Shown piece after piece: positions 1 to 64,000 of a stretch of 64,000 nt of DNA. Source of the stretch: an uncultured Sulfitobacter sp. (GTDB lineage Bacteria; Pseudomonadota; Alphaproteobacteria; Rhodobacterales; Rhodobacteraceae). Below the pieces are notes generated by a model, which saw only the letters and a program-made list of their open reading frames with translations, ran no database searches and was not told the DNA's origin. The translations under genes and the position numbers were made by a program. The stretch spans positions 310,001-374,000 of the forward strand of contig NZ_CANMFS010000003.1 of NCBI RefSeq assembly GCF_947497275.1, given 5' to 3'. How positions within the stretch are numbered: the stretch's first letter is position 1; the number at the start of each line of letters is the position of its first letter.

Positions 1-460
1 GGCCGTCCTGCTGGATCTGGCGTACCGCACCCACACGGTTACGGTCTGCCCCGGTCTGCCGGATTTCAAGCGTGTTTGCCCCGTTCGCCACCCCACCGAG
101 GGACTGCTGCTGGATTGATCCGACCACATTACTATCGCCGGACTGCTCAATCAGGATACGGTTGAAAATATCCTGCGTATTCAATCTGCCAAGCTGCGTC
201 ACACCGTCTGCGCCCAAACCGATGCTGTTCTGCGTTCCGGTTTGCGCGGTGTCGATATCGTTGTAAATACCGTCCTGAAGCATCGGACGATCATCGGCAC
301 CGGCAAAGTTCCGGGTGCCGGTCTGATCGATCAAGGCACTGTTATCGCTTCCGATCTGGTCGATGACCGCGATGTTGTCGGAGGTGGCCTGCGCCAGCGC
401 CGCTGTCGATACAGCCGTTAGAAGGCCTGAAATCGCGCATACAGTTGTCAAAATTCGCAT
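1..460 (-). CDS. Curlin-repeat secreted protein (partial, 3' end outside window)
   Basis: The reading frame opens with ATG at 460 and runs off the window edge, so only about 153 N-terminal residues are visible. It begins with a clear Sec signal peptide (MRILTTVCAISGLLTAVSTA, then ALA-Q) followed by repeats rich in Q, G and N in the pattern QxGxxN, for example IDQIGSDNSALIDQTG and IRQTGADRNRVG. This is the signature of curlin (CsgA/CsgB-type) amyloid subunits, exported through the CsgG pore and assembled on the cell surface. It is the last visible gene of the csg operon, about 90 bp after the previous curlin-like gene. Whether it acts as major subunit or nucleator cannot be told. Family recognition is by motif only. 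Confidence 0.8.
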   Translation of the reverse strand, partial: MRILTTVCAISGLLTAVSTAALAQATSDNIAVIDQIGSDNSALIDQTGTRNFAGADDRPMLQDGIYNDIDTAQTGTQNSIGLGADGVTQLGRLNTQDIFNRILIEQSGDSNVVGSIQQQSLGGVANGANTLEIRQTGADRNRVGAVRQIQQDG

Positions 461-553
461 AGCTTGGTGCCTCGGCTCCTGGCGTAATCATCGCCGTATC
501 AATATCGTTTCTCCGCGCCCGAACCATCGGGTGCTGCGTTTGTCGGTTCAGCC

Positions 554-1423
554 TTACTGGGAGATGCCCGTGTTGTTAAAGCTGCCGGCCTGCGCAAACT
601 GTGCTGCGTTGGTGCTGGTGAATTGCGTAACCACGACTTGGCTGCTGTCACCCGTGATCATGTTTCCGCGTCCTTCCTGCAGCGTCGCGGACAGGTTGTC
701 ATCGCCGTCATCCAACGCGCTGCCAACGGTGAGAGTGACGAGCGTTTGAAACCGGCCGTTGTTATTGCCTGAAAGAACGACGCGCATGTCGTTCGCCGAT
801 CCGTCCTGATCCGCCAGAGTCGTCAGTTTGTTCCCGCCGGTTTGCCGCAAATTCATGGCGTTCGTATCCCCTGACTGCGAAGTGGTATCTACCTCATTGC
901 CGTCCAGATCCCGCTGGACGAGCCGCAGCTCGTTCGCATCGCCGCTAGAGCCGGCACCGGTGTATCGCTGGGTGATCTTGCCGATGATATTGTTGTCGGA
1001 CCGTTGACGTACCGTCGCGTTGTTGGTGTCTACGATTGAGCTGTTTGGCCCCATGACTCGACGCAGAACGTTTTGCTGGTTGTTGTTCCCGGACTGGAGC
1101 AAGTCATAGGCATTGAAGTTGGCGGTTTGCCGGAAAATACGAGGCAGCCCGTTCAGACCGGCACCAGCGATGTTGTTGTTGTCGCCGGTCTGACGGACAT
1201 CCAGATCATTGTCATTACCCGCTTGCAGAATAGACTGCCCTACCGCACCGCCGGACACATCGGCCGAACCTGCAGTATTATTGTCACCCCGGTTTTGAGA
1301 AACCGACGCGGCGTTGCGTTCACCGTTCTGCAACATATTTGATGTGTTTCCATCCGCAAAAGCCACGGAAAGGCTCACCGACATTGCTGCCGTGCTGACC
1401 AAACTGACTTTTGTTAACGACAT
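554..1423 (-). CDS. Curlin-repeat secreted protein, 289 aa
   Basis: The start is placed at ATG 1423, because the reading frame upstream lacks a signal sequence while MSLTKVSLVSTAAMSVSLSV begins a typical Sec signal peptide ending near AFA-D. The mature part has many irregular curlin-like units such as LQAGNDNDLDVRQTGDNNN and LLQSGNNNQQN, and ends in a final unit NNTGISQ. It is larger than E. coli CsgA (about 150 aa), and the repeats are spaced irregularly. A promoter of its own is possible, since 522 bp without genes lie upstream, including a run of 11 C. The likely role is an extracellular amyloid subunit or nucleator. Inference: it is secreted by the CsgG/CsgF machinery encoded upstream. 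Confidence 0.82.
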   Translation of the reverse strand: MSLTKVSLVSTAAMSVSLSVAFADGNTSNMLQNGERNAASVSQNRGDNNTAGSADVSGGAVGQSILQAGNDNDLDVRQTGDNNNIAGAGLNGLPRIFRQTANFNAYDLLQSGNNNQQNVLRRVMGPNSSIVDTNNATVRQRSDNNIIGKITQRYTGAGSSGDANELRLVQRDLDGNEVDTTSQSGDTNAMNLRQTGGNKLTTLADQDGSANDMRVVLSGNNNGRFQTLVTLTVGSALDDGDDNLSATLQEGRGNMITGDSSQVVVTQFTSTNAAQFAQAGSFNNTGISQ

Positions 1424-1945
1424 GTTAATACTTTCTCGTCTAAATTCGTCTGTAGCACTGCGCCTATGGAACAGGATATGGCTTCCGATACGCACTCAAA
1501 TGCGAAGTCGCTGCCCGTTCAGGCGTCACAGCATGTGCCGATCCCCGTAAATATTACCGATACCAAATTAAATACCTGCGACCCCCCCCCCCGGGGCGCG
1601 CAGCGTCAGAACACTGATTAAGTTTTCATTAAACGAGCGCGAACTTCCACCTAAATCTGGGCTATTGAGACGTATTTCTGCCATCTCCCCGCCACATTCT
1701 ACTCAGAATAGAAATTGCCTGAATAGCTATCGCTGAATACCGGCAATGTTCAGGATGTCATCGAAACAAGGTGGCGACGAAAAAGCTATTGTTCAGAAAT
1801 TCCACACAAAACCGATTCGTTGAAACTGCAGAACAGGTCGACAAAAACGCGATTCTTCAGAACCTTCCAACCCACATCATTCGCGCCAAGCTTCGAAGAA
1901 ACAGAGAATGCTCCAGCACACGATTATTGCAGATTCGTGTGCCGC
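1424..1945. other. Intergenic region inside the curli locus
   Basis: These 522 bp separate the Inh/SH3b-like gene from the downstream curlin-repeat gene. I see no convincing coding frame on either strand. It is the longest gap in the curli locus and likely holds a secondary promoter for the two downstream curlin genes. Its most distinctive element is the poly-C tract at 1582-1592. The part around 1621-1900 is more AT-rich than the flanking genes, as expected for a promoter region. Confidence 0.5.
1582..1592. repeat. Poly-C homopolymer (C11) followed by GGGG
   Basis: Eleven consecutive C on the plus strand, directly followed by four G. It lies about 160 bp upstream of the start of a curlin-repeat gene on the minus strand, where it reads as G11. 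Such tracts are prone to slipped-strand mispairing. The length could also be a sequencing artefact. Confidence 0.75.
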
Positions 1946-2689
1946 CTATTCGCCTGCGCACTCAGCGACATATGTCATGACCGGCCATTCTCCGCTCCGA
2001 ATTGCGGTTTTCGCAATCCAGCCGTCTGTTTCACCGAATCTTGCGCGACACCAGAAGCCGTCGGATGCACGCAGACAGGCGTTCACCTTCAGACAGACCT
2101 TCTCAGGCAGGCTTCCGATAATGCTTGCATCCCCGCGCGGTTGTGCCCTGACGTTCAGGGCGGTCAATGTAGAAACTTCGCCCACACCGTCGGAAAACTC
2201 GGGCAACGCCAGATCAGATTGGACGACACAATCGTCTGAATAGCCTTTAAAAATGCACTTGTGCTTGGCAATTGCAGCAGACATCGCCCGAGTCAGGCTC
2301 GTGCCTTCACGACGCTCCAGGATGAAGGGATCGCCGGACGGCAACGATCCGGAAATCCGGAACTGATTTCCTCCCAGACTGCCCAACTGCTTTCCATCGT
2401 CGGTCAACAGAACAATCTGCCCCTCTTCTATGCGCCACCGCGCTGTTTCGCTGACGGGATCGATACAGTTCGCCGCGCTGACTTTCGCGTCCGTCGGAGC
2501 AGGCAGGGACACCATACAAGGCGCGTCCCCGGTGCTGTACGCCGGTTCAAACGAATACCACTCTCCGGAAAATGCAGTCCGAAACTCTTCAACAGTCTGC
2601 GCGCCAGCCAACTTTGGGATATGCATCAAAACAGCCGCCACAATCACAGGAAATGGCATTGCGAAAGCAATTTTTTCTATAAATTTCAT
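1946..2689 (-). CDS. Secreted protein with Inh-like and C-terminal SH3b domains
   Basis: The start is placed at ATG 2689 (MKFIEK); a GTG lies three codons upstream. An N-terminal hydrophobic stretch ending GAQ acts as a signal peptide. Residues about 40-120 resemble the AprI/Inh protease-inhibitor fold: a W after GE, two cysteines (CMVSL and NCID), then WRIEEGQIVLLTDDGKQLG. Residues about 170-240 resemble a bacterial SH3 domain (LNVRAQPRGDASIIGSLP, DGWIAK). The gene follows csgH with a 5 bp gap, so it belongs to the curli operon. It may protect or tether curli subunits in the periplasm, or bind peptidoglycan. That role is inference; the domain calls are by eye. Confidence 0.6.
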   Translation of the reverse strand: MKFIEKIAFAMPFPVIVAAVLMHIPKLAGAQTVEEFRTAFSGEWYSFEPAYSTGDAPCMVSLPAPTDAKVSAANCIDPVSETARWRIEEGQIVLLTDDGKQLGSLGGNQFRISGSLPSGDPFILERREGTSLTRAMSAAIAKHKCIFKGYSDDCVVQSDLALPEFSDGVGEVSTLTALNVRAQPRGDASIIGSLPEKVCLKVNACLRASDGFWCRARFGETDGWIAKTAIRSGEWPVMTYVAECAGE

Positions 2690-2694
2690 TTGGT

Positions 2695-3072
2695 TCACTT
2701 TTTGGATGGGTCAGGTATCTCGATCGTGGACACTGCCACGACACGGTTCTCCAACAGGATCTCGAACAGGATAACAAGATGATCTTCGGGTGTGGCGGAA
2801 AAATTCGAGGTGGCGATGATGGCACGTTCACCCTTCGAAACCATGGCCTCGCCAGACTGCACGATCTTCAGTGATCCCGATTTGCCCGTGCGAGTGACTG
2901 AAATGCGACCGTCGAATGTAGCGTCTGCGGTATCCTGACCCAACACGATGCCGACCACCTCGTAGCCGCCGTTCGTCGCCGAAATATCAATGAGGGGAAG
3001 CGGCGCTGCGGACAGTCCACCGATTGGCAACAGCAGCGCGGGAGCGGCCATGAGTACTTTTGAGAGTGACAT
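2695..3072 (-). CDS. csgH: CsgH-like curli assembly chaperone
   Basis: 125 aa from ATG 3072 (an in-frame GTG precedes it), with an N-terminal signal peptide ending near LSA-A. The mature part is a small beta-rich domain with the CsgH-type pattern TRTGKSGSLKIVQSGEA followed by a second half ending LENRVVAVSTIEI. CsgH is known from alphaproteobacterial csg operons as a periplasmic protein that suppresses premature amyloid formation by curlin subunits. It sits between two curlin-repeat genes upstream and the Inh/SH3b gene downstream. The assignment rests on length, context and the SGSxKxxQSG motif. Confidence 0.72.
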   Translation of the reverse strand: MSLSKVLMAAPALLLPIGGLSAAPLPLIDISATNGGYEVVGIVLGQDTADATFDGRISVTRTGKSGSLKIVQSGEAMVSKGERAIIATSNFSATPEDHLVILFEILLENRVVAVSTIEIPDPSKK

Positions 3073-3086
3073 CACCCGACCGCCGC

Positions 3087-3740
3087 TCAGTTGCTTCCGA
3101 TTGTTCTTTGCTGAATGGTGATTGATCCGCCTGTGTTGCTTATCACTTGTACGGGCGCACCTGTCGCTGCGGTCGTTGCATTGTTCGAGCGCAATGTATA
3201 CGAAACGCCGACGTTCTGTCCGGACACTTCGAGACTGTTGTCATTGTTATCGCCGATCTGTTCCAGTCTCCCGCTCGCGCCGCGAGACGCGCGTACCGAT
3301 CCGAAATTCCCGTCGCCGTCCTGAAGCAGTGTCGCACTACCACCGAGGTCAGCGTTCAGAATCGCGGAATTTCCCACACCGAGTTGTTCGAGAATGGCTG
3401 TGCCCCCGTTCAGGACGGTGATTTCAGCATCGTTCCCGCCGGTCTGGCCCTGGGTCGTCTGGGTCAGCCCGATGGCGCTGGCGACGGCATCCCCGCTTTG
3501 GATCAACCTGGCGGTATTCGCGCCCCCGATCTGTCGGGCCGGTTGCTGGAGAGATAGACCACCGTTTTCGGTGCCGCCGATCGACGCGTTCGACGCGTCG
3601 GATTGATCAATGAAAAGGCTGTTGCCCGACAGCGGATTCACGGTCGAATCCTGCATAACGAAAACGCTGTTGTTGTCGCCCGCATACGAGGCGGTGGCAC
3701 AACAAAGGGAAAGTGCGGCTGAGAAAATTGAAAACTTCAT
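3087..3740 (-). CDS. Curlin-repeat secreted protein, 217 aa
   Basis: The start is set at ATG 3740 (MKFSIFSAALSLCCATASYA), giving a signal peptide that ends ASYA-G. The mature region carries spaced curlin-like units such as LIQSGDAVASAIGLTQTTQG, LEQLGVGNSAIL, LLQDGDGNFG and LEQIGDNNDNSLEVSG. The spacing is less regular than in E. coli CsgA. It is followed 14 bp later by csgH and preceded 30 bp earlier by another curlin-repeat gene, so co-expression is likely. Probable extracellular amyloid subunit or nucleator. Confidence 0.8.
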   Translation of the reverse strand: MKFSIFSAALSLCCATASYAGDNNSVFVMQDSTVNPLSGNSLFIDQSDASNASIGGTENGGLSLQQPARQIGGANTARLIQSGDAVASAIGLTQTTQGQTGGNDAEITVLNGGTAILEQLGVGNSAILNADLGGSATLLQDGDGNFGSVRASRGASGRLEQIGDNNDNSLEVSGQNVGVSYTLRSNNATTAATGAPVQVISNTGGSITIQQRTIGSN

Positions 3741-3770
3741 GACATCCACCAAAAATAAATTTCGGCTATC

Positions 3771-4397
3771 TTACCATGATGTTTGAGAAATGCCCAGATT
3801 GTTGTTTGACCCGCTCTGGTTGTAGGCCGCGACGTTTGCGCTTCCGGCCTGGTAGACCGCGCTCACGTTATTCACCCCCGTGACGGTCGCAGTCAGCATG
3901 TTTCCGAGGCCGGATTGATACGCTGCAGCAAGGTTCGAAGTGCCGCTTAACGACACGTCCATGGTATTGTTCGCACCGACCTGAACAAAGGTTCCGGGCG
4001 CGAGCGATGCGGGCGCGAAGGTACCGGCATCGGGTAGGAAGTCGGGAACCAGCGCCGTCGCTGGCCAGCTTTCGCCCAGGCCGCCATTTTCCGTGCCGTT
4101 CAATACGATCGTCATGCGGTTGGTTGTTCCACGCTCCGAGGCGCCGCTGGTGTGTACCTCGTTACTGGCGTCGTCATTGATCAGCGTCAGACCGTTCTCT
4201 GTCTGAGACAGTTCCTGTTGCGGCTGTGATCCATCCAGTGGGAGCAGTAGGTTTCCGTTCGCAAGGCTCCCCTCGAGCGGTTGTGCGCCGACGGCACGCG
4301 GCTGGCCGAAACACAAACCAAGCCCAACCAAAGCGATCAACAGAGTCGTTGATCCGCCGGTCCGGGCGCGCATCTTTCGCTTCGTGGTTGTGGACAT
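3771..4397 (-). CDS. Curlin-repeat secreted protein with extended N-terminus, 208 aa
   Basis: ATG 4397 has a good ribosome binding site (AAGGAG about 8 nt upstream). A basic N-terminus and a hydrophobic stretch (TTLLIALVGLGLCFG) make a signal peptide ending near VGA-Q. The middle contains a Pro/Ala-rich stretch around residues 105-135. Regular curlin units appear only in the C-terminal third, from about 137: FVQVGANNTMDVSLSGTSN, AYQSGLGNMLTATVTGVNN, VYQAGSANVAAYNQSGSNNN. It is the first curlin gene after csgG. The short repeat block behind a longer N-terminal part could suit a nucleator (CsgB-like) role, but this is inference. Confidence 0.75.
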   Translation of the reverse strand: MSTTTKRKMRARTGGSTTLLIALVGLGLCFGQPRAVGAQPLEGSLANGNLLLPLDGSQPQQELSQTENGLTLINDDASNEVHTSGASERGTTNRMTIVLNGTENGGLGESWPATALVPDFLPDAGTFAPASLAPGTFVQVGANNTMDVSLSGTSNLAAAYQSGLGNMLTATVTGVNNVSAVYQAGSANVAAYNQSGSNNNLGISQTSW

Positions 4398-4562
4398 CTT
4401 CGTGCTCCTTCTTTTCTACCTGTAGGATGAAGATGGCAGATATTGAAGGCACGACTGTGACGTTCCCCTAAACGAAATGTGGCAAAATAGGTATCATCTT
4501 GAGAAGTTGCGCACAAAAACGGGCGCCGAAGCGCCCGCTGGTCCGCAGTAGTCCCCTGTATG

Positions 4563-5621
4563 CTACCCCAATGTTTCGCCGTCGGAGGCGGGCGGCTTCG
4601 GCGCTGCCTGAGGTGGCGCTGCCCGCCGCACCACCGCCGGAGCGGGGGCAACGCGACGTTGAACCACGCGCTGTGAAACCGAACGCGGGGTGGTCTGCGT
4701 GATGGCTGCAGGCGATCTCGTTTTCGGACGCGGCAGGTTCAGATGGCTGTCGGGACGGTACAGGCCGCGATATTCCTCGTCGCGGAACTGCCGGATCAAG
4801 GCCGCCGCCTTGCTGCTGTCCGCGAGCGACCAAATCCCGGTCTGCAGCCCATCCACGATCAGGCCAAGCACGGCTTTCTCGATGGCTTGCTGCGTCGCGA
4901 CAAGCTTGGGTTCATTCGCGGTAACGCCCGCCTCGCCCTCCAGCAATTCGTCCAGCGCGACATAGCGGAACACGTTGCCCTGAACCGAGGTGGACACGAT
5001 GGATTTCTGGGTTGTCACGCTGGCAAGCACTTCGCCGCTTTCCGTCGAAACGGCGCGCAGATTGACGGTGATTGTATCCATGTTCCACTGCGTGAATGCG
5101 CCGATCCCGAGATAGCGCGCCCCGAAACCGCCGGTCTCGGTGTTGAAATCATACCCGATGATACCGCCCTGCAAGATGATGCCCGAATGACGCAGGGGTG
5201 CCAGCGCATTCGGATTTACGGTATCCTCACCGCGATACTGGCGGCGCATTTCGGTGATGATTTGGCGCTCACGCAGCAGATCCTGAAGTCCCGCGCGGTC
5301 AAGTACCGTGAACCACCGCCGGTTGCCGGCATCCTGTAGCGCCTTGATCAGCATCGCGCTGCCACCCTGCGTCACCGCCCGCGACAGCGACTGCACGTTC
5401 TCGCGCTCATTGTACTGACCGGTAAGATCGGGGAAGTCGAACACCGACACTTCGATTCGGTCTGCAGGCAGAGGCACCGACCGCAAGGCAAGACCCTGCG
5501 CGGTTGGTCCCGCGACAAATGCGGGCTCAATGTAACCCTCGTTCAAGTCCTTGTAATCACAAGCGGTCAGCGCAAAGGCCGCGCTTATCACTGCGGCTGT
5601 ACGGACGCGGAAATTCTTCAT
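4563..5621 (-). CDS. csgG: CsgG curli secretion pore lipoprotein
   Basis: 352 aa from ATG 5621; an alternative ATG at 5633 overlaps the csgF stop as TGATG. The signal sequence ends in a lipobox (ALTAC), so the mature protein is an outer-membrane lipoprotein. Family features include IEVSVFDFPDLTGQY near residue 60, a long stretch with WFTVLDRAGLQDLLRERQII, and the transmembrane and constriction region around TGGFGARYLGIGAFTQW. CsgG forms a nonameric outer-membrane channel for curlin export. The tail beyond about residue 290 is Pro/Ala/Arg-rich, probably disordered, and makes it longer than E. coli CsgG (277 aa). It sits directly downstream of csgF, which is typical. Confidence 0.93.
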   Translation of the reverse strand: MKNFRVRTAAVISAAFALTACDYKDLNEGYIEPAFVAGPTAQGLALRSVPLPADRIEVSVFDFPDLTGQYNERENVQSLSRAVTQGGSAMLIKALQDAGNRRWFTVLDRAGLQDLLRERQIITEMRRQYRGEDTVNPNALAPLRHSGIILQGGIIGYDFNTETGGFGARYLGIGAFTQWNMDTITVNLRAVSTESGEVLASVTTQKSIVSTSVQGNVFRYVALDELLEGEAGVTANEPKLVATQQAIEKAVLGLIVDGLQTGIWSLADSSKAAALIRQFRDEEYRGLYRPDSHLNLPRPKTRSPAAITQTTPRSVSQRVVQRRVAPAPAVVRRAAPPQAAPKPPASDGETLG

Positions 5622-5632
5622 GAAACCTACCA

Positions 5633-6094
5633 TCAGTTTGTGACCAGCTGCGGGACGATAATGTCCGTCACAGACCCGTCGATCGCATCAATAATCGACA
5701 ACCGTATCTCCGAGGTTGTTCGTGCGAATGTCACTGTCGTGGTACCGAATGTGACCGTACCGTCTTCTTGCGGGTTCTCGCCAAAGATGGCGTCCGTTAC
5801 CTGCGCCGACAGCGCCGAAAGCAGACGCCCCTGCAACTGGCGAACGAACAAATCGGCATCAGTCGTACCGGTCGTGGTGGTATCGCCGCCGCCGCTGGCA
5901 ACGTCGTTGTCCACCACATCGCTTGCTGTCGCTGTTCTCTGCGCATTTGCGATCCCAAGGAAATGAGAGGAATTCAGAGCATTCCCTCCAAAGGAGGGGT
6001 TCGTGAAACTAAACGTCAAATCTCCGGCAATTGCCGGTCCGCCGAGCGCGGCGAAAGCGAGTGCCGCACATAAATGGGTAACAAGAAATTTCAT
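5633..6094 (-). CDS. csgF: CsgF curli assembly factor
   Basis: 153 aa from ATG 6094, with a signal peptide ending AIA-G. The mature N-terminus carries the CsgF hallmark FTNPSFGGNALNSSHFL, the segment that inserts into the CsgG pore in the known E. coli complex. The rest includes FVRQLQGRLLSALSAQVTDA and a beta-rich end. It is the first gene of the operon and ends where csgG begins, so the two products should be made together. CsgF couples secretion to surface nucleation of curli. Confidence 0.92.
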   Translation of the reverse strand: MKFLVTHLCAALAFAALGGPAIAGDLTFSFTNPSFGGNALNSSHFLGIANAQRTATASDVVDNDVASGGGDTTTTGTTDADLFVRQLQGRLLSALSAQVTDAIFGENPQEDGTVTFGTTTVTFARTTSEIRLSIIDAIDGSVTDIIVPQLVTN

Positions 6095-6381
6095 ATTCAA
6101 TGGCCTGTGTAATTACTGTCTGAAACTGCTGCGTCCTGAATTGGGTTTATCCTGCCTTTAAACATTCAAACAGATCAAAGACAGTCGATTCAGCAAAAAA
6201 TAGTCCTGTTTATGGGATGATAATCAAGTATTGACACCGTTGTCGCGCGAACGACTTCAATTGTGCGTCTTACTCACCACGTCTATGCACGCATGAGGTG
6301 AATAAAGGCCCGGAATCTTTTGCCCGGCCAATTCCGAGGACAATGCATAGCAAACAGGTTGCGCAGAAGACACACCCGAAA
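6095..6381. promoter_or_regulatory. Upstream region of the curli operon
   Basis: These 287 bp between csgF and the MBL hydrolase stop codon hold no convincing gene. Positions about 6150-6240 are AT-rich and are the most likely place for the csg promoter on the minus strand. No csgD-like regulator gene is next to it, and I could not define a specific operator. Confidence 0.35.
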
Positions 6382-7227
6382 TTACGCCTCCCAGCGAAAA
6401 GCACCCTTGTCTGCGCGGATTCGCCCGATCGAGGGAAGCGCAAAATGGCCGCCCAAGACGGTGCAGTCTTTCTCGGCCCCTGTCTCCATCAATGTCCGGC
6501 GCGAGGTCACTGCCTCCTTCGCATCGACATCGTATCTGAAGTGCCATTCCGGATGGCGGCATTGCACCGTCGAATGCAACGCGTCTCCGGTGATGATGGC
6601 CTCGCGGCCCTCGCTTTGTACCAGAACGCTGACGTGCCCGGGCGTATGACCCGGTGTCGGTATCAGCGTGATACAGTCACCCAACATGTGTCGCCCCGAC
6701 ACCATTTCCGCCTGTCCCGCCTCGACAACGGGCGCCACGCTCTCTGTGTACATGTCATTCGGACGTGCCCGCAGCACCCCTTCATCTGCGGCCGGCATAA
6801 GATAGCGCGCATGGCGAAACGTCGGTATCCAACGGCCGTCTTCAAGCCGGGTGTTCCAACCCACATGATCAGTATGCAGATGGGTACACAGCACGTAGTC
6901 TATATCGTCAAATCCCACGCCCGCCGCTACCAGCGAGGCTTGGAACCGCGTATCCGAGCGTTGGTGCCAATCGGGAAGGCCCGGCACCGTCTTGTCGTTG
7001 CCTACGCAACTGTCGACCAGAATCGTATGCGCGGGCGTCTTGAGCAAAAACCCCTGAATCGGCAGAATCAGGCGTCCTGTCGCAGCACACAGGCCACCGG
7101 GGACACGCTCTTCCACCACTGCGCTGACCTCCGGTCCCGCGTTCGGCCATAATTCCGCGGGTGTTAGAAAGGGCGCATGAATATCAAGGATGCGCCAGAT
7201 CTCGACCGATCCGATTTTACTTAGCAT
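6382..7227 (-). CDS. MBL-fold metallohydrolase
   Basis: 281 aa, cytoplasmic (no signal peptide). The metallo-beta-lactamase signature THLHTDH is at residues 115-121, followed by the further metal ligands in GHTPGH (about 195) and GDALHS (about 215), and a C-terminal GGHF. This is the lactonase/hydrolase branch of the superfamily, which includes quorum-quenching lactonases and many uncharacterised esterases; the substrate cannot be deduced. It lies downstream of dpaL and the truncated peptidase relic on the same strand, but no ribosome binding site is visible before ATG 7225-7227. Confidence 0.8.
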   Translation of the reverse strand: MLSKIGSVEIWRILDIHAPFLTPAELWPNAGPEVSAVVEERVPGGLCAATGRLILPIQGFLLKTPAHTILVDSCVGNDKTVPGLPDWHQRSDTRFQASLVAAGVGFDDIDYVLCTHLHTDHVGWNTRLEDGRWIPTFRHARYLMPAADEGVLRARPNDMYTESVAPVVEAGQAEMVSGRHMLGDCITLIPTPGHTPGHVSVLVQSEGREAIITGDALHSTVQCRHPEWHFRYDVDAKEAVTSRRTLMETGAEKDCTVLGGHFALPSIGRIRADKGAFRWEA

Positions 7228-7397
7228 GGAGGTGATTCCCTGTTTCAGTCAGCCATGGTGGCTTCCAGTGGCTGCCGCGATCGAGCGACGGGGTTTCCGC
7301 GCCGGACACAGCTGTACGCCCGCAGAAGTGCCACGCACGCACCTGATTGCTGGAATAGCAAAACAGATCGGTACGCGCTTCGATTTTCGCAAACACG

Positions 7398-7571
7398 TCA
7401 AGTCTGCGCAAATCGGTACAGGACCGGAAGATCGCCTGTCAGGAACCCCGTATAATAACGCATCTCCACTCCGATCGTCAGCAAAATCGCTGCAAAATCG
7501 GCCTGTGCCATCGCAATTTGTGTATGGAAGAGCCCTGCGCCGTCGTCTGCGGTGGCAAATCCGCGCTGCAT
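7398..7571 (-). pseudogene. N-terminal stump of an M24 (Xaa-Pro peptidase-like) gene
   Basis: A 57-codon frame starts at ATG 7571, whose A is the last base of the dpaL stop codon (TGATG). Its first 45 residues read like the N-terminal domain of M24/creatinase-type peptidases: MQRGF, then MAQADFAAILLT, then MRYYTGFLT (compare the family pattern DALLLT...RYxTGF). After TGFLT the similarity stops and the frame ends within 12 residues. The catalytic pita-bread domain is absent, and the next 170 bp lead straight to the MBL gene. I infer an internal deletion that removed most of the gene. It could be translated by coupling from dpaL but should be inactive. Confidence 0.65.
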
Positions 7572-8608
7572 CAATCCGGCCCCTCGCTCAGCACGCACAG
7601 GACCCGCGATTGCGGCGTGATGCCCAGCGCGGTGCGCTGGTCTGTGTCCAAGGCGATCAGCGCCGAGATACCTGCCGCTCCGGACGGTGAGGATCCCAGC
7701 CCGGCAACCATGCATAGGCCCGCGCCCGCCTGCCCCTCGGCCTCGGAGATCAACGCAAAGGCATCGGCATCGGCGGCCAACCCCCTGAGCGCGATGAGCG
7801 AAGGCATCTTGCAATCGAGCCTGCCCATGCCAGAGGAAGGGCCGCTGCTTTCCACCGCCTTGCCAGCCTTGATCGAGCCGTGGAGCGCCGGGGCTGCGTC
7901 CGGCTCCACCACGACAATGCGCGGGGCGTCGCCCCAAGCCAGCCGCGCCATCGTCGCACAAGCACAGGCCAGCCCGCCGACACCGGCCTGGAGGAAAACA
8001 TGTGTGGGTACATCGGGTGTTTGCGTGATCGCTTCGGCCATAAGGACCGTATACCCCTCCATCAGTCGTTGAGGGCGCTCGGTGTACCCGTGCCACGACC
8101 CGTCCGACAGCAGATCCCACCCGTTCTGCTCGGCAGCCGTGTTGGCGGCAGTCAGGCTTTTCTCGTAAGTCGCGCCCGCGCGTATGACACGCGCGCCCTG
8201 CGCCTCGAGCCGTTTAGCAAAGCTCTCGGGTACTGTGTTGGCGATGTAGACAACGGCGGCCGCGCCGAACGCGGACGCGCCCGCCGCCACAGACAGGCCA
8301 TGGTTGCCTGCGCTTGCCGTGACGTAGGTTCGGCCGCTGATATCTGCCTTCTGCGCATCCGTGGCGATTACATAGGCCGCGCCCAACGCCTTGAAACTGC
8401 CAAGTCCCATGCGCCCGCGTTCGTCCTTGATCCAGACGTCGCTGACACCGGCTTCGGTCGCGATTGCGGTCGCCGTGACCAACGGCGTCTCCCCCGCCAC
8501 AGGACAGCGCGACAACAGAGCCTGCGCGCGCGCCGCGCTTTGGCTGGGCAGAGGAACGTCCTCAAGGCCGCTGATCGGCGCGGGGCGAGCATTGTGCAGG
8601 AGCTTCAT
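7571..8608 (-). CDS. dpaL: Diaminopropionate ammonia-lyase-like PLP enzyme
   Basis: 345 aa fold-type II PLP enzyme. The Schiff-base lysine is in GLGSFKALGAAY (K73); an SAGNHG phosphate/substrate loop follows near residue 105, and the C-terminal part has a Gly-rich PSGAAGISALI stretch. The GxxSFKALGAAY pattern and the lead-in ISGLEDVPLPS are closer to 2,3-diaminopropionate ammonia-lyase than to threonine dehydratase. It is shorter than E. coli DpaL (about 398 aa). Reaction in the family: diaminopropionate to pyruvate and ammonia. The partner gene downstream, an M24 peptidase, is truncated. Threonine/serine deaminase activity remains possible. Confidence 0.72.
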   Translation of the reverse strand: MKLLHNARPAPISGLEDVPLPSQSAARAQALLSRCPVAGETPLVTATAIATEAGVSDVWIKDERGRMGLGSFKALGAAYVIATDAQKADISGRTYVTASAGNHGLSVAAGASAFGAAAVVYIANTVPESFAKRLEAQGARVIRAGATYEKSLTAANTAAEQNGWDLLSDGSWHGYTERPQRLMEGYTVLMAEAITQTPDVPTHVFLQAGVGGLACACATMARLAWGDAPRIVVVEPDAAPALHGSIKAGKAVESSGPSSGMGRLDCKMPSLIALRGLAADADAFALISEAEGQAGAGLCMVAGLGSSPSGAAGISALIALDTDQRTALGITPQSRVLCVLSEGPD

Positions 8609-8708
8609 CGTTCGATGATGACCCTCGTAGGCCCTCCCGCGTCAAGTTGTTTCGAAGCTTTCGCGGATGCGCAGAGATCATCCCCGCCCGCTCAAGCGAT
8701 CTAAAATC

Positions 8709-9281
8709 TCACGGATCCGCGGTGCAGGGCGTTCCCGCAGCGATCCAGACCTCGATATCACGTGCCAGTTCCTCGGCGGTGCCCGGCGCGGGCACGCGAT
8801 TGCCTCCCGGCTCGAATCCCCAGTTCACAAAGGCGCTTTCGCGGACGTGCGCAGCAAGTTCTTGTCCCTCGAACCCGTTGTTGGTTTCGGGGTTGCGCAT
8901 CTGGATACAGATTTCACCGCTGGTCTTGTCGCGCCAGTCCAACGCGACCGGCGGCAAGCGCCATGCGTCGTCGATCTGCGGCGCGGCGTGCGGCGTAGCG
9001 TTATCGGAAGCGGCTGTGATGTGGCAGGTCTGGCACAGGACAGTCTCCGCGCCGATCCGGCTGTCGCCCGCCTGTACGTTCATCCCATGCAGCCACTTCG
9101 GGTCATACCCCAGTGCGGCCCACGCCGGTCTGCCGCTGTCGCCAACGTGACAATTGGTGCACCGGGGATGTGAGGCGACCTCGTAAATCCGGCTCCACGC
9201 GGCAAGGCCCTCCGCTACCGGCGGTTCCTGCGCCAGGACGCCGGCGGGGAGAACGAACAGCAGTGACACCAACCTGTTCAT
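8709..9281 (-). CDS. Dihaem c-type cytochrome subunit of Mo hydroxylase
   Basis: 190 aa with a signal peptide ending VLA-Q. Two haem c attachment motifs are present, CTNCH (41-45) and CQTCH (83-87), so it is a periplasmic dihaem protein. It overlaps the end of the molybdopterin subunit gene by ATGA (9278-9281) and is the last gene of the operon. The likely role is accepting electrons from the IorAB-type enzyme and passing them to the respiratory chain. Its C-terminal half (WIAAGTP near the end) has no recognisable motif beyond cytochrome-like packing. Confidence 0.82.
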   Translation of the reverse strand: MNRLVSLLFVLPAGVLAQEPPVAEGLAAWSRIYEVASHPRCTNCHVGDSGRPAWAALGYDPKWLHGMNVQAGDSRIGAETVLCQTCHITAASDNATPHAAPQIDDAWRLPPVALDWRDKTSGEICIQMRNPETNNGFEGQELAAHVRESAFVNWGFEPGGNRVPAPGTAEELARDIEVWIAAGTPCTADP

Positions 9282-11518
9282 ACAAAATCCACCGTCCGGA
9301 AAAACGGCATCTCGCGCAAACGCGTACCGGTTGCGGCGAAAATCGCGTTGGCCAACGCGGGCGCGGCAGGAGGCACAGGCGGCTCACCGACACCGCGCAC
9401 GGTCACCCCGTTTTCCAGACCGCGCACCTTTATCACCGGACATTGGTGCAGGCGCATACCCTCGCCCATGTGAAAGTTGTCCTGCACTGCACGCCCGTCA
9501 GAGTAGGTAATCTCGGAATTCATCGCGTGACCCAGACCCCAGATCACGCCGCCCGCAACGACATTCTCAAAGGTGACGGGGTCGACGACCCGACCCACCT
9601 CTGCGGCGACCCAGACCCGGTCGATCCTGATGCCCGCGTCGGTTGCCGTCACCTCGACGACCTCTGCCGTGGGCACACCGAAGGATGTCACGAGCGCAAC
9701 GCCGCGCCCTTTGCCGGCCTCAAGGGGACCACCCCAATCCGACATTTCGGCCACTGCTTCGAGAACGCCGCGTGCATCGTCGTCATCAACCAGACGCAGG
9801 CGCTCTTCCATCGGATCCGCACCGGCAGCGTGGATCAGCTCATCGAGAAACGATTCCGCAAAGAATCCGGCGGTCGATGCCCCGACCGAGCGCCAAGAGG
9901 ACGTCGGCGCAAGCTCCGGCACGGCGTAGGCGCGCACGCGCAGATCGGGGATCGCGTAGCGCATGTTCCACGCCCCTGCCGGGATCTGCGTATCGGGGCC
10001 GGGCACCGGTGCGCCCAGACGCTTGGATTGGGAGCGGGAAGCGGAGACCGTGGCGATGTCGAGATCGAGTACCGTAACCTTGCCGCCGGCATGTGCCCCG
10101 CGTCCGCGTGCCATGCCGATCTGGCGGTTATAGTCCTGCGCAAAATCCTCCTCGCGGCGGAACGTCAGCTTGACCGGTGTGTCCGGCACTTCGCGCGCGA
10201 CGTCGACCGCAATGTCGATGTTGTCGAACTCCAGCCGATGGCCAAAACTGCCGCCCGCGAACTGGTTGTGCAGATGGATCTGCGCGGTTTCGATGCCGAG
10301 CCGCTTTGCCACGCGCTGCTGCACGAAACGGGGCAACTGGTGCGCCGCCCAGATATCGACACGGTCGGAGCCGACCCTGACGACGGCACTCAGCGGTTCC
10401 AGCGGTTGATGCGCGACGTAAGGTGCGCGGTATTCTGCGGTCAGAACATCCGCACCGTCGAGTGCCGCATCGACATCGCCGTCGTGACGCCACTCCTTGT
10501 CGAGACGCTCGGACGTGAAAGACGCGGCCACTGCGGCCCAGTGCCCGGACTGCTCGGCGGGATAGGGGGCGACGTCCCAGTCGATTTCAATCTCTTCCAG
10601 CGCCCGGAAGGCCCGCCATGTATTATCGGCGACGACTGCAACACCGTAGGGCAGCGCCACGATTTTTTGCACGCCGCGCATTCCTTCGGCGGCGGTAGCA
10701 TCGAAGCCGAGCATCGGCGCACCCTTGCGCGGGTTCGACCGGACGGAGGCGTGTACCATGCCGTCGACCTTGACGTCGATGCCGTAGACCTGCGTGCCCG
10801 TGGATTTGGCGAGGGTATCGAGACGTTGCTGCGACTTGCCGATCAGCCGCCACTGAGAGGGGTCGCGCAGCGGCACATCGGTCACCGGCTCCATCCGCGC
10901 GGCTGCCGCGGCAAGCGTGGTATAATCCATCCGCGTGCCATCAGGCAGCACGACAGCCCCCCGCTCGGTTTTCAACTGACCGGCGTCGATGCCCGTTTCC
11001 GCAGATGCGGCGGCTTTGAGCGTTTCACGCGCGACCGCGCCCGCGTGGCGCAGCTTGTCGAAACTGTCGGGCACCGACGTCGATCCGCCGGTGACTTGTG
11101 CGCCCAGCACCTTCATCACCGCGCCCATCGTCTCGCGCATCGCGCTGGCGGCGAAGCCGTCGTCGTTCGAACGGAACGGCACCGCCTCGGCGGCAAGGGC
11201 CGTGTTGTAGTAGGCGGCGGCAGGTTGTCCCGGCGTAGTGCTTATCTGGTCAAGCTCTACGTCAAGCTCTTCGGCGATCAACATCGCCTGCATCGCAGTG
11301 ACACCCTGCCCCAGATCCGTGTGCGGTGTGACCAGGGTGATCCCGCTTCCGGTGATCTTGACCCAAGGGTTGAACACCGCGTCACCTGCCCCCGCGTTCT
11401 GCGCAAGCGGGTTCTCCGGATCGCTTTTGACCAGGTAGGTGCCGAAAGCGACGCCGCCCAGAACGACTGCGGAACCGATCAGGAAGGACCGGCGCGCGAT
11501 TGTCTTGCCACGTCCCAT
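9278..11518 (-). CDS. Molybdopterin-binding large subunit, IorB/xanthine dehydrogenase family
   Basis: 746 aa. The N-terminus carries a twin-arginine type signal (RRSFLIG followed by a hydrophobic stretch), so the folded enzyme should be exported to or anchored at the periplasmic side. Family features include TPHTDLGQGVTAM near residue 65 and the Moco-binding loops NQFAGGSFGHRLEFDN and GVGEPPVPPAAPALANAI, the last containing the position of the catalytic Glu. This is the single-chain form of the large subunit typical of isoquinoline 1-oxidoreductase and aldehyde dehydrogenases. Together with the 2Fe-2S subunit 3 bp upstream and the cytochrome downstream it makes a three-part oxidoreductase. 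The substrate is unknown. Confidence 0.88.
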   Translation of the reverse strand: MGRGKTIARRSFLIGSAVVLGGVAFGTYLVKSDPENPLAQNAGAGDAVFNPWVKITGSGITLVTPHTDLGQGVTAMQAMLIAEELDVELDQISTTPGQPAAAYYNTALAAEAVPFRSNDDGFAASAMRETMGAVMKVLGAQVTGGSTSVPDSFDKLRHAGAVARETLKAAASAETGIDAGQLKTERGAVVLPDGTRMDYTTLAAAAARMEPVTDVPLRDPSQWRLIGKSQQRLDTLAKSTGTQVYGIDVKVDGMVHASVRSNPRKGAPMLGFDATAAEGMRGVQKIVALPYGVAVVADNTWRAFRALEEIEIDWDVAPYPAEQSGHWAAVAASFTSERLDKEWRHDGDVDAALDGADVLTAEYRAPYVAHQPLEPLSAVVRVGSDRVDIWAAHQLPRFVQQRVAKRLGIETAQIHLHNQFAGGSFGHRLEFDNIDIAVDVAREVPDTPVKLTFRREEDFAQDYNRQIGMARGRGAHAGGKVTVLDLDIATVSASRSQSKRLGAPVPGPDTQIPAGAWNMRYAIPDLRVRAYAVPELAPTSSWRSVGASTAGFFAESFLDELIHAAGADPMEERLRLVDDDDARGVLEAVAEMSDWGGPLEAGKGRGVALVTSFGVPTAEVVEVTATDAGIRIDRVWVAAEVGRVVDPVTFENVVAGGVIWGLGHAMNSEITYSDGRAVQDNFHMGEGMRLHQCPVIKVRGLENGVTVRGVGEPPVPPAAPALANAIFAATGTRLREMPFFRTVDFV

Positions 11519-11521
11519 ACC

Positions 11522-11980
11522 TCAGGCTCCCTGCAATTTGGCGGCGGCGGTCTTTATCGCCGCGCGGATGCGCGGGTAGGTCCCGCAGCGGCACAGATTG
11601 CCGCTCATCGCGGCATCGATCTGATCATCGCTCGGTGTCCCGTTCAGAACGAGAAACGAGGTTGCCTGCATCATCTGCCCCGATTGGCAGTAGCCACATT
11701 GCGCGACCTGATGGTCCACCCAGGCCTGCTGCACGGCGTGCATCGCCTCGGGCGTGCCAAGACCCTCGATCGTGGTTACGTCGCCGTCCAGATCACCCAC
11801 CGCCAACTGACAAGACCGCACGGCGATGCCGTCGACCTGTACGGTACAGGCACCGCATTGCGCGATGCCGCAGCCGTATTTGACACTTGTGAAGCCCAAT
11901 TCATCGCGCAGCACCCACAACAGGGGCATGTCGTCCTCGACGTCAACCTCATGTTCCCGGCCGTTCACCATCAGTTTCAT
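11522..11980 (-). CDS. (2Fe-2S) small subunit, IorA type
   Basis: 152 aa with two [2Fe-2S] clusters. The plant-type ferredoxin cluster has C37, C42, C45 and C57 ([11 protein letters not shown]); the second, all-helical domain has CGYC and CRC motifs ([23 protein letters not shown]). It ferries electrons from the Moco subunit. It is the first gene of the operon, and no FAD subunit is present, as is usual for IorAB-type enzymes that pass electrons to a cytochrome c. Confidence 0.92.
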
Positions 11981-12005
11981 GACAGCACCTCCTGTTTTTT
12001 CGACA

Positions 12006-12782
12006 TCATTTGGTCTGCATGGTATTGATCAGTTTCAGAACACGCCACCGTGGCAGCAACGGAATGATCCAGTTGACCAGCAGGCTTAACGGCTTTTCGT
12101 TCACCGTCACCAGTTTACCTTTGAGCATGGCGTCATACCCGTGCTTTGCAACCGATGCCGCAGATTTCCCGGCGCCTTTGACAAGGTTCGTTCCGTGCAG
12201 ATCGGCGCGGTCCGCAAAGGCTGTATCGACATAGCCGGGGGCCAGAACCGTCACGCTGACGCCGTCGTTGCGCAACTCGTAGGCAACCGCCTCCGAATAG
12301 CTTTTGACGAAAGCCTTGGTTGCGAAATAGACGCCCTGCATCGGGCCGGGCATGAAGGCCGCGCTCGACGCGACGTTCAGTATGCGCCCCCCGTCGTTCG
12401 CCGCCATCCTGCCGCCGAAATGATGGGTCAGCGCAACCAGTGCCTTGACGTTCAGATCAATCATGGCCTGCTCCTCCGTCAGATCCCGGTCGATATGACG
12501 CCCCTGCCCGCCAAAACCCGCGTTGTTGATCAGAATATCAACGTCCAGTCCTGCCGCCTCGATGCGCTGCACGAGGTCCTGCGCACCATTGGCCGCACCC
12601 AGATCCGCTGCAAAGACATGCGCGGTTATCCCGTGCGCGGACCGCAGTTCATCGGCAAGCGAGTCAAGGGCGCCCTTGCTCCGCGCTGACAGGATGACAT
12701 CCCCTCCCTTGGCCGCATGATAACGTGCGAATTCTGCGCCGATGCCGGACGAGGCGCCCGTGATAAGGGCGGTATGGGGCAT
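12006..12782 (-). CDS. SDR family oxidoreductase
   Basis: 258 aa from ATG 12782, chosen because GGAGGAG sits just upstream. Classical short-chain dehydrogenase: cofactor motif TGASSGIG at residues 7-14, NNAG near 87, catalytic YFATK near 155. The C-terminal hydrophobic, basic tail ([16 protein letters not shown]) suggests membrane association. It is divergent from a TetR gene, and a perfect inverted repeat lies between them, so TetR control is likely. The substrate is unknown. Confidence 0.88.
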
Positions 12783-12842
12783 GGGGTGCTCCTCCGAGCG
12801 AATTGGATGTGTCGCCGGTGACGATAGGCGGGCCAACGGTCA

Positions 12843-12860
12843 TGTCAACGGTTGTTGACA
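12843..12860. promoter_or_regulatory. Perfect inverted repeat, probable TetR operator
   Basis: TGTCAAC-GGTT-GTTGACA is a perfect 7-bp inverted repeat with a 4-bp spacer. It sits between the divergent SDR and TetR genes and overlaps the TTGACA that would be the -35 box of the tetR promoter. This placement suits an autoregulated repressor that also controls the SDR gene. Confidence 0.65.
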
Positions 12861-12884
12861 ACATTCAGACACCACGGCCATAAA
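12855..12884 (+). promoter_or_regulatory. Candidate tetR promoter, possibly leaderless
   Basis: TTGACA (12855-12860), an 18-bp spacer, then CATAAA (12879-12884). The expected start point about 7 nt further on falls on or next to the ATG at 12890, and no ribosome binding site precedes this ATG. This suggests a leaderless mRNA. It is inference from spacing only. Confidence 0.45.
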
Positions 12885-12889
12885 ACCGC

Positions 12890-13426
12890 ATGAGCAGATC
12901 GGAAACCACCCGCGACAGATTACTGCACCATGCAAGAACCCTTCTGTGGACGCACGGTTACTCAAATGTGTCCCTGCGCCAGATCGCGGCGGCGGCCGGT
13001 GTCGATGTCGCATTGATCGCGCGGTATTTCGGCAGCAAACGCGGGCTGTTCGAAGCAACTCTTGACGGCGCGTTCGATCTTCCACCCGTGACCAGCGAAA
13101 CCGCGCTCGTCGATATGGTGGTCGCCTTGTTCACCACCTCGCCGTGCGGCGAAACCGCACCGACCGTGCTTCAACTCCTGCTGATGAATGCACATGATGA
13201 ACAGGTTGGCGGGGCTGTCCGCGCCGCGCACCATACCGGCATGCAATCCCGGCTTGACCGGCTGCTTGGCGATCCCCGCCGGGCCGCGCTGTTCATGGCC
13301 GCCGTGCTCGGAATGAGCGTTGCGGAAAAATCTCTTCGCCTGCCGGGAATCGGGCCGCACGACACGCACGACTATGCGGCGCAACTGCGTCACATGCTGG
13401 GCGCAGCCTTGTCTTTCGCCCGCTAG
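12890..13426 (+). CDS. TetR/AcrR family transcriptional regulator
   Basis: 178 aa with an N-terminal helix-turn-helix: RDRLLHHARTLLWTHGYSNV, then SLRQIAAAAGVDVALIARYF, ending GSKRGLFEATL. The C-terminal ligand domain is variable, as usual. It is divergently transcribed from the SDR gene, with a shared palindrome, so it most likely represses both. The ligand is unknown. Its stop lies 23 bp from the convergent formaldehyde dehydrogenase gene. Confidence 0.9.
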   Translation: MSRSETTRDRLLHHARTLLWTHGYSNVSLRQIAAAAGVDVALIARYFGSKRGLFEATLDGAFDLPPVTSETALVDMVVALFTTSPCGETAPTVLQLLLMNAHDEQVGGAVRAAHHTGMQSRLDRLLGDPRRAALFMAAVLGMSVAEKSLRLPGIGPHDTHDYAAQLRHMLGAALSFAR

Positions 13427-13449
13427 CCGAACGCCAGCGGGCGCTGTGC

Positions 13450-14565
13450 TTAAAACTCGACTACCGCGCGGATCGACTTGCCCTGGTGCATCAACTCGAA
13501 ACCCTCGTTGATCTGCTCGAGCGTCAGCTTGTGGGTAATCATGGGATCGATCTCGATCTTGCCGTCCATGTACCAATCGACGATCCGCGGCACGTCGGTA
13601 CGGCCCTTGGCACCGCCGAACGCGGTGCCGCGCCAGACGCGGCCGGTAACCAGTTGGAACGGACGTGTGGAGATTTCGGCACCGGCGGGCGCGACACCGA
13701 TGATGATGCTTTCACCCCACCCCTTGTGTGCAGCTTCCAACGCCTGTCGCATAACCTTGGTGTTGCCGGTCGCGTCAAAGGTGTAATCGGCGCCGCCCTT
13801 GGTCAGTTCGACCAGATGTTCGACGATGTCGCCTTCCACATCGTTCGGATTGACGAAATCCGTCATCCCGAAATGGCCCGCGATCTCGGCCTTGTCGTCG
13901 TTCAGGTCGACGCCTACGATCTGGTCGGCACCGGCAAGGCGCAAGCCTTGAATGACGTTCAGACCGATACCGCCAAGCCCGAAAACCACGCAGCGCGCGC
14001 CGATCTCGACCTTGGCCGTGTTGATGACGGCCCCGATACCGGTCGTGACCCCGCACCCGATATAGCAGATCTTGTCAAAGGGCGCGTCCTTGCGCACCTT
14101 TGCAAGCGCAATTTCCGGCACGACCGTATGATTGGCGAAGGTCGAGCAGCCCATGTAGTGGTGGATCGGCGTGCCGTCGAGCATGGAAAACCGGGTCGAG
14201 CCATCGGGCAGCAACCCCTTGCCCTGCGTGACGCGGATCGCCTGACACAGGTTGGTCTTGCCCGACAGGCAGTATTCGCACTGGCGGCATTCGGGGGTAT
14301 AAAGCGGGATGACATGATCGCCGACTTCAAGGGTCGTAACCCCTTCGCCGATTTCCAGGACAACGCCCGCGCCCTCATGTCCGAGGATGGCGGGAAAGAT
14401 ACCTTCGGGATCGTCGCCCGAGCGGGTGAATTCGTCGGTGTGGCACAGGCCCGTGGCCTTGATCTCGACCAGTACCTCGCCGCGCTTTGGTCCTTCAAGA
14501 TTCACGTCCATTATTTCGAGCGGTTTGCCGGCCTCTATGGCGACGGCGGCGCGGGTTTTCATCAT
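13450..14565 (-). CDS. frmA: S-(hydroxymethyl)glutathione dehydrogenase (class III ADH)
   Basis: 371 aa from ATG 14565, with GAGGAGA upstream; the next codon is also ATG. Zinc-dependent medium-chain dehydrogenase: catalytic-zinc Cys in ATGLCHTDE, His-Glu in GHEGAGVV, structural zinc cysteines in [16 protein letters not shown], and the Rossmann motif [14 protein letters not shown]. It oxidises S-hydroxymethylglutathione (the formaldehyde adduct) with NAD+, and may also reduce S-nitrosoglutathione. No esterase (frmB/fghA) or gfa gene is adjacent. The R-W-R-G-T-A-F-G-G segment is typical of class III enzymes. Confidence 0.9.
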
Positions 14566-14646
14566 TGGGTGTCTCCTCATTCGAGTTGTATCAGAGCGCC
14601 CATGGGGCACTTTCATTATCTCGGGCGAGATGGCAGGCACACACGC

Positions 14647-15036
14647 TCAGGCGCGTTCCGCCTCTTGCGTTTCGCGGTCTGCAACCGGCACATCCAGCGT
14701 CGCCCAAAGCTCGTCACCCGGCAATTCGGGTGGCATGTCGCAATTGCGCCGGTGGACGTTCACCTTGGCAATAAAAATCGCCGAGATCGGCGCGGTCACG
14801 AACAGGAACGCCATGATCAACGCTTCGTGAATAGCGGCTTCGGCAAAAGCAAAACCGTAGATGATGGACGCCAACAGCAACATTCCCACACCGATGGTTC
14901 CTACCTTGGTCGGCGCGTGCAGGCGGGTCATGCTGTCGTTGAACTTCAGCAAGCCGATGGCTCCGACCAGCGTGAAGAAGGCGCCGGTGATCAGGCAGGC
15001 ACTCACGGCATATGCGGCGATGATTTCAATATTCAT
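14647..15036 (-). CDS. mnhG: Na+/H+ antiporter subunit G (Mrp/Pha)
   Basis: 129 aa from ATG 15036, overlapping the subunit F stop by ATGA. Three transmembrane segments lie in the first 85 residues, with the family core LLKFNDSMTRLHAPTKVGT. A polar C-terminal tail of about 40 residues follows. It is the last gene of the seven-subunit antiporter operon. Confidence 0.9.
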   Translation of the reverse strand: MNIEIIAAYAVSACLITGAFFTLVGAIGLLKFNDSMTRLHAPTKVGTIGVGMLLLASIIYGFAFAEAAIHEALIMAFLFVTAPISAIFIAKVNVHRRNCDMPPELPGDELWATLDVPVADRETQEAERA

Positions 15037-15320
15037 TCGATGATGTCCCCCCTCAGTACGAACCGGGCGTAGGCCACGGTCGATACGAACCCAAGCATCG
15101 CGATGATCAAGGATGCTTCGAAATAGATCCGGGTGCCCTGCGCCAGTCCCATCAGGACGATCAGACCGATCGCGTTCACCACCATCGTATCGAGCGCGAG
15201 AATACGGTCGCCGACGCCAGGACCGATCACCACTCGGATCATCGCGAGCAACTGGCACAATCCGACCACGACGAACGCGGTGATCAGTGCATAGTTCATA
15301 AGCTCCATCGCAAACGTCAT
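15033..15320 (-). CDS. mnhF: Na+/H+ antiporter subunit F
   Basis: 95 aa, three transmembrane segments, family motif RVVIGPGVGDRILALDTM. It overlaps both neighbours by 4 bp (subunit E upstream, subunit G downstream), so translation is coupled. Confidence 0.92.
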   Translation of the reverse strand: MTFAMELMNYALITAFVVVGLCQLLAMIRVVIGPGVGDRILALDTMVVNAIGLIVLMGLAQGTRIYFEASLIIAMLGFVSTVAYARFVLRGDIIE

Positions 15321-15817
15321 ATGAAAATCTCCTTCAGCCGTGCTTCGTATCGGGTCTTAATGCTGTCGAGGTCGGCATCGGCATCATGGGTGTGCAACAC
15401 ATGCACAAGCAGGTAACGACCGCTTTCGGACAGATCCGCAGACACCGTACCGGGCGTAAGCGTAATGGTCCCCGCAAGAACGGTGATCGCCTCCGGTTGG
15501 CGCAATTCCAGCGGTATCACGATCCAGGCCGGCTTCAGCTTGGCATTCGGCACCGTGATCACGACCCACGCTACGCGCACATTCGCGACCAGAATATCCC
15601 ACAGGACAATGACGCTGTACGCGAAAAGTTTGGTCAACCTTACGCCGCGCGGACGTTCGGGCCAGAACGGCGCGGCGAGGCGCGGGATGATGATCCCCAG
15701 AATCAGACCGAACACGATCATCCCGGGGGACACGGTGTTTTGCAACAGGACCCAGACGACCGCCAGAATGACCGTCAGAAATGGATGCGGAAAGAGCCAG
15801 CGGAAGAGACGTACCAT
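15317..15817 (-). CDS. mnhE: Na+/H+ antiporter subunit E
   Basis: 166 aa with two or three N-terminal transmembrane segments and a cytoplasmic part containing LIVANVRVAWVV and TVLAGTITLTPGTVS, both typical of MnhE/PhaE. The start follows the subunit D stop by 1 bp. It is needed for assembly of the Mrp complex in studied homologues. Confidence 0.92.
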   Translation of the reverse strand: MVRLFRWLFPHPFLTVILAVVWVLLQNTVSPGMIVFGLILGIIIPRLAAPFWPERPRGVRLTKLFAYSVIVLWDILVANVRVAWVVITVPNAKLKPAWIVIPLELRQPEAITVLAGTITLTPGTVSADLSESGRYLLVHVLHTHDADADLDSIKTRYEARLKEIFI

Positions 15818-15818
15818 A

Positions 15819-17423
15819 TCAGTGATCCCCTGCTTTCACGGCCGGAACGGTGGCCTTTTCCCCGGTGTCCACGTCTTTCTCCGCATCATTGCCGCCCCCA
15901 CTCAGCTTGCCCGGCGTGCCCAGCACCGTCGCGATGTAGGGACCGGGCGCAAAAAGCTGCGCTGCCGTTGTGGTTGTGTATGTATAGATGCGCCCCGCAA
16001 GCAATGTATGCGCCACCAAAAGCGCGATCAGCCCGCCGACGGCGGCGAAGGACAACGGCGTAGGTGTCGGGGCGTCTGGCTCCAGCGGCGCCGGTCCGCC
16101 TTCGGCCTGCGCCTTCCAGAACAGAACCGACCCCGCACGCGCGAAGCCGACGATGCTGATCAGGCTCGACACCAGAACGACCGCCCACACCCAGACCACA
16201 AGCGGTGAGGAAAAGGAGGCGCTCAGCACCATGAGCTTTCCGATGAACCCCGACAACGGAGGCAGACCGACCATCGCGATGGCGGCGGCCATGAACAGCC
16301 CCGCCACCAGCGCCGCACCTTTCACCGGTGCCGCCGCGACCAGTCCCAGGTGGCCCCGGCTGCGTCGCACCAGATCGACGATCAGGAACAAGGCCGCCGC
16401 CGTCAGCGTGGAATGGATGATGTAATACAACGCCGTCGCGATGCTTTGCTCGGTGAACAAACCCACCGCGACCATCACTGTCCCCATCGAACTGATCACG
16501 GCAAAGGCCACAAGCCGGTCAAGTTTGCGCGCCGCCAAAACGCCAACCGCGCCGAGCGCCAACGAGAGCAGCGCGAAGGGCAAAAGCCAGGTACCGTGCA
16601 ACCCATCCGTCACCGCAAGATCGGCGGGGAAGATCAACGTATAAACGCGGATGATCGCGTAGGCGCCGACCTTGGTCATGATAGCGAACAGCGCCGCCAC
16701 CGGCCCGGGCGCTTCGGCATAGCTCGATGGCAACCAGAAGTGCAGTGGCACAATCGCGGCCTTGATGGCGAACACGAGGATCAGCAACACCGCCGCAACG
16801 CGAATACCCACCGTTTCTTCGGCCCCGATCAGCGTCACCCGCTGCGCAAGGTCCGCCATGTTCAGCGTTCCGGTTTCCGCGTAGAGCGCGCCGAGAGCGA
16901 ACAGAAACAGCGTCGAGCCCAGCAGGTTGAACAGCACATACTGAACCCCTGCCCGCAGTCGCGCGTTGCCGCCCGAATGGATCATCAGCCCGTAGGAGGC
17001 GATCAGCAGAACCTCGAAGAAAACGAACAGGTTGAACAGGTCGCCGGTCAGAAAGGCCCCGGCGATGCCCATCAGCTGAAACTGGAACAACGCGTGGAAA
17101 TGTTGCCCAAGACGGTCCCAGTCCGACCCGATGGAATAAAGCAGAACCATCAGCGCCAGTACCGACATCAGCAGCACCATCATGGTTGACAGGCGGTCGC
17201 CGACCAGCACGATGCCAAAGGGCGCCGCCCAATCCCCAAGCTGGTAAAGCATGATCGTACCATCTGACGTCTCGATCACGAGGCCGAGCGCGATGGCGAT
17301 CATCGCCAGAACGCCGACCACGGAAAAGACCCGCTGGATCCCGATATGATAGCGTGCCGCGAGGATGATGAACGGGGCCATCATGGCGGGCAGCACGACA
17401 GGCGCGATGAGCCAATGCATCAT
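15819..17423 (-). CDS. mnhD: Na+/H+ antiporter subunit D
   Basis: 534 aa polytopic protein of the NuoL/M/N-like proton-channel family. Landmarks are FFEVLLIASYGLMIHSG, the channel region KAAIVPLHFWLPSSYAEAPG with its conserved Lys, and GLPPLSGFIGKL. About 14 transmembrane segments. It overlaps the subunit C stop by ATGA. The C-terminal 40 residues are charged and cytoplasmic. Confidence 0.93.
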   Translation of the reverse strand: MMHWLIAPVVLPAMMAPFIILAARYHIGIQRVFSVVGVLAMIAIALGLVIETSDGTIMLYQLGDWAAPFGIVLVGDRLSTMMVLLMSVLALMVLLYSIGSDWDRLGQHFHALFQFQLMGIAGAFLTGDLFNLFVFFEVLLIASYGLMIHSGGNARLRAGVQYVLFNLLGSTLFLFALGALYAETGTLNMADLAQRVTLIGAEETVGIRVAAVLLILVFAIKAAIVPLHFWLPSSYAEAPGPVAALFAIMTKVGAYAIIRVYTLIFPADLAVTDGLHGTWLLPFALLSLALGAVGVLAARKLDRLVAFAVISSMGTVMVAVGLFTEQSIATALYYIIHSTLTAAALFLIVDLVRRSRGHLGLVAAAPVKGAALVAGLFMAAAIAMVGLPPLSGFIGKLMVLSASFSSPLVVWVWAVVLVSSLISIVGFARAGSVLFWKAQAEGGPAPLEPDAPTPTPLSFAAVGGLIALLVAHTLLAGRIYTYTTTTAAQLFAPGPYIATVLGTPGKLSGGGNDAEKDVDTGEKATVPAVKAGDH

Positions 17424-17770
17424 GTCGCGTCCTCCTGTGCTGCGTCCGGATCGGGCATCTCGTCCACATGATCGTCATCAGTGCCAAGATAGGCCCCCAG
17501 CGAGATCATTACCACCACGGCCGTCATCCCGAAGGAAATCACGATCGCGGTCAGTACCAGCGCCTGCGGCAACGGGTCCGTGTAGCGGGTGGCATCGGTC
17601 AGGATCGGCGGCGCGGCGACCGTCAGGCGTCCGGACGCGAACAGAAACACGTTCACCGCATAGGTCAGCAGCGACACTCCGAGGATCACGGGAAATGTGC
17701 GCAGACGCAGCACCAGGTACATGCCGGCAGCCGTAAGGATGCCAATGGCGGAGGCAACAAGAATTTCCAT
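17420..17770 (-). CDS. mnhC: Na+/H+ antiporter subunit C
   Basis: 116 aa from ATG 17770, immediately after the A/B stop (17773). NuoK-like protein with three transmembrane segments: YLVLRLRTFPVILGVSLLTY, DPLPQALVLTAIVISFGMTA. The acidic tail (TDDDHVDEMPDPDAAQED) is on the cytoplasmic side. Confidence 0.92.
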   Translation of the reverse strand: MEILVASAIGILTAAGMYLVLRLRTFPVILGVSLLTYAVNVFLFASGRLTVAAPPILTDATRYTDPLPQALVLTAIVISFGMTAVVVMISLGAYLGTDDDHVDEMPDPDAAQEDAT

Positions 17771-17772
17771 GA

Positions 17773-20640
17773 TCAGGCCCCCTGCCCTTTTAGCTCTTCG
17801 TCGGCCAACCGTTCGGGATTGATATCCATCGGATGGTCGCTGTCCTTGAAGTGCGCGCGGCGCGCGAGGCGGCTGAACCCGTCGAGCGACAGCATCACCG
17901 CCCCCACGACCGCAAGGAATACACCCAGATCGAACAAAGCCGCCGTGGCCAATTCGAACTTCTCGAACGGCGGAATGCGGACGTAGGTGAAATCGGACGT
18001 CAGGAACGGCTTGCCCACGAACCAAGAACCGATACCGGTCAGACCCGCCACCAGGACACCTGCGCCGATGACCCCGTGATGCGGATAGCGTTGCCGCGCC
18101 GTGGCCCAGCTGTAGCCGCTGGCCATGTACTGCATCACCAGACCGATCGACGCGATCAGACCGGCGATGAAGCCGCCACCCGGTTCGTTGTGGCCGCGCA
18201 GGAAAACAAAGAACGCGACCATCATGATCACTGGCATCACCACGCGGGTCAGCACGACCATCATCATCGGATGCATGTCGCCCGCCAGACGTTTGTCCGG
18301 TTTGCGGTTGAGCAACCGCGCGCGCACCGGGCCGCCCAGCAACGCTTCGGTCAACGCATAGATCAGCAAGGCAGCGATGCCGAGCACGATAATCTCGCCG
18401 AACGTGTCAAAGCCCCGGAAGTCGACGAGAATGACATTCACCATGTTGGTCCCGCCGCCGCCTTTGTAGCTGTTGGCGAGATGAAATTCAGAGATTGGTG
18501 CGGCAACCGGGTCTCGAAGAAGAAAATGAAAGCTGAGCGCCGCTGCAGCAACGCCCGCGACGAGGGCCACCGACACATCGCGGGTGCGGCGCAGTACCGT
18601 GCTTTCGATCGGGGTCTGGTTGGGAAGAAAATTAAGCGCGAGCAGCATCAGGATGGTCGTCACCACTTCGACTGTAATCTGCGTCATCGCAAGGTCCGGT
18701 GCAGAGAAAAACACGAAGCCGACCGAAACCATCAAACCGACGATGCCAATCAGGATCAGGGACAAAAGCCGGTTGTGGTGCAGCAAGACCATACCCAATG
18801 CTGCGGCCACCAGCATGGCAAATCCGGCAATCTCGATCAGGCCTGCCACCTGCACCGCATGGTCCGGTGCGGCGATCGTCCCTGTCATCCACGCATAGAC
18901 ACCAGCAAGAACGACTGACACGCCCATCACGGCCCCGTAGCGTGAGAACGCCCCGTTGTGCAGTGGATGTATCAGCACTTCCGACAGGCTGACGCAGGCA
19001 GCAACCATAGCGTCGAAGATCGTCTTGGCCTCGGGTCGCGGTGCGGCGTCCCACATCCGCAACAACGGATTGAACATCGCCAGCACGATCAAGCCGCCCA
19101 CTACGGCAGCGATGGACATGTACAGTGCGGGCACCAGCCCGTGCCAGATCTTGATGTGGGCGTAGGGCAACTCGGTCGTCCCGCCCAGCACGGCGGCGGT
19201 GATCCCCTTGACCGCCGGCTCCGCAAGGAAGGGGGCGACACCGATCACGACAACCAGCACCACGAGAATTGCCGGAGGCAGCCAGAGACCTTTCGGCGGA
19301 TCGTGCGGGGCCGCGGGATAATCATCACGCTTGGCCCCCAGAAATGTATGACCGATCAGCCGGAAACAGTAGGCCGCCGAGAAAAGCGAGCCAAACACGG
19401 CAAAGCCCGGCACCAGCCAGGGCGTGTCGAACAGGACCGTTTTCGTCGCTTCCTCCAGCATCATCTCCTTGCTCAGAAAACCGTTCAACAGCGGGATCCC
19501 CGCCATCGACAGTGCCGCCAGCGTGGCAATGGTAAAGGTGATCGGCATCAGATGGCGCAGACCGCCCAGACGCCGGATGTCGCGGGTGTGGGTTTCGTGG
19601 TCGATGATGCCCGCAGACATGAAGAGCGCGGCCTTGAACGTCGCGTGGTTCATGATGTGAAATACCGCAGCCATCGCCCCGAACGCCGTGCCTGTGCCCA
19701 GAAGCATCGTGATCAACCCCAGATGCGACACGGTCGAGAAGGCAAGCAATGCCTTGAGGTCATGCTTGAACAACGCGATCACCGCGCCGAGTACCAGCGT
19801 GATCAGCCCCGCACCGGTGACGAGCACGAACCATTCGGGCGTGCCCGACAGCACCGGCCACAGCCGCGCCATCAGAAAGATCCCCGCCTTGACCATCGTG
19901 GCGGAGTGCAGATACGCGCTGACAGGCGTAGGAGCAGCCATCGCGTGCGGTAGCCAGAAATGGAATGGAAACTGTGCGGATTTGGTGAAACATCCGATCA
20001 GGATCAGGATCAACGCCGGGAGATACAGATCGCTTTGCTGGATAAGTTCCCGGTTTTGCAGGATCACGCTCAGATCATAACTGCCCGCGATCTGGCCGAG
20101 TATCAGCAAACCACCGATCAGTGCCAAGCCGCCCATGCCGGTGACTGCCAGCGCCATGCGCGCGCCCTGCCGGCCTTCGGGCAGATGTTTCCAATAGCCG
20201 ATGAGCAGGAAGGAGGACAGCGACGTCAGCTCCCAGAACACCAGCAATAGCAGGATGTTGTCACTTAGAACGATGCCCACCATCGCGCCCTGGAACAGCA
20301 GCAGATAGGTAAAGAATTCGCCCATGTTGTCCTCGCGCGCGAGGTAGAAGCGCGCGTAGGCGATGATCAGCAAACCGATGCCGAGGATCAGCGTGGCGAA
20401 AAAGAAACCGAGTGCATCGAGCATCAGCGTCAGGTTGATGCCCAGCGCCGGGATCCAGTCTACCTGCATCATCACGGTGTCGCCCGCCGTGACCGCAGGC
20501 AGGTTCGTCATCAGCCCGATAAAGGCGGCGAGCGTGACTGTGAACGTCACACCGGCACAGGCCGCGCGGCCCGCCTGATTCATCAAACCGGGCAACAACG
20601 CCCCAAGAAACGGCAAGGCAACGATCAGAAAAAGGGACAC
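17773..20640 (-). CDS. mnhA: Na+/H+ antiporter fused subunits A and B
   Basis: 955 aa starting with GTG at 20640 (GGAG upstream; no in-frame ATG fits). The N-terminal two thirds are a NuoL-like proton channel, with LLVFWELTSLSSFLLIGYW, KSAQFPFHFWLPHAMAAPTP and MAGIPLLNGFLSKEMMLEE. The C-terminal part contains the MrpA extension followed by a full MrpB-like domain, with VVLTRVVMPVIMMVAFFVF and NEPGGGFIAGLI, so no separate mnhB exists. The complex exports Na+ (or K+) in exchange for H+, and matters in saline or alkaline conditions. It is the first gene of the operon, and a strong hairpin lies just upstream. Confidence 0.94.
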   Translation of the reverse strand: MSLFLIVALPFLGALLPGLMNQAGRAACAGVTFTVTLAAFIGLMTNLPAVTAGDTVMMQVDWIPALGINLTLMLDALGFFFATLILGIGLLIIAYARFYLAREDNMGEFFTYLLLFQGAMVGIVLSDNILLLLVFWELTSLSSFLLIGYWKHLPEGRQGARMALAVTGMGGLALIGGLLILGQIAGSYDLSVILQNRELIQQSDLYLPALILILIGCFTKSAQFPFHFWLPHAMAAPTPVSAYLHSATMVKAGIFLMARLWPVLSGTPEWFVLVTGAGLITLVLGAVIALFKHDLKALLAFSTVSHLGLITMLLGTGTAFGAMAAVFHIMNHATFKAALFMSAGIIDHETHTRDIRRLGGLRHLMPITFTIATLAALSMAGIPLLNGFLSKEMMLEEATKTVLFDTPWLVPGFAVFGSLFSAAYCFRLIGHTFLGAKRDDYPAAPHDPPKGLWLPPAILVVLVVVIGVAPFLAEPAVKGITAAVLGGTTELPYAHIKIWHGLVPALYMSIAAVVGGLIVLAMFNPLLRMWDAAPRPEAKTIFDAMVAACVSLSEVLIHPLHNGAFSRYGAVMGVSVVLAGVYAWMTGTIAAPDHAVQVAGLIEIAGFAMLVAAALGMVLLHHNRLLSLILIGIVGLMVSVGFVFFSAPDLAMTQITVEVVTTILMLLALNFLPNQTPIESTVLRRTRDVSVALVAGVAAAALSFHFLLRDPVAAPISEFHLANSYKGGGGTNMVNVILVDFRGFDTFGEIIVLGIAALLIYALTEALLGGPVRARLLNRKPDKRLAGDMHPMMMVVLTRVVMPVIMMVAFFVFLRGHNEPGGGFIAGLIASIGLVMQYMASGYSWATARQRYPHHGVIGAGVLVAGLTGIGSWFVGKPFLTSDFTYVRIPPFEKFELATAALFDLGVFLAVVGAVMLSLDGFSRLARRAHFKDSDHPMDINPERLADEELKGQGA

Positions 20641-20660
20641 GCGCGCTCCATCTTATTGGG

Positions 20661-20683
20661 GCCCGGAAAAGCGGTTTCCGGGC
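20661..20683. terminator. Perfect 9-bp hairpin upstream of the mnh operon
   Basis: GCCCGGAAA-AGCGG-TTTCCGGGC forms a perfect 9-bp stem with a 5-nt loop. It lies about 20 bp before the mnhA start and 116 bp after the SDR stop. No strong T-run follows on the minus strand, so it could be a weak terminator for the SDR/aldehyde dehydrogenase unit or a structure in the mnh leader. Confidence 0.55.
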
Positions 20684-20798
20684 ATGTCGATTTGCCTTGA
20701 TCCGGAATCATGGCGGAAGTTTCGGCTACTCTAGGGGCTATTTAGCAAAGTTGCGAACCGATACCAGCAGTCGACACGAAATATCCTTAGGATTTCGC

Positions 20799-21548
20799 TC
20801 AGATACATCGCCCGCCGTCGACCTCCATGCACACGCCCGTGATCATGCTCGCCTCGTCCGAGCACAAAAAGCAGGCCGCGTTTCCCATGTCTTCGGGCGT
20901 CGAGAACCGCCCAAGCGGAATGGTGGAGAGAAATTTTGCGCGCATCTCGGGCGTATCTTCGCCCATGAACGATTTCAACAGCGGGGTTTCTCCGGCAACG
21001 GGATTGAGCGCGTTGACGCGGACGCCTTGCGGCGCCAGTTCGATGGCCATCCCTTTGGTCGCAGTGTTCATCCACCCCTTCGACGCGTTGTACCAATTCA
21101 ACTGCGGGCGTGGCGACACGCCCGCCGTCGACGCAACGTTGAGGATCGCCCCCTGCCCGCGTGTCTTCATCAGCGGTACGATATGGCGGGCGGTGAGATA
21201 GACGGACTTGCAGTTCACCTCGAACACCTTATCGAAATCCGCCTCGCTCACCTCCTCCATGGGCGCTGGCAGATGCGTCGTGCCTGCATTGTTCACAAGA
21301 ATATCGATCTGGCCCCAGACCTCCATCGCGGCATCGGCCAGCGCGCCGACGCTGCTTCCATCCGCCACGTTGGTCTTTATGGCGCGCACGCTGTCGCCCA
21401 ATTCCTGCGCAAGGGCCTCGGCCAGATCGAGATTAAGATCTGCGATCAGAACACGCGCCCCCTCGGCATGAAACTTTCGCACGATCCCGGCACCGAACCC
21501 GGATGCCCCGCCCGTGACAATTGCAGTTTTTCCGTTCAATCTCATCAT
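20799..21548 (-). CDS. SDR family oxidoreductase
   Basis: 249 aa classical SDR: TGGASGFG cofactor loop at residues 12-19, NNAGTTHL near 90, catalytic YNASK near 155, and NPVAGETPLL after it. The sequence resembles the FabG/glucose dehydrogenase branch. It follows the aldehyde dehydrogenase with a 6-bp gap, so the two are co-transcribed. They may convert an alcohol to an aldehyde and then to an acid, but the substrate is unknown. Confidence 0.88.
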   Translation of the reverse strand: MMRLNGKTAIVTGGASGFGAGIVRKFHAEGARVLIADLNLDLAEALAQELGDSVRAIKTNVADGSSVGALADAAMEVWGQIDILVNNAGTTHLPAPMEEVSEADFDKVFEVNCKSVYLTARHIVPLMKTRGQGAILNVASTAGVSPRPQLNWYNASKGWMNTATKGMAIELAPQGVRVNALNPVAGETPLLKSFMGEDTPEMRAKFLSTIPLGRFSTPEDMGNAACFLCSDEASMITGVCMEVDGGRCI

Positions 21549-21554
21549 TCTATC

Positions 21555-23009
21555 CTATCCGTGAAAAGCCGCGACCGTCTTGAGCGTGGTAAAGCCGTAC
21601 AGCGCCTCGAAGCCCTTTTCGCGGCCGTGCCCCGACAGCCCTGATCCGCCAAACGGCAGCTCGACACCGCCGCCTGCGCCATAATTGTTCAAGAAAACCT
21701 GCCCTGCACGCAAGGCGCGCGCCAGCCGCATCTGCCGGGCCCCGTCACGCGACCAGACAGACGCGACCAGACCGTAGGAAGTGCCGTTCGCAATGGCCAA
21801 CGCCTCTGCCTCGTCCTCGAATGGGATGACAACCTGTACGGGTCCGAAAATCTCGTCCTGCGCCAGCGCATGTTTGGGGGCGACCCCTTCGAACAGCGTT
21901 GGCGCAACATAGGCGCCGCCGGACGGCGCATCCCCGATGACAGTGCCGCGCCCAGCCACGTTCAGATCGCTTCCGGCTGACAGAAACCCTTCGACGATCT
22001 CTTTCTGCCGCATCGACACCAGCGGCCCGACATCCAGATCGGCCATCGCAGGACCAGAGCGCAGCGCGTTGTAGCGATCCGACATTGCCTGCACCACGCG
22101 GTCATAGACGCCGCACTGCACCAGAATGCGCGATGAAGCAGAGCACGTTTGCCCCGCATTCTGAATGCCCGCGTTGACCAGAAAGGGCAGCGCAGCGTCA
22201 ATGTCCGCATCGTCAAAGACGATCTGCGGGGATTTCCCGCCCAGTTCCAGCGTCACCGGCACAATGTGATCGCTCGCCGCACGTTGGATCATCCGCCCCG
22301 TGCCGACCGAGCCGGTGAACGAGATGTGGTTCACATCCGCGTGGGCGGTCAGCGCCGCACCTGCCTCGGCCCCCAGCCCCGGCACCACGTTCAGCGCACC
22401 GGCAGGCAGGCCCGCGCGGCGGGCCAGTTCGCCGAACGCCAGCGCGGTAATGCACGCCTCTTCGGCTGGCTTGAGCACGGCGGCATTGCCGGTGGCCAGT
22501 GCCGCGCCCACGGACCGACCGATGATCTGCATGGGGTAGTTCCACGGGATGATGTGGCCGGTGACGCCGTGCGGTTCGCGCAAGGTATAGACAGTGTAGC
22601 CGTCCAGATAGGGGATCGTCGTTCCGTGCAGCTTGTCTACGGCACCGGCGTAGAATTCCATGTAACGCGCCAGCGCCACAACATCGGCGCGCGCCTGTTT
22701 CAATGGCTTGCCGACATCCAGTGCTTCGAGTTCCGCGAGCGCGTCGATGTTTTCAAGCACCAGCGCACCGATCCGGGACAGCACGCGGCCCCGCTCTACC
22801 GCCGTCGCACGGCCCCAGTCTCCGTCAAACGCTGCCCGGGCGGCAGCGACTGCGCGGTCGATGTCGTCTGCCGATCCGCGCGCGATCTCGCACAGCGTGC
22901 TGCCGTCGGACGGATTGATGAGCGGCAGCGTTCGACCATCCTGCGCTGGTACCCATTCGGTACCGATCAGGCACAGGGAGGGGTCCATGTCCAGCGGTAT
23001 GATCGTCAT
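21555..23009 (-). CDS. NAD(P)+-dependent aldehyde dehydrogenase
   Basis: 484 aa from ATG 23009; the frame upstream of it has no ALDH similarity. ALDH superfamily landmarks: PWNYPMQIIGRSVGAAL, the catalytic Glu in VTLELGGKSPQI, the catalytic Cys in NAGQTCSASSR, and the C-terminal LPFGGSGLSGHGREKG. It looks like the betaine/aminobutyraldehyde/aromatic aldehyde group. The gene follows the liv cluster and the thioesterase remnant on the same strand. It may once have served the same catabolic pathway, which is inference. Confidence 0.9.
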   Translation of the reverse strand: MTIIPLDMDPSLCLIGTEWVPAQDGRTLPLINPSDGSTLCEIARGSADDIDRAVAAARAAFDGDWGRATAVERGRVLSRIGALVLENIDALAELEALDVGKPLKQARADVVALARYMEFYAGAVDKLHGTTIPYLDGYTVYTLREPHGVTGHIIPWNYPMQIIGRSVGAALATGNAAVLKPAEEACITALAFGELARRAGLPAGALNVVPGLGAEAGAALTAHADVNHISFTGSVGTGRMIQRAASDHIVPVTLELGGKSPQIVFDDADIDAALPFLVNAGIQNAGQTCSASSRILVQCGVYDRVVQAMSDRYNALRSGPAMADLDVGPLVSMRQKEIVEGFLSAGSDLNVAGRGTVIGDAPSGGAYVAPTLFEGVAPKHALAQDEIFGPVQVVIPFEDEAEALAIANGTSYGLVASVWSRDGARQMRLARALRAGQVFLNNYGAGGGVELPFGGSGLSGHGREKGFEALYGFTTLKTVAAFHG

Positions 23010-23111
23010 GCGCCTGTTCCTTTGCATCGTTTCCGGGCGCGAACTTTCGCAACCAATCCGGTCCTTTGCAAGCCGCAAAGCGGTGTCAGACAGCGATCTT
23101 CGCCGTCGCCG

Positions 23112-23258
23112 TCAGGGTCCGTGCCGACAACGGCTGACCACCGCATCCGGACAAGCGTCAGAAAACGCCTCGACGCAATCGTTGATCATTTCGAAACAGC
23201 GCGGATGGAAAGTGGTGCCCGCCGGATCGCAGTGTTTGAACAATATCTTTTGCTTCAT
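23112..23258 (-). pseudogene. N-terminal fragment of an acyl-CoA thioesterase (hotdog fold)
   Basis: ATG 23258 lies 14 bp after the livF stop. The first 30 codons read KILFKHCDPAGTTFHPRCFE then MINDCVEAF, which matches the 4-hydroxybenzoyl-CoA thioesterase pattern (HCDPAGIVFYPRYFEMxND). The frame then drifts and ends after 48 codons, well short of about 140. The rest of the gene is missing before the aldehyde dehydrogenase. It is co-linear with the liv operon and pairs with the catabolic fragments at 27.8-28.6 kb. Confidence 0.65.
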
Positions 23259-23271
23259 AGTAAACGGCACG

Positions 23272-23949
23272 TCAGACTCCCAGATACTGCGTCGTCACAT
23301 CCGTCATCGCCCCGCGCCAGACCGTCTCTCCCCGCTCAAGGACCACTGCGCGGTCCGCGACCTGTCGCAGTTCGCGCAGGGATTTATCCACGAGCAAAAT
23401 CGCCATGCCGGTCTGCGCCTTCAACATGGCGATTGACGCCCAGATCTCCTGACGCACGATGGGGGCGAGCCCTTCGGTCGCCTCGTCGAGGATCAGCAGG
23501 CGCGGATTGGTCATCAATGCGCGCCCGATGGCCAGCATCTGTTGCTCTCCACCCGAAAGCGAAGCGGCGGACTGGCTTTTTCGTTCTTCAAGCCGCGGGA
23601 ACAGTGTGGCGACCTTGGCCAGATCCCATTCGCCCGCGCGCGCAGCGGCGGTGAGATTTTCCAGCACCGTCAGGTTGGTGAAACAGCGCCGCCCTTCGGG
23701 CACCAGTCCGATGCCCATCCGGGCCGCGCGGTGCGCGGGCACGCCGGCCAGATCGTGATCTGCGAAATGGATGGTGCCGGCGGTAGCGGGCAGCAGCTTG
23801 CAGATCGTCTTGACGGTTGTCGACTTGCCCATGCCGTTGCGTCCCATCAGCGCCAGCACCTCGCCCTCTGCCACCTCCAGCGAGACACCGAAAAGCGCCT
23901 GCGATGCGCCGTAGGACGCGGTGACGTTTTCGAGGCGCAACAGGCTCAT
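23272..23949 (-). CDS. livF: ABC transporter ATP-binding protein, LivF type
   Basis: 225 aa with Walker A GRNGMGKST (about 37-45), signature SLSGGEQQML, Walker B RLLILDEATEGLAP. The TVKTICKLLP and RMGIGLVPEGRRCF segments are typical of LivF. It overlaps livG by ATGA. It energises import of amino acids or small carboxylic acids with LivG, LivH and LivM. Confidence 0.93.
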   Translation of the reverse strand: MSLLRLENVTASYGASQALFGVSLEVAEGEVLALMGRNGMGKSTTVKTICKLLPATAGTIHFADHDLAGVPAHRAARMGIGLVPEGRRCFTNLTVLENLTAAARAGEWDLAKVATLFPRLEERKSQSAASLSGGEQQMLAIGRALMTNPRLLILDEATEGLAPIVRQEIWASIAMLKAQTGMAILLVDKSLRELRQVADRAVVLERGETVWRGAMTDVTTQYLGV

Positions 23950-24695
23950 GCGTCCTCTCCCAAATAGGCGTTGCGGACGGTTTTATCGGCGCGGATCTCG
24001 TCGACGGTGCCGGTGGCGATGATCCTTCCGTAGACAAGCACGCTGATCCGGTCCGCGAGCGCGAACACCGCGTCCATATCGTGTTCCACCAACAAGATGG
24101 GCGCCTCTGCCCGCAGACCGTCCAGGAACGTCGTCATTGTCTCGGAACCCGAGGTGCCGAGGCCCGCCATCGGCTCGTCCATCACGAAGACGCGCGGATT
24201 CAACGTCAAAGCGACGGCGACTTCAAGCTGCCGCCGCTGCCCGTGCGACAACTCCGACGTGCGCATCCGCGCCTTGTCACGCAGCCCGACCCGCTCCAGC
24301 GCCGTTTCCGCGCGGTCGCGCAAATCGCTGTGACCCAGTGCGCTCTGCCAAAAGCGGAAGGGATTGCCGCCGGCGCCCAACGCCCCCAGCAGCGCGTTTT
24401 GCAAAACCGTATCCTCCATCGCCAGTTCAGAAATCTGGAACGTCCGACCCAACCCACGCCGGGCGCGCTGCGCCGTGCTGAGCGCGGTGATGTCACGACC
24501 ATCCAGCAGAACCTGCCCCGCATCCGGACGCAGCCCCCCGGCGATCTGCTTGATCAGAGTGGATTTGCCCGCCCCGTTCGGACCGATCAGCGCGTGGATC
24601 TCGCCCGCCCGCAGATCGAGGGTGATGTCTTTGCTCGCCTGAAGCGCGCCGAACGACAGGCACAATCCGCGCGTTTGCAATACAGGGTCAGTCAT
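23946..24695 (-). CDS. livG: ABC transporter ATP-binding protein, LivG type
   Basis: 249 aa from ATG 24695 (four codons of upstream frame are also open). Walker A GPNGAGKST near residue 38, signature SELSHGQRRQLE, Walker B PRVFVMDEPMAGL. The LivG hallmark LGRTFQISELA is present. It overlaps livM by 8 bp. Confidence 0.93.
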   Translation of the reverse strand: MTDPVLQTRGLCLSFGALQASKDITLDLRAGEIHALIGPNGAGKSTLIKQIAGGLRPDAGQVLLDGRDITALSTAQRARRGLGRTFQISELAMEDTVLQNALLGALGAGGNPFRFWQSALGHSDLRDRAETALERVGLRDKARMRTSELSHGQRRQLEVAVALTLNPRVFVMDEPMAGLGTSGSETMTTFLDGLRAEAPILLVEHDMDAVFALADRISVLVYGRIIATGTVDEIRADKTVRNAYLGEDA

Positions 24696-25671
24696 GCGCC
24701 GCCTCACGACCCGTCAGCGTTCCGATCACGCCACCGCGTGCGAAAAGCACGATCAGCAGCAACAGCGCGCCAAGGTAGATGTGCCAATAGTCCGACAGGC
24801 CGCCCAGAAGATGTTCGAGAATGATAAAAAGGATCGCACCGACCACCGGACCGAACAGCCGCGCCACGCCGCCGATGATGACGAAGACCATGATTTCGCC
24901 GCTGGTTTGCCAGCTGAACATCACCGGGCTGACAAAACGGTTCAGGTCAGCGAACAGCGCACCGGCAAGGCCGGTGATCATGCCCGACAGCGTAAAGGCG
25001 ACCAATTGCAAGCGGTAGGGCGAAATTCCGACAGTCTCGACCCGCAGTGGCGTTTGTCGCGCGGCACCCAACGCCAGACCAAAAGGCGACTTTGCAAGCC
25101 GCGCGAGCAGAAAAAGTACCGCGCAGAGCACCCCCAGCACAATGCCGTAGAACTGGATCGGATCGAGTGTATTCAGCCCCGGAAAACTGTTGCGGACGTA
25201 GATCGACAAGCCGTCCTCGCCACCGTAGGCAGGCCAGCTGATCGAGAAGAAATACAGCATCTGACCAAAAGCAAGCGTGATCATGATGAAGTACACGCCC
25301 GACGTGCGCAGGCTGAGCGCGCCGATGCCCAACGCCGCAAGGCCCGAAGCGAGGATTGCAGTAAGCCAGATGACCGGCATGGATTTGCTGCCCTCGAAAA
25401 CGAACGGCTGGGTGAAGATCGGATCATACGCCTGCGCATGGCTGGCGAGGATTCCCATCGCATATCCGCCGATCCCGAAAAACGCCGCATGGCCGAAACT
25501 GACCAGCCCGCCGATGCCGAGGGCGAGGTTGAGGCCTACACCGGCAAGTGCCAGGATCGCGGCCTTGGTCGCCAGGGTAATCATAAAGGGCTCGTCCGCC
25601 ATCCACGCCCAGATCGGAAACAGGACCAGCCCGGCCACGACGACCGCGTTCAATATCCGTTCGGTGGTCAT
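24688..25671 (-). CDS. livM: ABC transporter permease, LivM type
   Basis: 327 aa polytopic permease with ALAGVGLNLALGIGGLVSFG, SLRTSGVYFIMITLAFGQML and the EAA-like loop GALFADLNRFVSP. It overlaps livH by ATGA. It forms the membrane channel together with LivH. Confidence 0.93.
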   Translation of the reverse strand: MTTERILNAVVVAGLVLFPIWAWMADEPFMITLATKAAILALAGVGLNLALGIGGLVSFGHAAFFGIGGYAMGILASHAQAYDPIFTQPFVFEGSKSMPVIWLTAILASGLAALGIGALSLRTSGVYFIMITLAFGQMLYFFSISWPAYGGEDGLSIYVRNSFPGLNTLDPIQFYGIVLGVLCAVLFLLARLAKSPFGLALGAARQTPLRVETVGISPYRLQLVAFTLSGMITGLAGALFADLNRFVSPVMFSWQTSGEIMVFVIIGGVARLFGPVVGAILFIILEHLLGGLSDYWHIYLGALLLLIVLFARGGVIGTLTGREAAHD

Positions 25672-26588
25672 GCGCGGGCTCCGAACAATCCGGTGGGTTT
25701 CCAGATCAACACCACAGCCATCAGGATGTAAATCAACATCGACGCAAGCGCCGATCCCGCCGAGGTCGCTGTCGCGGGATCTGTGAACAGCTTGAAGAGG
25801 TGCGGCAGCAGAACGCCCCCCAACGTATCGGTCAAACCGACCAGAAGCGCGCCGATCAGCGCCCCCTTTATCGAGCCGATGCCGCCGATCACGATTACCA
25901 CGAAAGCGAGGATCAGCACCGGTTCTCCCATGCCGACCTGCACCGACTGGATCGCGCCCACCAAAGCGCCCGCCAGCCCGGCCAGCCCCGCGCCCAGCGC
26001 GAACACGATGGTGTAGAGCTTTGAGATGTCGACACCGAGCGCCGCGATCATCTCGCGGTCATTCTCGCCCGCGCGGATCTGGATGCCAAGGCGGGTCTTG
26101 CTGATGAGCACGAACAGACCGGCGGCGATGGCAAGGCCGATGCCGATGAGCGTCAACCGATAGAGCGGATACTGAATTCCGCCGGGCAAGGTCACAGGTC
26201 CCGAAAGGTAGTCGGGAATGTTGAGATACAGCGGAAAGGAGCCGAATATCCAACGGGTGCCTTCGGAAAAGATCAGGATCAGCGCGAAGGTCGCCAGCAC
26301 CTGATCGAGGTGATCGCGCGCATAAAGGCGACGGATCACAAGCACCTCGATCAGCGCACCCGCCGCCGCCGCCGCGGCAAGCGCCGAAACGAGCGCCAGC
26401 ATGAAAGACCCCGTTGCCCCCGCCACCGCCGCCGCCGCGAAAGCGCCGACCATGAACAGGGAGCCATGCGCGAGATTGATGAGCCCCATCACTCCGAACA
26501 CGAGGGTCAGGCCAGCGGCCATGACGAACAGCATTACGCCAAGTTGCACGCCGTTGAGGATCTGTTCTGCCAACAGGATCGGAGACAT
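25668..26588 (-). CDS. livH: ABC transporter permease, LivH type
   Basis: 306 aa with the LivH start pattern NGVQLGVMLFVMAAGLTLVF and GLINLAHGSLFMVGAF, and the later ALGAGLAGLAGALVGAI loop. About eight transmembrane helices. It lies about 50 bp after the binding-protein gene. Confidence 0.93.
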   Translation of the reverse strand: MSPILLAEQILNGVQLGVMLFVMAAGLTLVFGVMGLINLAHGSLFMVGAFAAAAVAGATGSFMLALVSALAAAAAAGALIEVLVIRRLYARDHLDQVLATFALILIFSEGTRWIFGSFPLYLNIPDYLSGPVTLPGGIQYPLYRLTLIGIGLAIAAGLFVLISKTRLGIQIRAGENDREMIAALGVDISKLYTIVFALGAGLAGLAGALVGAIQSVQVGMGEPVLILAFVVIVIGGIGSIKGALIGALLVGLTDTLGGVLLPHLFKLFTDPATATSAGSALASMLIYILMAVVLIWKPTGLFGARA

Positions 26589-26639
26589 GGGGGGACTTTC
26601 CGGGAAGGGTTCGGGGCGATCTTCGCCGCCCCGGTTTGT

Positions 26640-27791
26640 TTATTGCATCTGGCACTCGGCGGCGTGGGCGTCGCCGTGATCCTCAAGCGCCGTGCCGATG
26701 ATCTTGTTGGTATATACGTCACCTTCCCTGATCACTTCACGCACATAGATATCCTGTATCGGGTGGTGGTTGGTGTTGAATTTGAATTCCCCCCGCGTAC
26801 TGGCAAAATCCGCCTCTTCCAGCGCCGCCTGAAAGGCGTCCGCGTCCGAGATGTCGGCCTTGTCCATCGCGCTCAGCAACAGGTTCGCGGTATCGAACCC
26901 CTGACTGGCGTACAGCGACGGCAAACGTCCGTACTCGGCCTGAAAGCTCTCGACGAAGGCCGTGTTTGTCGGATTGTCGAGGTCCTTGCTCCACTGCGAG
27001 GTGTTCACAACGCCCAGCGCCGCATCGCCCACCGCTTGCAGGATGCCCTGGTCAAAGCTGAACGCGGGACCGACGACGGGGATGTCAACGCCGCTGTCGG
27101 CGTATTGTTTAAGGAACGAAATACCCATGCCGCCGGGCAGAAAGAAGAACACGCTATCGGCGCCCGATGCACGGATCTGCGCAATTTCCGAAGCATAGTC
27201 GGTCTGTCCCAAGGCGGTAAGTAACTCCCCCGATAGTTCACCCTCGTACTGACTCTTGTACCCGGTCAACGCGTCCTGTCCGGCCGGATAGTTCGGTGCG
27301 AGGATGAACGAATTCTTGTAGCCAGCCGAATTGGCATAGGCCCCCGCCGCCTCGTGCAGGTTGTCGTTCTGCCACGCGACATTAAAGTACAACGGGCTGC
27401 AACCGCGCCCCGCCAAAGCGGACGGACCGGCGTTGGGCGAGAGATAGAATTTGCCCTGCGCCACAGCACCCGGAATGACGGCCATCGCCAGATTGGACCA
27501 GATGATGCCGGTCAGGACATCCACCTTTTCGGACTGGATCATCTTGTCGGCAAGCTGCACCGCGATATCTGGCTTGCGCTGGTCATCCTCGATGATGACT
27601 TCAAGTTTGTCGTTGCCCGCCTGCTTGGCGGCCAGCATAAAGCCGTCGCGCACGTCTATGCCAAGGCCCGCACCACCACCAGACAGCGTGGTGATCATAC
27701 CGACCTTGACCTTGCCCGCATGGGTATCGGCAAAGGCACCTCCGGCCAGACCTGCGATGCAGGCGGCAAGTGCGAGTGTTCTGGGTGTCAT
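26640..27791 (-). CDS. Periplasmic substrate-binding protein of a LIV-type transporter
   Basis: 383 aa from ATG 27791, chosen because AAGGAG lies 8 nt upstream and a signal peptide follows (MTPRTLALAACIAGLAGGAF). Type I periplasmic binding fold (LivK/Peripla_BP_6): VKVGMITTLSGGGAGLGIDV, DDQRKPDIAVQLADKMI. The open frame continues upstream into the remains of a CoA ligase, which is not part of this protein. The substrate may be an aromatic or other carboxylic acid rather than leucine, judging from the flanking pseudogenes (inference). Confidence 0.9.
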   Translation of the reverse strand: MTPRTLALAACIAGLAGGAFADTHAGKVKVGMITTLSGGGAGLGIDVRDGFMLAAKQAGNDKLEVIIEDDQRKPDIAVQLADKMIQSEKVDVLTGIIWSNLAMAVIPGAVAQGKFYLSPNAGPSALAGRGCSPLYFNVAWQNDNLHEAAGAYANSAGYKNSFILAPNYPAGQDALTGYKSQYEGELSGELLTALGQTDYASEIAQIRASGADSVFFFLPGGMGISFLKQYADSGVDIPVVGPAFSFDQGILQAVGDAALGVVNTSQWSKDLDNPTNTAFVESFQAEYGRLPSLYASQGFDTANLLLSAMDKADISDADAFQAALEEADFASTRGEFKFNTNHHPIQDIYVREVIREGDVYTNKIIGTALEDHGDAHAAECQMQ

Positions 27792-27836
27792 GTGAAGTCT
27801 CCTTGTTGAGGTTGGAACGCGCCTCTGACGGGTGCT

Positions 27837-27978
27837 TTGGGGTTTAGTGTCGCGCTTGAGCAGAAAGCGCAGGATCTTGCCGGTCCGAGTTATCGGCAGT
27901 TCGTCGCAAAACACAATGCTGCGCGGATATTTATACGGTGATGATCGGTTTGATGTAGTCCAACAGCGCCACGTCATC
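27837..27978 (-). pseudogene. C-terminal fragment of a benzoate-CoA ligase-like enzyme
   Basis: One frame reads DDVALLDYIKPIIT and then shifts into PYKYPRSIVFCDELPITRTG plus KILRFLLKRD, ending just before the binding-protein gene. The motif PYKYPRxIVFxDELPxTxTGKIxRF is the extreme C-terminus of benzoate/aminobenzoate-CoA ligases, including the catalytic Lys of the TGK loop. A frameshift separates the two pieces, and nothing of the N-terminal 450 residues remains. Confidence 0.75.
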
Positions 27979-28009
27979 GCGCCACCGATATTGAGTCAGT
28001 CGGGGTAGT

Positions 28010-28174
28010 CAATCGGTTGTAAAACCCCCAGCGATCGCCCTCGTCGGCGTTCATCGCGCACCCGGTACAAAGCAATTCCGCCGAGCACCACTGCCCGATG
28101 ATGCGCAACAGGATCGCGCAAGCCCCAATGTCGCAGCCCGCTAGCCTGACGCGCGCGAACAGGAACGCGCAGTT
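28010..28174 (-). pseudogene. Internal fragment of an enoyl-CoA hydratase-like gene
   Basis: A 55-codon stretch without start reads FARVRLAGCDIGACAILLRI, then IGQWCSAELLCTG and MNADEGDRWGFYNRL. This resembles the crotonase-family segment [20 protein letters not shown] followed by AEELxYTGRxMxAEEGExWGFxNRL. Both ends are missing. It is fused out of frame to the MarR fragment upstream and runs into the CoA ligase fragment downstream. Confidence 0.7.
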
Positions 28175-28271
28175 CGTTCTTGATCACCCGGGTGGCCTTG
28201 AGCAGCCACAATCGCAGGCGGTGCTCCGACGCAGATTCGGTTACGTTGAAGTAAAGCGACACGTTGTTCAT
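28167..28271 (-). pseudogene. N-terminal fragment of a MarR-type regulator
   Basis: ATG 28271 overlaps the stop of the SDR fragment (ATGA). About 35 codons give ESASEHRLRLWLLKATRVIK, similar to the start of MarR regulators from aromatic-CoA clusters (RLRLWLRLLKATRVIExELR). The helix-turn-helix is missing. The similarity is short, so this is the least certain of the fragments. Confidence 0.45.
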
Positions 28272-28513
28272 ATCTCGCCCCCCGTTAGGTTAAGCGTGCG
28301 GCCCTTCACCGACCGGGCAGCGGGCGCGCAAAGATAGAGCGCTGCAGCCGCGACCTCGGCCACCTTGGTGAAAAGCTTTTGCGGATTACCCTTGGACAAG
28401 GATTTTGCCGCGGCTTCGTAGCTCACTTGTCCATGTTTTTGGCGATGGAGGTCTCGAGCATCGGGGTGTGGATGAAAACCCGAACAGATGGCGTCGACAG
28501 TGATGCCTGTGCC
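28268..28513 (-). pseudogene. C-terminal fragment of an SDR gene with frameshifts
   Basis: Three frames in series give GTGITVDAICSGF, then HTPMLETSIAKNMDK, then SYEAAAKSLSKGNPQKLFTK followed by VAEVAAAALYLCAPAARSV and NLTGGEI-stop. Together they match the last 80 or so residues of a short-chain dehydrogenase (PGFVxTPM...EVAxxxLYLCxPxARSVNGxxLNLTGG). At least two frameshifts are present, and the Rossmann half is gone. Confidence 0.75.
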
Positions 28514-28515
28514 TT

Positions 28516-28587
28516 GGGTTGGCGCAGCTTGGACGAGATGGCAACGTAAAGACCGGCTGGACCGCCATCGAGGCAGGCAAGGCGCAT
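28516..28587 (-). pseudogene. N-terminal fragment of a flavin monooxygenase (salicylyl/anthraniloyl-CoA type)
   Basis: ATG 28587 opens MRLACLDGGPAGLYVAISSK, matching the FAD-binding start MRIACLGGGPAGLYFAISMK of bifunctional salicylyl/anthraniloyl-CoA monooxygenases. The second glycine of GxGxxG is replaced by D (LDGGPAG), and similarity ends after about 24 codons, where the SDR fragment begins. Confidence 0.6.
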
Positions 28588-28692
28588 TTCCCTCTCCGAG
28601 TTCGCTGCTGAAACAAGGCTAGGCGCCTGCTGGGTTCGTTTCATGGTTTAGTATTTTGGGTTTGAAGGATGCAGGAAGGTCCGGGCCGGCAG

Positions 28693-30369
28693 TTACCGTT
28701 GAAATGTCACTGCACCGTCACAGATCGTCAAGACTGCGTACGCCTGCGTGATGTCATCGGGCGCGAGCCGGAACAGATCCATGTTCAATACGGCCACATC
28801 CGCCATCATCCCTGCCTTCAGCATGCCTTTGCAGTCCTCGTTGAACTCGACCCATGCGTTGTCGCGGGTGTAGCTCGCGAGCGTATCGGTCAGGGTTTGC
28901 GTCTGGTCGGGCCACGCCGACCCAAGATCGAGCGGCGCGATCGCGGCGCGGATGTTGGGCATCACATCGACTGGAATCACCGGCCAATCGGTCGAAAAAA
29001 TAACGCGCGCACCGGTGTCGCGGATCGTCTGCCACGCGTAGGCGCCCGCGATCTGGTCATCGTGCAGATACTGGCCGACTGCCCCGGGCGGAAAGATATG
29101 GCCGATGGGCGCATGGCCGGGCTGAATTGACGCGACGATGTCAAACTCGGCAAGGCGCGGTATGTCGTCGGGGTGCATCACCTCGAGATGCTCGATCCGG
29201 TGGCGGCTGTCGCGCGCGCCGTTAGCCTGTCGCGCAGCGGCGAAGGCGTCGATGGTGCGGCGGACGCCCGCGTCCCCGATCGCGTGCACCGCGATCTGAA
29301 ACCCGAGACGGTCCGCCTCGATGCAGGCGGCCTCGAAATGCTCTTGGGTGAACACCTCATCGCCCGCGTTGCCACCCGCGCCCAGCACGCCGGGATAGGG
29401 GCGCAGCATCAACGCGGTGCCGCTTTCGATAACACCGTCGAAGAACATCTTGACGTGGCCGCAGCGCAGCTTGTCGCTATGGAACCTGTTGCGCATTTGC
29501 GGCGCTTCGGCGGCGATGCGGCTGATCGGATCGGTTCCCTTCATGTGGAACGGCACGAGACAGCGGCACGGCAGACGGCCTTCCGCGTCAAGCTCGGACA
29601 ACAGCTCAAGCTGATAGGTATTGCCGTCCATCAGGTGCAGACCGGTGATCCCCTGCGCGGCACAATGCGCGAGGCCCTTCGCGATTACATCCTTATCCAT
29701 TTCGCGCTGCGCGGGCGTGGCGGGCGGCTGTGGATCCTTGCCGGTGGTCAGACCCAGCATCTCTCGGCCCGCGTGGTCGGTCATCGCAAGGACCGCGCCG
29801 TAAGCGCCCGGCTCAAGTAATTCGCCGGCGGCATACCCATCGTTGCCGATCACGACTTGCGATCCCGCATCGACTCGCGCGCCGCGAAATAACCCCGCAG
29901 CCTTCAAAGCAGCGGTATTCGCCCAGACGGTGTGATGATCGGGCGCAAACAGGGCCAGCGGTCGGTCGGGCAGGATCTGGTCCAGATCATGCCTTGTCGG
30001 CGTCGCGCCGGTGCCCAGAATGCCGTAATCTGCCATCACACAGAACACCAGATCGCTGTCCGGGTATGTTTCTGCATAGGGCAGGATGACTTCGGCCATC
30101 GTCTCCAGACCTTCAACCCCATACAGGCTCGGCAGGGTCAACTCCACCGATCCGGTAAACAGGTGCACGTGGCTGTCGATCAATCCGGGCAACACCGTGC
30201 CGCCATTCGCATCATATACCTTGGTGTCCGGACCGGACAGCGCAAGGATCGCCGTGTTATCACCGACTGCCGTGATCAGGCCTGCGGTAATTGCCAGCGC
30301 CTGCGCCGTTGGTTGCTCGGGATCAAAGGTCATCAGCGCACCATTGTGCACGATCAGATCTGCGGTCAT
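28693..30369 (-). CDS. Amidohydrolase family protein (YtcJ-like)
   Basis: 558 aa from ATG 30369. The metal-binding HxH is in GLIDSHVHLFTG near residue 60; later landmarks are AVHAIGDAGVRRTIDAF, HRIEHLEVM and FSTDWPV (the conserved Asp). This is the amidohydrolase_3/YtcJ group, which includes N-substituted formamide deformylases; no signal peptide. It lies about 60 bp downstream of the polyamine-type binding protein on the same strand and probably belongs to that operon, perhaps hydrolysing an imported amide. Confidence 0.85.
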   Translation of the reverse strand: MTADLIVHNGALMTFDPEQPTAQALAITAGLITAVGDNTAILALSGPDTKVYDANGGTVLPGLIDSHVHLFTGSVELTLPSLYGVEGLETMAEVILPYAETYPDSDLVFCVMADYGILGTGATPTRHDLDQILPDRPLALFAPDHHTVWANTAALKAAGLFRGARVDAGSQVVIGNDGYAAGELLEPGAYGAVLAMTDHAGREMLGLTTGKDPQPPATPAQREMDKDVIAKGLAHCAAQGITGLHLMDGNTYQLELLSELDAEGRLPCRCLVPFHMKGTDPISRIAAEAPQMRNRFHSDKLRCGHVKMFFDGVIESGTALMLRPYPGVLGAGGNAGDEVFTQEHFEAACIEADRLGFQIAVHAIGDAGVRRTIDAFAAARQANGARDSRHRIEHLEVMHPDDIPRLAEFDIVASIQPGHAPIGHIFPPGAVGQYLHDDQIAGAYAWQTIRDTGARVIFSTDWPVIPVDVMPNIRAAIAPLDLGSAWPDQTQTLTDTLASYTRDNAWVEFNEDCKGMLKAGMMADVAVLNMDLFRLAPDDITQAYAVLTICDGAVTFQR

Positions 30370-30429
30370 CCGACGCTCCCGATTGCTGAGGGGATCCATG
30401 GCCCTGCCGAAAGCGGGCCATGGATACGG

Positions 30430-31455
30430 TTACTTCTGGAGTTCTGTCCAGATCGCAGTGTAGAGCTTGGTCGCTTCCGGTGGGCAGGTTCTTGCGACAT
30501 AGGCCGCGCCTTTCAACTCGGCGGGCACGACGATTTCGGGCGCGGTCTTCATGTCCTCGGGCATGAATTCTTCGGACCCAGCGATGCCGTTGGCGTAGCG
30601 CGCAAACGACGACAGCATGGCCGCGTTTTCAGGCGCCATGATAAAATTGAGGAAGGTTTTCGCCTCTTCCACGTTTGTCGCATCGGCCAAGATCGCGGCG
30701 TTGTCCATCCAGACGGGATAGCCTTCCTGCGGATAGCCGAAGGAAATATCGGCGTTCTTGGCGCGCGCGCGCATCGAGGCACCGTTCCAGTTTGATCCCG
30801 CGGCCACATCTCCAGCTGCGTATTTCTCGATCATGCCATAGTCCATCGAAATCCAGCTTGGCTTGGCGGCCTGCAGCATGTCGCGCACCTTCTTGAGGAC
30901 TTCCTTGTCGGCCGTGCATTGCTCTCCGCCGACGTAGTGGATCGCGAGGCCCATCAAGTCGTTCATCTCGGGCGTGACGTTGATTTTACCCTTCAGTTCT
31001 TCCGGCGGATCGAAGATCACGGCGGAGGTGTCGATGTCGCCATCGTAGACGGATGTGTTCACCGTCACGCCGACTGTTCCCCACTGCCATGGCACGGTGT
31101 AATTGCGGCCCGGATCGAATTCGACATCGACCCACTGCGGGTCCATGTTCGAGAAGTTTTCCATCTCGTTTGGCTTGCTTTCCATCAGCAGGCCTTCGTC
31201 GATGAAGATCGGCACATAGGTCCCCGACGGCACGACAATGTCGAAGCCGTGACCGCCCGCCTTGATCTTGGCCAGCGCCGTATCGTTGCTGTCGTAATCG
31301 GTGATCGTGACCTTGATGCCGGTCTCTTTCTCGAACTTCTCGATCATCTCGGGGCTGGTGTAGTTGCCCCAGTTGTACAGGTTCAACTCTCCTTCGGCGA
31401 AGGCCGGAGCGGCGAGTGCCAGAAACATCGCGGTTGTTGCCAGTGTCTTGGTCAT
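30430..31455 (-). CDS. potD: Polyamine-type ABC transporter substrate-binding protein
   Basis: 341 aa with signal peptide MTKTLATTAMFLALAAPAFA. Spermidine/putrescine binding-protein features: NLYNWGNYTSPEMIEKFEKE, DIVVPSGTYVPIFIDEGLL, and PWQWGTVGVTVNTSVY. It works in the periplasm with the PotA, PotB and PotC homologues upstream. The exact ligand (putrescine, spermidine or another amine) cannot be read from the sequence. Confidence 0.9.
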   Translation of the reverse strand: MTKTLATTAMFLALAAPAFAEGELNLYNWGNYTSPEMIEKFEKETGIKVTITDYDSNDTALAKIKAGGHGFDIVVPSGTYVPIFIDEGLLMESKPNEMENFSNMDPQWVDVEFDPGRNYTVPWQWGTVGVTVNTSVYDGDIDTSAVIFDPPEELKGKINVTPEMNDLMGLAIHYVGGEQCTADKEVLKKVRDMLQAAKPSWISMDYGMIEKYAAGDVAAGSNWNGASMRARAKNADISFGYPQEGYPVWMDNAAILADATNVEEAKTFLNFIMAPENAAMLSSFARYANGIAGSEEFMPEDMKTAPEIVVPAELKGAAYVARTCPPEATKLYTAIWTELQK

Positions 31456-31480
31456 TTTGGTCTCCCTTGGTGACGGTGAT

Positions 31481-32287
31481 TTATTTTTTCATTTTGCTCA
31501 GCACGGTGAAGGCAATCACCATGAGGATGGATATGCTAAGCAACGCGGTGGAAATCGCGTTGATTTCCGGCGTTACGACACGTCGCAATTGGCCGAGCAT
31601 GTAGGTAGGCAGTGTATCCTGTCCGGCGGATTTGACAAATTCGGTGATTACCACGTCATCGAGGCTGATCACGAAGGCCAGCATAGCGCCCGCAAGAATC
31701 CCCGGCCAAAGCTGTGGCAGGGTGATCCGGCGGAACACCTGAAATGGCGTGGCATATAGATCCGCCGCCGCCTGTTCGAGCGTCAGATCCATGCCCTGCA
31801 ACCGTGCTCGGATCGGCAGATAGGCGAACGGGATGCAGAACGCCGAATGTGCGAGGATCAGGTAGAACAATCCGGTATACCCGGTCGCCACCTTGATCCC
31901 CGCGAAAAAGATCAGCAGCGCCACGGCGGTCACGATTTCGGGCACCATCAGCGGCTGGTTGATCAGTGCGAAGACGACGCTCTGGCCCCTGAACTTGCGC
32001 GTGCGGGTTGTGGCGAGCGCCGCCATGACCGCCACGGAGGTCGAGACCGCGGAGGCCCAGAGTGCGATGATCAGGCTGCGTACCGTCGCCTCCTGCACCT
32101 GCTCGTTCTGCCAGGCGGATTGATACCAGCGCCACGAAAACCCCTCCCAGATCGCTATAGAGGAACCCGCGTTGAACGAATAGATCACCAGCAGGATGAT
32201 CGGCATGTAAAGCAGCACAAAGCAGCTGAACGCGATGGTGGTAAAGCCTGTTTGGCGGTGAACGTCGTACCTTGTGTATCTAGCCAC
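31481..32287 (-). CDS. potC: Polyamine-type ABC transporter permease, PotC
   Basis: 268 aa starting with GTG at 32287, overlapping the potB stop by 8 bp. Six transmembrane helices and the EAA loop EQAAADLYATPFQVFRRITL. The segment FVISLDDVVITEFVKSAG is typical of PotC/PotI. Confidence 0.92.
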   Translation of the reverse strand: MARYTRYDVHRQTGFTTIAFSCFVLLYMPIILLVIYSFNAGSSIAIWEGFSWRWYQSAWQNEQVQEATVRSLIIALWASAVSTSVAVMAALATTRTRKFRGQSVVFALINQPLMVPEIVTAVALLIFFAGIKVATGYTGLFYLILAHSAFCIPFAYLPIRARLQGMDLTLEQAAADLYATPFQVFRRITLPQLWPGILAGAMLAFVISLDDVVITEFVKSAGQDTLPTYMLGQLRRVVTPEINAISTALLSISILMVIAFTVLSKMKK

Positions 32288-33191
32288 GGTGCGGCTCCTC
32301 GCTGCCGGCGGCGCGCACGTAGAGCAACAGGGCGAGCATCACTATTCCCAGAAGCGTGATCGAAAGCGCCGCCCCCAACGGCCAGTTACGCCCCTGCCCG
32401 AACTGCAATTCGATCAGGTTCCCGATCATCAACTGGTTGCCGCCACCCATCACCCGCGGCGTGACGTAGGCGCCCAGCGACGGCACGAACACAAGGATCG
32501 ATCCGGCGACAACGCCAGGCTTGACCAGCGGCACGATCACCCGGCGCAGGACCTGAAACCGCGTTGCGTAAAGGTCATAGGCCGCCTCGACCAGGCTGAA
32601 ATCCAGCCGCTCCATCGCCGCGTAAAGCGGCAGCACCATCAGCGGCAGATAGACATAGACCATCCCCACGAGAATCGAGAATTCGGTGTACAGCATCTGG
32701 ATCGGGGCATCGATGACACCGAGCCACAGCAACAGCGTATTGACCGTGCCCTCGTTCCGCACCAACTCGACCACCGCGAAGGTCCGGATCAGAAGGTTGG
32801 TCCAGAACGGGATGATGATCAGCAGCATCCACAGATCGCGCTGTTTTTTGGGCCGCGTCGCGATGAAATAGGCGGTGGGAAAGCCAAAGAACAGGCACAA
32901 AACCGTGGTCATCAGCGACAGCTTCACCGAACGGGCGAAGATGCTCAGATGCGCGTCGGAAAAGCCGAGCGTGTCGTCGAAGATATCGCGCTGCATGACA
33001 ACGTTGAACCACGCATCGACCGAAAACTGCCATTCCACCCCGCCGTAATCGCCGGGTGTGAGAAACGAATAGACGAGCGTGATCAGCAACGGGCCACTGG
33101 CCGCGATCAGCAGGATGACAAGCGCGGGCGCCAGCAAGAGCCAGCGGGTGCGCGCGGCGCGCTGTTGCGTGGCTTGGGCAAGATCAGCCAT
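32280..33191 (-). CDS. potB: Polyamine-type ABC transporter permease, PotB
   Basis: 303 aa with six transmembrane helices, the EAA loop VEAAYDLYATRFQVLRRVIV and the PotB/PotH segment FVPSLGAYVTPRVMGGG. It follows potA by 3 bp. Confidence 0.92.
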   Translation of the reverse strand: MADLAQATQQRAARTRWLLLAPALVILLIAASGPLLITLVYSFLTPGDYGGVEWQFSVDAWFNVVMQRDIFDDTLGFSDAHLSIFARSVKLSLMTTVLCLFFGFPTAYFIATRPKKQRDLWMLLIIIPFWTNLLIRTFAVVELVRNEGTVNTLLLWLGVIDAPIQMLYTEFSILVGMVYVYLPLMVLPLYAAMERLDFSLVEAAYDLYATRFQVLRRVIVPLVKPGVVAGSILVFVPSLGAYVTPRVMGGGNQLMIGNLIELQFGQGRNWPLGAALSITLLGIVMLALLLYVRAAGSEEPHRG

Positions 33192-33194
33192 CCG

Positions 33195-34280
33195 TCAATC
33201 CCTCAACACCTGCGCCACGTCATCGCCGAACCGCACGCCGATCCGCTGCCCCGAGGCATAGGCCGCCTTGATCTCCGGCTGGTTCTGGCGGCGCACGACA
33301 AAGCCCGTGCCGTCGTCCAGCGCGATGTGATAATGCGTGTCGGTCCCGAAATAGACGATCTCGCCCAGTGTGCCGGCCAGAAGCCCTTCATCCTCGGACG
33401 CAAGGCTTGCGTGCTCGGGCCGGATCGCCAGCGTGACCTTGCCCTTCTGTTTGACGTCCGCGTGGCCGCGCGCCTTCACCGTCTTGCCCGACGACAACCG
33501 CGTCTGGATGCTGTCGCCCTCAAAGGCGGTGATCTCGGCGGGCAGGAAATTGGTGTCTCCGATGAAGTCCGCGACGAAGCGTTCGGCAGGCTGGTCATAG
33601 ATGTCGCGCGGCCCGCCGACCTGACGAATGGTGCCGGCACTCATCACCGCGATGCGGTCCGACATTGCCAGCGCCTCTTCCTGATCGTGCGTCACGAAGA
33701 TGAAGGTGATGCCCGTCTCCGTTTGCAAACGCTTCAGTTCAAGCTGCATGTCCTTGCGCAGCTTGAAGTCCAGCGCGCTCAACGGCTCGTCCAACAGCAG
33801 AACCTTAGGCTTGGGCGCCAGTGCGCGCGCCAGCGCGACACGCTGTTGCTGGCCGCCTGAGATTTGGCCAGTCTGGCGGTCCGCCATCTGGGTCATCTTT
33901 ACCAGTTCCATCATCTCATCCACCGTCCGCGTGATTTCCGCGCGCGATTTGCCCAGCATCTCAAGCCCGAAGGCGATATTCTGAGCCACCGTGAGATGCG
34001 GGAACAGCGCATAGTTCTGGAACACAGTATTCACGGGCCGCTTGTGCGGCGGCAAGGCCAGCAGATCCTCGCCGTGCATTGTTAGCGTGCCTTCGGTCGG
34101 ATGCTCGAACCCCGCGATGAGGCGCAACAGCGTGGTCTTGCCACAGCCCGACGGACCCAGCAGGGTGAAAAACTCGTTCTCCAGAATATCGATTGTCGCC
34201 TCTTCGAGAGCCACAACGGGAGGCTGTCCCGGATAGACCTTGCGCAGTTTCCGCGCGCTGATCGCTACTGTCACACACAT
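33195..34280 (-). CDS. potA: Polyamine-type ABC transporter ATPase, PotA
   Basis: 361 aa from ATG 34280; an in-frame GTG at 34274 with GGGGA upstream is an alternative. Walker [10 protein letters not shown] (42-50), signature [15 protein letters not shown], Walker [13 protein letters not shown], then a C-terminal TOBE-like regulatory domain ([12 protein letters not shown]). First gene of the potABCD-amidohydrolase operon. Confidence 0.93.
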
Positions 34281-34738
34281 CCCCGATGTTCAAATCTTCA
34301 CCAAACCACCTTCGGCCATCCGGTTCTGAATTACCATGATTGCGGCAACCAAGCGGCGATGAAATCACATCGCCCGGTTATATTTCGGACGTTTCTGAGC
34401 GAATGAGGGGTTAGGTTTGGATCAAACCCTGAAGGGAAGAGGCGTTTGACGGCTGCGCACGCCATTTGTGCATGTCAGTGACGATTCCTTTGTTTTGAAC
34501 GCTGCCGGTGGATGCTGCGTAGCAAACTGCAATTCGACGCCTGCCGTCTCATGCGGACTGACGCACCGGGGACGGGTGATCCGACACCGGTACGTGATAT
34601 GCATGCGGAGGCAAGACCGGCTCCACGTGCGGGCGGCCCTGCGCGAATGCGAAGTTGCAGCACTGTGGCAGGACCAACCCTGCCGCCTTTCAAGCGCCGA
34701 CGGATAGAGCAATGCGCGCCTGAGCTACCGCAGGTGCC
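34281..34738. other. Intergenic region between potA and the cyclase-TPR gene
   Basis: 458 bp with no convincing gene on either strand. It must hold the promoter of the pot operon (minus strand), and a perfect inverted repeat lies at 34355-34374. The part from about 34440 to 34738 is GC-rich and may be degraded coding DNA, but I recognise nothing in it. Confidence 0.45.
34355..34374. promoter_or_regulatory. Inverted repeat upstream of potA
   Basis: GGCGATG-AAATCA-CATCGCC is a perfect 7-bp inverted repeat with a 6-bp spacer, about 75 bp before the potA start. It is a candidate operator for a regulator of the polyamine uptake operon. No regulator gene is next to it. Confidence 0.4.
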
Positions 34739-37700
34739 TTATATCGGCGCGATGAAAGCACGTCTGGCGGTAACAAAGGCGGGGTGCAGTTCCGATCCGG
34801 GCAGGTGCAGCGCGCAGAGGGTTTTTTCCAGCCATGCCTGAGCTTCCGGCGTTCCCGTTTCGACGCTCATCAGTCGGGCGCGGGACGCAGCGATCAAGGC
34901 GGCCCAGGCACGGCTTCCCGTGCGTTCTGCCCGTGCCTGTGCACGATCCAGCAGTGCATTGGCTGGCCCCCGCGCTTCGGGATCGGTCAAAATCGTCACC
35001 TCCGCCTGCAGCCTCAGCACTTCGGGTGCATAAATGAGATCGCGCCCGACCTGGTTCTCGCTAAGTGCTTCGTTTATCGCGTCCTGCGCATCCTGCGGCC
35101 GTCCGGTTTGCGCAAAACAACGGGCCAAAGTTGCCATGTGATAGGCCTGCCCCATATGCAGCCCGATCGCCCGTGTCTGATCGGTTGCAGCTTCTAGTGC
35201 CGCAGTCCCACTCTCCGGGTCGGCGTTCCGCACAGCTTCGTGTGCCAGCCATATCTGTCCGGCAACGATCCAGAAGGGCTGTCCGATCTCGGCGGCATAT
35301 TCTGTCGCCTCTGCGATAACGGCACGGTAATCTTCGTCCGAATGGGCGTATGTGAGCGGGGCAGCGCCATAGATGCGAATATACGGGCGCAGGAAAGGCA
35401 GATTCAGAAAGTCCTCATGCTCCCGCGCGGCGGCACGCGCCGCTTGCCAATTCGGCAAATCGCCGGCGATATACCTGGTGTGAATGCGGAACAGATGGGA
35501 AATCTCGAGGCTGTCCATCGAATAGGTGACGGCGTGCAAACGGTGGAGTTCGGGCACATACAGCCTTCGGGTCTCTGCGGTTGCCGCCTCCTGCGCCGCC
35601 AGATCGCCGGTGTTCCAGAGGACAAGCGATCTTGCCGCGGCGGCCAGCACTTCGAGCGACGGCTCGACCGTCGCGATCTCGTCCATGCGGCGCGACAAAC
35701 GGATCGCACGATCAATTTCGCCGATCACCATGTAATGCGCCCAAATACCCCAGGCGATCTGGAATTCGGTCTCACCGTTGCGGTCCCCGGACAGGCACAG
35801 TTCGAGCGCACGGCCATAGGCCTCGGCGACGCTGGCGTCGGAGAATCCCCGGTGCTGCACCAGCGCCAACCCCAGCGAGAACCTCATCATCATTTCAAGC
35901 CGGTCCCGTAATCCATCGGCTGTCGGCACCTGGTCGAGATTTTCTTCGGCGCGTGCCAACAGGCGCACGGCTTCGGCGATCTCCCCTCTGGCCAGCGCCA
36001 ATTGCGCCGCCTCTATCAGCTTAGGCATTGCCTCGCTGATGCGCCCCGCCCCCTTGAGGTGATAGGCAGCGGTGATCGGCGAGACGGACAATACGCCGGG
36101 TGCTACTGTTTCATAGGCTTCCAAGGCGGATTTGTGCAGTTTGTGCATATGTGCCGCCATCAACGTGTCGATCACGGCCTCCCTTATCAGCGCATGGTCA
36201 AAACTGACCGCGCCATGCTCGCCCGGACGGAGCAGACCCCGCGCGATGAGCCGCCCGATCTGTTCGTAGACCTGCGCTTCGCTCGAATTGAGCATCGCCG
36301 CAAGCACGTCGACACGTACTGCGGACCCTAGCACCGCTGCCGCCTCCACCAGGTCCCGAGTGTCTCCGAGATTGGTAAACCGCTCCAGCAGCGCCTCGAT
36401 CATCGTGGTGGGAATTGTATCTCCGGGGCGGCTGTCTGGCCGTTCGAGCACTGCCCGCGTGATATGCTCCACATAAAGCGGGACACCGTCGGCCCTTTCG
36501 ACGATCTGGGAACGCGTCACACGGTCGATCACCCCGTCGGTGTCCAGCGCCGAGATGACCCCGTCCATTTCCGACACATCCATCTGCCCAAGCTTGATCA
36601 GCCGCGCATCTGTCAGCGGGAACGCAGCCCCCTCCGGGCGCCGCGTCGCAAGGATCAGCAGACTCCTGCCCCGAAGGACGTCCGGCAGGCCGCCGATCAG
36701 TTGCAGACTGTCCGCGTCGAGCCAGTGGGCGTCATCCAACAACAGGGTCGCCGGGGTGGACGGCACACGCTCCTTCAGGACCTGCAAGAGCGCGTTCTTG
36801 ATCATCGGGGCGCGCAACTGTGGCGATACCGGTTCGTCGTTCAGGTTGCACAGAACCACGAGACCTGCCAGCGCGTCGGGGGGCGCCCATGCCGTCAATG
36901 CGGCCTTCTGGCTGTCTCGCGGTGCGTTGACCGACGCATCGGCGAGCGACAGAATGAAGGGCCTGAAAGCAGCAAAGCTCTTCTCGCGGCGATGGCGCTG
37001 CGCGCGAATGATAAACGCGTTGCCCTCCCCTACGGAACTTTCAAGAAAGCTTTCGGCGAGCGAGGTTTTCCCGAAACCGCCCTGCCCCTCGATCACGGCG
37101 CTCAGGACCTGTCCCTTCTGCACCTCGGTCCAGACGTCGCGCAATGCGTTGCGCATCGGGTCACGTCCGACAAAGGCGGTGACACGCTCTCCGCTGATCG
37201 CGGCATCGACCAGCCAGACCCGCACAGGATCGGCAAAACCGCGCAGATTTCGCGACCCCAATGGCGTGAGCGCAAATTGCGTCGGATCGAGCCTTTGCCC
37301 GGTTTCAGACGAGACGGCGATCCGGCCCGTGCCGGCCTCCGATTGCAGCCTTGCCGCAAGGTTCACCGTTCCGCCGATCGCCATCGTCTCCGCGGCTGCG
37401 GCACCTGTGTTGGTGTCGCCGACGACCATCCAACCTGTCGCGGTCCCGGCACTTGCCGAAATTTCGCCGTTCGGAACGATCAGGTCGCGGTTGCGCTCGA
37501 TGATGCGCAAGCCCGCGCTCACTGCCGCGTTCGCGCTGTTCTTCACCGGTTCGGGATAACCGAAATAGGCGAGCATCCCATCGCCCATGTATTTGGCGAC
37601 GTATCCGCCGTGATCGGTCACAGCATCGTTACAGATCTCCTGATAGCGCGAGATGAGATCGAACATCATTTCATCCCCAAGCTGCCGGGTAAGCTCTGTC

Positions 37701-37849
37701 GAACCGGCAAGGTCGCAGAACAGGACCGTCATGTAATGCGAATGGATGGACCGCTTTTCCTCCACCCGCGCCCCGCAGGCGCTGCAGAACTTGGCGGCCT
37801 TGGCGAGCGGGGCCGCGCAATGCAGACAGGTCGCGCACATTTCGGTCAT
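34739..37849 (-). CDS. Class III adenylate cyclase-AAA ATPase-TPR regulatory protein
   Basis: 1036 aa multidomain protein. It starts with a Cys-rich zinc ribbon (C5, C8, C22, C25). The class III cyclase domain (about 36-180) has both metal-binding Asp (D46 in FCDLAGS, D90 in KYMGDG), substrate Lys K86, and transition-state Asn163 and Arg167 (VNLAARL), so it looks catalytically complete. A STAND-like ATPase follows with Walker A GQGGFGKTS (255-263) and Walker B TLLLDDAHWLD. The C-terminal half is helical repeats of the TPR type. Its start overlaps the stop of the oxidoreductase gene (ATGA), so the two are translated together. It may make cAMP in response to a ligand sensed by the repeats. Confidence 0.88.
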   Translation of the reverse strand: MTEMCATCLHCAAPLAKAAKFCSACGARVEEKRSIHSHYMTVLFCDLAGSTELTRQLGDEMMFDLISRYQEICNDAVTDHGGYVAKYMGDGMLAYFGYPEPVKNSANAAVSAGLRIIERNRDLIVPNGEISASAGTATGWMVVGDTNTGAAAAETMAIGGTVNLAARLQSEAGTGRIAVSSETGQRLDPTQFALTPLGSRNLRGFADPVRVWLVDAAISGERVTAFVGRDPMRNALRDVWTEVQKGQVLSAVIEGQGGFGKTSLAESFLESSVGEGNAFIIRAQRHRREKSFAAFRPFILSLADASVNAPRDSQKAALTAWAPPDALAGLVVLCNLNDEPVSPQLRAPMIKNALLQVLKERVPSTPATLLLDDAHWLDADSLQLIGGLPDVLRGRSLLILATRRPEGAAFPLTDARLIKLGQMDVSEMDGVISALDTDGVIDRVTRSQIVERADGVPLYVEHITRAVLERPDSRPGDTIPTTMIEALLERFTNLGDTRDLVEAAAVLGSAVRVDVLAAMLNSSEAQVYEQIGRLIARGLLRPGEHGAVSFDHALIREAVIDTLMAAHMHKLHKSALEAYETVAPGVLSVSPITAAYHLKGAGRISEAMPKLIEAAQLALARGEIAEAVRLLARAEENLDQVPTADGLRDRLEMMMRFSLGLALVQHRGFSDASVAEAYGRALELCLSGDRNGETEFQIAWGIWAHYMVIGEIDRAIRLSRRMDEIATVEPSLEVLAAAARSLVLWNTGDLAAQEAATAETRRLYVPELHRLHAVTYSMDSLEISHLFRIHTRYIAGDLPNWQAARAAAREHEDFLNLPFLRPYIRIYGAAPLTYAHSDEDYRAVIAEATEYAAEIGQPFWIVAGQIWLAHEAVRNADPESGTAALEAATDQTRAIGLHMGQAYHMATLARCFAQTGRPQDAQDAINEALSENQVGRDLIYAPEVLRLQAEVTILTDPEARGPANALLDRAQARAERTGSRAWAALIAASRARLMSVETGTPEAQAWLEKTLCALHLPGSELHPAFVTARRAFIAPI

Positions 37850-40812
37850 GTCTTGAGCGTCCGCAACAGCTGGTGGGATTGCAGCGGATTGTTGATCGTC
37901 GCATCGCTGGTCAGGAAAAAGCCACCCAACGAGGATGTGCGGATGTCCGGTGTCTTGATGATCCCCTTCGGAAGCCCGAAGACGTCCGAGGAGATCCGGA
38001 TCTGCATGTTCAGTGGCTCAAGCTCGGCCTGACCGAGGGAAAAGTCATAGACCGAGTACTGCCACTGGCCGATCCGGTTGCGCGTTACCATCGCCATTTC
38101 ATAGCCGGCCCGCACCTTGTCGAAAAACGGCAGGGCGTGTGCCCGGGTCTTCGCGCCCGCGCGCTCGAAACTGCACGAAATGATTTCTTCATCCGTTTCT
38201 GCATCTCGTATGATGTAGTTATCCATGTCAACATGCATTGACGCGCGTTCTTTGGGAAAGCCGTAGCCGTAGATGCCCAGCAGGATCGGCGGCAGGCTGT
38301 CGAGATAGAGCTTTGTCGGAACAATCAGCGGCGGCAAGTCCTGAAGCGACGGATCGGCGTGGCGCACCCAGGGTACCGCGCAGATAAACTCGGAATAATT
38401 CATCCCGAACGGCAGCTGGTTCGGGCGCACGTCGCGCTGTCGGGCAAACAGCAATATCACCGGATGATCGCCGGTTTCCGTGATGGTTTGTTCGCCCAGC
38501 ACCAACCCCTTGGGTAAAAGCTTCTGCACGATTTCGCGCGCGAAGGGCACCACCACTGATGCCCCGGTGGTTTGTGCCATCCCGTAGACCGAGCTCCATG
38601 GCCAGGCCGAATTCTGCGCGCGGATGGTTTTGAGAACGGGCGCCATCGGCACCTCTTTCTCCGGACGGTGACCCGATCCGCCGGGCACGGGATTGACCTC
38701 TTCGCCCACGATCGACGGCCGTTCCTTGCGCAGACCCGCCGCCGCCCGCAATCCGGACATTGTGGCGGCCTCGACGCATCCTGCATTGATGCCGGTATAG
38801 GTCCAGTCGCCCGCCAGCCAGAGATTGGCAAAGCCGGACCGGTCCGACCGCAACCTTGCGGTGGTCGACCCCGGCGCCGACAGGACATAGCGTTCCGCCG
38901 GCTCGAAGTTCGCCCGAAAATACTGCATATCCCAAGGATCGTCTGACGGCCCGTACTCCATTTCGACCAGTGCCTTGGTGTCGAACTTACCGTCGTCGCC
39001 AAACGCGGTAGGCCAAAGCTGCGCGCCGTGCATGTCCATCCACTTGCGGCTGTTCGACCGAACCTGCGCGCGGGCGCGCTCCGGAAAGCCGGTATCGGAG
39101 AATAGCGGTATGTCCGCCGGATCCGGTAACGGGCCGCAGAAGTAGGCGATGCTGCCGGGTGCCTGCCCCTCCGGCCAGTCCTCGACGCCCGCCAGATGGG
39201 TCATGTCAGCCCAGGTGTTCATGTCGTCGGCGTAGGCGGTCAATATCGTGTCTCCATGCGGCCAGCCCAGTTTGGCCGTGTCCGGTTTGAGCCAGAGTTG
39301 CATCGCCTGGGTTGCGGTCGTCTTTACCCGCTCGATCATCTCGCGCCAGGCCGGGTCCGCGTCGATCAGATCCCCGGCGATATAGGGCAGCGCGCCCAGC
39401 GATATGCCCAACACGACCTCATCAAAATCCTTGCCTCGTTCGAGGCTTATCTGCTGGACGGGTTGCCAATCGCTCCAGGAACTTTCCAGATCAATCTTGC
39501 GCGCCGCGAGGTCTTTGCCCTCCTTCAACTGATCGAAATCCGGCTCGGAAGGCCAGCAATCAAGGCCCTTGACGTTCACGAAAGGGTTATAGGGAGGCGT
39601 CAGGACAGTTGCCTGCCGGTCGATCTCGATCGTCTCAATATGCACCCCTTCCAAATCGAGCTTGAGATCGCGTACCTTGTGAAAGAACTCGAACTTCACG
39701 CCCCGCGCCGCCAGCACCTTGTAGTAAGGTGTGAAAATCGTATCTCCCATCCCCGCGTTCATCTTGAAAAAGATCGAACCTTTGTAGGTGAAAAACAGAC
39801 GCAGGCTGCCGTTCAGGAAAACACCGGCCCCGATGGCCCGGTGCGCATGGTCGGTCATTCCCTGCCTGAACCCGAAGGCATAGTCATAAACCGCCCGCAC
39901 CAGCGGACCGTCGATGGTTTCTCGCTTGGAACCGTGTCGTTCGAGCCAGGCGGAAATCTCGACATCGTCGATGACATCGAAGCCGTGCAGATAGACACCG
40001 TCGGCAACCATCCCCCTGAGCGCAGCTCCCCCCAGATCAAGCACCTCATAGAGAAGACGGGACGTCTCATCGCCATGGCTCTTTGCTTCGATCGCGATAC
40101 CATTGCGCTTGACGGCGCGATGTGCGGCGCGGGTAATGTGTTCGAGCGCTTCGGTATCTGCGGGGACATGTGAGTTTGGATCCTTGGGCAAAGACTGCGC
40201 CAGATCATCCAGCCAATGCACTGCCGTGCCGCTTTCGGTATCCACGGCGAAGCCACGCCGACGCGCCAGATGCTCCTGCACATGCGCGGGAAGGGTCACG
40301 GCGGGGTGTGGGGCGTGCTTTAACTTTCCACCAACCTTGTCGAGCACGGCACGCAAATAGCCTGCAAGCTCCGTGAAATACTGCCAAGGCGTAAGCGTGA
40401 CACCGCCCGAGCCGGGGATGGCATCGTTGTTCTCAGGTCTCAGAGGCAACATCGTCCAGGCGTGATCAGAATAATCTCCGAGCGCAATATTGTTGTGTGC
40501 GGTGAACGATTCCCCGAATGATCCATAGACGCCGCCGATCCCGGAACTGTTCAGCTCATCCAGACATTCCTTCATCTGCTTGATCGCGTTGTCGTAGAAA
40601 CCGGACCAGACATGCAACCCGTGCTCTTCGATCCGTTGATGCGCCGACGCCCGCCTTCCGCTTGCCCCCTTGCCGCCCAGACGCCACCCTATCTGGTAGA
40701 CCGTGACGTCGTACTCCTGTTCCCATCCTTTTGCCGAAGTCAGCGCGAAGGCAGCGGTCACCGCTCCGACACCACCTCCAAGAATAGCGATCTTTTTTGG
40801 TGGTCTCGACAT
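37846..40812 (-). CDS. FAD-dependent oxidoreductase fused to an acetoacetate-decarboxylase-like domain
   Basis: 988 aa from ATG 40812. The N-terminus has a dinucleotide motif KKIAILGGGVGAVTAAFAL and the second FAD motif WRLGGKGASGRRA, then EEHGLHVWSGFYDNAI, as in the phytoene desaturase/hydroxysqualene dehydroxylase/amine oxidase group. The flavin C-terminal motif is LWLAGDWTYTGINAGCVEAA near residue 680. From about 760 to the end a separate beta-rich domain (NYSEFICAVPWVRH, PPILLGIYGYGFPKERASMH) resembles acetoacetate decarboxylase. The fusion is unusual. Upstream there is a 328-bp gap with its promoter; downstream it is coupled to the cyclase gene. Confidence 0.78.
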   Translation of the reverse strand: MSRPPKKIAILGGGVGAVTAAFALTSAKGWEQEYDVTVYQIGWRLGGKGASGRRASAHQRIEEHGLHVWSGFYDNAIKQMKECLDELNSSGIGGVYGSFGESFTAHNNIALGDYSDHAWTMLPLRPENNDAIPGSGGVTLTPWQYFTELAGYLRAVLDKVGGKLKHAPHPAVTLPAHVQEHLARRRGFAVDTESGTAVHWLDDLAQSLPKDPNSHVPADTEALEHITRAAHRAVKRNGIAIEAKSHGDETSRLLYEVLDLGGAALRGMVADGVYLHGFDVIDDVEISAWLERHGSKRETIDGPLVRAVYDYAFGFRQGMTDHAHRAIGAGVFLNGSLRLFFTYKGSIFFKMNAGMGDTIFTPYYKVLAARGVKFEFFHKVRDLKLDLEGVHIETIEIDRQATVLTPPYNPFVNVKGLDCWPSEPDFDQLKEGKDLAARKIDLESSWSDWQPVQQISLERGKDFDEVVLGISLGALPYIAGDLIDADPAWREMIERVKTTATQAMQLWLKPDTAKLGWPHGDTILTAYADDMNTWADMTHLAGVEDWPEGQAPGSIAYFCGPLPDPADIPLFSDTGFPERARAQVRSNSRKWMDMHGAQLWPTAFGDDGKFDTKALVEMEYGPSDDPWDMQYFRANFEPAERYVLSAPGSTTARLRSDRSGFANLWLAGDWTYTGINAGCVEAATMSGLRAAAGLRKERPSIVGEEVNPVPGGSGHRPEKEVPMAPVLKTIRAQNSAWPWSSVYGMAQTTGASVVVPFAREIVQKLLPKGLVLGEQTITETGDHPVILLFARQRDVRPNQLPFGMNYSEFICAVPWVRHADPSLQDLPPLIVPTKLYLDSLPPILLGIYGYGFPKERASMHVDMDNYIIRDAETDEEIISCSFERAGAKTRAHALPFFDKVRAGYEMAMVTRNRIGQWQYSVYDFSLGQAELEPLNMQIRISSDVFGLPKGIIKTPDIRTSSLGGFFLTSDATINNPLQSHQLLRTLKT

Positions 40813-41141
40813 CACATCCGCCCCCTGCAATGCTATATTTCGTCGGTACAAATCGACTGAGTTAACGAAACGAAAGCGGTTCCATGTTGCGTATGTTTGC
40901 CGTTCAAATCAAGAGCCTTGGATTTTCGACGGGTTGATGACGTCGATTCATCGGGGACTAATGACTGCAAAGCCGGTTTGTGCCGTACGAATTAATGATG
41001 TGGAGAAGTTATCAAATGGGTAGGTGCATTCCTTCAAGGATTTTCAGTTGGAAAAACGGTACCCAAATGACACCCAACGGATATTAAGGCTAACTCACCT
41101 GTAGCGATTTTCGCCAACCACCTGCTTTAATTTGATAAACA
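40813..41141. other. Intergenic region between the oxidoreductase gene and tRNA-Phe
   Basis: About 330 bp without a recognisable gene; more AT-rich than its surroundings. It contains the promoter of the oxidoreductase-cyclase operon on the minus strand. I looked for integrase remnants or a repeat of the tRNA 3' end, which would mark an integration site, and found none. Confidence 0.45.
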
Positions 41142-41216
41142 TGGTGCCCGGGGGCGGAATCGAACCACCGACACGAGGATTTTCAATCCACTGCTCTACC
41201 CCTGAGCTACCCGGGC
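41142..41216 (-). tRNA. tRNA-Phe (GAA)
   Basis: 75 nt including an encoded CCA. Acceptor stem GCCCGGG/CCCGGGC pairs fully, the D arm is TAGCTCAGGGGTAGAGCA, the anticodon loop TTGAAAA carries GAA, and the T arm contains GGTTCGATTCC. One T-T mismatch is present in the anticodon stem. Confidence 0.95.
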
Positions 41217-41318
41217 ATCGGGACCAGTGAACTGGTCGGGTGAGCGCGTTCTAGGGGGAACCGGCGAGGGTGTCCAGCCTCTTTTTGGCGGGAAACGACG
41301 CCGCGTTCCAGGAAACGC

Positions 41319-41504
41319 TCAGTGTTTATCTTCGTCTTTGCGCGTGTCCAGTGCATCGATCACCTTTTCAACGTCTTCGGGATCGTTAGACGGTACCGCG
41401 TACGCGCCATTGAGCCACTTCGCCAGGTCGACGTCGGCACAGCGACGCGAGCAGAACGGGCGGTAGTCCGGCGCGGTTTTACGATCGCAGATCGGGCAGC
41501 TCAT
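41319..41504 (-). CDS. yacG: YacG zinc-binding protein (DNA gyrase inhibitor family)
   Basis: 61 aa from ATG 41504, which overlaps the stop of the RNase E/G gene (ATGA). Four zinc cysteines in [22 protein letters not shown] (CxxC and CxxxC) and the family segment DLAKWLNGAYAVP. E. coli YacG inhibits gyrase in vitro. Here it is the last gene of a maf-RNase-yacG unit. Confidence 0.93.
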   Translation of the reverse strand: MSCPICDRKTAPDYRPFCSRRCADVDLAKWLNGAYAVPSNDPEDVEKVIDALDTRKDEDKH

Positions 41505-42532
41505 GACAAGATAGCCGCCAATGGTGCGCGCATGCGTTTGCGCTGCAATTCGTAGTGGCCCAGCGGCGTCCAACCGACCAACGCGGTTTCCACGTCATCG
41601 TTTCTGAATGCCGCGCGCAGGGCTGTTTCAAACGGCCGACGGTCCTTTTTCGGCATCGGTGCGAGATCGAGCGTGATTTGCCCGCCCAGCCCCTTGAGAC
41701 GCAACACGCGGGGCAAAGCGCGCGCGCAGGCCATATTCGCCTTGATCCCGGCCGCGAGGGAGGCGTCGTTGCCGGTGTTCACATCCACGGCGACCAGCGC
41801 GCGCGTCGGCTCCACGTACATTGACGCACCGCCGGGCAGGGAGACATGTTCCTGCGCCAGCGCGTCGAGTGCATCCAATACCCCGTACGTCTCGAAACCA
41901 CCCGGATCCGTGACGACCCCGGCCTTCTCCGCCCATTCGCGCCACGCCAGCACATGCGGTCCGTCCCCTTCCGACAGGGTCTCCATCTCTGTGCTGTCGT
42001 CGGACATCACAGTATCGGCCAGTGACAGCATGGCTTCGATATCCTCGGCAACCGGCTCCGCCTCGACCCCCGCGCATGACGAGCGCAGGATCAGCCCGTG
42101 CGCGGCGCCCGCCATCGCGTCGTGCGCGATTTCCAGCAGGCGGTCACGCTCGGGCTCGTCGCGGATGCTGCGCGAAACATTGAGACCGGGCGCATCCGGC
42201 GTGACAATCGCGTAGCGGCTCTTGAACAGCAATTTCGCCGTCACCGGGATCGCCTTGCCCTCTTCGGCGTATCCGGTGACCTGCACGAGAATCGGCTGTC
42301 CGGGGGCCAGACCCCTGATCTGGCGCAGAAAGGCGGATCCATCCGGGGTCTTGAGGAACATACCCCCCTGCCCCTTGACCGGGCGGTCCGCAATCGCGCG
42401 GTAAATGGTGCCGACACGCGGCGCGTCGTCGACGTCGACGTCGATCAGAAGGTCTTCGAGTTGTCCGTCGACGACCAACGCTGCCGCCTCCGTATCGCCC
42501 AGCGTATCGAGTATGATTGTGCGGCCTTTCAT
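41501..42532 (-). CDS. Short RNase E/G-family ribonuclease
   Basis: 343 aa from ATG 42532, overlapping the maf stop by ATGA. The S1-like and RNase H-like parts are recognisable at the N-terminus ([20 protein letters not shown]). The two catalytic Asp positions of RNase E are kept, in [11 protein letters not shown] and in [12 protein letters not shown]. The chain stops after the segment equivalent to LVELTRKR ([16 protein letters not shown]), just before the CPxC zinc-link and the small dimerisation domain of RNase E/G. It is much shorter than E. coli RNase G (489 aa). Likely RNA processing or decay. Confidence 0.85.
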
Positions 42533-43107
42533 GGGCGCTCTCCGTATAGAGGGTATCCCGCTGCGCGCAGCAGATTGGCCGTTTCGGCCAGTGGCAAGCC
42601 GACGATGCCGGTGAACGATCCCGATATCCAAGGGATCAGCGCGCTTGCAGCGCCCTGGATGCCGTAGCCGCCTGCCTTGCCTTGCCAGTCACCGCTGTCG
42701 AGATAGGCGTTCAACTCATCATCAGCCAATGATTTCATCCGCACCGTGCTCATGACGTCGCGCTCCCAAACCCGGGTGCCGCGCTTCACTGCGACGGCGG
42801 TGATGACCTTGTGCCGACGCCCCGACATCAGACGCAGGAATGATGCCGCCTCGTCGCGGTCGGCGGGTTTGCCGAGGATGCGGCGGCCGACGGCAACGGT
42901 GGTATCGGCACACAGAACGATGTCGCCCTGCGTGGCCTCGACTGCAGCAGCCTTTTCGCGCGAGATGCGCGCGCAGTAGGGCCGCGGCAGTTCCGCCCTG
43001 TGCGGTGTCTCGTCGATGTCGGGGGGCCGGATTTCATCGGGCACAACACCGATCTGCGCCAGCAGTTCAAGACGGCGCGGCGATCCTGATCCGAGGATGA
43101 ATTTCAT
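42529..43107 (-). CDS. maf: Maf-family nucleoside triphosphate pyrophosphatase
   Basis: 192 aa starting [20 protein letters not shown], the Maf signature. It continues with [24 protein letters not shown] and [14 protein letters not shown]. Such enzymes hydrolyse non-canonical or modified NTPs (dTTP/UTP or m7GTP), preventing their incorporation. It lies 42 bp after infA and overlaps the RNase gene, a conserved alphaproteobacterial order. Confidence 0.95.
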
Positions 43108-43149
43108 CGCAAAGCTCCTCGCGACCGCCTGCGGCGGCGCGCCAAAGCG

Positions 43150-43368
43150 TTATTTGAAACGGTAGTTGATCCGGCCCTTGGTCAGATCATACGGGGTCAT
43201 CTCGACCTGCACCTTGTCACCCGCCAGAACGCGAATGCGGTTCTTGCGCATCTTTCCTGCCGTATGCGCGATGATCTCATGGCCGTTTTCAAGCTCGACC
43301 CGGAACGTCGCGTTAGGCAGAAGTTCCTTCACAACACCGGGAAATTCGAGCGTATCTTCCTTGGCCAT
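43150..43368 (-). CDS. infA: Translation initiation factor IF-1
   Basis: 72 aa from ATG 43368 with GGAGA upstream; the exact length of bacterial IF-1. The start [20 protein letters not shown] and the S1-like OB fold with [20 protein letters not shown] are diagnostic. It binds the ribosomal A site during initiation. Confidence 0.98.
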
Positions 43369-43387
43369 GGTTTCTCCTGTAAACACA

Positions 43388-43404
43388 GCCCTCTCAGTGA
43401 GGGC
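43388..43404. other. Short hairpin before infA
   Basis: GCCCTC-TCAGT-GAGGGC, a perfect 6-bp stem, 20 bp upstream of the infA start and downstream of the nitrilase stop. It could be a leader structure of infA or part of a terminator. There is no T-run on the minus strand. Confidence 0.35.
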
Positions 43405-43448
43405 ACGCGCCTAGATGAGCGCATCCGCGACGATTTTCAAGGGGAGAG

Positions 43449-44324
43449 TCACTTCAGAGCCACATTTAACGCCGCGCCGTCGCGTCCGGCCTGCTCGTCC
43501 CAGTGCGCGCGGTTCAGAACGACACCGTCGGCACGCACATGCGCGATGGTTTCGAGGGCCACGTCCGCGTAGGTCCAGCCCGGCACGCAGATCTCGGCGG
43601 CGGCCAGGACGCCGGTGGGCGGAAAGCCGGTATCGGGCGGGCAAAAGATACCGCCCGCGCCAAAGCTGGTGCCAAGCGCCTCGGACCACTGCGCATCGCC
43701 CACCACCGATGACATTGCGGTGACGCACTGGTTCTCCAACGCGCGTGCCATCGCGCCCGTACGCACCCGCCAGTACCCCGCCAACGCCTCGGTCACACTG
43801 GGTACGGCGATCACGTCACACTCCGACAGCGCCCGCCCCAAAAGCGGAAATTCGCTGTCATAACATATCAGTATGCCGATCTTTCCGATCGCCGTGTCGA
43901 ACACCTGAAGGTGGTTTCCACCGACAACGCCCCAGATTTCGCGCTCGAACCGGGTCATGATCTGTTTGTCCTGCACGCCGATCTGACCGTCGGGCGTGAT
44001 CAGGCGCGCCCTGTTCACGGGCCGCATCTGTGTCGCCGCCGGACCCGAGGCTGCAACGATGTGTACATCGTGCGCCGCAGCGAGCCGTTGGTGCAGCGTG
44101 TCCGCATCGGCCATACGGTCGGAGACCGCAAACAGCGATTTCTCCAGATCGCCGGCCACGTCCATGCCGGCGAGTGTTGCCAGTTCCATCGCCCCGTATT
44201 CGGGAAACACCAGCAGATCGGCCCCATTGGCTGCAGCATCACCCACCCACGCCGCTATCTTGTCCTCGTACTGTGCCCACGACGTGAGCGCATTGAGCGG
44301 ATAGGCGGCGGTGGCGATTCTCAT
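43449..44324 (-). CDS. Carbon-nitrogen hydrolase (nitrilase superfamily)
   Basis: 291 aa, cytoplasmic. The catalytic triad positions are visible: Glu in LLVFPEYGAMEL, Lys in VQDKQIMTRFE, Cys in GILICYDSEFPLL. The branch is amidase-like, and the substrate (an amide or omega-amide) cannot be fixed. It is divergent from the sirtuin gene and 80 bp upstream of infA on the same strand. Confidence 0.88.
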   Translation of the reverse strand: MRIATAAYPLNALTSWAQYEDKIAAWVGDAAANGADLLVFPEYGAMELATLAGMDVAGDLEKSLFAVSDRMADADTLHQRLAAAHDVHIVAASGPAATQMRPVNRARLITPDGQIGVQDKQIMTRFEREIWGVVGGNHLQVFDTAIGKIGILICYDSEFPLLGRALSECDVIAVPSVTEALAGYWRVRTGAMARALENQCVTAMSSVVGDAQWSEALGTSFGAGGIFCPPDTGFPPTGVLAAAEICVPGWTYADVALETIAHVRADGVVLNRAHWDEQAGRDGAALNVALK

Positions 44325-44467
44325 GGGGCACTCCTGCGGGGTCTCATCGGGGGCGATTGTGCCAAGTCATGGGGCGCGCGACAAGGGCACAACGGGCGCT
44401 TGCGGGTTGACGGACGCACCGCCGCACCGCAAAAACGCTGCGACACCCGAAACCAAAGGCAGCCCCC

Positions 44468-45163
44468 ATGAGCACCATTGTCATCCTCACCGGCGCAGGC
44501 ATTTCCGCCGAAAGCGGTATCGAGACGTTTCGCGCGGAAACCGGTCTTTGGGCGCAGCACCGGGTCGAGGATGTCGCGACACCGGAAGGTTTTGCCAAAG
44601 ACCCCAAGCTTGTGGTCGATTTCTACAACGGCCGGCGCATACAGGTGGCCGGGGCCGAACCGAACGCGGCGCACAAAGCGTTGGCGCGGCTCGAAGCGGA
44701 ACACACGGGCGAAGTGCTCGTCGTTACCCAAAACGTCGACGATCTGCACGAACGCGGCGGCACGCGGAACCTCATCCACATGCACGGCGCGCTCAACTCT
44801 GCGTTATGTGCGGGCTGTGATCATCGTTGGCCCATCGCGGGCGACATGCAGGTCGGGCAGCAATGCCCCGCTTGCAGTGCGCCCACGGCTCGCCCCGATG
44901 TCGTGTGGTTCGGTGAAATGCCCTATGAGATGGACCGTATCTTCGACGTCCTGGGGCGGGCGGATTTTTTTGCCGCGATCGGCACCTCCGGCAACGTCTA
45001 TCCGGCGGCGGGTTTTGTGGCAGAGGCCACGCGCGCGGGCGCGGACACGGTCGAGATCAATATGGCCCCAACCATCGTCGGATCCGAATTCACTTCGTCG
45101 ATCATGGGTCCCGCAACGCAAACCGTGCCTGCATGGGTCGACAAGATTCTCAAGTCGAATTGA
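44468..45163 (+). CDS. cobB: NAD+-dependent protein deacylase (sirtuin, CobB)
   Basis: 231 aa. NAD-binding GAGIS at residues 9-13, TQNVDDLH (87-94), catalytic His106 (HMHGAL), and zinc cysteines C114, C117, C133 and C136. The FYNGRR motif places Tyr53 and Arg56 at the positions that give class III sirtuins desuccinylase/demalonylase preference. It removes acyl groups from lysines using NAD+. It is convergent with the copper chaperone gene, with 4 bp between the stops. Confidence 0.94.
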   Translation: MSTIVILTGAGISAESGIETFRAETGLWAQHRVEDVATPEGFAKDPKLVVDFYNGRRIQVAGAEPNAAHKALARLEAEHTGEVLVVTQNVDDLHERGGTRNLIHMHGALNSALCAGCDHRWPIAGDMQVGQQCPACSAPTARPDVVWFGEMPYEMDRIFDVLGRADFFAAIGTSGNVYPAAGFVAEATRAGADTVEINMAPTIVGSEFTSSIMGPATQTVPAWVDKILKSN

Positions 45164-45167
45164 CGAC

Positions 45168-45647
45168 CTAGCGGTCGAGATCAACCAATACCGAAATCGG
45201 TACGTCTCCCGCCCGCTCGAACACAAGCGTAATCGGAACAATGGCACCCTGCACCAGCGGCTCTATCAGCCTGGAAAGCATCAGATGGTCTCCGCCGGGA
45301 GCAAAGCGATGCTGCGCCCCGTCCGGCAGTGCGATACCGTCAGTGATCTGCGTGGTCGGTGCCGCTCCCGCATCGCCCTCTCCCTGACGGTGCAGCATGG
45401 CATCATGCGCCAATGCCGATCTTGCTCCTATCAGACGGTCGTCTTGACCTGTCCGGTTCGTCAGCGACAGGTATGTAACGGCTTCCTCTTCCGCAAACCC
45501 GATGCCAGTGACGTAGGCCTGTTCCACCACAAATGCCGCATCCGACTTGTCGAGTGGTGAAAGCTTGACCGAAACCACCGCCATGACCACAGCCAGAAGT
45601 CCAACAAGGGCCGCGACTGCAATCACGGTCGATCTGTTTTGGACCAT
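45168..45647 (-). CDS. PCu(A)C-like copper chaperone
   Basis: 159 aa from ATG 45647. One N-terminal membrane anchor or signal (TVIAVAALVGLLAVVMAVVS), then a cupredoxin-like PCu(A)C domain: EAVTYLSLTNRTGQDDRLIG, ALPDGAQHRFAPGGDHLMLS and a beta-rich end. Canonical proteins bind Cu(I) by an H-x10-M-x21-H-x-M set. Here the HLM end is kept, but the first Met is missing (Pro or Thr in its place, after MLHRQG). It may deliver copper to cytochrome oxidase weakly, or have changed metal preference. Confidence 0.75.
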   Translation of the reverse strand: MVQNRSTVIAVAALVGLLAVVMAVVSVKLSPLDKSDAAFVVEQAYVTGIGFAEEEAVTYLSLTNRTGQDDRLIGARSALAHDAMLHRQGEGDAGAAPTTQITDGIALPDGAQHRFAPGGDHLMLSRLIEPLVQGAIVPITLVFERAGDVPISVLVDLDR

Positions 45648-45701
45648 ATTCCGTCCCCCCCGATCGCGACCCGACAGAAAGGCCGCGTTCAAACGCAACA
45701 A

Positions 45702-45725
45702 CCCCGACCTGATCGCAGGTCGGGG
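45702..45725. terminator. Strong hairpin between rpmB and the copper chaperone gene
   Basis: CCCCGACCTG-ATCG-CAGGTCGGGG, a perfect 10-bp GC-rich stem with a 4-nt loop, 27 bp after the rpmB stop. On the minus strand it is followed by GTTGTTGCGTTTG, a weak T-rich tail. Probable rho-independent terminator of rpmB. Confidence 0.75.
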
Positions 45726-45752
45726 CTGTCAAATCTTCACCGTCTGGTCAGC

Positions 45753-46052
45753 TCAGGACAGAACGTCTGCTTCCATACCGGATTTCTTGATCGCCTTTTT
45801 GATCTTCAACGCGTTTTCGGACAGTGTGTCGTCCTTTGCTTTCGCAAGAAACTTGTCCAGACCGCCGCGGTGGTCGACGCTGCGCAGAGCAGACGCGGAA
45901 ATGCGCAGTTTGAACCCACGGCCCAGTGCCTCGGACTGCAACGTGGTGTCGTTCAGGTTGGGCAGAAACCGGCGACGTGTGCGGTTCTTGGCGTGGCTTA
46001 CGTTGTTGCCCGACATCGGGCCTTTTCCGGTCAATTCGCAGCGGCGCGACAT
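45753..46052 (-). CDS. rpmB: 50S ribosomal protein L28
   Basis: 99 aa starting [20 protein letters not shown], then [12 protein letters not shown], the L28 signature. The C-terminal extension ([20 protein letters not shown]) makes it longer than E. coli L28 (78 aa), as is common in alphaproteobacteria. It is a lone gene with its own terminator. Confidence 0.97.
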
Positions 46053-46194
46053 GAGCTTATCCTCTTGGTAGGGTGCGACACACGAAGGTTCGGCACCACG
46101 GCTGAACAGATCGCGCGGGCGGCGATCCTAAATTGGTTCGCTGGCTTTAGGGGGAATCGCGGCGGGGGTCAACCCGAATGCCCCGCATTGTTGT

Positions 46195-47169
46195 CTATAG
46201 CTGCCCCAGATCGCGCACAAAATCGCGGGCGGCCGCCGCAGGTTCGCGGGTCCCGTGAGCGACCGCATCGCTGAGCGCCGCCAGGGCTTCGCGCGCCTGC
46301 GGTTGGTCAAGCTGTGCCAACAGCGCCGATTTCACTGCATCCTCGAACCAATAGCGTGCCTGCGCCGCGCGGGTCGTCTCCCAGAAACCATGCGTGCGGC
46401 GCCAGTCGGCGAGCGTCTGCAACGCCTCCCACACCTCCGGCAGGCCACGTTCTTCGAGCGCCGAAACGGTCATCGCACGCGGATATCCTTCCGGATCCTG
46501 CGGGCGTTTGCGCAGCAGCCGCAAAGCGCCGGAGTAGTCCGCCCGCGTGCGCATTGCCGCTGCCTTCAAATCGCCATCGGCCTTGTTTACCACGATCAGA
46601 TCCGCCATCTCCATGATGCCGCGCTTGACGCCCTGCAACTCGTCGCCCCCCGCCGGCGCCAGCAAAAGCAAGAACAGATCGGACATCTGAGCGACAACGG
46701 TTTCCGACTGCCCCACCCCGACGGTTTCGATCAGCACCACGTCGTATCCCGCCGCCTCGCACAGGGCGACCGCTTCGCGCGTGCGCCGCGCGACACCGCC
46801 CAGATGGGTCTGGCTGGGAGAGGGGCGGATAAACGCATTTGGATCACGGCTGAGCAGGTCCATCCGCGTCTTGTCGCCGAGAATCGATCCCCCCGATCGC
46901 GCCGAACTTGGGTCGACAGCCAGGACTGCAACCCGCTTGCCCTGCCCTGTCAGCATCAGACCAAAGCTCTCGATGAAGGTGGATTTGCCGACCCCCGGCG
47001 TGCCCGAGAGCCCGATGCGCAACGCCTCGCGCCCGCTGCCCAGCGTCGCCAGAAGCTCGGTCGCCTGCGCGCGGTGATCGGCGCGGCCGCTTTCAACCAG
47101 CGTGATCGCGCGGGCCAGTGCACGACGTTCGCCCGCACGTATACGCTCTGCGGTGTCTTTGATGTCCAT
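46195..47169 (-). CDS. meaB: MeaB-type GTPase (methylmalonyl-CoA mutase chaperone)
   Basis: 324 aa. Walker [10 protein letters not shown] (56-64), [51 protein letters not shown] (Walker B region) and IVVNKADGD for guanine specificity. MeaB loads and protects the B12-dependent methylmalonyl-CoA mutase. No mutase gene is next to it. It is divergent from hrpB. Confidence 0.95.
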
Positions 47170-47265
47170 CGGCGGCGCCCCCTTCGTCGTTCGCTACGGT
47201 TTTCGGCAAAGGCGCACGAAATGTCCAGCCTTGCCCAACGCGCGCGCAGACCCGATAAGGGCGCG

Positions 47266-49689
47266 ATGTCTTACGACCTTCCGATAGATGTGGTGATGCC
47301 GCAGGTGCTGACGGCGCTGTGCGACGCGGGCCGGGTGGTTCTCCAAGCGCCGCCGGGCGCGGGCAAGACGACGCGCGTCCCGCTTGCGATACTGGAAGCC
47401 GGGGTGACGCAGGGCCGTATCCTGATGCTCGAGCCGCGCCGTCTGGCTGCGCGCGCTGCCGCCGAGCGGATGGCACAGACCCTGGGCGAGCCGGTGGGCC
47501 AGCGCGTCGGTTACCGCGTGCGCGGCGCATCCTCTGTGTCAAAATCAACACGCATCGAGGTGGTGACAGAAGGCATCCTGACACGTATGATACAGGACGC
47601 GCCGGATCTGCCCGGTGTGGGCGCCGTGATCTTCGACGAATTTCATGAACGCTCTCTCAACGCCGATCTCGGGCTCGCCCTGTGTCTGGAGATTGCGGGC
47701 GCGCTGCGCGACGACCTCCTGCTCGTCGCCATGTCCGCCACGCTGGACGCAGCCCCCGTGGCGGCGGTTATGGATGCGCCAATCGTCACGTCCCAAGGGC
47801 GCAGCTTTCCCGTGACGCCGGTCTGGCTTGACCGCCCAGTCGACAGATCGCACCGCTTCGAGACGGCGGTCGCAGATCTGGTGCTGACCGCCCTGGCGCA
47901 ATCTGAAGGCTCGGCGCTGGTGTTTTTACCGGGCGAAGGAGAGATCCGCCGCGTTAAGTCCATTCTCGAACGCCAGATGCCGAAGGATTGCACAGTAGCG
48001 CCGTTGTTCGGAGCGATGGATTTCAAGGCCCAGCGCGCCGCGATCGCCCCCGCGCCCGCGGGACGCAAGGTGGTGCTGGCGACCTCAATCGCCGAGACAT
48101 CGCTGACCATCGAGGGCATCCGCGTCGTCGTCGACGGTGGTCGGGCGCGCCGCGCCGAGTTTGATCCGTCGTCGGGAATGTCGCGGCTGATCACGACGCG
48201 CGTCACTCAAGCCGAGGCGACCCAGCGCGCAGGTCGTGCGGGCCGGATGACCGCCGGCACCGCCTACAAGCTGTGGACGCGCGGCGAGGATGGCGCGCTG
48301 CCCGCCTACCCGCCTGCCGAGATCGAAACCGGCGATTTGAGTGCCTTTGCGCTGGAACTGGCCCTGTGGGGCGCGCAGGCGGACGATCTGCGCTTTGTCA
48401 CCCCGCCGCATGAGGGACGGTTGGAAGAAGCAAAGACCTTGCTGCAGATGCTCGGTGCACTGGACAGACGCGGGCTGATCACGGCGCACGGCCGCACCCT
48501 CGCACAGTTGCCGCTGCATCCCCGCCTTGCGCATATGGTGACGCTGGGTGGTCCACCCGCCGCCACGCTGGCCGCGATTCTGGCCGAGCGTGATCTCCTG
48601 CGTGGCGCGCCGCTGGACCTTGTCGACCGGATGCGCGCGGTCGCCGGAGAGAATGTACTCGGTGAGGTGCATCACGCCACCCTCGCGCGCATCCGCACCG
48701 AGGCCAAGCGTCTGCGTGCGCGCACTGCGCCCAAGGGTGCGCAAGACACCGCCACGCTCGCCGCACTGGCATATCCCGATCGCATTGGTCTGCGCCGCAA
48801 GGGCGACGGCGCGCGCTTTGTGCTGTCGGGCGGCAAAGGCGCTGTCGTGCCGGAGGGGGATCCGCTGGCCGGTGCACGTTTGTTGGTGGCCACCGATCTG
48901 GATGGCGACCCGCGCGAGGCGCGGATCCGACAGGCGATAGCCCTGAGCGAAGGCGCCTTGCGCGCCACGTTTACCGATCAGATCGCGTGGCACGATCACT
49001 GCGCATGGTCACGCCGCGCGGGCCGGGTCGAGACGCGCCGGCAGGAACGGTTCGGTGCATTGGTGCTGGACGACCGCATATGGGCCGACGCGCCGGACGA
49101 TCGAATAGCGCGCGCCATGCTCGAAGGGGTGATGCAGTTGGGCCTGCGTCCCGACAAGGCCGCCGCACGCTTCATGCGCCGCGCTGCCCTGTTGACGGAT
49201 CAAGAGGGCTTTCCCGACTTTTCGGAATCCCATCTGATGGAGACGCTGGAGGATTGGCTGCTGCCGCACCTGAGCGGTGTGCGCAGCACGGCCGACTGGA
49301 AACGATTTGATCTGCTGCCCGCCCTGCGCGCGCGGCTCAATTGGGAGCAGCAGCAAACCCTGGACCGCGTCGCCCCGCCCCATTTTGCGACGCCGCTGGG
49401 CCGGCGCATCGCCATTGACTACGACGGCGAGACACCGCAGATTTCAGTCCGCCTGCAGGAAATGTTCGGAGCGACGGATCATCCGGTAGTGGCAGGCCAC
49501 CCCATCCAGATCACGCTGCTGTCTCCGGCCCAACGCCCGGTTCAGGTCACGACCGATCTGCCCGGTTTCTGGGACAGCTCCTACGCCGATGTGCGCAAGG
49601 ACATGCGCGGGCGGTATCCGCGCCACCCGTGGCCCGAAGATCCCCGCGCTGCCGATCCCACCCTGCGCGCAAAGCCGCGCGGGACCTGA
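47266..49689 (+). CDS. hrpB: ATP-dependent helicase HrpB
   Basis: 807 aa from ATG 47266; an ATG at 47221 is also in frame, but 807 aa fits HrpB length (about 820). DExH helicase: Walker A QAPPGAGKTT, motif II IFDEFHERSL, motif III AMSATLD, motif V SIAETSLTIEGI, motif VI QRAGRAGR, then the HrpB-specific C-terminal domain (HPWPEDPRAADPT near the end). The role in most bacteria is unclear; homologues act on RNA. Divergent from meaB; the region after it is decayed. Confidence 0.94.
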   Translation: MSYDLPIDVVMPQVLTALCDAGRVVLQAPPGAGKTTRVPLAILEAGVTQGRILMLEPRRLAARAAAERMAQTLGEPVGQRVGYRVRGASSVSKSTRIEVVTEGILTRMIQDAPDLPGVGAVIFDEFHERSLNADLGLALCLEIAGALRDDLLLVAMSATLDAAPVAAVMDAPIVTSQGRSFPVTPVWLDRPVDRSHRFETAVADLVLTALAQSEGSALVFLPGEGEIRRVKSILERQMPKDCTVAPLFGAMDFKAQRAAIAPAPAGRKVVLATSIAETSLTIEGIRVVVDGGRARRAEFDPSSGMSRLITTRVTQAEATQRAGRAGRMTAGTAYKLWTRGEDGALPAYPPAEIETGDLSAFALELALWGAQADDLRFVTPPHEGRLEEAKTLLQMLGALDRRGLITAHGRTLAQLPLHPRLAHMVTLGGPPAATLAAILAERDLLRGAPLDLVDRMRAVAGENVLGEVHHATLARIRTEAKRLRARTAPKGAQDTATLAALAYPDRIGLRRKGDGARFVLSGGKGAVVPEGDPLAGARLLVATDLDGDPREARIRQAIALSEGALRATFTDQIAWHDHCAWSRRAGRVETRRQERFGALVLDDRIWADAPDDRIARAMLEGVMQLGLRPDKAAARFMRRAALLTDQEGFPDFSESHLMETLEDWLLPHLSGVRSTADWKRFDLLPALRARLNWEQQQTLDRVAPPHFATPLGRRIAIDYDGETPQISVRLQEMFGATDHPVVAGHPIQITLLSPAQRPVQVTTDLPGFWDSSYADVRKDMRGRYPRHPWPEDPRAADPTLRAKPRGT

Positions 49690-50178
49690 TCCCGCCCCCA
49701 GGCCGTTCGGCCGCCTCTGAGTAATTCCAGCCCGAACGCACTTGGCCGGGCACTGAGGTGAGATGGTCCCTCGCCTCTACGGGGGATAGCATAGATTCCG
49801 GACTGCCGCCGAAATACCCATTCTCCTTCCGCCTGCCAGCGGCAATCGTGATCCTGGCTTTCGTAGTCGTCAATCTCGGCCTGTCGACCATCGCGCTGAC
49901 AATCGCACTGGCGCAACGCCATCTGGACATCCCGAAAGGAGCGGTGCCCGTGTCACTCTCAGGTGTTACCCTGCTCGAAACGGGTCTGGTGGAAAAGCCT
50001 GACCAGTTGGGATGCTATGACGCGATCAAGGCGTTCAGCGCGCGGCGGCGGACCCTGCGCACTGAGCTAGATGCGTTGGAACTCCTCGTTGAATATGTCC
50101 TCCCGGCGCACCCGCGAATGGCTGGCCGGTATCGCCTCCACGCTTTTTTGGGACGCAAATCTGGTCCAGACAGGCACC
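49690..50178. other. Gene-poor, probably decayed region after hrpB
   Basis: About 490 bp between hrpB and the response-regulator remnant. A frame from about 49758 to 50330 is open and includes a hydrophobic stretch (VILAFVVVNLGLSTIALTIA), but it runs through the regulator remnant in the wrong frame and matches nothing I know. I treat it as degraded DNA, possibly with a lost membrane protein. Confidence 0.4.
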
Positions 50179-50502
50179 ATACAGGCCACCATCAGCGATA
50201 CAGGCCACCATCAACGCCGCCCCGAAGCAGCAGTTTGATCTCGCGCGGGTCGATCTGTTCTTGCCCGATGGCAATGGCACTGAATTCCTGCGCTACATGG
50301 CACAGGCGCAACCCGGTTGCCGCTGCGTGATCTACCGCACTTGCAGCCGACAGCACCATTGTCTCGGCATTGGCGGCGGGGGCGCAGGGATACCTGCTCA
50401 AAAGCGATACCGACGCAATGATCATCCATCGAGCTGGAGATCAGCAACCGCGCCGAAGCCACCCTGCACGCAAGCCGTCTGGGGCTACTGGGTGACGTTT
50501 GA
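50179..50502 (+). pseudogene. Response regulator receiver remnant, frameshifted
   Basis: Pieces in three frames: ATINAAPKQQFDLARVDLFL, PDGNGTEFLRYMAQAQPGC (50204-50332); DSTIVSALAAGAQGYLLKSD then TDAMI (from 50349); and ELEISNRAEATLHASRLGLL-GDV-stop (50431-50502). The first two match a receiver domain (VDLxLPDGxGxExL ... ALxAGAxGYLLKxD), including the phosphorylatable Asp and the switch Lys. The last could come from a linker of a sensor kinase or an output domain. A 19-bp tandem duplication (16-nt copies at 50179-50194 and 50198-50213) breaks the first frame. Clearly non-functional. Confidence 0.72.
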
Positions 50503-50763
50503 GGCACCTAAACGTACCCCCCGTTCCTTCGGAAGTTTGAAATTCCGCTACCCTGCGCCCCTTCAGATATCTTGGAGACAGCGTTCACGACCATCCGGGA
50601 CGGATACATGAACAGGGCGCCGCGAAAGACACCTCATCCTCCTTCTGCGCCGCCGCAAGAAATTGGAGCGCAGTAGCCCCCGCTGTCATGCGACACGCGG
50701 AGGCAGGCGCACCGGACCGCTTTGCGCTGCGGATGACGATCACCGACCGTCACCCGCCGCACA
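50503..50763. other. Non-coding stretch before argF
   Basis: 261 bp after the response-regulator remnant and before the argF stop. No gene is recognised. It continues the decayed zone. Confidence 0.4.
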
Positions 50764-51669
50764 TCACGTCCCGAGGCACCACCTCATCACCGCTTTTTGC
50801 GCGTGCAAGCGGTTCTCGGCCTCATCGAAAATGACCGAGTTCGGTCCATCCATGACCGAGCTTGTCGCCTCGTCCTCTCGGTGCGCGGGCAGGCAGTGCA
50901 TGAAAAGCGCGTCCGGTTTCGCCCGCGCCATAAGCGCGTCGTTGACCTGATATCCGCGCAGCTGGTTGTGGCGCCGCTCGCGGGCGGACTGCGGATCGTG
51001 CATCGACACCCATGTGTCCGTGACCACCAGATCTGCCCCTGCGACTGCCTTGTGCGGATCACGCTCGACCGTATAAAGGCCCGCCAGCGCGCCTTCGGGA
51101 TCCAGCGGCGGCGGTCCCGTGAAGGTGAGGTCGAAATCAAACTGTTTCGCCGCATGGGCGAAACTGGCGAAAACGTTGTTGCCATCGCCCGACCAGACGA
51201 CCTTCTTGCCCTTGATCGGGCCGTTGTGTTCTTCGAATGTCATCACGTCGGCCATGATCTGGCAGGGGTGCGAGCGGTTGGTCAGCCCGTTGATCACCGG
51301 CACGCTGGCGTATTCGGCCATGTCGAGCAGGGTTTGCTCTTCGAACGTGCGGATCATGATCAGATCGACGTAGCGCGACAGGACGCGCGCGGTGTCCGCG
51401 ATCGTCTCGCCATGGCCCAGCTGCATGTCGGCGCCGGACAGTACCATCGTCTGCCCCCCCATCTGGCGCACCCCTACGTCGAACGATACGCGGGTTCGCG
51501 TGGACGGCTTTTCAAAGATGAGCGCGACCATGTGATCCTTGAGCGGCTGGTCGTCGTCCGGTGCCCCGCGCGGGCGGCCATTGCGGGCGGTCTTCATACG
51601 TGCGGCAGCGTCAATGATGCCACGCAGTTCTGCCGGGTCGGTCTGGTCGATGTCGAGAAAATGCTTCAT
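50764..51669 (-). CDS. argF: Ornithine carbamoyltransferase
   Basis: 301 aa. Carbamoyl phosphate site [13 protein letters not shown] (STRTR at 56-60), SHPCQIMAD, and the ornithine-site FMHCLPAHR. It converts ornithine and carbamoyl phosphate to citrulline in arginine synthesis. It lies 60 bp downstream of argD on the same strand; the pair argD-argF is a usual alphaproteobacterial operon. Confidence 0.97.
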
Positions 51670-51729
51670 AAATAGGTCTTTGCTGATGGAGACATTCGGA
51701 GGCGCGAACCCCCGCGAAAGTGGGATGGA

Positions 51730-52905
51730 TCAGTGCGCGGCGACGGTAGCTGCGGCGCGGTCGAGACGGGACACGGCCTCGGACAGTTCCGCGTCGGTGA
51801 TGGTCAGGGGCGGCAGCAGGCGCACGACATTGCCCGCCGCAGGCACCGTCAGCAGTTCTTCGGCGTACCCCGCCTTGACCAGCGCAGCCGGTTCGCCCTT
51901 GCATTTGAGGCCCAGCATCAAACCCGATCCGCGCACGCTGTCGAACACTTCGGGATGCGACGCCACCAACCCTTCGAGTTTCTGGCGCAACAGCCCTGCC
52001 TTGCGGTTCACCTCGGCCAGAAAGGCCGGATCGGTGACGATATCCATCACTGCGCAGCCCACCGCGCAACCCAAAGGATTGCCGCCGTAGGTCGAGCCGT
52101 GGGTGCCCGCCGTCATGCCCGATGCGGCCTCTTCCGTGGCAAGCACGCCACCCAGCGGGAACCCCCCGCCGATGCCTTTGGCGACCATCATGATATCGGG
52201 CGTCACACCTGCCCATTCATGGGCAAACAGCTTTCCGGTGCGGCCCACACCGCACTGCACCTCATCGAGGATCATCAGGATGCCGTGTTCATCGCACAGA
52301 TCGCGCAACCCCTTGAGGCAGACATCGGGCACCGGACGGATGCCACCCTCGCCTTGCACCGGTTCGACGAGCACGGCACATGTCGTGTCGGTGATCGCGG
52401 CTCTCAGCGCGTCGTGATCGCCGAATTCCAGATGCACGAAACCGGGCAGCAGCGGCCCGAAGCCCTTGGTCATCTTCTCCGACCCGGCGGCGGCGATCCC
52501 GGCGGCGGAGCGGCCGTGGAAGGACCCCGAGAAAGTGATGATCTCAACCCGATCCGGCTCCCCCTTATCGTAGAAATGCTTGCGCGCCATCTTCACGGCC
52601 AACTCACAGCTTTCGGTGCCGGAGTTCGTGAAAAACACCGTATCGGCGAAAGAATGTGCCACCAGCTTGTCCGCCAGCGCCTGCTGCTGCGGGATCTGGT
52701 AAAGGTTCGAGGTATGCCACAACCGCTGCGCCTGATCGGTCAGCGCCTTGACCAGTTCTGGATTGGCATGGCCCAGCGCGTTCACGGCGATGCCAGCGCC
52801 CAGATCCAGAAACCGTCGCCCGTCCGCTTCTATCAGCCATGTGCCTTCGCCCTTGACGAAATTCAGGGGCGCGCGGGAATAGGTGGGCAGAACGGAAGGG
52901 ATCAT
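51730..52905 (-). CDS. argD: Acetylornithine transaminase
   Basis: 391 aa from ATG 52905, which has AAGGA 9 nt upstream; ATG 52914 is an alternative. Class III aminotransferase: NSGTESCELAVKMAR, SFHGRSAAGIAA, the PLP-contact LILDEVQCGVGRTGKL (as ILMILDEVQ), Schiff-base Lys in MMVAKGIGGGFPLGG, and GTHGSTYGGNPLGCAVG. It catalyses the transamination of N-acetylglutamate semialdehyde. Divergent from gcrA. Confidence 0.96.
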   Translation of the reverse strand: MIPSVLPTYSRAPLNFVKGEGTWLIEADGRRFLDLGAGIAVNALGHANPELVKALTDQAQRLWHTSNLYQIPQQQALADKLVAHSFADTVFFTNSGTESCELAVKMARKHFYDKGEPDRVEIITFSGSFHGRSAAGIAAAGSEKMTKGFGPLLPGFVHLEFGDHDALRAAITDTTCAVLVEPVQGEGGIRPVPDVCLKGLRDLCDEHGILMILDEVQCGVGRTGKLFAHEWAGVTPDIMMVAKGIGGGFPLGGVLATEEAASGMTAGTHGSTYGGNPLGCAVGCAVMDIVTDPAFLAEVNRKAGLLRQKLEGLVASHPEVFDSVRGSGLMLGLKCKGEPAALVKAGYAEELLTVPAAGNVVRLLPPLTITDAELSEAVSRLDRAAATVAAH

Positions 52906-53322
52906 CTGGATCATCCTTATGGGGTAGAGCCGCAGGGAAAACGCCAAAAGGACATGGGCAGCGGCAGGGGTCAAGGGATTTTGAAAAGCGGTGCCGTGCA
53001 CCAATGATCGGAACCGGCCAAAGGCGGTCCTGCGGCAGGGGTCAGCTGCGGCGTCGTCGGGAAAAGAGAGCTATGGACGTGATCATGATGCGATTCATGA
53101 CCGCAAACGGATGGCCATGCAAGCGATAAACCAGATACCGCCCCCAAACGCCGGCCCCGGTGTCGCACTGGCGGCGGCGCATTGAATGCGGCTCAAAACC
53201 CCACACCACGCTTTCTTACCGCCGCGTGATCCCTTGCACCTCGCGGCGGAGCCATTAGTATAGGGTATTGAATTTTGCAAAGCGGTCCGTCCAAGGGCCG
53301 CTTTTTAGCTAGGGAAGCTTCC
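52906..53322. promoter_or_regulatory. Divergent argD/gcrA intergenic region with gcrA promoter
   Basis: 417 bp without a gene. A sigma-70-like promoter for gcrA is visible: TTGCAC (53234-53239), 16-bp spacer, TAGTAT (53256-53261). A hairpin follows in the leader. I see no GANTC (CcrM) site close to this promoter. The argD promoter should lie in the first 150 bp. Confidence 0.45.
53279..53306 (+). terminator. Hairpin with U-run in the gcrA leader
   Basis: AAAGCGG, a 12-nt loop with further pairing (tCC...GGg), then CCGCTTTTT. This has the shape of an intrinsic terminator on the plus strand, yet it lies between the gcrA promoter and its ATG, 16 bp before the start. It could act as an attenuator, or end a short upstream transcript. 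Confidence 0.5.
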
Positions 53323-53910
53323 ATGTCCTGGACCGATGATCGCGTCGAAACTCTGAAAAAAATGTGGGGCGAAGGCCAGTCCGCAAGCCAGATCGCCAAA
53401 GAGTTGGGCGGTGTCACCCGCAACGCCGTGATCGGCAAGGTGCACCGGCTGGGGCTTTCCAACCGTACGACAGCGGGTGCTGCGGCCAAGCCTGAGGCGA
53501 AAGCCAAGCCTGCGTCCAAGCCTGAGGCGAAAGCCGAAGTGGTGGAAGAGCCGGAGCAGGCGGCCGAGCCGGAAAAACCCGAACTCAAGACCGAACCCGC
53601 GATCGCGCCGCAGACCAACCTGCCCGCGCGCAAACAGATCATTCCCGCAGGACAGCCCCTGCCGCCGCAGCCTTCGGCGAACGAGATCAGCCCAGAGGCT
53701 CTGGCCAAGGTGAACGAGATCGAAAAGAAGGCCAAGAAGCTGGGCCTGATGGAGTTGACCGAACGGACCTGCAAATGGCCCGTGGGCGACCCCGCCACCG
53801 AGGATTTCTGGTTCTGCGGTCTGCCGGTGCAGCAGGGGAAACCCTATTGCGAGGCCCATGTCGGCGTCGCCTTCCAACCGATGAGCGCGCGGCGCGACCG
53901 CCGCCGCTGA
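53323..53910 (+). CDS. gcrA: GcrA cell cycle regulator
   Basis: 195 aa starting MSWTDDRVETLKKMWGEGQS, followed by ASQIAKELGGVTRNAVIGKV-HRLGLSNR, the GcrA DNA-binding domain. A Lys/Ala/Pro-rich linker (about 45-120) includes a repeated KPEAKAKPASKPEAKAE unit. The C-terminal domain RTCKWPVGDPATEDFWFCGL-P binds sigma-70 in Caulobacter. GcrA activates promoters at methylated GANTC sites and marks the alphaproteobacteria. Confidence 0.96.
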   Translation: MSWTDDRVETLKKMWGEGQSASQIAKELGGVTRNAVIGKVHRLGLSNRTTAGAAAKPEAKAKPASKPEAKAEVVEEPEQAAEPEKPELKTEPAIAPQTNLPARKQIIPAGQPLPPQPSANEISPEALAKVNEIEKKAKKLGLMELTERTCKWPVGDPATEDFWFCGLPVQQGKPYCEAHVGVAFQPMSARRDRRR

Positions 53911-54789
53911 CCCCTGCCCCGCCTGCATTCGCGATGCGTTCTGGCATCCCCGCCCTCGCCAGCGACAAGGCGAAGGGCTGCTAGACCAGAATCACCCCTC
54001 TGTCGCTTAGAGCCGCGCGCCTTTCTTCCCCTGCGGACCTGCATCTGCCCCCCCTCGTTGAAGGTACCTTATTCGGTGCAGCCCCGCGCGTGCGCCATTG
54101 CGCAGGACGTGGCCGCAGGCAGTATCGCGGACGGATCGCTCCGGGCTTCGGCAAACCTGTTGAAAGTCTCAGCGACGCCAGTGATGTACCTGCGCACTGC
54201 CCAATTATGAGCAGGTCTTGAATGCGGTTCTGACCCGCTACGGCGGCAAACCCGACGTCCGACCGGCGATTCGCTGCTCAGCACGGCAGGCCCATTGGCG
54301 GATTGGCGCCAATCTGCGGCGGGTCTGGCCAATCTCTGACACATCGGCCCATGAAAGCCCTACATGCGTTCAGGTTGGCGTGTAAGCCCGCACAAAATCA
54401 TGTGGAGAACGGGTAATGGAGGCTAAATTTCGCTCTGCCTACACCGAAAGATCGCCTAAAGCCTTGGATCAAAGGCAATATGCCGTGATCCACACAGAAA
54501 AACGCCGTTATCTCTGCGTGCCAGTTTCCGTCAGCCCGCGATTGGATCACGCGGATGCAGCCGGGGATAAACGGGCCACTTTCGTTGGCGGGTGCAGCCG
54601 ATGGCACGCCTCGCCGCGCATATGCAACGTAGCGTCCCTGCGCGGGCAACGGCGAACGCGCACTTGCGCACCACGCGCCGGAGTGCGAACGAAGCGGAGT
54701 CGCAGGATTGCCTATGACTGCTTTCCCGCCACTTCTCTTCCCGCACCGCTACGAACTGACGTGCCACCCGCAAACCTGCGCCTTACCCA
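53911..54789. other. Gene-poor region between gcrA and opgC
   Basis: 879 bp with no gene I can support. Short frames exist on both strands (about 54069-54344 minus, 54398-54649 minus, 54416-54811 plus), but none has a good start, a signal peptide or a known motif, and stops interrupt the most coding-like stretch (54080-54350 plus). It looks like eroded coding DNA. It must also contain the opg promoter. Confidence 0.4.
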
Positions 54790-56052
54790 ATGGACCCACC
54801 GCACCCGATGACCCTCGCTTCGCCCGAAACCTTCCCGCTCGCCGCCCGCGCCTCGGCTGCGAACACCAGTGCGCGTGTGCGCGATCTGCGGCTCGACTTT
54901 TTCCGTGGAATCGCGATGTTCATCATCCTCGTGGCGCATACGCCGGGCAATTTCCTGACACTGTGGATCCCGGCGCGCTGGGGTTTTTCCGATGCGACAG
55001 AGATCTTCGTGTTCTGTTCCGGGATGGCTTCAGCAATCGCCTTTGGCAGCGCATTCGCAAAAGTCGGCTGGCTGCTGGGCACCGCGCGCGTCGCGTTTCG
55101 CGTCTGGCAGGTCTATTGGGCCCATATCGGATTGTTCGTCGCCATCGCTGCGCTGATGGCGGGAATTGACCACTACGGCGGCTACGACAAGACCTATATC
55201 GGGTCGCTGAACCTGTGGGCGTTCTTCGAAGCTCCGGCAGAGCCCCTGATCGGTCTGATGACGCTGAGCTATGTGCCGAATTATTTCGACATCCTGCCGA
55301 TGTACATGGTGGTACTTGCGATGATGCCGCTCGTGATGGCCCTGTCACGCATCAACCGCTGGGCGGTGTTTGCCTTCATGATCGCGGTCTGGCTGGGGGC
55401 ACAAACGTGGTTGGCGGGTGCGGCGCATCTGGCGTTCCCGGCAGAGCCATGGTCGGATCGCAAATGGTTCTTCAACCCCTTCGGCTGGCAGCTCATCTTC
55501 TTCACCGGTTTCGCCTTCATGCGCGGCTGGTTGCCCAAGCCGCCGGTGCACGGCGCTCTTGTCGCTATCGCGGCTTTGGTGGTGATCGTCACTGTCGGGC
55601 TAAGCGATGTGGCGGTGCGTCTCGTCGCGCAAAATTCGGCTTTCGATACATCCGGCGTCAACCCGGTGGTCGCAGCGCGCAAATTCCTTCGGCCGCTGAT
55701 CGACAAGACCGACTTCGGCGTGCTGCGCTACGTCCATTTCCTGGCACTCGGCTATATCGCCTGGGTGATCGCGGGCGACAAGGGGGACAATCTTCTGGCG
55801 CGGGGCGGCAGTATGCCAGCGCGCGTCTGGGACCGGGTCGTCAGAATCATCCTGAAGGTCGGCCAACAGTCTCTGGCGGTGTTCGTCGCCTCAATGTTTC
55901 TCGCAAGGGTGATGGGTTTCGTCATGGACCTGACCGGGCGGTCGACCGCGACCGTGGTGCTCGTCAATCTGGGTGGCGCGCTTGTTCTCGTGGCCGTCGC
56001 CTACGGCGCCGGATGGTTCAAATCGCAACCCTGGAAAGGAAAAGCCGCATGA
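54790..56052 (+). CDS. opgC: OpgC-family periplasmic glucan succinyltransferase
   Basis: 420 aa; start at ATG 54790 or 54808, neither with a strong ribosome binding site. Acyltransferase-like membrane protein with about ten helices. The family start is RDLRLDFFRGIAMFIILVAH, then FVFCSGMASAIAFG, and SYVPNYFDILPMYMVVLAMM. OpgC adds succinyl groups to osmoregulated periplasmic glucans; the family was defined in Rhodobacter sphaeroides. It overlaps opgG (ATGA at 56049-56052). Confidence 0.9.
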   Translation: MDPPHPMTLASPETFPLAARASAANTSARVRDLRLDFFRGIAMFIILVAHTPGNFLTLWIPARWGFSDATEIFVFCSGMASAIAFGSAFAKVGWLLGTARVAFRVWQVYWAHIGLFVAIAALMAGIDHYGGYDKTYIGSLNLWAFFEAPAEPLIGLMTLSYVPNYFDILPMYMVVLAMMPLVMALSRINRWAVFAFMIAVWLGAQTWLAGAAHLAFPAEPWSDRKWFFNPFGWQLIFFTGFAFMRGWLPKPPVHGALVAIAALVVIVTVGLSDVAVRLVAQNSAFDTSGVNPVVAARKFLRPLIDKTDFGVLRYVHFLALGYIAWVIAGDKGDNLLARGGSMPARVWDRVVRIILKVGQQSLAVFVASMFLARVMGFVMDLTGRSTATVVLVNLGGALVLVAVAYGAGWFKSQPWKGKAA

Positions 56053-57575
56053 TGCTGCGCCGTGATCTACTTAAGGCGCTGGCCGCTCTGGCCGCCGCCC
56101 CCGGCACGGCGCTTGCGCAGGATGCCCCGCTGCGCACCGGTGCGCCGGATCCGTTCAACGCGCAGACGGTGATCGACCGCGCGCGCGCGCTAGCCGCCAA
56201 GGCTTATGTGCCCCGCCCCACGATCCCGCAGGCTTGGCAAGATATCAGCTATGACGACTACCGCAGCATCTGGTTCGATCCGCGCAACGCGCTGTGGGAG
56301 GGCACGGGTCTGCCGCAGCGTCTGGATGTGCTCCCGCCGGGACTGTATTTCACCCGAGCCGTCGAGATCAACATCGTCGCCGACGGTGCAGCTCGCCCGT
56401 TGCTGTTTGACGAGGATGTCTTTGACCGCACCGATGCCTTTCCCGATCTCCCCCGGAACGCGCATATGGGGTATTCCGGTCTGCGCCTGCGTGCGGATCT
56501 GCGGCACGACAGGCAGTTCACCGAATATGCGGTGTTCCAGGGCGCCAGCTATTTTCGCGGGATAGGGACCGGCGAAACCTATGGGCTGTCGGCACGGGGA
56601 CTGGCGTTGAACACGGCGGACCCGGCGGGCGAGGAATTTCCCGATTTCGTCGCCTTTTGGGTAGAGACACCTGCGCCGTCGGACAAATCGGTCACGGTAC
56701 ATGCCCTTCTTGACAGTCCCGGTTGCACCGGCGCGTTCCGGTTCGAAATTACGCATGGCGCGGTTCTCGATATGGTCGTCGAGGCGCAGATCTTCGCCCG
56801 TACCGAGCTTGAGAATGTCGGGCTCGCGCCGCTGACCTCGATGTTTCTGTTCGATGCGACGATGCGGGACCGCTTCTCCGATTTCCGGCCCAACGTACAC
56901 GACAGCGATGGCCTTTTGATCCACAACGGTGCGGGCGAGGCGCTGTGGCGACCGCTGGCGAATCCCGTCGCACTGCAGATCAGCGCGTTCGTCGACCACG
57001 CTCCGCGCGGTTTCGGCCTGATGCAACGCAAACGCGCATTCGATGATTTCAACGATCTCGAGGCGCATTACCACGCCCGCCCTTCGGTCTGGATCACACC
57101 GATGGGCGATTGGGGCCGCGGCAGCGTGACCTTGGTGGAGATTCCGGCGGACAAGGAAATCTACGACAATATCGTGGCATACTGGCGTCCCGCCGACCCG
57201 ATACCGGCCGGAGGCAGTCACAAATTCAGCTACCGCCTACAATGGGGTGGCGATCCCGCCCCGCAGCACGACGATCTGTTGCGGGTGCGCAAGACCGCGA
57301 TGGGCGCGCGGATGGAGGGCGGCGAGGTCGTCGTGATAGATTTCGAGAACGGCAGCGCCCTGCCCGAAGATCTGTCGACGGTCGAAATCGCGCTGCAATC
57401 AGGCGGAGTCCGCACGACCCCTCCGGTTTTACAGCGCAACCCGGAAACCAATGGCCCTCGGCTTGCGTTCACCTTCTATCCCGAAGAGGCCCGCGCGGTC
57501 GAATTCCGCGCGCAGCTTCTATTGAAAAAGACACCTGTTAGCGAAGTCTGGTTGTATAGATGGACCACACCGTAA
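56049..57575 (+). CDS. opgG: Glucan biosynthesis protein G
   Basis: 508 aa with an N-terminal signal including RRDLLKA (twin-arginine-like) and cleavage near ALA-Q. MdoG/OpgG features: YDDYRSIWFDPRNALW, YFRGIGTGETYGLSARGLAL, PDFVAFWVE and WVTPMGDWGRG-like WITPMGDWGRGSVTLVEIP. It acts in the periplasm on beta-glucan backbones made by OpgH. Ends 16 bp inside opgH. Confidence 0.95.
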   Translation: MMLRRDLLKALAALAAAPGTALAQDAPLRTGAPDPFNAQTVIDRARALAAKAYVPRPTIPQAWQDISYDDYRSIWFDPRNALWEGTGLPQRLDVLPPGLYFTRAVEINIVADGAARPLLFDEDVFDRTDAFPDLPRNAHMGYSGLRLRADLRHDRQFTEYAVFQGASYFRGIGTGETYGLSARGLALNTADPAGEEFPDFVAFWVETPAPSDKSVTVHALLDSPGCTGAFRFEITHGAVLDMVVEAQIFARTELENVGLAPLTSMFLFDATMRDRFSDFRPNVHDSDGLLIHNGAGEALWRPLANPVALQISAFVDHAPRGFGLMQRKRAFDDFNDLEAHYHARPSVWITPMGDWGRGSVTLVEIPADKEIYDNIVAYWRPADPIPAGGSHKFSYRLQWGGDPAPQHDDLLRVRKTAMGARMEGGEVVVIDFENGSALPEDLSTVEIALQSGGVRTTPPVLQRNPETNGPRLAFTFYPEEARAVEFRAQLLLKKTPVSEVWLYRWTTP

Positions 57576-59446
57576 ACACCCGCGCACCCTTCAGCGCCAT
57601 GCCGGCCCCGTCACCGCTCGTCGCGGATCCACAGGCCCTGGACCGCGTCTGCGCCACCGGTCCCGTGACACGGCGCACCGCCAGGACCCGGCGTTGGCGT
57701 TTCGCCACATTCGCACCCGCTTTGGCAGGCACCGCGCTTTTGATGTATGGCCTGTTCGGTTGGCTCGCACGCGACGGTATGACCGGCATGGAATGGCTGC
57801 TTCTCAGCTTGATCGCGGCGACGTTCATATGGGTCACGCTGTCGGTCAGCACGGTCGGCGTGGCCATCGCGGGTCTGCTGGCGCGCGCCCGCGCCGATGC
57901 CCGGCCCATGGGCAGCGCACCGGGTATCGACGTGGCGCTTTTGGTGCCCGTCTACAACGAAGTGCCGCAGAACGTGTTCGGAAACGCCGCCGCGATGTTA
58001 CACGCACTCGCCGCGCGCCGCGGGCCGCACCGCTATACGCTGTTCATCCTGTCGGACACGCGCGACGAGGGCATCGCGCAGCTTGAAGAGCGCGCTTTCC
58101 ACCAGCTTGCTGCGCGAGCGCCTGACGGATTTTCCGTCTATTACCGGCGGCGCGAGATGAACACCGACAAGAAAGTCGGTAACATTGCCCAATGGACGCG
58201 TGGTTGGGGGGCGGCATTCGAGGGAATGGTGGTTCTGGACGCCGACAGCTTGATGAGCGGTCGCGCGATTGAGCGTCTTGCATCCGAACTGTCTCTCGAC
58301 CCCGAGGCTGGGCTGATCCAGACCTTTCCGATGCTGATCGGCGCGCGCACCCTGTTCGCCCGCATGCAGCAATTCTCGAACATTGCCTACGGCTGGCTGC
58401 TGGCAGAAGGCCTCGCCATGTGGGCACGCACCGAAGGCAATTATTGGGGGCACAACGCCATCATCCGCACCCGCGCATTCGCAGAAAGCGCGATGCTGCC
58501 ACATATGCGTGGCAGCGGCGGGCGGCAAAAACTGATCCTCAGCCATGATTTCGTGGAAGCAGGGTTACTCCGCCGTGCCGGTTGGCGCGTCCGGTTCCTG
58601 CCGCGCGTGACGGGCAGCTTCGAGGAAACGCCCGCAACCCTGATCGACTATGTGATCCGCGACCGCCGATGGTGCCGCGGCAATCTACAACACCTGCGGC
58701 TTCTGGGAACCAAGGGTCTCCATCCGATATCGCGGTTCCACCTTTTCCACGGGGCGGTCGCCTATCTTCTGTCGCCGGCGTGGTTCTTCCTTCTGGTGAT
58801 CTGGGCCCTGCTGGGCAAGGACACGGATACCAATGTGATCCGCTACTTTAATGAAGCAAACCCCCTGTTCCCCGATTGGCCCCCGGCGATGAGCCATATC
58901 GACAGCGCGGTTTTTCTTGTCGTGATGTACGCGCTCTTGCTGACGCCGAAAATCGCGGGGGCCGGTATCATCGCGGCGACGCCGCGCGCAGCACGCGTTT
59001 TCGGCGGTGCGGGTCCATTTCTGCGCAGCTTCCTGTTCGAAGTCGCCCTGTCGGTCGCCTATGCCCCGATCATGATGATCCAGCAGACCAAGGCCGTCTG
59101 GCGTGCGCTGACCAGCGACGCCGAGGCGTGGGCACCCCAATCGCGCGAGGCGCGCAGCCATGGCTGGCTCACGTTGATCAAGTTCCACTGGGTCGAAACG
59201 GTTCTGGGCCTGCTGCTGCTTAGTGGGTTGATCGCGGGCCTCGTGTCGCTCTGGTTGGTGCCCATTGTGGCAAGCCTTGTCGCGGCTGTTCCGCTATCGG
59301 CGCTGTCGGGTCTGACCGTGGCGGACAGCGCCTCGCGCGCATTCCGCCTCGACAGCCCCTACACGTTGCGCGAACCCTCGATCGTGCGCAGCGCGCGGGC
59401 TGAGCGTGCGCGGATCACGGACGCTCTGGCGCTCGGTCCGGAATGA
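57560..59446 (+). CDS. opgH: Glucan glucosyltransferase OpgH
   Basis: 628 aa inner-membrane GT2 enzyme. Two N-terminal helices, then VALLVPVYNEVPQNVFGNAA, LDADSLMSG (metal-binding Asp), SHDFVEAGLLRRAGWRVRFL and the RRWCRGNLQH motif (QxxRW-like), then C-terminal helices. It is shorter than the 847-aa E. coli protein, mainly at the termini. Polymerises UDP-glucose into the glucan backbone. It overlaps opgG by 16 bp. Confidence 0.95.
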   Translation: MDHTVNTRAPFSAMPAPSPLVADPQALDRVCATGPVTRRTARTRRWRFATFAPALAGTALLMYGLFGWLARDGMTGMEWLLLSLIAATFIWVTLSVSTVGVAIAGLLARARADARPMGSAPGIDVALLVPVYNEVPQNVFGNAAAMLHALAARRGPHRYTLFILSDTRDEGIAQLEERAFHQLAARAPDGFSVYYRRREMNTDKKVGNIAQWTRGWGAAFEGMVVLDADSLMSGRAIERLASELSLDPEAGLIQTFPMLIGARTLFARMQQFSNIAYGWLLAEGLAMWARTEGNYWGHNAIIRTRAFAESAMLPHMRGSGGRQKLILSHDFVEAGLLRRAGWRVRFLPRVTGSFEETPATLIDYVIRDRRWCRGNLQHLRLLGTKGLHPISRFHLFHGAVAYLLSPAWFFLLVIWALLGKDTDTNVIRYFNEANPLFPDWPPAMSHIDSAVFLVVMYALLLTPKIAGAGIIAATPRAARVFGGAGPFLRSFLFEVALSVAYAPIMMIQQTKAVWRALTSDAEAWAPQSREARSHGWLTLIKFHWVETVLGLLLLSGLIAGLVSLWLVPIVASLVAAVPLSALSGLTVADSASRAFRLDSPYTLREPSIVRSARAERARITDALALGPE

Positions 59447-59482
59447 ACGCGCCCTGAAACTATGCGAACGCCCGCCGGTTCA

Positions 59483-59497
59483 TTTTTTGGGGGGGGG
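59483..59497. repeat. T6G9 homopolymer tract
   Basis: Six T followed by nine G, in the 80-bp gap between the convergent opgH and capsule-export genes. With the inverted CGCCC nearby it may belong to a terminator. The G run may be unstable or a sequencing artefact. Confidence 0.6.
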
Positions 59498-59526
59498 CGT
59501 TCTCGCGTCCTGATCGCAGGGCTGTG

Positions 59527-61233
59527 TCAGGACGTTACCTGCTCGCGCAAGATGGATGCAGTCAACGAGAACATCAGATAGATGCCCGCGAAAATCAGGA
59601 AGGCCAGAATGGTGTTCTCGAACTTACGTGGATAACTGGGCTCTTCGCTGGCGACCGGACGCACGGCGACCGTCAGATAGCGGACCTGCCGACCTGCCTC
59701 GACCCGCGCCTGCTCCATCCCGGTCTGGGCCAATTGCAGATTGGCATCCGCGTTCACCAGATCCGCCTGTGCCAGTTGCAGTGTTACCGCCTGTTTCGCC
59801 AGCGAGTTGGTACCCTCCGTCGCACTGCTCATGCGACCGTTAAGCTGATCAAGCTGGTTTTGAAGCCGGCGTACGTCGCCCTGCGCGCCCTCGACCTTGG
59901 CGCGGTTCGGGCGGGCGTTGTCCAGCAAAGCGGCCAGTTCCAGCTGCTTTTCGATCAACAGTGTTTCGTAATTCGTGATCTGGCTGCGAATGGCCGCAAT
60001 CACCGCTTCGGGGTCGACGCCGTTGGCGACTTGCAACTCGATCAGACGTTGTTGCGCCGTCCGTCGCGCCTCCAGCGCCTTTTCGTACCCCGACTGTGCA
60101 TCGCGCATCCCGTCTTCGCGTTTGGCCTGGCTGAGGCTGTTCACCCGCTCTTCGGCGTATTGCAGCAACCGCTCAGAGAAAACCGTGGCGACTTCCGGAT
60201 CGGCGGCGATCACCTCCATTCGGATCACGCCTTCGGTCGGATCATAGCCGATCTTAATGTTTTTCTTGTACAGCTTGTACGCTTCCTCGTTGGTCGGATC
60301 GGCGTTCAGGCGCTGAATGGGGTCGATGCTTTCATCGGTGAAATGCGCCTTGAACCCGGCGTCATCGTCCAGCCGCACCATCGCATCCTTTGATTGCAGA
60401 TAGGCCTGCGTCGCGATGCTGTCGGCACTGTTGGCGAACTGGGTGGGCAGCATGCCGCCAAACGGGCTGGCGCTGCCGCCACCCTCGCTCTGGATGATGA
60501 GAAACTGGCTGTCGGTGGCGTACATCGGTGTCGCTACCTTGTAGAAATAGTACCCCGCAAGCAGCGTCGGGATCATCACGAAGAACGCAAGCCGGACCAC
60601 GAGAAGACCCATCTTCTTGCGGCGGCGGTGGGTAATGTCGCGCTGGATGTCGGAGATTTCGCGCATCCGACGTTCCATCGGGTTCAATTCGGTTGACGGC
60701 AGGGATTGCTTGCCGGTCGGAATTGTCTGTGGCAGTTGGACGCGGCCCTCCGATCCCGCGCCGCCGTGCTGCGCGGGCAATTGCGCCAGGGCATCGCCGG
60801 GGCTGCCGTCGCGCTGCTCGCCGCCCGCCTGCGGGACCACCAGTTCAAGCATGTTTGCCCGCTGGAACGGGTCGATGCCCTTTTCACGCAGCAGCCGGAC
60901 CGCATCGAAATCGGACGTGGCGGGAAGCCCGTGCTTTTGTGCCACGCGTCGCGCCATGCGCAGTTGCCGTCCCGTCAGCCCCTCGCGGCGGATCGCGTCG
61001 ATATCCTGCTCTCCGCTGACCTCACCGGCGGACGCCACCTCCCCCGTGCGCGCCGCTGCCGGCGCCGGATCGGGCCGTTTGGCGGCGGGGCTCTCCTCAC
61101 CCTGCTGCATGTTAGACGGAGAATCCGCGGCCGCGCGCACGGGTGGGTGCGCCCGGTCCGCCGACGGGCCTTCGGTCGTGGCGCTCGGACTGCGCTTGAT
61201 GCGGAACTTTCTAGCTTTGGGTTTGGTAGTCAT
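59527..61233 (-). CDS. kpsE: Capsule polysaccharide export inner-membrane protein (KpsE/CtrB type)
   Basis: 568 aa. The N-terminal 190 residues are Pro/Ala-rich, with a conserved patch GLTGRQLRMARRVAQKHGLP. A transmembrane segment follows (LLVVRLAFFVMIPTLLAGYY, about 215), then a periplasmic domain with YATDSQFLIIQSEGG, a long coiled coil (about 370-500), and a second helix near the C-terminus (ILAFLIFAGIYLMFSLTASI). This is the PCP/KpsE family that links the ABC exporter to the outer-membrane channel. The start lies 23 bp inside the ATPase gene. Confidence 0.88.
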   Translation of the reverse strand: MTTKPKARKFRIKRSPSATTEGPSADRAHPPVRAAADSPSNMQQGEESPAAKRPDPAPAAARTGEVASAGEVSGEQDIDAIRREGLTGRQLRMARRVAQKHGLPATSDFDAVRLLREKGIDPFQRANMLELVVPQAGGEQRDGSPGDALAQLPAQHGGAGSEGRVQLPQTIPTGKQSLPSTELNPMERRMREISDIQRDITHRRRKKMGLLVVRLAFFVMIPTLLAGYYFYKVATPMYATDSQFLIIQSEGGGSASPFGGMLPTQFANSADSIATQAYLQSKDAMVRLDDDAGFKAHFTDESIDPIQRLNADPTNEEAYKLYKKNIKIGYDPTEGVIRMEVIAADPEVATVFSERLLQYAEERVNSLSQAKREDGMRDAQSGYEKALEARRTAQQRLIELQVANGVDPEAVIAAIRSQITNYETLLIEKQLELAALLDNARPNRAKVEGAQGDVRRLQNQLDQLNGRMSSATEGTNSLAKQAVTLQLAQADLVNADANLQLAQTGMEQARVEAGRQVRYLTVAVRPVASEEPSYPRKFENTILAFLIFAGIYLMFSLTASILREQVTS

Positions 61234-61870
61234 AGAGCTGTTTCGCTTCTTCCAAGCTGTCGAAAACGTTGAGTTGCCCGTTCATCAGAACCGCGGCAGA
61301 TCGAGCGAATTTTTCCAGCGTTTGGGCCTGGTGCGACACGATCACAATCGTCGTGGTGCGCAGGCGTTCCTGCAGGATTTCGCCTGCCTTCCGATTGAAT
61401 TCGACATCTGTGGTGGATGGCATACCCTCGTCAATCAGATACATATCGAAGTCCAGCGCCAGCATCAGCGCAAAGGAGAACCGCGCCCGCATCCCCGCCG
61501 AATAGGTACCGAGCGGCTGATCGAAGTATTCGCCCAGCCCACACAGCCAACGGCAGAAACTCTCTACATAGTCGGGGTCGAGGCCGTAAAGCCGCGCGAT
61601 GTAGCGGGCATTCTCCATGGCCGAAACCTTGGAAACGACCCCGCCCATGAAACCCAGCGGGAACGAGATGTTGCAGTCACGCGCGATTTCGCCCTCGTCT
61701 GGCTTCTCAAGTCCCGCCATCATGTTGATCAGGGTCGTCTTGCCGGTTCCGTTGGGTGCCAGAATACCCATGGATTTGCCAAGTTCCACACGGAACGACA
61801 CCTGGTCAAGAATGACCTTGTGTTGCGTACCCGTCCAGAAAGACTTGGAAACGTTACGAAACTCCAACAT
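61211..61870 (-). CDS. kpsT: Capsule polysaccharide ABC transporter ATPase
   Basis: 219 aa from ATG 61870. Walker A GILAPNGTGKTTLINM, the KpsT-type MMAGLEKPDEGEI and YSAGMRARFSFALMLALDFD signature, and Walker B MYLIDEG. It powers export of capsule polymer across the inner membrane. The matching permease (KpsM) is not in this window, and the gene upstream is unrelated. Confidence 0.92.
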   Translation of the reverse strand: MLEFRNVSKSFWTGTQHKVILDQVSFRVELGKSMGILAPNGTGKTTLINMMAGLEKPDEGEIARDCNISFPLGFMGGVVSKVSAMENARYIARLYGLDPDYVESFCRWLCGLGEYFDQPLGTYSAGMRARFSFALMLALDFDMYLIDEGMPSTTDVEFNRKAGEILQERLRTTTIVIVSHQAQTLEKFARSAAVLMNGQLNVFDSLEEAKQLYDYQTQS

Positions 61871-62014
61871 CGCGTACCTGCTCCGGTTCGGCCCTTGTGT
61901 TGATATACGTCCTCTCTCGCGGAGGCTCATCCCCTCTTTAACGCGGGAATTTGACCACATTATGTCCGATTGGGAAACAAAAGTACAACGCCACCCGCAC
62001 TTCCGGGTCGCGGC

Positions 62015-62929
62015 TCAGACCGCATGGCCGACGCGCTGTCCATGATCGTCGCAGGAGGTGCCGTGCTCTTCCGTTTCGAGAGTGCTGTGGTGCACATCGA
62101 ACCGGTTCGCAAGCACCTCCTTGATCGTTCTGCGGGTCTGTTCCGCATCGGCGTCCGACGACAGCCGGACATGCGCTTCGAGCGCCGTGCTGTGCTCCTG
62201 CATCATCCACAGATGGACGTGGTGCACGCTTTCGACCCCGGCCACGTCCTCTATCGCGTCGATCACGGCAGAGGTGTCCAGCTCGGGCGGGCTGCCCAAC
62301 ATCAAAAGCCGCATAACCCCCGGCATTTCGGTCAACGCATGATACAGGATATATCCCGCGATCAGCAACGTCACCGCCGGATCGACCCACGTCCAGCCGT
62401 AGAGGATGACGAGCGTGCCCGCCACGATCACCGCGACGGATCCCATGGCATCTGCAAGGTTGTGCAGGAACGCGGCACGTATATTCATGCTGGATTTCGA
62501 CATGGTATAGGTAAGCGCGGCGGTGCCCAGATCGACGGCCAGAGCGATGCCCGCAACAATCACGACAATCCAGCCGCTGATCGCGCTCGGCTCGAACATC
62601 CGCGCGACGCCTTCGTAGATCAGGTACAGCCCGATCACGACCAGAGTGGTGTAGTTGATCAGTGCCGCCACCGCTTCGATCCGACCATAGCCGAAGGTCA
62701 TCCGCGCATCCGCCGGTCGTCGTGCGATCTTGCGGGCGACAAAGGCGATGATCAGCGATACCGCATCGCTGAAATTATGCAGCGCATCGGCAATGAGCGA
62801 CAGGCTGCCCGACACGACGCCACCGATGATCTGCGCGACGGTAAGCAACATGTTGATGCCCACCGCGACCGCAACCCGGGCATCGCCCGCCTCGGGATCT
62901 ACGTGATGATGGTCGTGGCCGGTACTCAT
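62015..62929 (-). CDS. Cation diffusion facilitator (zinc efflux type)
   Basis: 304 aa from ATG 62929, overlapping the arsR stop by ATGA. A His-rich N-terminus (GHDHHHV), six transmembrane helices with HxxxD metal sites in helices II (DALHNFSDAVS) and V (FLHNLADAMG), and a C-terminal cytoplasmic domain (HHVHLWMMQEHSTALEAHVR). The two HxxxD sites fit Zn2+ (or Cd2+/Co2+) export by H+ antiport. The His- and Cys-containing tail is unusual. Confidence 0.92.
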   Translation of the reverse strand: MSTGHDHHHVDPEAGDARVAVAVGINMLLTVAQIIGGVVSGSLSLIADALHNFSDAVSLIIAFVARKIARRPADARMTFGYGRIEAVAALINYTTLVVIGLYLIYEGVARMFEPSAISGWIVVIVAGIALAVDLGTAALTYTMSKSSMNIRAAFLHNLADAMGSVAVIVAGTLVILYGWTWVDPAVTLLIAGYILYHALTEMPGVMRLLMLGSPPELDTSAVIDAIEDVAGVESVHHVHLWMMQEHSTALEAHVRLSSDADAEQTRRTIKEVLANRFDVHHSTLETEEHGTSCDDHGQRVGHAV

Positions 62930-63276
62930 AAACAAACTCCGTGAGGGTGATCGGGACAAGGCTTTGCCGCATCGGCGCAGCATTGGGTCAGCAGAAACTG
63001 CGATAAGCCATCGACGCGCGCGTGGGCGACGGCGGCGCAGATGGTGCTCCGGCCCTGTCGCGTCTGCGTTATCAGCCCGGCGGCGGCGAGGATTTTCATG
63101 TGGTGGGTCAATGTCGATCCGGTGACGCCGCTGCGCGCGCCCAGCGCACCTATGCTCATCCCCTCCGGTCCCGCCCGCACAAGCGCGAGCAGAACACCAA
63201 GCCGTTGCTCGGATCCCAGCGCGGCAAAGCTGGCGGCAGCCTCGGCAAGTTCGTGCGGCGTTTGATTTATTTTCAT
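62926..63276 (-). CDS. ArsR/SmtB family metal-responsive repressor
   Basis: 116 aa from ATG 63276. Winged helix: ASFAALGSEQRLGVLLALVR, then GVTGSTLTHHMKILAAAGLI-TQTRQG. The C-terminus is rich in metal ligands (QCCADAAKPCPDHPHGVC), a likely zinc or cadmium sensing site. It is transcribed with the CDF gene, and an inverted repeat covers its start codon, fitting autorepression. Confidence 0.9.
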   Translation of the reverse strand: MKINQTPHELAEAAASFAALGSEQRLGVLLALVRAGPEGMSIGALGARSGVTGSTLTHHMKILAAAGLITQTRQGRSTICAAVAHARVDGLSQFLLTQCCADAAKPCPDHPHGVCL

Positions 63277-63298
63277 ATTTCTAGCATCATTGAAATAT
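63275..63298. promoter_or_regulatory. Inverted repeat at the arsR start, candidate operator
   Basis: ATATTTC-N10-GAAATAT, a 7-bp perfect inverted repeat (63275-63281 and 63292-63298). It overlaps the arsR start codon on the minus strand and lies in the region between arsR and the divergent glycosylase gene. AT-rich dyads of this kind are typical ArsR/SmtB operators. Confidence 0.55.
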
Positions 63299-63376
63299 CT
63301 CGCGCCCGCAAGGCCAATCCGCAAGTGGTCCCCGAATACCACTTGGCAAGTCGGAAGCGGCGCTTACGTATTGGCT

Positions 63377-63961
63377 ATGACCGATATTCGTCCCGACCTG
63401 CGTTCATGCACGCTGTGCGCCGAGCGTTTCGCCGCCACCGCCACGGCGCACCGGCCCAACCCCGTCGTCTGGTTCCGGCCCGGAGCACGTCTGCTGATTG
63501 CCAGCCAGGCACCGGGCATGAAAGTGCACAAAGCGAACACCCCGTTCTGGGATGCGTCGGGCGTGCGCCTGCGGGCGTGGCTTGGGCTCGACGAGGACGC
63601 ATTTTACGACCGTTCGCGAGTGGCGATCATCCCGATGGCCTTCTGCTTTCCCGGCTACAGTGCAAAGGGAAGCGATCTGCCACCGCCACCCATTTGCGCG
63701 CGAACATGGCGCAGCGCGGCATTGGCAACCGTGCCGGACATCGCGCTGACGGTGCTGATCGGCGGGCACGCGATGAAATACCACTTGCCCGACTTCACGA
63801 CAGTCACCGACGCGGTGCGCAACTGGGAACGCCTGCCCGACCGTGTCTTTGCCTTGCCACATCCGTCATGGCGCAATACGGGATGGTTGAAGAAAAACCC
63901 GTGGTTCGAGGCAGAGGTGATCCCGCGCCTGCAAGCCGCCGTAAAAGAGGTGATGCAATGA
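63377..63961 (+). CDS. Uracil-DNA glycosylase family protein
   Basis: 194 aa from ATG 63377. UDG-superfamily landmarks: LLIASQAPGMKVHKANTPFW, then DASGVRLRAWLG, VAIIPMAFCFPGYSAKGSDL, and ALPHPSWRNTGWLKKNPWF, with the His-Pro-Ser motif of the active site. This branch is found in proteobacteria and its exact lesion preference is not settled. It overlaps the next gene by ATGA. Confidence 0.85.
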   Translation: MTDIRPDLRSCTLCAERFAATATAHRPNPVVWFRPGARLLIASQAPGMKVHKANTPFWDASGVRLRAWLGLDEDAFYDRSRVAIIPMAFCFPGYSAKGSDLPPPPICARTWRSAALATVPDIALTVLIGGHAMKYHLPDFTTVTDAVRNWERLPDRVFALPHPSWRNTGWLKKNPWFEAEVIPRLQAAVKEVMQ

Positions 63962-64000
63962 GCGAGACCCCGCTTGATACGGCCCACGCCGCAATGATGG
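63958..64000 (+). CDS. N-terminus of an unidentified gene (partial)
   Basis: ATG 63958 overlaps the glycosylase stop (ATGA); only 14 codons are visible (MSETPLDTAHAAMM). The start resembles SseB-family proteins of Rhodobacterales (PLDxAHAAM), but this is too short to be sure. Confidence 0.35.
   Translation, partial: MSETPLDTAHAAMM

Follow-up and report, generated by a model that had tools for sequence, protein, structure and literature searches.

A stretch of 742 bp on the minus strand of the window (the whole 64,000-nucleotide stretch of DNA that was analysed) lies between an intact amidohydrolase gene and the five intact genes of a LIV-type transporter. It contains no intact gene and is composed of collinear pieces of five families, to which 736 of its 742 bases are assigned when counted from the piece coordinates (Table 1). 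Read 5′ to 3′ on this strand, the pieces follow the order monooxygenase, SDR, MarR regulator, enoyl-CoA hydratase, a nine-codon ligase piece and the ligase tail. The reading frames are broken by four large deletions, by frameshifts and by the loss of the ligase stop codon.

Table 1. Features of the scar, its flanks and the retained transporter
Feature	Position	Strand	Evidence or extent	Best of 300 shuffles (bits)
Amidohydrolase, intact, far flank of the scar	28693..30399	minus	also flanks the intact cluster of G001	
Decayed copy of the cluster's upstream inverted repeat	28638..28666	minus	candidate operator/promoter	
Scar	28587-27846	minus	742 bp, collinear pieces of five families	
Monooxygenase-reductase (bifunctional salicylyl-CoA 5-hydroxylase/anthraniloyl-CoA-type), first 26 codons	28510..28587	minus	80.8% identity, 45.8 bits	26.2
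SDR, C-terminal third	28268..28507	minus	residues 163-243 of the G001 SDR, 67.0 bits	26.9
MarR-type regulator, N-terminus	28167..28271	minus	32.0 bits, protein match begins at 28238	24.3
Enoyl-CoA hydratase, internal, residues 136-198	27980..28168	minus	66.7% identity, 82.0 bits	22.3
CoA ligase, internal piece RDDVALL	27955..27981	minus	residues 194-202 of the G001 ligase, 18.1 bits	
Benzoate-type CoA ligase, last 35 codons	27846..27950	minus	74.3% identity, 55.5 bits	23.9
LIV-type solute-binding protein, intact	26640..27791	minus	Peripla_BP_6; dN/dS 0.040 vs G011	
LIV-type permease 1, intact	25668..26588	minus	Pfam; constraint vs G011	
LIV-type permease 2, intact	24688..25671	minus	Pfam; constraint vs G011	
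LIV-type ATPase 1, intact	23946..24707	minus	Pfam; constraint vs G011	
LIV-type ATPase 2, intact	23272..23949	minus	Pfam; constraint vs G011	

As a control for chance similarity, the intact proteins of G001, a genome of the same genus, were compared by tblastn with the scar and with 300 dinucleotide-shuffled versions of it. The best match of each of the five families exceeds all 300 shuffles. The five fragments named by the first-pass annotation are therefore all present, on the strand and in the order it gave, and none of them is an intact ORF, as it had also stated. The binding protein (16.2 bits, shuffles 23.5), the permease (15.4, shuffles 26.6) and the amidohydrolase (20.8, shuffles 26.2) of G001 score within the shuffle range, and acyl-CoA dehydrogenase, the sixth gene of the intact cluster, left no trace in the scar (17.3 bits against a best shuffle of 25.4). 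The SDR piece contains two compensating frameshifts and the ligase tail a further one; these had been reported before and were seen again by eye. The central part of the SDR piece (approximately 28476-28426, FIHTPMLETSIAKNMDK) is, by eye, in a frame that differs from both ends. Taken alone, neither this part (22.7 bits) nor the nine-codon ligase piece rises above the shuffles; the ligase piece is weak on its own but is placed alike in four references by the DNA jump alignment described below. Over its first 33 bases (28271-28239), the MarR piece is assigned by DNA alignment only. The hydratase piece carries neither a stop codon nor a frameshift and is 82.6% identical to the DNA of locus L072 over 155 bp; further pieces also have DNA matches in several of these loci, in the same order.

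Relatives preserve the cluster from which such pieces could be derived. When species genomes were scanned with the binding protein, at least 577 stretches were confirmed, and the best 80 were taken as loci. The first-pass annotation had proposed a comparison of synteny with related genomes, and the same gene order (monooxygenase, SDR, MarR regulator, hydratase, acyl-CoA dehydrogenase, ligase and binding protein) was found complete, on one strand and beside the same LIV transporter, in G001 and in 21 of the best 80 loci. The earlier claim of an ancestral operon of five genes must be amended, because the cluster comprises six catabolic or regulatory genes, with acyl-CoA dehydrogenase added. In G001 (locus L102), the intact cluster lies at the corresponding position, bounded by the same amidohydrolase on one side and the same LIV transporter on the other, and its far flank consists of the amidohydrolase and a polyamine-type binding protein, as in the window. 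From the monooxygenase start to the ligase end, this cluster spans 7,125 bp, compared with 742 bp in the window. The G001 monooxygenase passes the NCBIfam model NF006101 (bifunctional salicylyl-CoA 5-hydroxylase/oxidoreductase) with 1307.6 bits against a cut-off of 1078, and the best model of its ligase is TIGR02262 (benzoate-CoA ligase family), at 364.8 bits just under the cut-off of 375.25. G001 also carries a glucokinase gene (L102 6304-7362, minus) between the amidohydrolase and the cluster, on the opposite strand to the latter; the corresponding gap is too short for glucokinase in the window and in the related genome G011. No intact monooxygenase occurs elsewhere in the window genome (G000), where the 26-codon piece is the sole match to the N-terminal half of the protein (E ≤ 1e-3). 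In another genome, G018 (L104), the ligase and the transporter are intact, the rest of the cluster is absent from the locus and a 67%-identical monooxygenase lies on another contig, which suggests replacement or relocation.

Jump alignment of the scar to six intact references was used to size the deletions. The first, from monooxygenase to SDR, measures 2,697-2,727 bp in five references; the second, from MarR regulator to hydratase, 772-787 bp in five references; and the deletion internal to the ligase, 897-906 bp in four. The deletion from hydratase to mid-ligase, which includes the whole acyl-CoA dehydrogenase gene, is approximately 2.0 kb in protein coordinates on G001. Thus, four large deletions of approximately 2.7, 0.78, 2.0 and 0.9 kb would explain the scar. 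Reference L048 gave discordant blocks throughout and was left out of these sizes, as were the alignment figures upstream of 28590 and at approximately 27850-27810, which vary by reference. In L102 the alignment misplaced the block 28010-27973, and the last two deletions measure 1543 and 1354 bp there. This DNA-only placement of the block, in the N-terminal region of the G001 ligase, was dropped, because the protein comparison continues the hydratase through it. Short direct repeats are plausible at two junctions, TGCGCG between MarR regulator and hydratase (L008) and GGCGCT within the ligase (L102), and are less clear at the other two; they were read by eye in 12 of the 26 references, which are diverged, with no control for chance agreement.

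G000 and G011 are sisters in rpoB trees of DNA (support 0.97) and protein (0.98), built from the 14 of 16 genomes that yielded rpoB. G001 is placed differently by the two trees, so it is not put forward here as the closest relative; the window's polyamine-type binding protein is 83.9% identical to that of G001 and 82.7% identical to that of G011. In G011 (L103 7927-8150), 222 bp separate the amidohydrolase stop codon from the binding-protein start and hold a broken, frameshifted ligase tail. Because this scar retains ligase codons that are gone from the window, and because no indel is common to both by eye, at least the final deletions in the two genomes were separate; a common first lesion is compatible with the same comparison. 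The genus set contains 62 genomes, of which 58 were searched for the binding protein and the monooxygenase and all 62 with the scar DNA. The binding protein (E ≤ 1e-100) occurs in 41 of the 58, and 44 of the 58 carry a monooxygenase that is full-length and at least 67% identical. Among the 41 genomes with the binding protein, the monooxygenase is absent only in G000 and G011, with G049 represented by pieces at contig ends. At E ≤ 1e-18, and setting aside the window's own match, the scar DNA matches G011 in the ligase tail and 31 other genomes in the hydratase region.

Similar remains occur beside the binding protein in two MAGs outside the genus. The first (L012 9423-9887) holds ligase-only remains corresponding to residues 57-121 and 493-535, and the second (L074 9169-9479) holds ligase-only remains of residues 436-536, which are broken and of which the first piece is 38% identical; both were scored without a shuffle control. 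No monooxygenase match at E ≤ 1e-120 was found in either genome. More generally, 59 of the best 80 loci are without a complete cluster, and 50 of these were searched for the monooxygenase. In 36 of the 50 genomes, which have the binding protein at a clusterless locus, there is no monooxygenase at E ≤ 1e-120, a count that leaves genome completeness unaccounted for and includes several loci that are short upstream of the binding protein. At seven of the 50 loci (six of the 36), no permease of more than 60% identity lies at the locus, so that only the binding protein is shown there; excluding them, the count is 30 of 43. This warns against inferring the pathway from the presence of this binding protein. 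Around the transporter of the clusterless loci L004 and L010, a comparison of nine ORFs gave no common neighbour.

We consider the stretch to be, almost certainly, what deletions have left of a six-gene operon, now dead, for the CoA-dependent degradation of aromatic compounds, which would have encoded the monooxygenase/reductase, the SDR, the MarR regulator, the enoyl-CoA hydratase, the acyl-CoA dehydrogenase and the CoA ligase. The first-pass annotation had explained it by serial internal deletions of one operon. The large collinear deletions are borne out, and neither inversion nor foreign sequence was seen; the one-at-a-time sequence is not, as the present comparison does not fix the order and number of the events. 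A single complex rearrangement that made all the junctions together would also leave every piece collinear and 736 of 742 bases assigned. We regard this explanation as unlikely, given that other genomes show differing extents of loss at the same boundary.

Far less probable still is that the residue has acquired a function, such as that of a leader or of an extension to the N-terminus of the binding protein. The ligase tail lies in frame within an ORF (26640-27977) that is open into the binding-protein gene. This frame is open in both G000 (451 codons) and G011 (448 codons); however, a 448-codon open frame is also present in G018, where it is out of frame with the intact ligase. In addition, the stretch gave no Rfam match and no sigma-70-type promoter-like site was found in it. 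An extended binding protein is unlikely, because all four genomes compared retain the AAGGAG motif ahead of the start at 27791. Automatic annotation may nonetheless mis-call this start and give the binding protein a false N-terminal extension.

The region upstream of the scar also bears a trace of the lost operon. Most intact clusters have an inverted repeat, TTYAAG-N14..16-CTTGAA around an A+T-rich core, upstream of the monooxygenase; it was seen at L102 7480-7572 and upstream in most of the 25 further intact clusters. Both half-sites are exact in 12 of 24 intact clusters, and nine of the 24 have one mismatch. The half-sites of the window have two mismatches, as many as those of the intact clusters L036 and L055 and fewer than those of L038 (three). 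When the core and the second half-site are scored in a leave-one-out comparison, the window site reaches 9.0, compared with 19.7-34.4 in all 26 intact clusters. Because this score is below every intact score, while only one of 2000 shuffles attains it, the site is both recognisable and damaged. The MarR protein of the cluster may bind this repeat, which we treat as a candidate operator.

Substitution rates add a rough date. The hydratase piece has a mean dN of 0.296 to 26 intact copies, for which the per-genome means are 0.139-0.197, and the ligase piece, at 0.267, is slightly above its intact range of 0.155-0.258. The other pieces are inside their intact ranges: monooxygenase 0.181 (0.063-0.197), SDR 0.381 (0.232-0.449) and MarR 0.136 (0.125-0.311; 11 codons). 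Set against a synonymous divergence of approximately 0.8-1.2 between the window genome and G011, the dN excess of the hydratase suggests that constraint was lost well after the split of G000 and G011, at about a quarter of the distance back in time, a rough estimate from one piece. The LIV transporter is intact in both genomes and under constraint, and its five genes have dN/dS values of 0.040, 0.040, 0.045, 0.099 and 0.083, which describe the whole time since that split and not solely the time after the pathway was lost.

These data also bear on whether the scar is an artefact of assembly, in which reads of an intact cluster were mis-joined or collapsed. In favour of this reading, the window is part of a 4.29-Mb draft genome of 57 contigs. 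However, the scar lies inside a 542-kb contig, no intact copy is present on any other contig, and the frameshifts, the lost stop codon, the dN excess of the hydratase and the decayed upstream repeat are not expected of a mis-join. Moreover, the sister genome G011 has its own, different scar. We therefore consider an artefact highly improbable, even more so than a gained role. Least credible of all is the independent arrival of the pieces as foreign fragments, in whose favour nothing was found, since the order, the strand and the flanks on both sides agree with those of the resident cluster in G001.

For the deletion scar, we envisage the following course. The pathway would have lost its use, after which deletions would have built up, perhaps between short direct repeats, until selection on the transporter halted them at the transporter start; the transporter would now serve other aromatic acids (for example, via the protocatechuate route) or another substrate. 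The nearest solved chain to the binding protein is PDB 4evq (E 2.4e-52). Together with 4evr, we take this structure to be a benzoate-type binding protein with benzoate-type ligands, and the window protein is likened to it by sequence only. The genome also retains genes for 4-hydroxybenzoate hydroxylase (PobA) and the protocatechuate dioxygenase beta chain (PcaH), both above cut-offs. The likeness to 4evq and these two genes make the uptake of other aromatic acids a plausible role for the transporter. Beyond this single genome, we lean towards the view that the group repeatedly sheds the aromatic module while retaining, for a separate function, the LIV transporter beside it. The start of the transporter gene would then act as a selective stop for deletions, so that the ligase 3′ end goes last, and G000, G011, L012 and L074 would each show a single recurring process at one moment; the true substrate of the transporter would not be, or not only be, the acid of the neighbouring cluster.

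The 2-aminobenzoyl-CoA (anthraniloyl-CoA) pathway of Azoarcus evansii combines a CoA ligase, a flavin monooxygenase/reductase and beta-oxidation-type steps (PMC4539516), and the intact relatives considered here carry matching gene families. Unlike that system, the window retains approximately 10% of the DNA and none of the six genes whole. The ancestral substrate may have been anthranilate, salicylate or another compound.

Comparison with relatives has revealed remnants of bacterial pseudogenes in intergenic DNA, and the decay of unused genes to such remnants is already well known (PMC3899985). The likeness is that the ancestral gene is still recognised via relatives. The present case differs in that an entire six-gene operon is reduced to 742 bp, nearly all of whose bases are assigned, and in that three other genomes bear separate scars at the same boundary between operon and transporter. 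The scar itself is a clear example of gene loss in bacteria, though an ordinary one, and no published account of it was found among the titles and abstracts of the literature searched. What is new is the different, shorter scar of G011 and the ligase-only scars in two further genomes at the same boundary. The interest of this case lies in the completeness of the record and in the repeated loss of a pathway beside a kept transporter. Because the genus contains, besides this compact fossil of an entire operon with almost every base assigned, an intact form and a further-eroded one, the series allows one to ask how catabolic modules vanish and why an uptake system outlives its pathway.

Elsewhere in the window, positions 34739-37849 hold an ORF of 1036 aa, which by eye resembles an adenylate-cyclase-type domain with an ATPase and repeats after it.
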